Source: Candidatus Mcinerneyibacteriota bacterium (lineage in GTDB: Bacteria; AUK180; JAQVHJ01). Taken from it: a DNA stretch of 6,181 nt. Position 1 is the first letter of the stretch. Each line of letters begins with the position of its first letter. Below, in pieces: positions 1-6,181 of this stretch. The position numbers and the translations under genes are program-made. Location of the stretch: positions 1 through 6,181 of the forward strand of contig DAOVMD010000199.1 in assembly GCA_030630935.1 (NCBI GenBank). The letters are read 5' to 3'. Under the pieces are notes generated by a model. It made no database searches, had not been told where the DNA came from, and saw only the letters and a program-made list of their open reading frames with translations.

Positions 1-2
1 AT

Positions 3-650
3 TATGATGCAAGCGGTAACACGATACAACGAGATTATTTCAGAAATAAGGACGAGATATTTGAACAGGAGCTTTATGAATATAACTATGACAACATGAT
101 GACACATTATGTAAGGCATAAACCCGTTATGAAGAATAATCGGATTGAGATGGAAGTAGAGTCTGAACTAAACATGAAATATGATGTTAATGGAATGAGA
201 GTTCTTAAAGAATGCTGGCCTAATACATATGATTCGACTATTTATATATATGAAGGAGGAGCAGTTGTCTTGGAAATGAGCTATGAACAGATCCCGAAGG
301 GTAAGCATCTGTTTACTTATGCCGGTGGAAAGAAAGTCAGCCGAACCAGTTTCAAGGAAGATGGAGCCATTGATCTTGATTCGATAAAGTATTTTCATCA
401 GAATTTCATGGGTTCTATTGAAATGATTACTGATAAAAACGGCAACATAGAGGAACATAATAAATACGAACCGTTTGGGGATATTATTTGGTCGAAGAGT
501 TACATAGATACAAATAACAAGTACAAGTTCACAGGAAAAGAAAGGGACAAAGAAAGTAATCTGGATTACTTCAATGCACGTTACCTGGATACGAAGTTGG
601 GGAGGTTTATGAAAGCTGATATGGTGATAGGGAATATTAAGAATCCGCAA
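3..650 (+). repeat. RHS core direct repeat, copy 1
   Basis: This stretch aligns without any gap to 2208-2855 at a constant offset of 2205 bases. In translation 191 of 216 residues match (counted by eye). Homology stops abruptly after CCGCAA at 650, a few codons before the DPSG motif. The copy could serve as an arm for recombination that swaps toxin tips. Confidence 0.9.
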
Positions 651-1463
651 TCACTAAATAGGTGGGTATATTGTTATAATAATCCGATAAAGTATGTGGA
701 TCCTAGTGGGAATGTTGTTAGAAAGCATCAGCACACAGGCGGTTCCGGAGGAATGATTACATCAGTTAATGATACACTTGAAACTCAATCCACTTCAGGT
801 AATAATAGTATAGATTATTCAACTCCTGGAGGAGGTATAAATAGCAAAGCGGGAGAAGCTCAAAAACCTAAAGAAGAAAATATCAAAGAAGAACTAAAGG
901 AACAATTTTTTAAATCAATTGAACATCTTAAGAAAATAGGTATGGATAACCAAGCTAAACAGTTTGAAGCATTATTTGAGGAAGGGAGAATCGTATTTCA
1001 TAGTTCGGGTACAGATAGAGCAAAATTCGTGTGTTTATCATTACCTTTTACAAATATACGAATAACTAAAGGAAAAATACATATATATCCTGGCTTTCTC
1101 ATTCCTCTTTTTCATAAAAATAAAATTTTTACTAGCTTGAGATTTAGACCAAGAGTTTCTGCAAATATATTACTACATGAACTAGGCCATTTAAATGGAA
1201 TACATTCTGAAAAGATTACATGGTATCATGAGTGGGATAGAACAACAAAATTAAGAATAGGAAAAGATTTACCAGAAGATATATTAGAAAGACGAGAAAT
1301 AATAGAAACTGAAGTTAACTATGTAAATGAATTATATGAAGGATTATTTAAAACTTCTGAAATTATTAAAAAAGAGTTAAGAGATAAGGATAGTCCATAT
1401 ATAGGTCGTGGATTAGATCCAAAGGAAGGAAGACTATATCCTAACCATTGGTATGAGGAGTAA
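3..1463 (+). CDS. RHS repeat-associated core protein with C-terminal metalloprotease-like toxin (5' partial)
   Basis: The frame is open from the left edge, so the ATG at 96 is internal and this is the last 486 residues of a larger RHS protein. Residues 1-237 are RHS core: YD-type repeat remnants (YEYNYDN), then YEPFGD, FTGKERDKESNLDYFNARYL, LGRFMKAD, NPQSLNRW, NNPIKYVDPSG. This is the typical end of the RHS-associated core, which in known proteins closes a shell around the toxin. After DPSG (699-710) comes a Gly/Ser/Thr-rich linker (about residues 240-290), then a unique domain to the stop. That domain has HELGH at residues 392-396 (1176-1190), the zinc-binding HExxH of zincin proteases; a glutamate-rich helix near residues 432-443 could supply a third ligand. 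I infer a secreted peptidase toxin whose target is unknown. The gene behind it is the likely immunity gene. The RHS assignment is firm; the protease activity is inferred from one motif. Confidence 0.9.
   Translation, partial: YDASGNTIQRDYFRNKDEIFEQELYEYNYDNMMTHYVRHKPVMKNNRIEMEVESELNMKYDVNGMRVLKECWPNTYDSTIYIYEGGAVVLEMSYEQIPKGKHLFTYAGGKKVSRTSFKEDGAIDLDSIKYFHQNFMGSIEMITDKNGNIEEHNKYEPFGDIIWSKSYIDTNNKYKFTGKERDKESNLDYFNARYLDTKLGRFMKADMVIGNIKNPQSLNRWVYCYNNPIKYVDPSGNVVRKHQHTGGSGGMITSVNDTLETQSTSGNNSIDYSTPGGGINSKAGEAQKPKEENIKEELKEQFFKSIEHLKKIGMDNQAKQFEALFEEGRIVFHSSGTDRAKFVCLSLPFTNIRITKGKIHIYPGFLIPLFHKNKIFTSLRFRPRVSANILLHELGHLNGIHSEKITWYHEWDRTTKLRIGKDLPEDILERREIIETEVNYVNELYEGLFKTSEIIKKELRDKDSPYIGRGLDPKEGRLYPNHWYEE
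1455..1460 (+). promoter_or_regulatory. Shine-Dalgarno site of the 1469 gene
   Basis: GAGGAG lies 8 bases before the ATG at 1469 and inside the last codons of the toxin gene. It supports this start and implies co-transcription of toxin and immunity gene. It is the clearest ribosome binding site in the window. Confidence 0.7.
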
Positions 1464-1468
1464 TAGTT

Positions 1469-2128
1469 ATGAAAAATAATTTTAAAAAATATTTATTAGT
1501 ACTATGTTTTTTATTTACATTATATATAATATATTTACAAATACAAACATCAAATGATTTGATCCACATAGCAAAATATCTTAATAAAAACAAATCTCTT
1601 TATTTATTAAATAATCATTCCACTGTGAGAGATTTAAATTTATTAATTATAAACCACTGGGCTGCTTTTAAAGGAGAAAGATATCCTAAAAATGTGTCAG
1701 ATATTATTAATCACTTTAAAATAGAAGATAAGAATATTTTTAAATCTAATTTTAGGAAGATTTATTTTAAATTTTTAATAAATACTAAAAATGATAAAGA
1801 TCCATTTAATGACGAAATAATTATTTATGATCCTGATTCAATTTTTGTTTTTGAGAATTATTATATTTGTTATATTTGTTCTACAAATAAGGGATGGGAC
1901 TGGGAGAATATCAGAAATAGAAATAAAAATATATATAATTATCCAAAATATTTTCATATTAAGAAAGCATTATTTCATATTAATTTTTATTTAAAACTTA
2001 ATAAAAAAAATATTATATTTTATTTTAAAAAATATTTAAAATATTTTTTTCTTATTATTGTATTTTTTTCCTTGGTTTATTGGATTATTATTTATTTTGA
2101 GGAGAAAAATTATAAAGATAATTTATGA
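1469..2128 (+). CDS. Putative membrane-anchored immunity protein for the first RHS toxin
   Basis: This 219-residue protein is not a family I recognise. It has a Lys-rich N-terminus followed by a hydrophobic segment at about residues 8-24, a mostly polar middle of about 165 residues, and a second hydrophobic segment at about 192-210 followed by a short charged tail. With the N-terminus inside, both ends would be cytoplasmic and the middle would face the periplasm. It starts 5 bases after the toxin stop with a good GAGGAG site, the usual place for an RHS immunity gene, and that position is the main evidence for function. A protein that meets the toxin in the periplasm or at the membrane would fit. 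The segment DPFNDEIIIYDPDS loosely recalls the DP...Y region of pseudopilin-like domains, which is a weak resemblance only. Base composition is far more AT-rich than the RHS core. Its stop codon is made from bases of the next RHS copy. Confidence 0.75.
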   Translation: MKNNFKKYLLVLCFLFTLYIIYLQIQTSNDLIHIAKYLNKNKSLYLLNNHSTVRDLNLLIINHWAAFKGERYPKNVSDIINHFKIEDKNIFKSNFRKIYFKFLINTKNDKDPFNDEIIIYDPDSIFVFENYYICYICSTNKGWDWENIRNRNKNIYNYPKYFHIKKALFHINFYLKLNKKNIIFYFKKYLKYFFLIIVFFSLVYWIIIYFEEKNYKDNL

Positions 2129-3653
2129 GTATGATGACGGTTCCAACAGATTAAATCGAGTTAATTTTAATAGGGAGAATGATGATTTGAGTTATATGCT
2201 GATTAATTATGATACGAATGGCAATACAATTCAGAGAGATTATTTTCGGAATAAAAACGAGATATTCGAACAGGAGCTTTATGAATATAACTATGACAAT
2301 ATGATGATACGTTATGTAAGACACAAACCCGTTATGAAGAATAATCGGATTGAAATGGAAATAGAGTCGGAACTCAACATGAAATACGATGTCAACGGTA
2401 TGAGAGTAATTAAAGAATGTTATCCCAATACAGGTGATTCAACTATATATATCTACGAGGGCGGTGAAGTTGTTTTGGAGATGACATACGAACAGGTCCC
2501 GAAGAATAAACATTTGTTCACGTATTCAGGAGGGAAAAAAGTAAGTCGAACCAGTTTCAAGGAAGATGGAACAATTGATCTTGATTCAAGAAAGTACTTC
2601 CATCAGAATTTCCTTGGAAGTATTGCCATGATCACCGACAAGGATGGCAACACAGAAGAACACAATAAGTACGAACCATTCGGGGATATTATCTGGAGTA
2701 AATCATACATTAATACAGATAACAATTATAAGTTCACAGGTAAGGAGAGAGACAAAGAAAGTAATCTTGACTATTTTAATGCACGTTATTTAGATACTAA
2801 ATTGGGGAGGTTTATGAAGGCTGATGTAGTAACCGGAAATATTAAAAATCCGCAAGATTTAAATATATATATATATGTTACAAATAATCCTTTAAAATTC
2901 ATTGATAAGAATGGAAATTGGAGAGTAGATCAACATGGAAATCCAGTATTTACTGATTCAAGGATTGCAAATACAATTGAAATGGCTTCTTTTGCTTTAC
3001 CAGTTCCCGGTTTAGCAGCTGGTCTTGGATGGGGATATTCTTATATTTCAGGAGATCGTTATAATTATATAAATCAATTTATTACGGATGGAGGAGTTGA
3101 TTTAATTGGTACTTTAATGTGTCAACATCCAAGAATTGCTAACAAAGGTTCAAAAGTTTTGAAAAATATTGGTCAATATTTTGGAGGACAAGCACTATCA
3201 CAACTTTTATCTCCTTCTGAAGGTCCGAATTATCCTCAACTATCTGATCTACAAAAAGATGATACACTTAGAAATATAGTTCAAGAAAGGTTTAATGGTT
3301 TAGATATTAAGCTTACGGAGAAACTGGGTGTAATATTTCGTTTAACATTAAAAGACGAATATGAAGTCGTAACTAATGGTGGAGTTTTTTCAACTCCATT
3401 AATTACTTCTTATGATAAACGGGAATATTTGAATGCTGTTCAACGAATCTTTGGTTATAAATTATATTACCTATCTCCCGAAACAATAAGTGAAAAATTA
3501 GATATATATTTAGATGATTTTAATCCTAAGGGAAATCCTCCTGATAAGTTGAAAGACATATGGGATGATCTTAGGATAATATGGGATGTTGAAACAAATT
3601 ACACAATTCAAGCAGAAAAAGCATATAGAGCATCAGGGCAAGTTGAATGGTGA
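2058..3653 (+). CDS. Orphan RHS core fragment with an unrecognised C-terminal toxin tip
   Basis: RHS homology starts at about 2124 (YEYDDGSNRL, a YD-repeat) and continues through YEPFGD, FTGKERDKESNLDYFNARYL and LGRFMKAD to NPQ at 2855. The large N-terminal part of an RHS protein is absent. The frame is open from 2040, but the residues before 2124 are read out of frame from the neighbouring gene, and 2058 is a TTG without a ribosome binding site; in-frame ATGs at 2196 and 2301 also lack good sites. I see this as a displaced tip, silent or poorly translated unless recombined. The usual DPxG is replaced by DKNG (2904-2915). The tip, about 244 residues, has a hydrophobic Gly-rich stretch near 2982-3053 (LPVPGLAAGLGWGY), like the pre-toxin segments of other polymorphic toxins, then a polar domain of about 150 residues ending in QVEW. 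No catalytic motif was recognised. It overlaps the following gene by 7 bases. Confidence 0.8.
   Translation: MYFFPWFIGLLFILRRKIIKIIYEYDDGSNRLNRVNFNRENDDLSYMLINYDTNGNTIQRDYFRNKNEIFEQELYEYNYDNMMIRYVRHKPVMKNNRIEMEIESELNMKYDVNGMRVIKECYPNTGDSTIYIYEGGEVVLEMTYEQVPKNKHLFTYSGGKKVSRTSFKEDGTIDLDSRKYFHQNFLGSIAMITDKDGNTEEHNKYEPFGDIIWSKSYINTDNNYKFTGKERDKESNLDYFNARYLDTKLGRFMKADVVTGNIKNPQDLNIYIYVTNNPLKFIDKNGNWRVDQHGNPVFTDSRIANTIEMASFALPVPGLAAGLGWGYSYISGDRYNYINQFITDGGVDLIGTLMCQHPRIANKGSKVLKNIGQYFGGQALSQLLSPSEGPNYPQLSDLQKDDTLRNIVQERFNGLDIKLTEKLGVIFRLTLKDEYEVVTNGGVFSTPLITSYDKREYLNAVQRIFGYKLYYLSPETISEKLDIYLDDFNPKGNPPDKLKDIWDDLRIIWDVETNYTIQAEKAYRASGQVEW
2208..2855 (+). repeat. RHS core direct repeat, copy 2
   Basis: This is the partner of 3-650 without insertions or deletions. 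Many base differences are silent: in one 60-base stretch compared by eye (181-240 with 2386-2445), 47 bases match, yet over the whole repeat only 25 of 216 residues differ. The 84 bases before it (2124-2207) are also RHS-like and should match sequence just left of the window. Confidence 0.9.
3635..3638 (+). promoter_or_regulatory. Weak Shine-Dalgarno site of the 3647 gene
   Basis: AGGG lies 8 bases before the ATG at 3647. The site is weak, but the start overlaps the previous stop (ATGGTGA), so translational coupling to the RHS tip probably helps. GTG at 3650 is an in-frame alternative. Confidence 0.4.
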
Positions 3654-4927
3654 AGATTTCTAGAGTTTTAATGTTAATGTTGTTTATAAGTATATTATTT
3701 TCACAAAGTTGTCTAAATATTAATATTGAAAATAGAGACGATATATCAAGAACTTTAAAGAATGAAAAACAAATGTTTTTTTATTCTTTTATTGCAAACT
3801 CACCAAAAGGAATGCAATTATTAGGAAGTCAAGAATTTGGGATATTTTTAAATAAAAAAGCAAAAGTAAAAATTAATAATGAAACAGTTAAAATTAAATT
3901 GGGAGATAAAATTATTGTTTTAATCTATTGGAATAAATTAGAGTTTTATTATCAGGAAGATTTAAGTAAAATAGGAGAAATTACATATAAAGATAAAGCA
4001 AAGAATTACATTTATGATATATTAATATATGATAGCCATATTATAATTATAACTCTAAATTCAATAGATATTTTAGAGTTAAAATCTTTACAATTGAAAA
4101 AGAGAATTAAAATAAAGCTACCAAATGATGAGGTATTCGACTTCTGGTATATAAAATGTCAAAACAAAATATATGGAAATAATTTATTTTATTATATATA
4201 TAATAGAATATTAATCCTTAATTTAAAAACATTTAATAGCAAAACAATAAAATTTAAAAGTGAAACTTATAATTATAGTTTATTTTTTGGCAATGAAAAA
4301 ATATATTTACTTGAAAATGGAATATTAAGTATTTATGATACATTTAATTATGATTTTAAATATCAGTATTTTAAAAATATATTTAAAACTTCTATAAATA
4401 TAAAAATAACAAAACTTGAATTTTTTAAAATTGATAATCTTAAGAAATTCGAAAATAATCTTTATCTTAATATTAAACATATTAAAGATTATAGATTATA
4501 TAATCTTAATCTTGATTATAAAACAACAGATAAAATATTATCTGGATGCAATATTAATTACTTCATTTCTGAAAATAATTTAATAACAATAAGAGATAGT
4601 GAAAAATTAAGTGATAGAATAGTGGAAGTAACTAATTTAAATAACAGCACATTAGAATGGTCCCAAAAATATATTTATCCAAATTATTCAAATGAGTTAT
4701 CAATTTTAAATGTTTATAATAATACAATAATAATGCATGATGGTAAGATTGGAATGTTCTATTTTATTAATTTAGAAAATGGAGAAGAAATATATAGATG
4801 TTCTTTAGAAAAAGGGAAGATAATTTCACATGGAATAAATAAAGATTATTTATTTTTGATTCTAATGAAACAAGAAAATAATATTACAAAATATTATATA
4901 ACAAAATATAAATTTGTTTTTAATTGA
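3647..4927 (+). CDS. Putative lipoprotein with beta-propeller-like repeats, candidate immunity protein for the second tip
   Basis: The 426-residue product begins with a signal peptide: basic residues (VKISR), a hydrophobic run (VLMLMLFISILF), then SQSC with Cys22. The lipobox is not canonical (Ser rather than Leu at -3), so lipidation is likely but not certain. The mature part is rich in short beta strands alternating with turns (IYDILIYDSHIIIITL, RILILNLKTF, ILSIYDTFN). Near residues 338-384 it has a segment like a PQQ/quinoprotein-type blade (LEWSQ, then strands, then FINLENGEEIY). A beta-propeller facing the periplasm or outer membrane is inferred. It follows the second RHS tip with a 7-base overlap, so an immunity role is the simplest reading, though it is larger than the tip it would neutralise. 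It is extremely AT-rich, like the 1469 gene, suggesting arrival with the toxin. The family is not recognised. Confidence 0.7.
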   Translation: MVKISRVLMLMLFISILFSQSCLNINIENRDDISRTLKNEKQMFFYSFIANSPKGMQLLGSQEFGIFLNKKAKVKINNETVKIKLGDKIIVLIYWNKLEFYYQEDLSKIGEITYKDKAKNYIYDILIYDSHIIIITLNSIDILELKSLQLKKRIKIKLPNDEVFDFWYIKCQNKIYGNNLFYYIYNRILILNLKTFNSKTIKFKSETYNYSLFFGNEKIYLLENGILSIYDTFNYDFKYQYFKNIFKTSINIKITKLEFFKIDNLKKFENNLYLNIKHIKDYRLYNLNLDYKTTDKILSGCNINYFISENNLITIRDSEKLSDRIVEVTNLNNSTLEWSQKYIYPNYSNELSILNVYNNTIIMHDGKIGMFYFINLENGEEIYRCSLEKGKIISHGINKDYLFLILMKQENNITKYYITKYKFVFN

Positions 4928-4944
4928 AAAATTAGTAAAATAAG

Positions 4945-5442
4945 ATGTCGATCAGTTGTACTACTCCTGTTATGTTTCAGCGAATATTAACCTGTGAATG
5001 TACAGATAATAAAATTATGTACCCGGATTCTTCAGATATTTCATTTACTTCACCTGACGGCGGAGTACATCAATTTGAGAACCTTCATTTAAAAGAAAAA
5101 GATGGTGTTCTTTATTATACAGGATATACAGTTGACAGCACATATTTTAATATTGAATTTAAGAAGGACGATTTTGAGATAAAAGAGAATACTGATGATA
5201 GAAAAATGATATTCCCGAGACAGGCCTATCTTTATTTCCCCAAAAATGACGAGAGTAAAATAGCAATTTATACAAAAGACGGTACAATGTTTGAAGCTTT
5301 TCCAAACCGAAAACAGACGATATACGATACTCAGAGTATTACAGTAGAGAATTATTCAGACTGGACAGATGTCCAGGTTGAAGTACTGCAAGCAGCTGTT
5401 GCTTCTTGCTATTATTATGAAACGCTTAAATCAAAGAAATAA
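4945..5442 (+). CDS. Hypothetical protein, probable lipoprotein missing its signal peptide (5' truncated)
   Basis: The 165-residue frame starts MSISCTTP. ISC followed by TT is what a lipobox and first mature residues look like, but the hydrophobic region that should precede it is absent. The frame is closed by TAA at 4936 and no ribosome binding site precedes the ATG. The simplest explanation is that a full lipoprotein gene lost its first codons when the AT-rich cassette to its left was joined, with the ATG arising by chance; a cytosolic protein starting here is less likely. The rest is mostly predicted beta strand with many charged residues (LKEKDGVLYYTGYTVD, FKKDDFEI, KIAIYTKDGTMFEAF) and ends in a short helix (VQVEVLQAAVASCYYYETL). 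Base composition is closer to the RHS core than to the 3647 gene, fitting a resident gene. Function unknown. It may be untranslated. Confidence 0.6.
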   Translation: MSISCTTPVMFQRILTCECTDNKIMYPDSSDISFTSPDGGVHQFENLHLKEKDGVLYYTGYTVDSTYFNIEFKKDDFEIKENTDDRKMIFPRQAYLYFPKNDESKIAIYTKDGTMFEAFPNRKQTIYDTQSITVENYSDWTDVQVEVLQAAVASCYYYETLKSKK

Positions 5443-5449
5443 CGGTTAA

Positions 5450-5462
5450 GGTGCCGGCCTCT
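5450..5462 (+). repeat. GGTGCCGGCCTCT repeat, copy 1
   Basis: This 13-base word recurs exactly at 5767-5779, and its first eight bases recur at 5823-5830. It begins 7 bases after the stop of the 4945 gene and may mark the left end of the repeat mosaic. Confidence 0.6.
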
Positions 5463-5479
5463 TATATCTTATATTACAA

Positions 5480-5584
5480 AGCAATTTATTGCTCATATAT
5501 CTCGTAGCCCCGGGTTTTAACCCGGGTATTGAATCCCACACAAACAAAGGGACTTCAGTCCCTTTACGGTTAACTTCGTTAACC
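5480..5584 (+). repeat. Hairpin cluster A
   Basis: Four tight hairpins lie in 105 bases: AGCAAT/ATTGCT (5480-5493), CCCGGGT/ACCCGGG (5509-5526), AAAGGGAC/GTCCCTTT (5546-5565) and GGTTAAC/GTTAACC (5568-5584). Loops are only 2-4 bases, often TTC or TTCA. The third has three T after the stem, so it could weakly end transcription from the 4945 gene, but the row of unrelated stems with small loops suggests a mobile palindromic element rather than a single terminator. The block GTAGCCCCGGGTTT at its centre reappears inverted in cluster B. Confidence 0.65.
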
Positions 5585-5601
5585 TTATAGAGAGTAGAAA
5601 A

Positions 5602-5678
5602 CAGAGAACAGATAGCCGTCGTTTTATATAAAAAGATTATAAAGATTGAAAAATAATCGATTGTTATTCTGTTCTCTG
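5602..5678. repeat. Inverted repeat CAGAGAACAGA around an AT-rich core
   Basis: CAGAGAACAGA at 5602-5612 is matched by its exact complement TCTGTTCTCTG at 5668-5678, enclosing 55 AT-rich bases. The shape is that of a very small non-autonomous insertion or a large stem-loop. Part of the left arm, within GAGAACAGATAGC (5604-5616), recurs at 6040-6052. Confidence 0.5.
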
Positions 5679-5755
5679 CTCTCGACGTTCTAATATCTGC
5701 GAAGAGAACGGAGTTGCTTGAGCCAACCATACTAGTAATAAATTCCTATGGTATT

Positions 5756-5832
5756 TGTGGAGATAGGGTGCCGGCCTCTGTCTTCTGTCTTGGTAACTTG
5801 AACTTGATAATGTGGGGAATGGGGTGCCGGTC
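5756..5832 (+). repeat. Two imperfect copies of a TGTGG...GGGTGCCGG unit
   Basis: The segments at 5756-5776 and 5811-5832 share TGTGG, a purine-rich middle and GGGTGCCGG followed by YC, 55 bases apart. Between them lie tandem CTGTCTT (5778-5791) and tandem AACTTG (5795-5806). The wording resembles the 3' end of a bacterial 5S rRNA, but the fit is too poor to call an RNA gene. Confidence 0.5.
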
Positions 5833-5852
5833 AGTAGTACTATTCCACGCAC

Positions 5853-5866
5853 CGCATGGGGATGCG
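5853..5866. repeat. Short hairpin CGCAT-GGGG-ATGCG
   Basis: A 5-base-pair stem closes a GGGG loop. The flanks (CACGCAC on the left, AGACGC on the right) pair only partly. No T-run follows, so it is not a terminator; it fits the other small palindromes of this stretch. Confidence 0.45.
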
Positions 5867-5961
5867 AGACGCTTAAATTTTATATTTCAACATTACATTT
5901 TTAATATTATTATTGCGAAAGGGATATTGAACTGATCGTGGGTATAGGGAAGGTAACTTTA

Positions 5962-6038
5962 CCCCGGGTTTAAACCCGGGGCTACTATCAATTGTCCTTA
6001 CAGGACATAATGAAACAGATACCATGCAGCTTCGCTGC
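5962..6038 (-). repeat. Hairpin cluster B, inverted relative to cluster A
   Basis: This cluster contains the perfect 20-base palindrome CCCCGGGTTTAAACCCGGGG (5962-5981), then TGTCCT/AGGACA (5993-6007, loop TAC) and GCAGC/GCTGC (6026-6038, loop TTC). Read on the - strand it starts GTAGCCCCGGGTTT, the same as cluster A at 5505-5518 on the + strand. The two clusters therefore face each other about 440 bases apart. Confidence 0.6.
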
Positions 6039-6181
6039 CGAGAACAGATAGCAGAGACCAGAGAGACAATCGCCATGAAGACACGGGCCCTTGAAAGTGG
6101 ATCTGTTGACCGAGGAATGGAAGGTGAGTACAGGATACAGATCGAGAGAGAACAAAAGCGTCTGGATGATATTATCAACAG
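6024..6181 (+). CDS. Possible start of a gene running off the right edge (3' partial)
   Basis: A frame is open from 5931 to the end of the window. Its first ATG is at 6024 and a second at 6075. The 6024 start lies inside a hairpin and repeat region (6026-6052), so 6075 (MKTRALESGSVDRG) is the more natural start if the gene is real; neither has a convincing ribosome binding site. From 6075 the translation has a charged, helix-like composition (EYRIQIEREQKRLDDIIN) and base composition typical of coding DNA rather than of the AT-rich genes to the left. It is too short to assign a family, and chance is a serious alternative. Confidence 0.35.
   Translation, partial: MQLRCREQIAETRETIAMKTRALESGSVDRGMEGEYRIQIEREQKRLDDIIN

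Follow-up and report, generated by a model that had tools for sequence, protein, structure and literature searches.

A probable array of displaced RHS tips and partner genes in a Candidatus Mcinerneyibacteriota genome

The window analysed here is an entire contig of 6181 bases (C164) of a genome assembly of 3.16 Mb in 471 contigs (G000; 80%-complete) from an uncultured bacterium. It is very probably part of an RHS (YD-repeat) polymorphic-toxin array with displaced units, each of which consists of a core end, a variable tip, and a partner gene. As listed in Table 1, two RHS core ends lie on the same strand, each followed by a different tip and a different downstream gene, which is the arrangement that characterizes such an array. 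The first-pass annotation, made from the letters alone, had recognized correctly what this is, an array of displaced RHS tips, and in related species the modules do change places. Repeated cores with unrelated tips and partners in an array architecture were found in four genomes.

Table 1. Features of the 6181-base window
Feature	Position	Strand	Remarks
RHS-associated core copy 1 (core 1)	3..704	+	234 codons visible; contig start truncates the gene
Tip 1, variable C-terminal region with HELGH (HExxH) motif	705..1463	+	within ORF 3-1463
ORF219, partner (presumed immunity) gene 1, 219 aa	1469..2128	+	no family match
RHS-associated core copy 2 (core 2), displaced core end, 263 codons	2121..2909	+	TIGR03696; homology boundary
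Tip 2, variable C-terminal region	2910..3653	+	no family match above threshold
ORF426, partner (presumed immunity) gene 2, 426 aa	3647..4927	+	
165-aa fragment like the N-terminal region of a full RHS protein	4945..5442	+	tblastn, blastn

The two cores (window 3-704 and 2208-2909) align without gaps and in one frame over 702 nt at an offset of 2205 bases, with 79.1% nucleotide identity and 199 of 234 amino acids identical (85%). Just past the core end the identity is about 32%, i.e., none; tip 1 is unrelated to tip 2, and ORF219 to ORF426. The alignment therefore agrees with the earlier claim of a gapless repeat followed by differing tips and downstream genes, and only the size had to be corrected, from 216 to 234 shared codons. 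Core 2 reaches about 29 codons further upstream than core 1, to about position 2121, and its start overlaps the ORF219 stop codon (2126-2128). Both copies match the NCBIfam RHS-associated core model TIGR03696 (70.5 bits for core 1 and 68.7 bits for core 2; cut-off 32.5).

Is core 2 a copy of core 1? The amino-acid identity of core 1 is 84-86% to core 2 and to the cores of two other RHS genes of the same genome (C102 and C156), and core 2 shows 80-81% nucleotide and 86-87% amino-acid identity to those two cores. Core 2 is hence as distant from core 1 as from other loci. For the pair of core 1 and core 2, dN is 0.10 and dS is about 2.4 (silent sites saturated), giving an omega of about 0.04; the omega values for core 2 are about 0.04-0.07. 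A simple or recent duplication of core 1 was ruled out by the saturated dS and the equal distance to all copies, and recent gene conversion between the two cores was ruled out by sliding windows. A similar divergence was seen in the array of a related genome (G001), whose cores are 79-83% identical.

For tip 1, ORF219, tip 2, and ORF426, no Pfam or NCBIfam family was found above threshold, and the tips have no relative in the PDB, in plasmids, or in viral contigs. Among 386 genomes, tip 1 has zero relatives, and tip 2 has one weak 88-residue match (G075), which was discarded as a chance match at a locus without RHS context. The suggestion that both effector pairs may be undescribed holds within these collections. 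Each tip occurs once in the G000 assembly. ORF426 has BamB-like matches, all of them sub-threshold, and AlphaFold2 predictions from single sequences were poor and uninformative (pLDDT 47 for tip 1 and 32 for tip 2). The HELGH motif of tip 1, read by eye, is possibly that of a zinc metallopeptidase. ORF219 has hydrophobic segments at its N-terminal and C-terminal ends and a G+C content of 17%. ORF426 (18% G+C) has an N-terminal signal-like segment and overlaps the end of tip 2 by 7 bases.

The 165-aa fragment behind ORF426 resembles residues 135-236 (approximately) of the C156 RHS protein (tblastn, 37% over about 100 residues, 72 bits), and a blastn match of 91% over 261 bases was found at C156 9502-9761; a DUF5033 match is sub-threshold. 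The C156 locus (L041 9437-9761) likewise ends in a gene resembling an RHS N-terminus, and at both loci this gene may be what is left of another RHS gene. Rfam and tRNA scans gave no matches in the array itself, and the counts of promoters and terminators are those of shuffled sequences. Further downstream, the palindrome GTAGCCCCGGGTTTTAACCCGGG is present as an inverted pair (window 5504-5526 and 5963-5985), and an Rfam match to the Acido-Lenti-1 RNA (RF01687; 5962-6007) lies on one of its copies. The palindrome looks like a dispersed REP-like element; eight copies with at most one mismatch were found in the genome and none of the reversed control pattern.

It had been stated that only the first core is continuous with an upstream RHS protein. 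This could not be upheld, as the first base of the contig already lies inside core 1 and nothing upstream is visible. The same core is found in three further RHS genes of the genome, each of which has a tip and a downstream gene of its own. The C102 gene (1610 aa) is open at the start of its contig. Those of C156 (1885 aa) and C427 (1842 aa) are complete, begin with a signal-like segment, contain RHS repeats that pass the Pfam cut-off, and are preceded by a TPR/YfiO-like gene; PF05593 and TIGR01643 are above cut-off in the full-length copies, and DUF6531 is sub-threshold in C156 and C427. On C102, the RHS gene with its tip is followed by a WG-repeat partner and then by a second shell piece, which is displaced and runs for 592 codons until the contig end cuts it off. 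This 3′ end is about 107 bases short of the point matching the start of C164, and the piece is the only RHS shell in the assembly left open at the matching place. Since the only matching unfinished copy is itself displaced, core 1 may be displaced too, with C164 continuing C102; the alternative is an unbinned RHS gene upstream of core 1. As for the other tips of this genome, the C156 tip (L041 6713-7381) contains the motifs YFGHG and GYGC, which to the eye resemble those of caspases, and the C102 tip (L040 4095-4835) may be of the same kind; neither has a family match.

Core matches were found in 29 of the 98 genomes searched. In G001, a member of the same family, one contig (JAQVHJ010000125.1, isolate STE_202) has a long RHS gene followed by two displaced cores. 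In G002 and G003, of the same class, arrays of up to seven displaced units were mapped, some of them headed by a full-length RHS gene (G002 C71, G002 C86, and G003 C16), with seven units behind the full gene in G002 C86 and four in G002 C71. Most of the seven core units behind the RHS gene of G002 C86 (L050 808-17715) have a tip and a membrane or exported partner. The displaced units begin 36-822 codons before the core end, with apparent clusters at about 110-156 and 229-253 codons. Most of them have no start codon with a ribosome-binding site near the boundary, and a few (G001c, G002 C86.2, and G002 C86.5) begin at an ATG just past the partner stop codon.

One tip-partner pair, here called X, was found attached in one species and displaced in a congener. 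In G003 it belongs to a 1715-aa RHS gene (contig C16), and in G002 it lies on a displaced core on contig C5 that begins at codon -240 and comes immediately after a different tip-partner pair. Between the two genomes the nucleotide identity is 96.5% for the tip, 93% for the partner, and 74% for the core; along the sequence it ranges over about 0.5-0.9 in the core, climbs some 20-70 bases ahead of the core end, and is about 0.95 in the tip and the partner. The attached RHS genes G002 C18 and G003 C16 share about 92% identity over the shell, which falls off sharply about where the displaced X unit begins. These profiles, with their breakpoints in the core, thus indicate that cassettes of core end, tip, and partner were exchanged, as in the model of Jackson et al., and that this pair has moved between attached and displaced positions. 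A historical tip-partner swap in the relatives is therefore supported by these comparisons; it would have come about by an insertion in G002 or by a deletion in G003. The C71.4/5 and C159.4/5 pairs are further cases of a tip and a partner travelling together. Two G002 arrays (L052 565-960 and L044 4980-5375) have in common a partner 3′ end and displaced-core junction with up to 100% identity but not the adjoining core and tip, and so form another mosaic.

These observations can be put together as follows. A long secreted RHS shell would bear one variable tip at its C-terminus, and further tips, each with its partner and a piece of core ahead of it, would stand in tandem downstream, displaced and mostly without start codons. 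The core end, tip, and partner would move as one cassette. An incoming cassette may recombine into the shared core, so that the full gene would acquire a new tip and its previous core end, tip, and partner would be pushed one place downstream. In the window, core 2, tip 2, and ORF426 would be such a displaced unit behind the unit of core 1, tip 1, and ORF219. In this scheme the tips are presumably toxins and the partners immunity proteins acting in the envelope, and the displaced tips would be silent until recombined; the direction of displacement is likewise a presumption. Against this reading it can be said that neither tip nor partner of the window falls in a named family, that the cores of the window are too diverged for the simple displacement of one locus's own core, and that silent relics would before long lose the intact frames and the purifying selection that are described below.

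A recombination between core 1 and core 2 would delete the segment 651-2855, as had been proposed, and the arithmetic of this proposal is correct; the cores have the same orientation and frame and align without gaps. It is nevertheless improbable that they form a ready-made switch that routinely deletes tip 1 and ORF219 and fuses tip 2 to the shell. A precedent for such a fusion exists in Salmonella, where it involved 522 bp at 95% identity (Koskiniemi et al., 2014; PMC3967940), but the present cores are only 79% identical and their longest common exact runs are 32, 29, and 24 nt, so that frequent switching is weakly supported. No recombined form was found in the G000 assembly, and C102 and C156 are equally close to core 2, leaving no trace of an exchange between core 1 and core 2. 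Moreover, core 1 may itself be unattached. Tips 1 and 2 themselves were found at no other place among the 386 genomes. An artefact of assembly or binning as the source of the tandem order would be suggested by the fragmented metagenome assembly and by a contig that begins in a repeated segment. This was rejected as extremely improbable, since the copies are 21% different and have no more than about 15 identical bases in common at the junction, and since the same architecture exists in independent genomes of another genus and another family.

Are the displaced units small expressed genes, consisting of a core end and a tip with internal or coupled starts and kept by selection? The codon changes private to core 2 are 4 nonsynonymous and 20 synonymous, whereas random changes would give 4.5:1 the other way. 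This ratio is like that of the other copies (3 vs 25 for the displaced G001 cores), and protein relative-rate tests showed no acceleration in core 2. Of the 29 displaced units listed, 25 have a frame open to the tip or the contig end despite saturated synonymous sites (where measured), and the units mentioned above with an ATG just past the partner stop codon would also fit. Purifying selection is thus recorded in the displaced cores, as judged from these codon changes, and it follows from the private changes that coding constraint acted on the core during most of the time since it separated, whether it was then attached in a donor or already in its present place. The expressed-gene explanation is possible but not the favoured one, as the selection signal could date from the time when each core was attached in its donor. 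The boundaries are scattered, and in most units no start with a ribosome-binding site lies close to them. For core 2, no in-frame ATG or GTG exists near 2121, and its candidate starts are TTG 2058 and TTG 2097, neither with a ribosome-binding site, and TTG 2187, preceded by GGAG; between the ORF219 stop codon and TTG 2187 there is no in-frame start of the required kind.

It was found that all 35 genes directly behind RHS tips in G000-G003 encode a signal-like or transmembrane segment, several with a lipobox. In contrast, among control ORFs of comparable length (101 from G000 and G002), such a segment was found in 40 (Fisher p = 9e-12); one hydropathy rule was used for partners and controls, and some partners are homologous, so the independent cases are somewhat fewer. 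Partner genes go down to 17-20% G+C in a genome of 33%, the C156 partner (28%) being an exception. The C102 partner (L040 4843-6423) has WG repeats (PF14903) and the C156 partner (L041 7468-9345) has 14 LVIVD repeats (PF08309; beta-propeller), both unusual for an immunity protein. Omp85 is present in these genomes, and the lineage therefore appears to be double-membraned. The T6SS sheath gene VipB/TssC (PF05943) was absent from G000-G003, two of which are only 72-80% complete, and was detected in an E. coli control. The most economical reading would place the action of the tips in or across the envelope, with the partners protecting at that site. As immunity proteins elsewhere are mostly soluble, the all-envelope set may be peculiar to the lineage. 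One could also regard the partners as surface partners (anchors or receptors) of an exported tip rather than as immunity proteins. The uniform signal-like or membrane segments and the two repeat proteins would agree with this, but the partners are as diverse as the tips and move with them (X, C71.4/5, and C159.4/5), as immunity genes do, and such a role is unlikely. It may be tentatively proposed that the RHS shells exit by a signal-sequence route, that the tips act in the envelope, and that the arrays are a maintained library under coding selection and not decaying relics.

Compared with Bacillus WapA, these genomes differ in that they carry Omp85 and that their partners are exported or lie in the membrane, whereas the WapA immunity proteins that are known reside in the cytosol. 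The order of a YD-repeat shell with a signal sequence, a variable tip, and then an immunity gene is nevertheless like that of WapA, which is Sec-exported (Koskiniemi et al., 2014). Displaced ("dissociated" or "orphan") rhs tips have been described in Enterobacteriaceae (Jackson et al., 2009, PMC2935791; Koskiniemi et al., 2014), and the arrays of the present lineage resemble them in many respects. In both, core fragments of variable size, most of them without a start, are each joined to an unrelated tip and a downstream gene and follow one another behind a full rhs gene (here in G002 and G003), the tip-partner region has a low G+C content (reported for the enterobacterial tips in PMC2935791), and the same tip is attached in one genome and displaced in another, as with X. 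Unlike the near-identical enterobacterial cores, however, the two cores of this contig are only 79% identical (dS about 2.4) and as far from each other as from other loci. Here the frames are mostly intact and all partners are envelope proteins, unlike in the enterobacterial orphans, and, unlike in enterobacterial rhs systems, no T6SS sheath gene was found and C156 and C427 have signal-like N-termini. Cassette arrays, an adjacent partner gene, and a tip replacement that brings its partner are also features of polymorphic toxin loci that have standalone toxin-immunity cassettes (Zhang et al., 2012, PMC3482391), although tips 1 and 2 match no Pfam or NCBIfam toxin domain. The displaced C-terminal cassettes follow the logic of the CDI (cdiA) and MafB orphan cassettes, while the shell is of the RHS/YD-repeat kind and not of the two-partner secretion or Maf kind.

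In summary, this kind of array is already known from enterobacteria, and what is new is the all-envelope partner set in a lineage without a detectable T6SS. What stands out is that the displaced cores are both diverged and constrained as coding sequence, and that the partners are without exception envelope proteins. The range of displaced RHS tips is thereby extended from enterobacteria to a little-known, apparently double-membraned lineage, in which one tip-partner cassette sits on a full gene in one species and on a displaced core in a congener. The coding selection in the displaced cores bears on whether orphan tips are silent, and the all-envelope partners would predict a family of envelope-acting toxins, two of which, those of the window, have no known domain.
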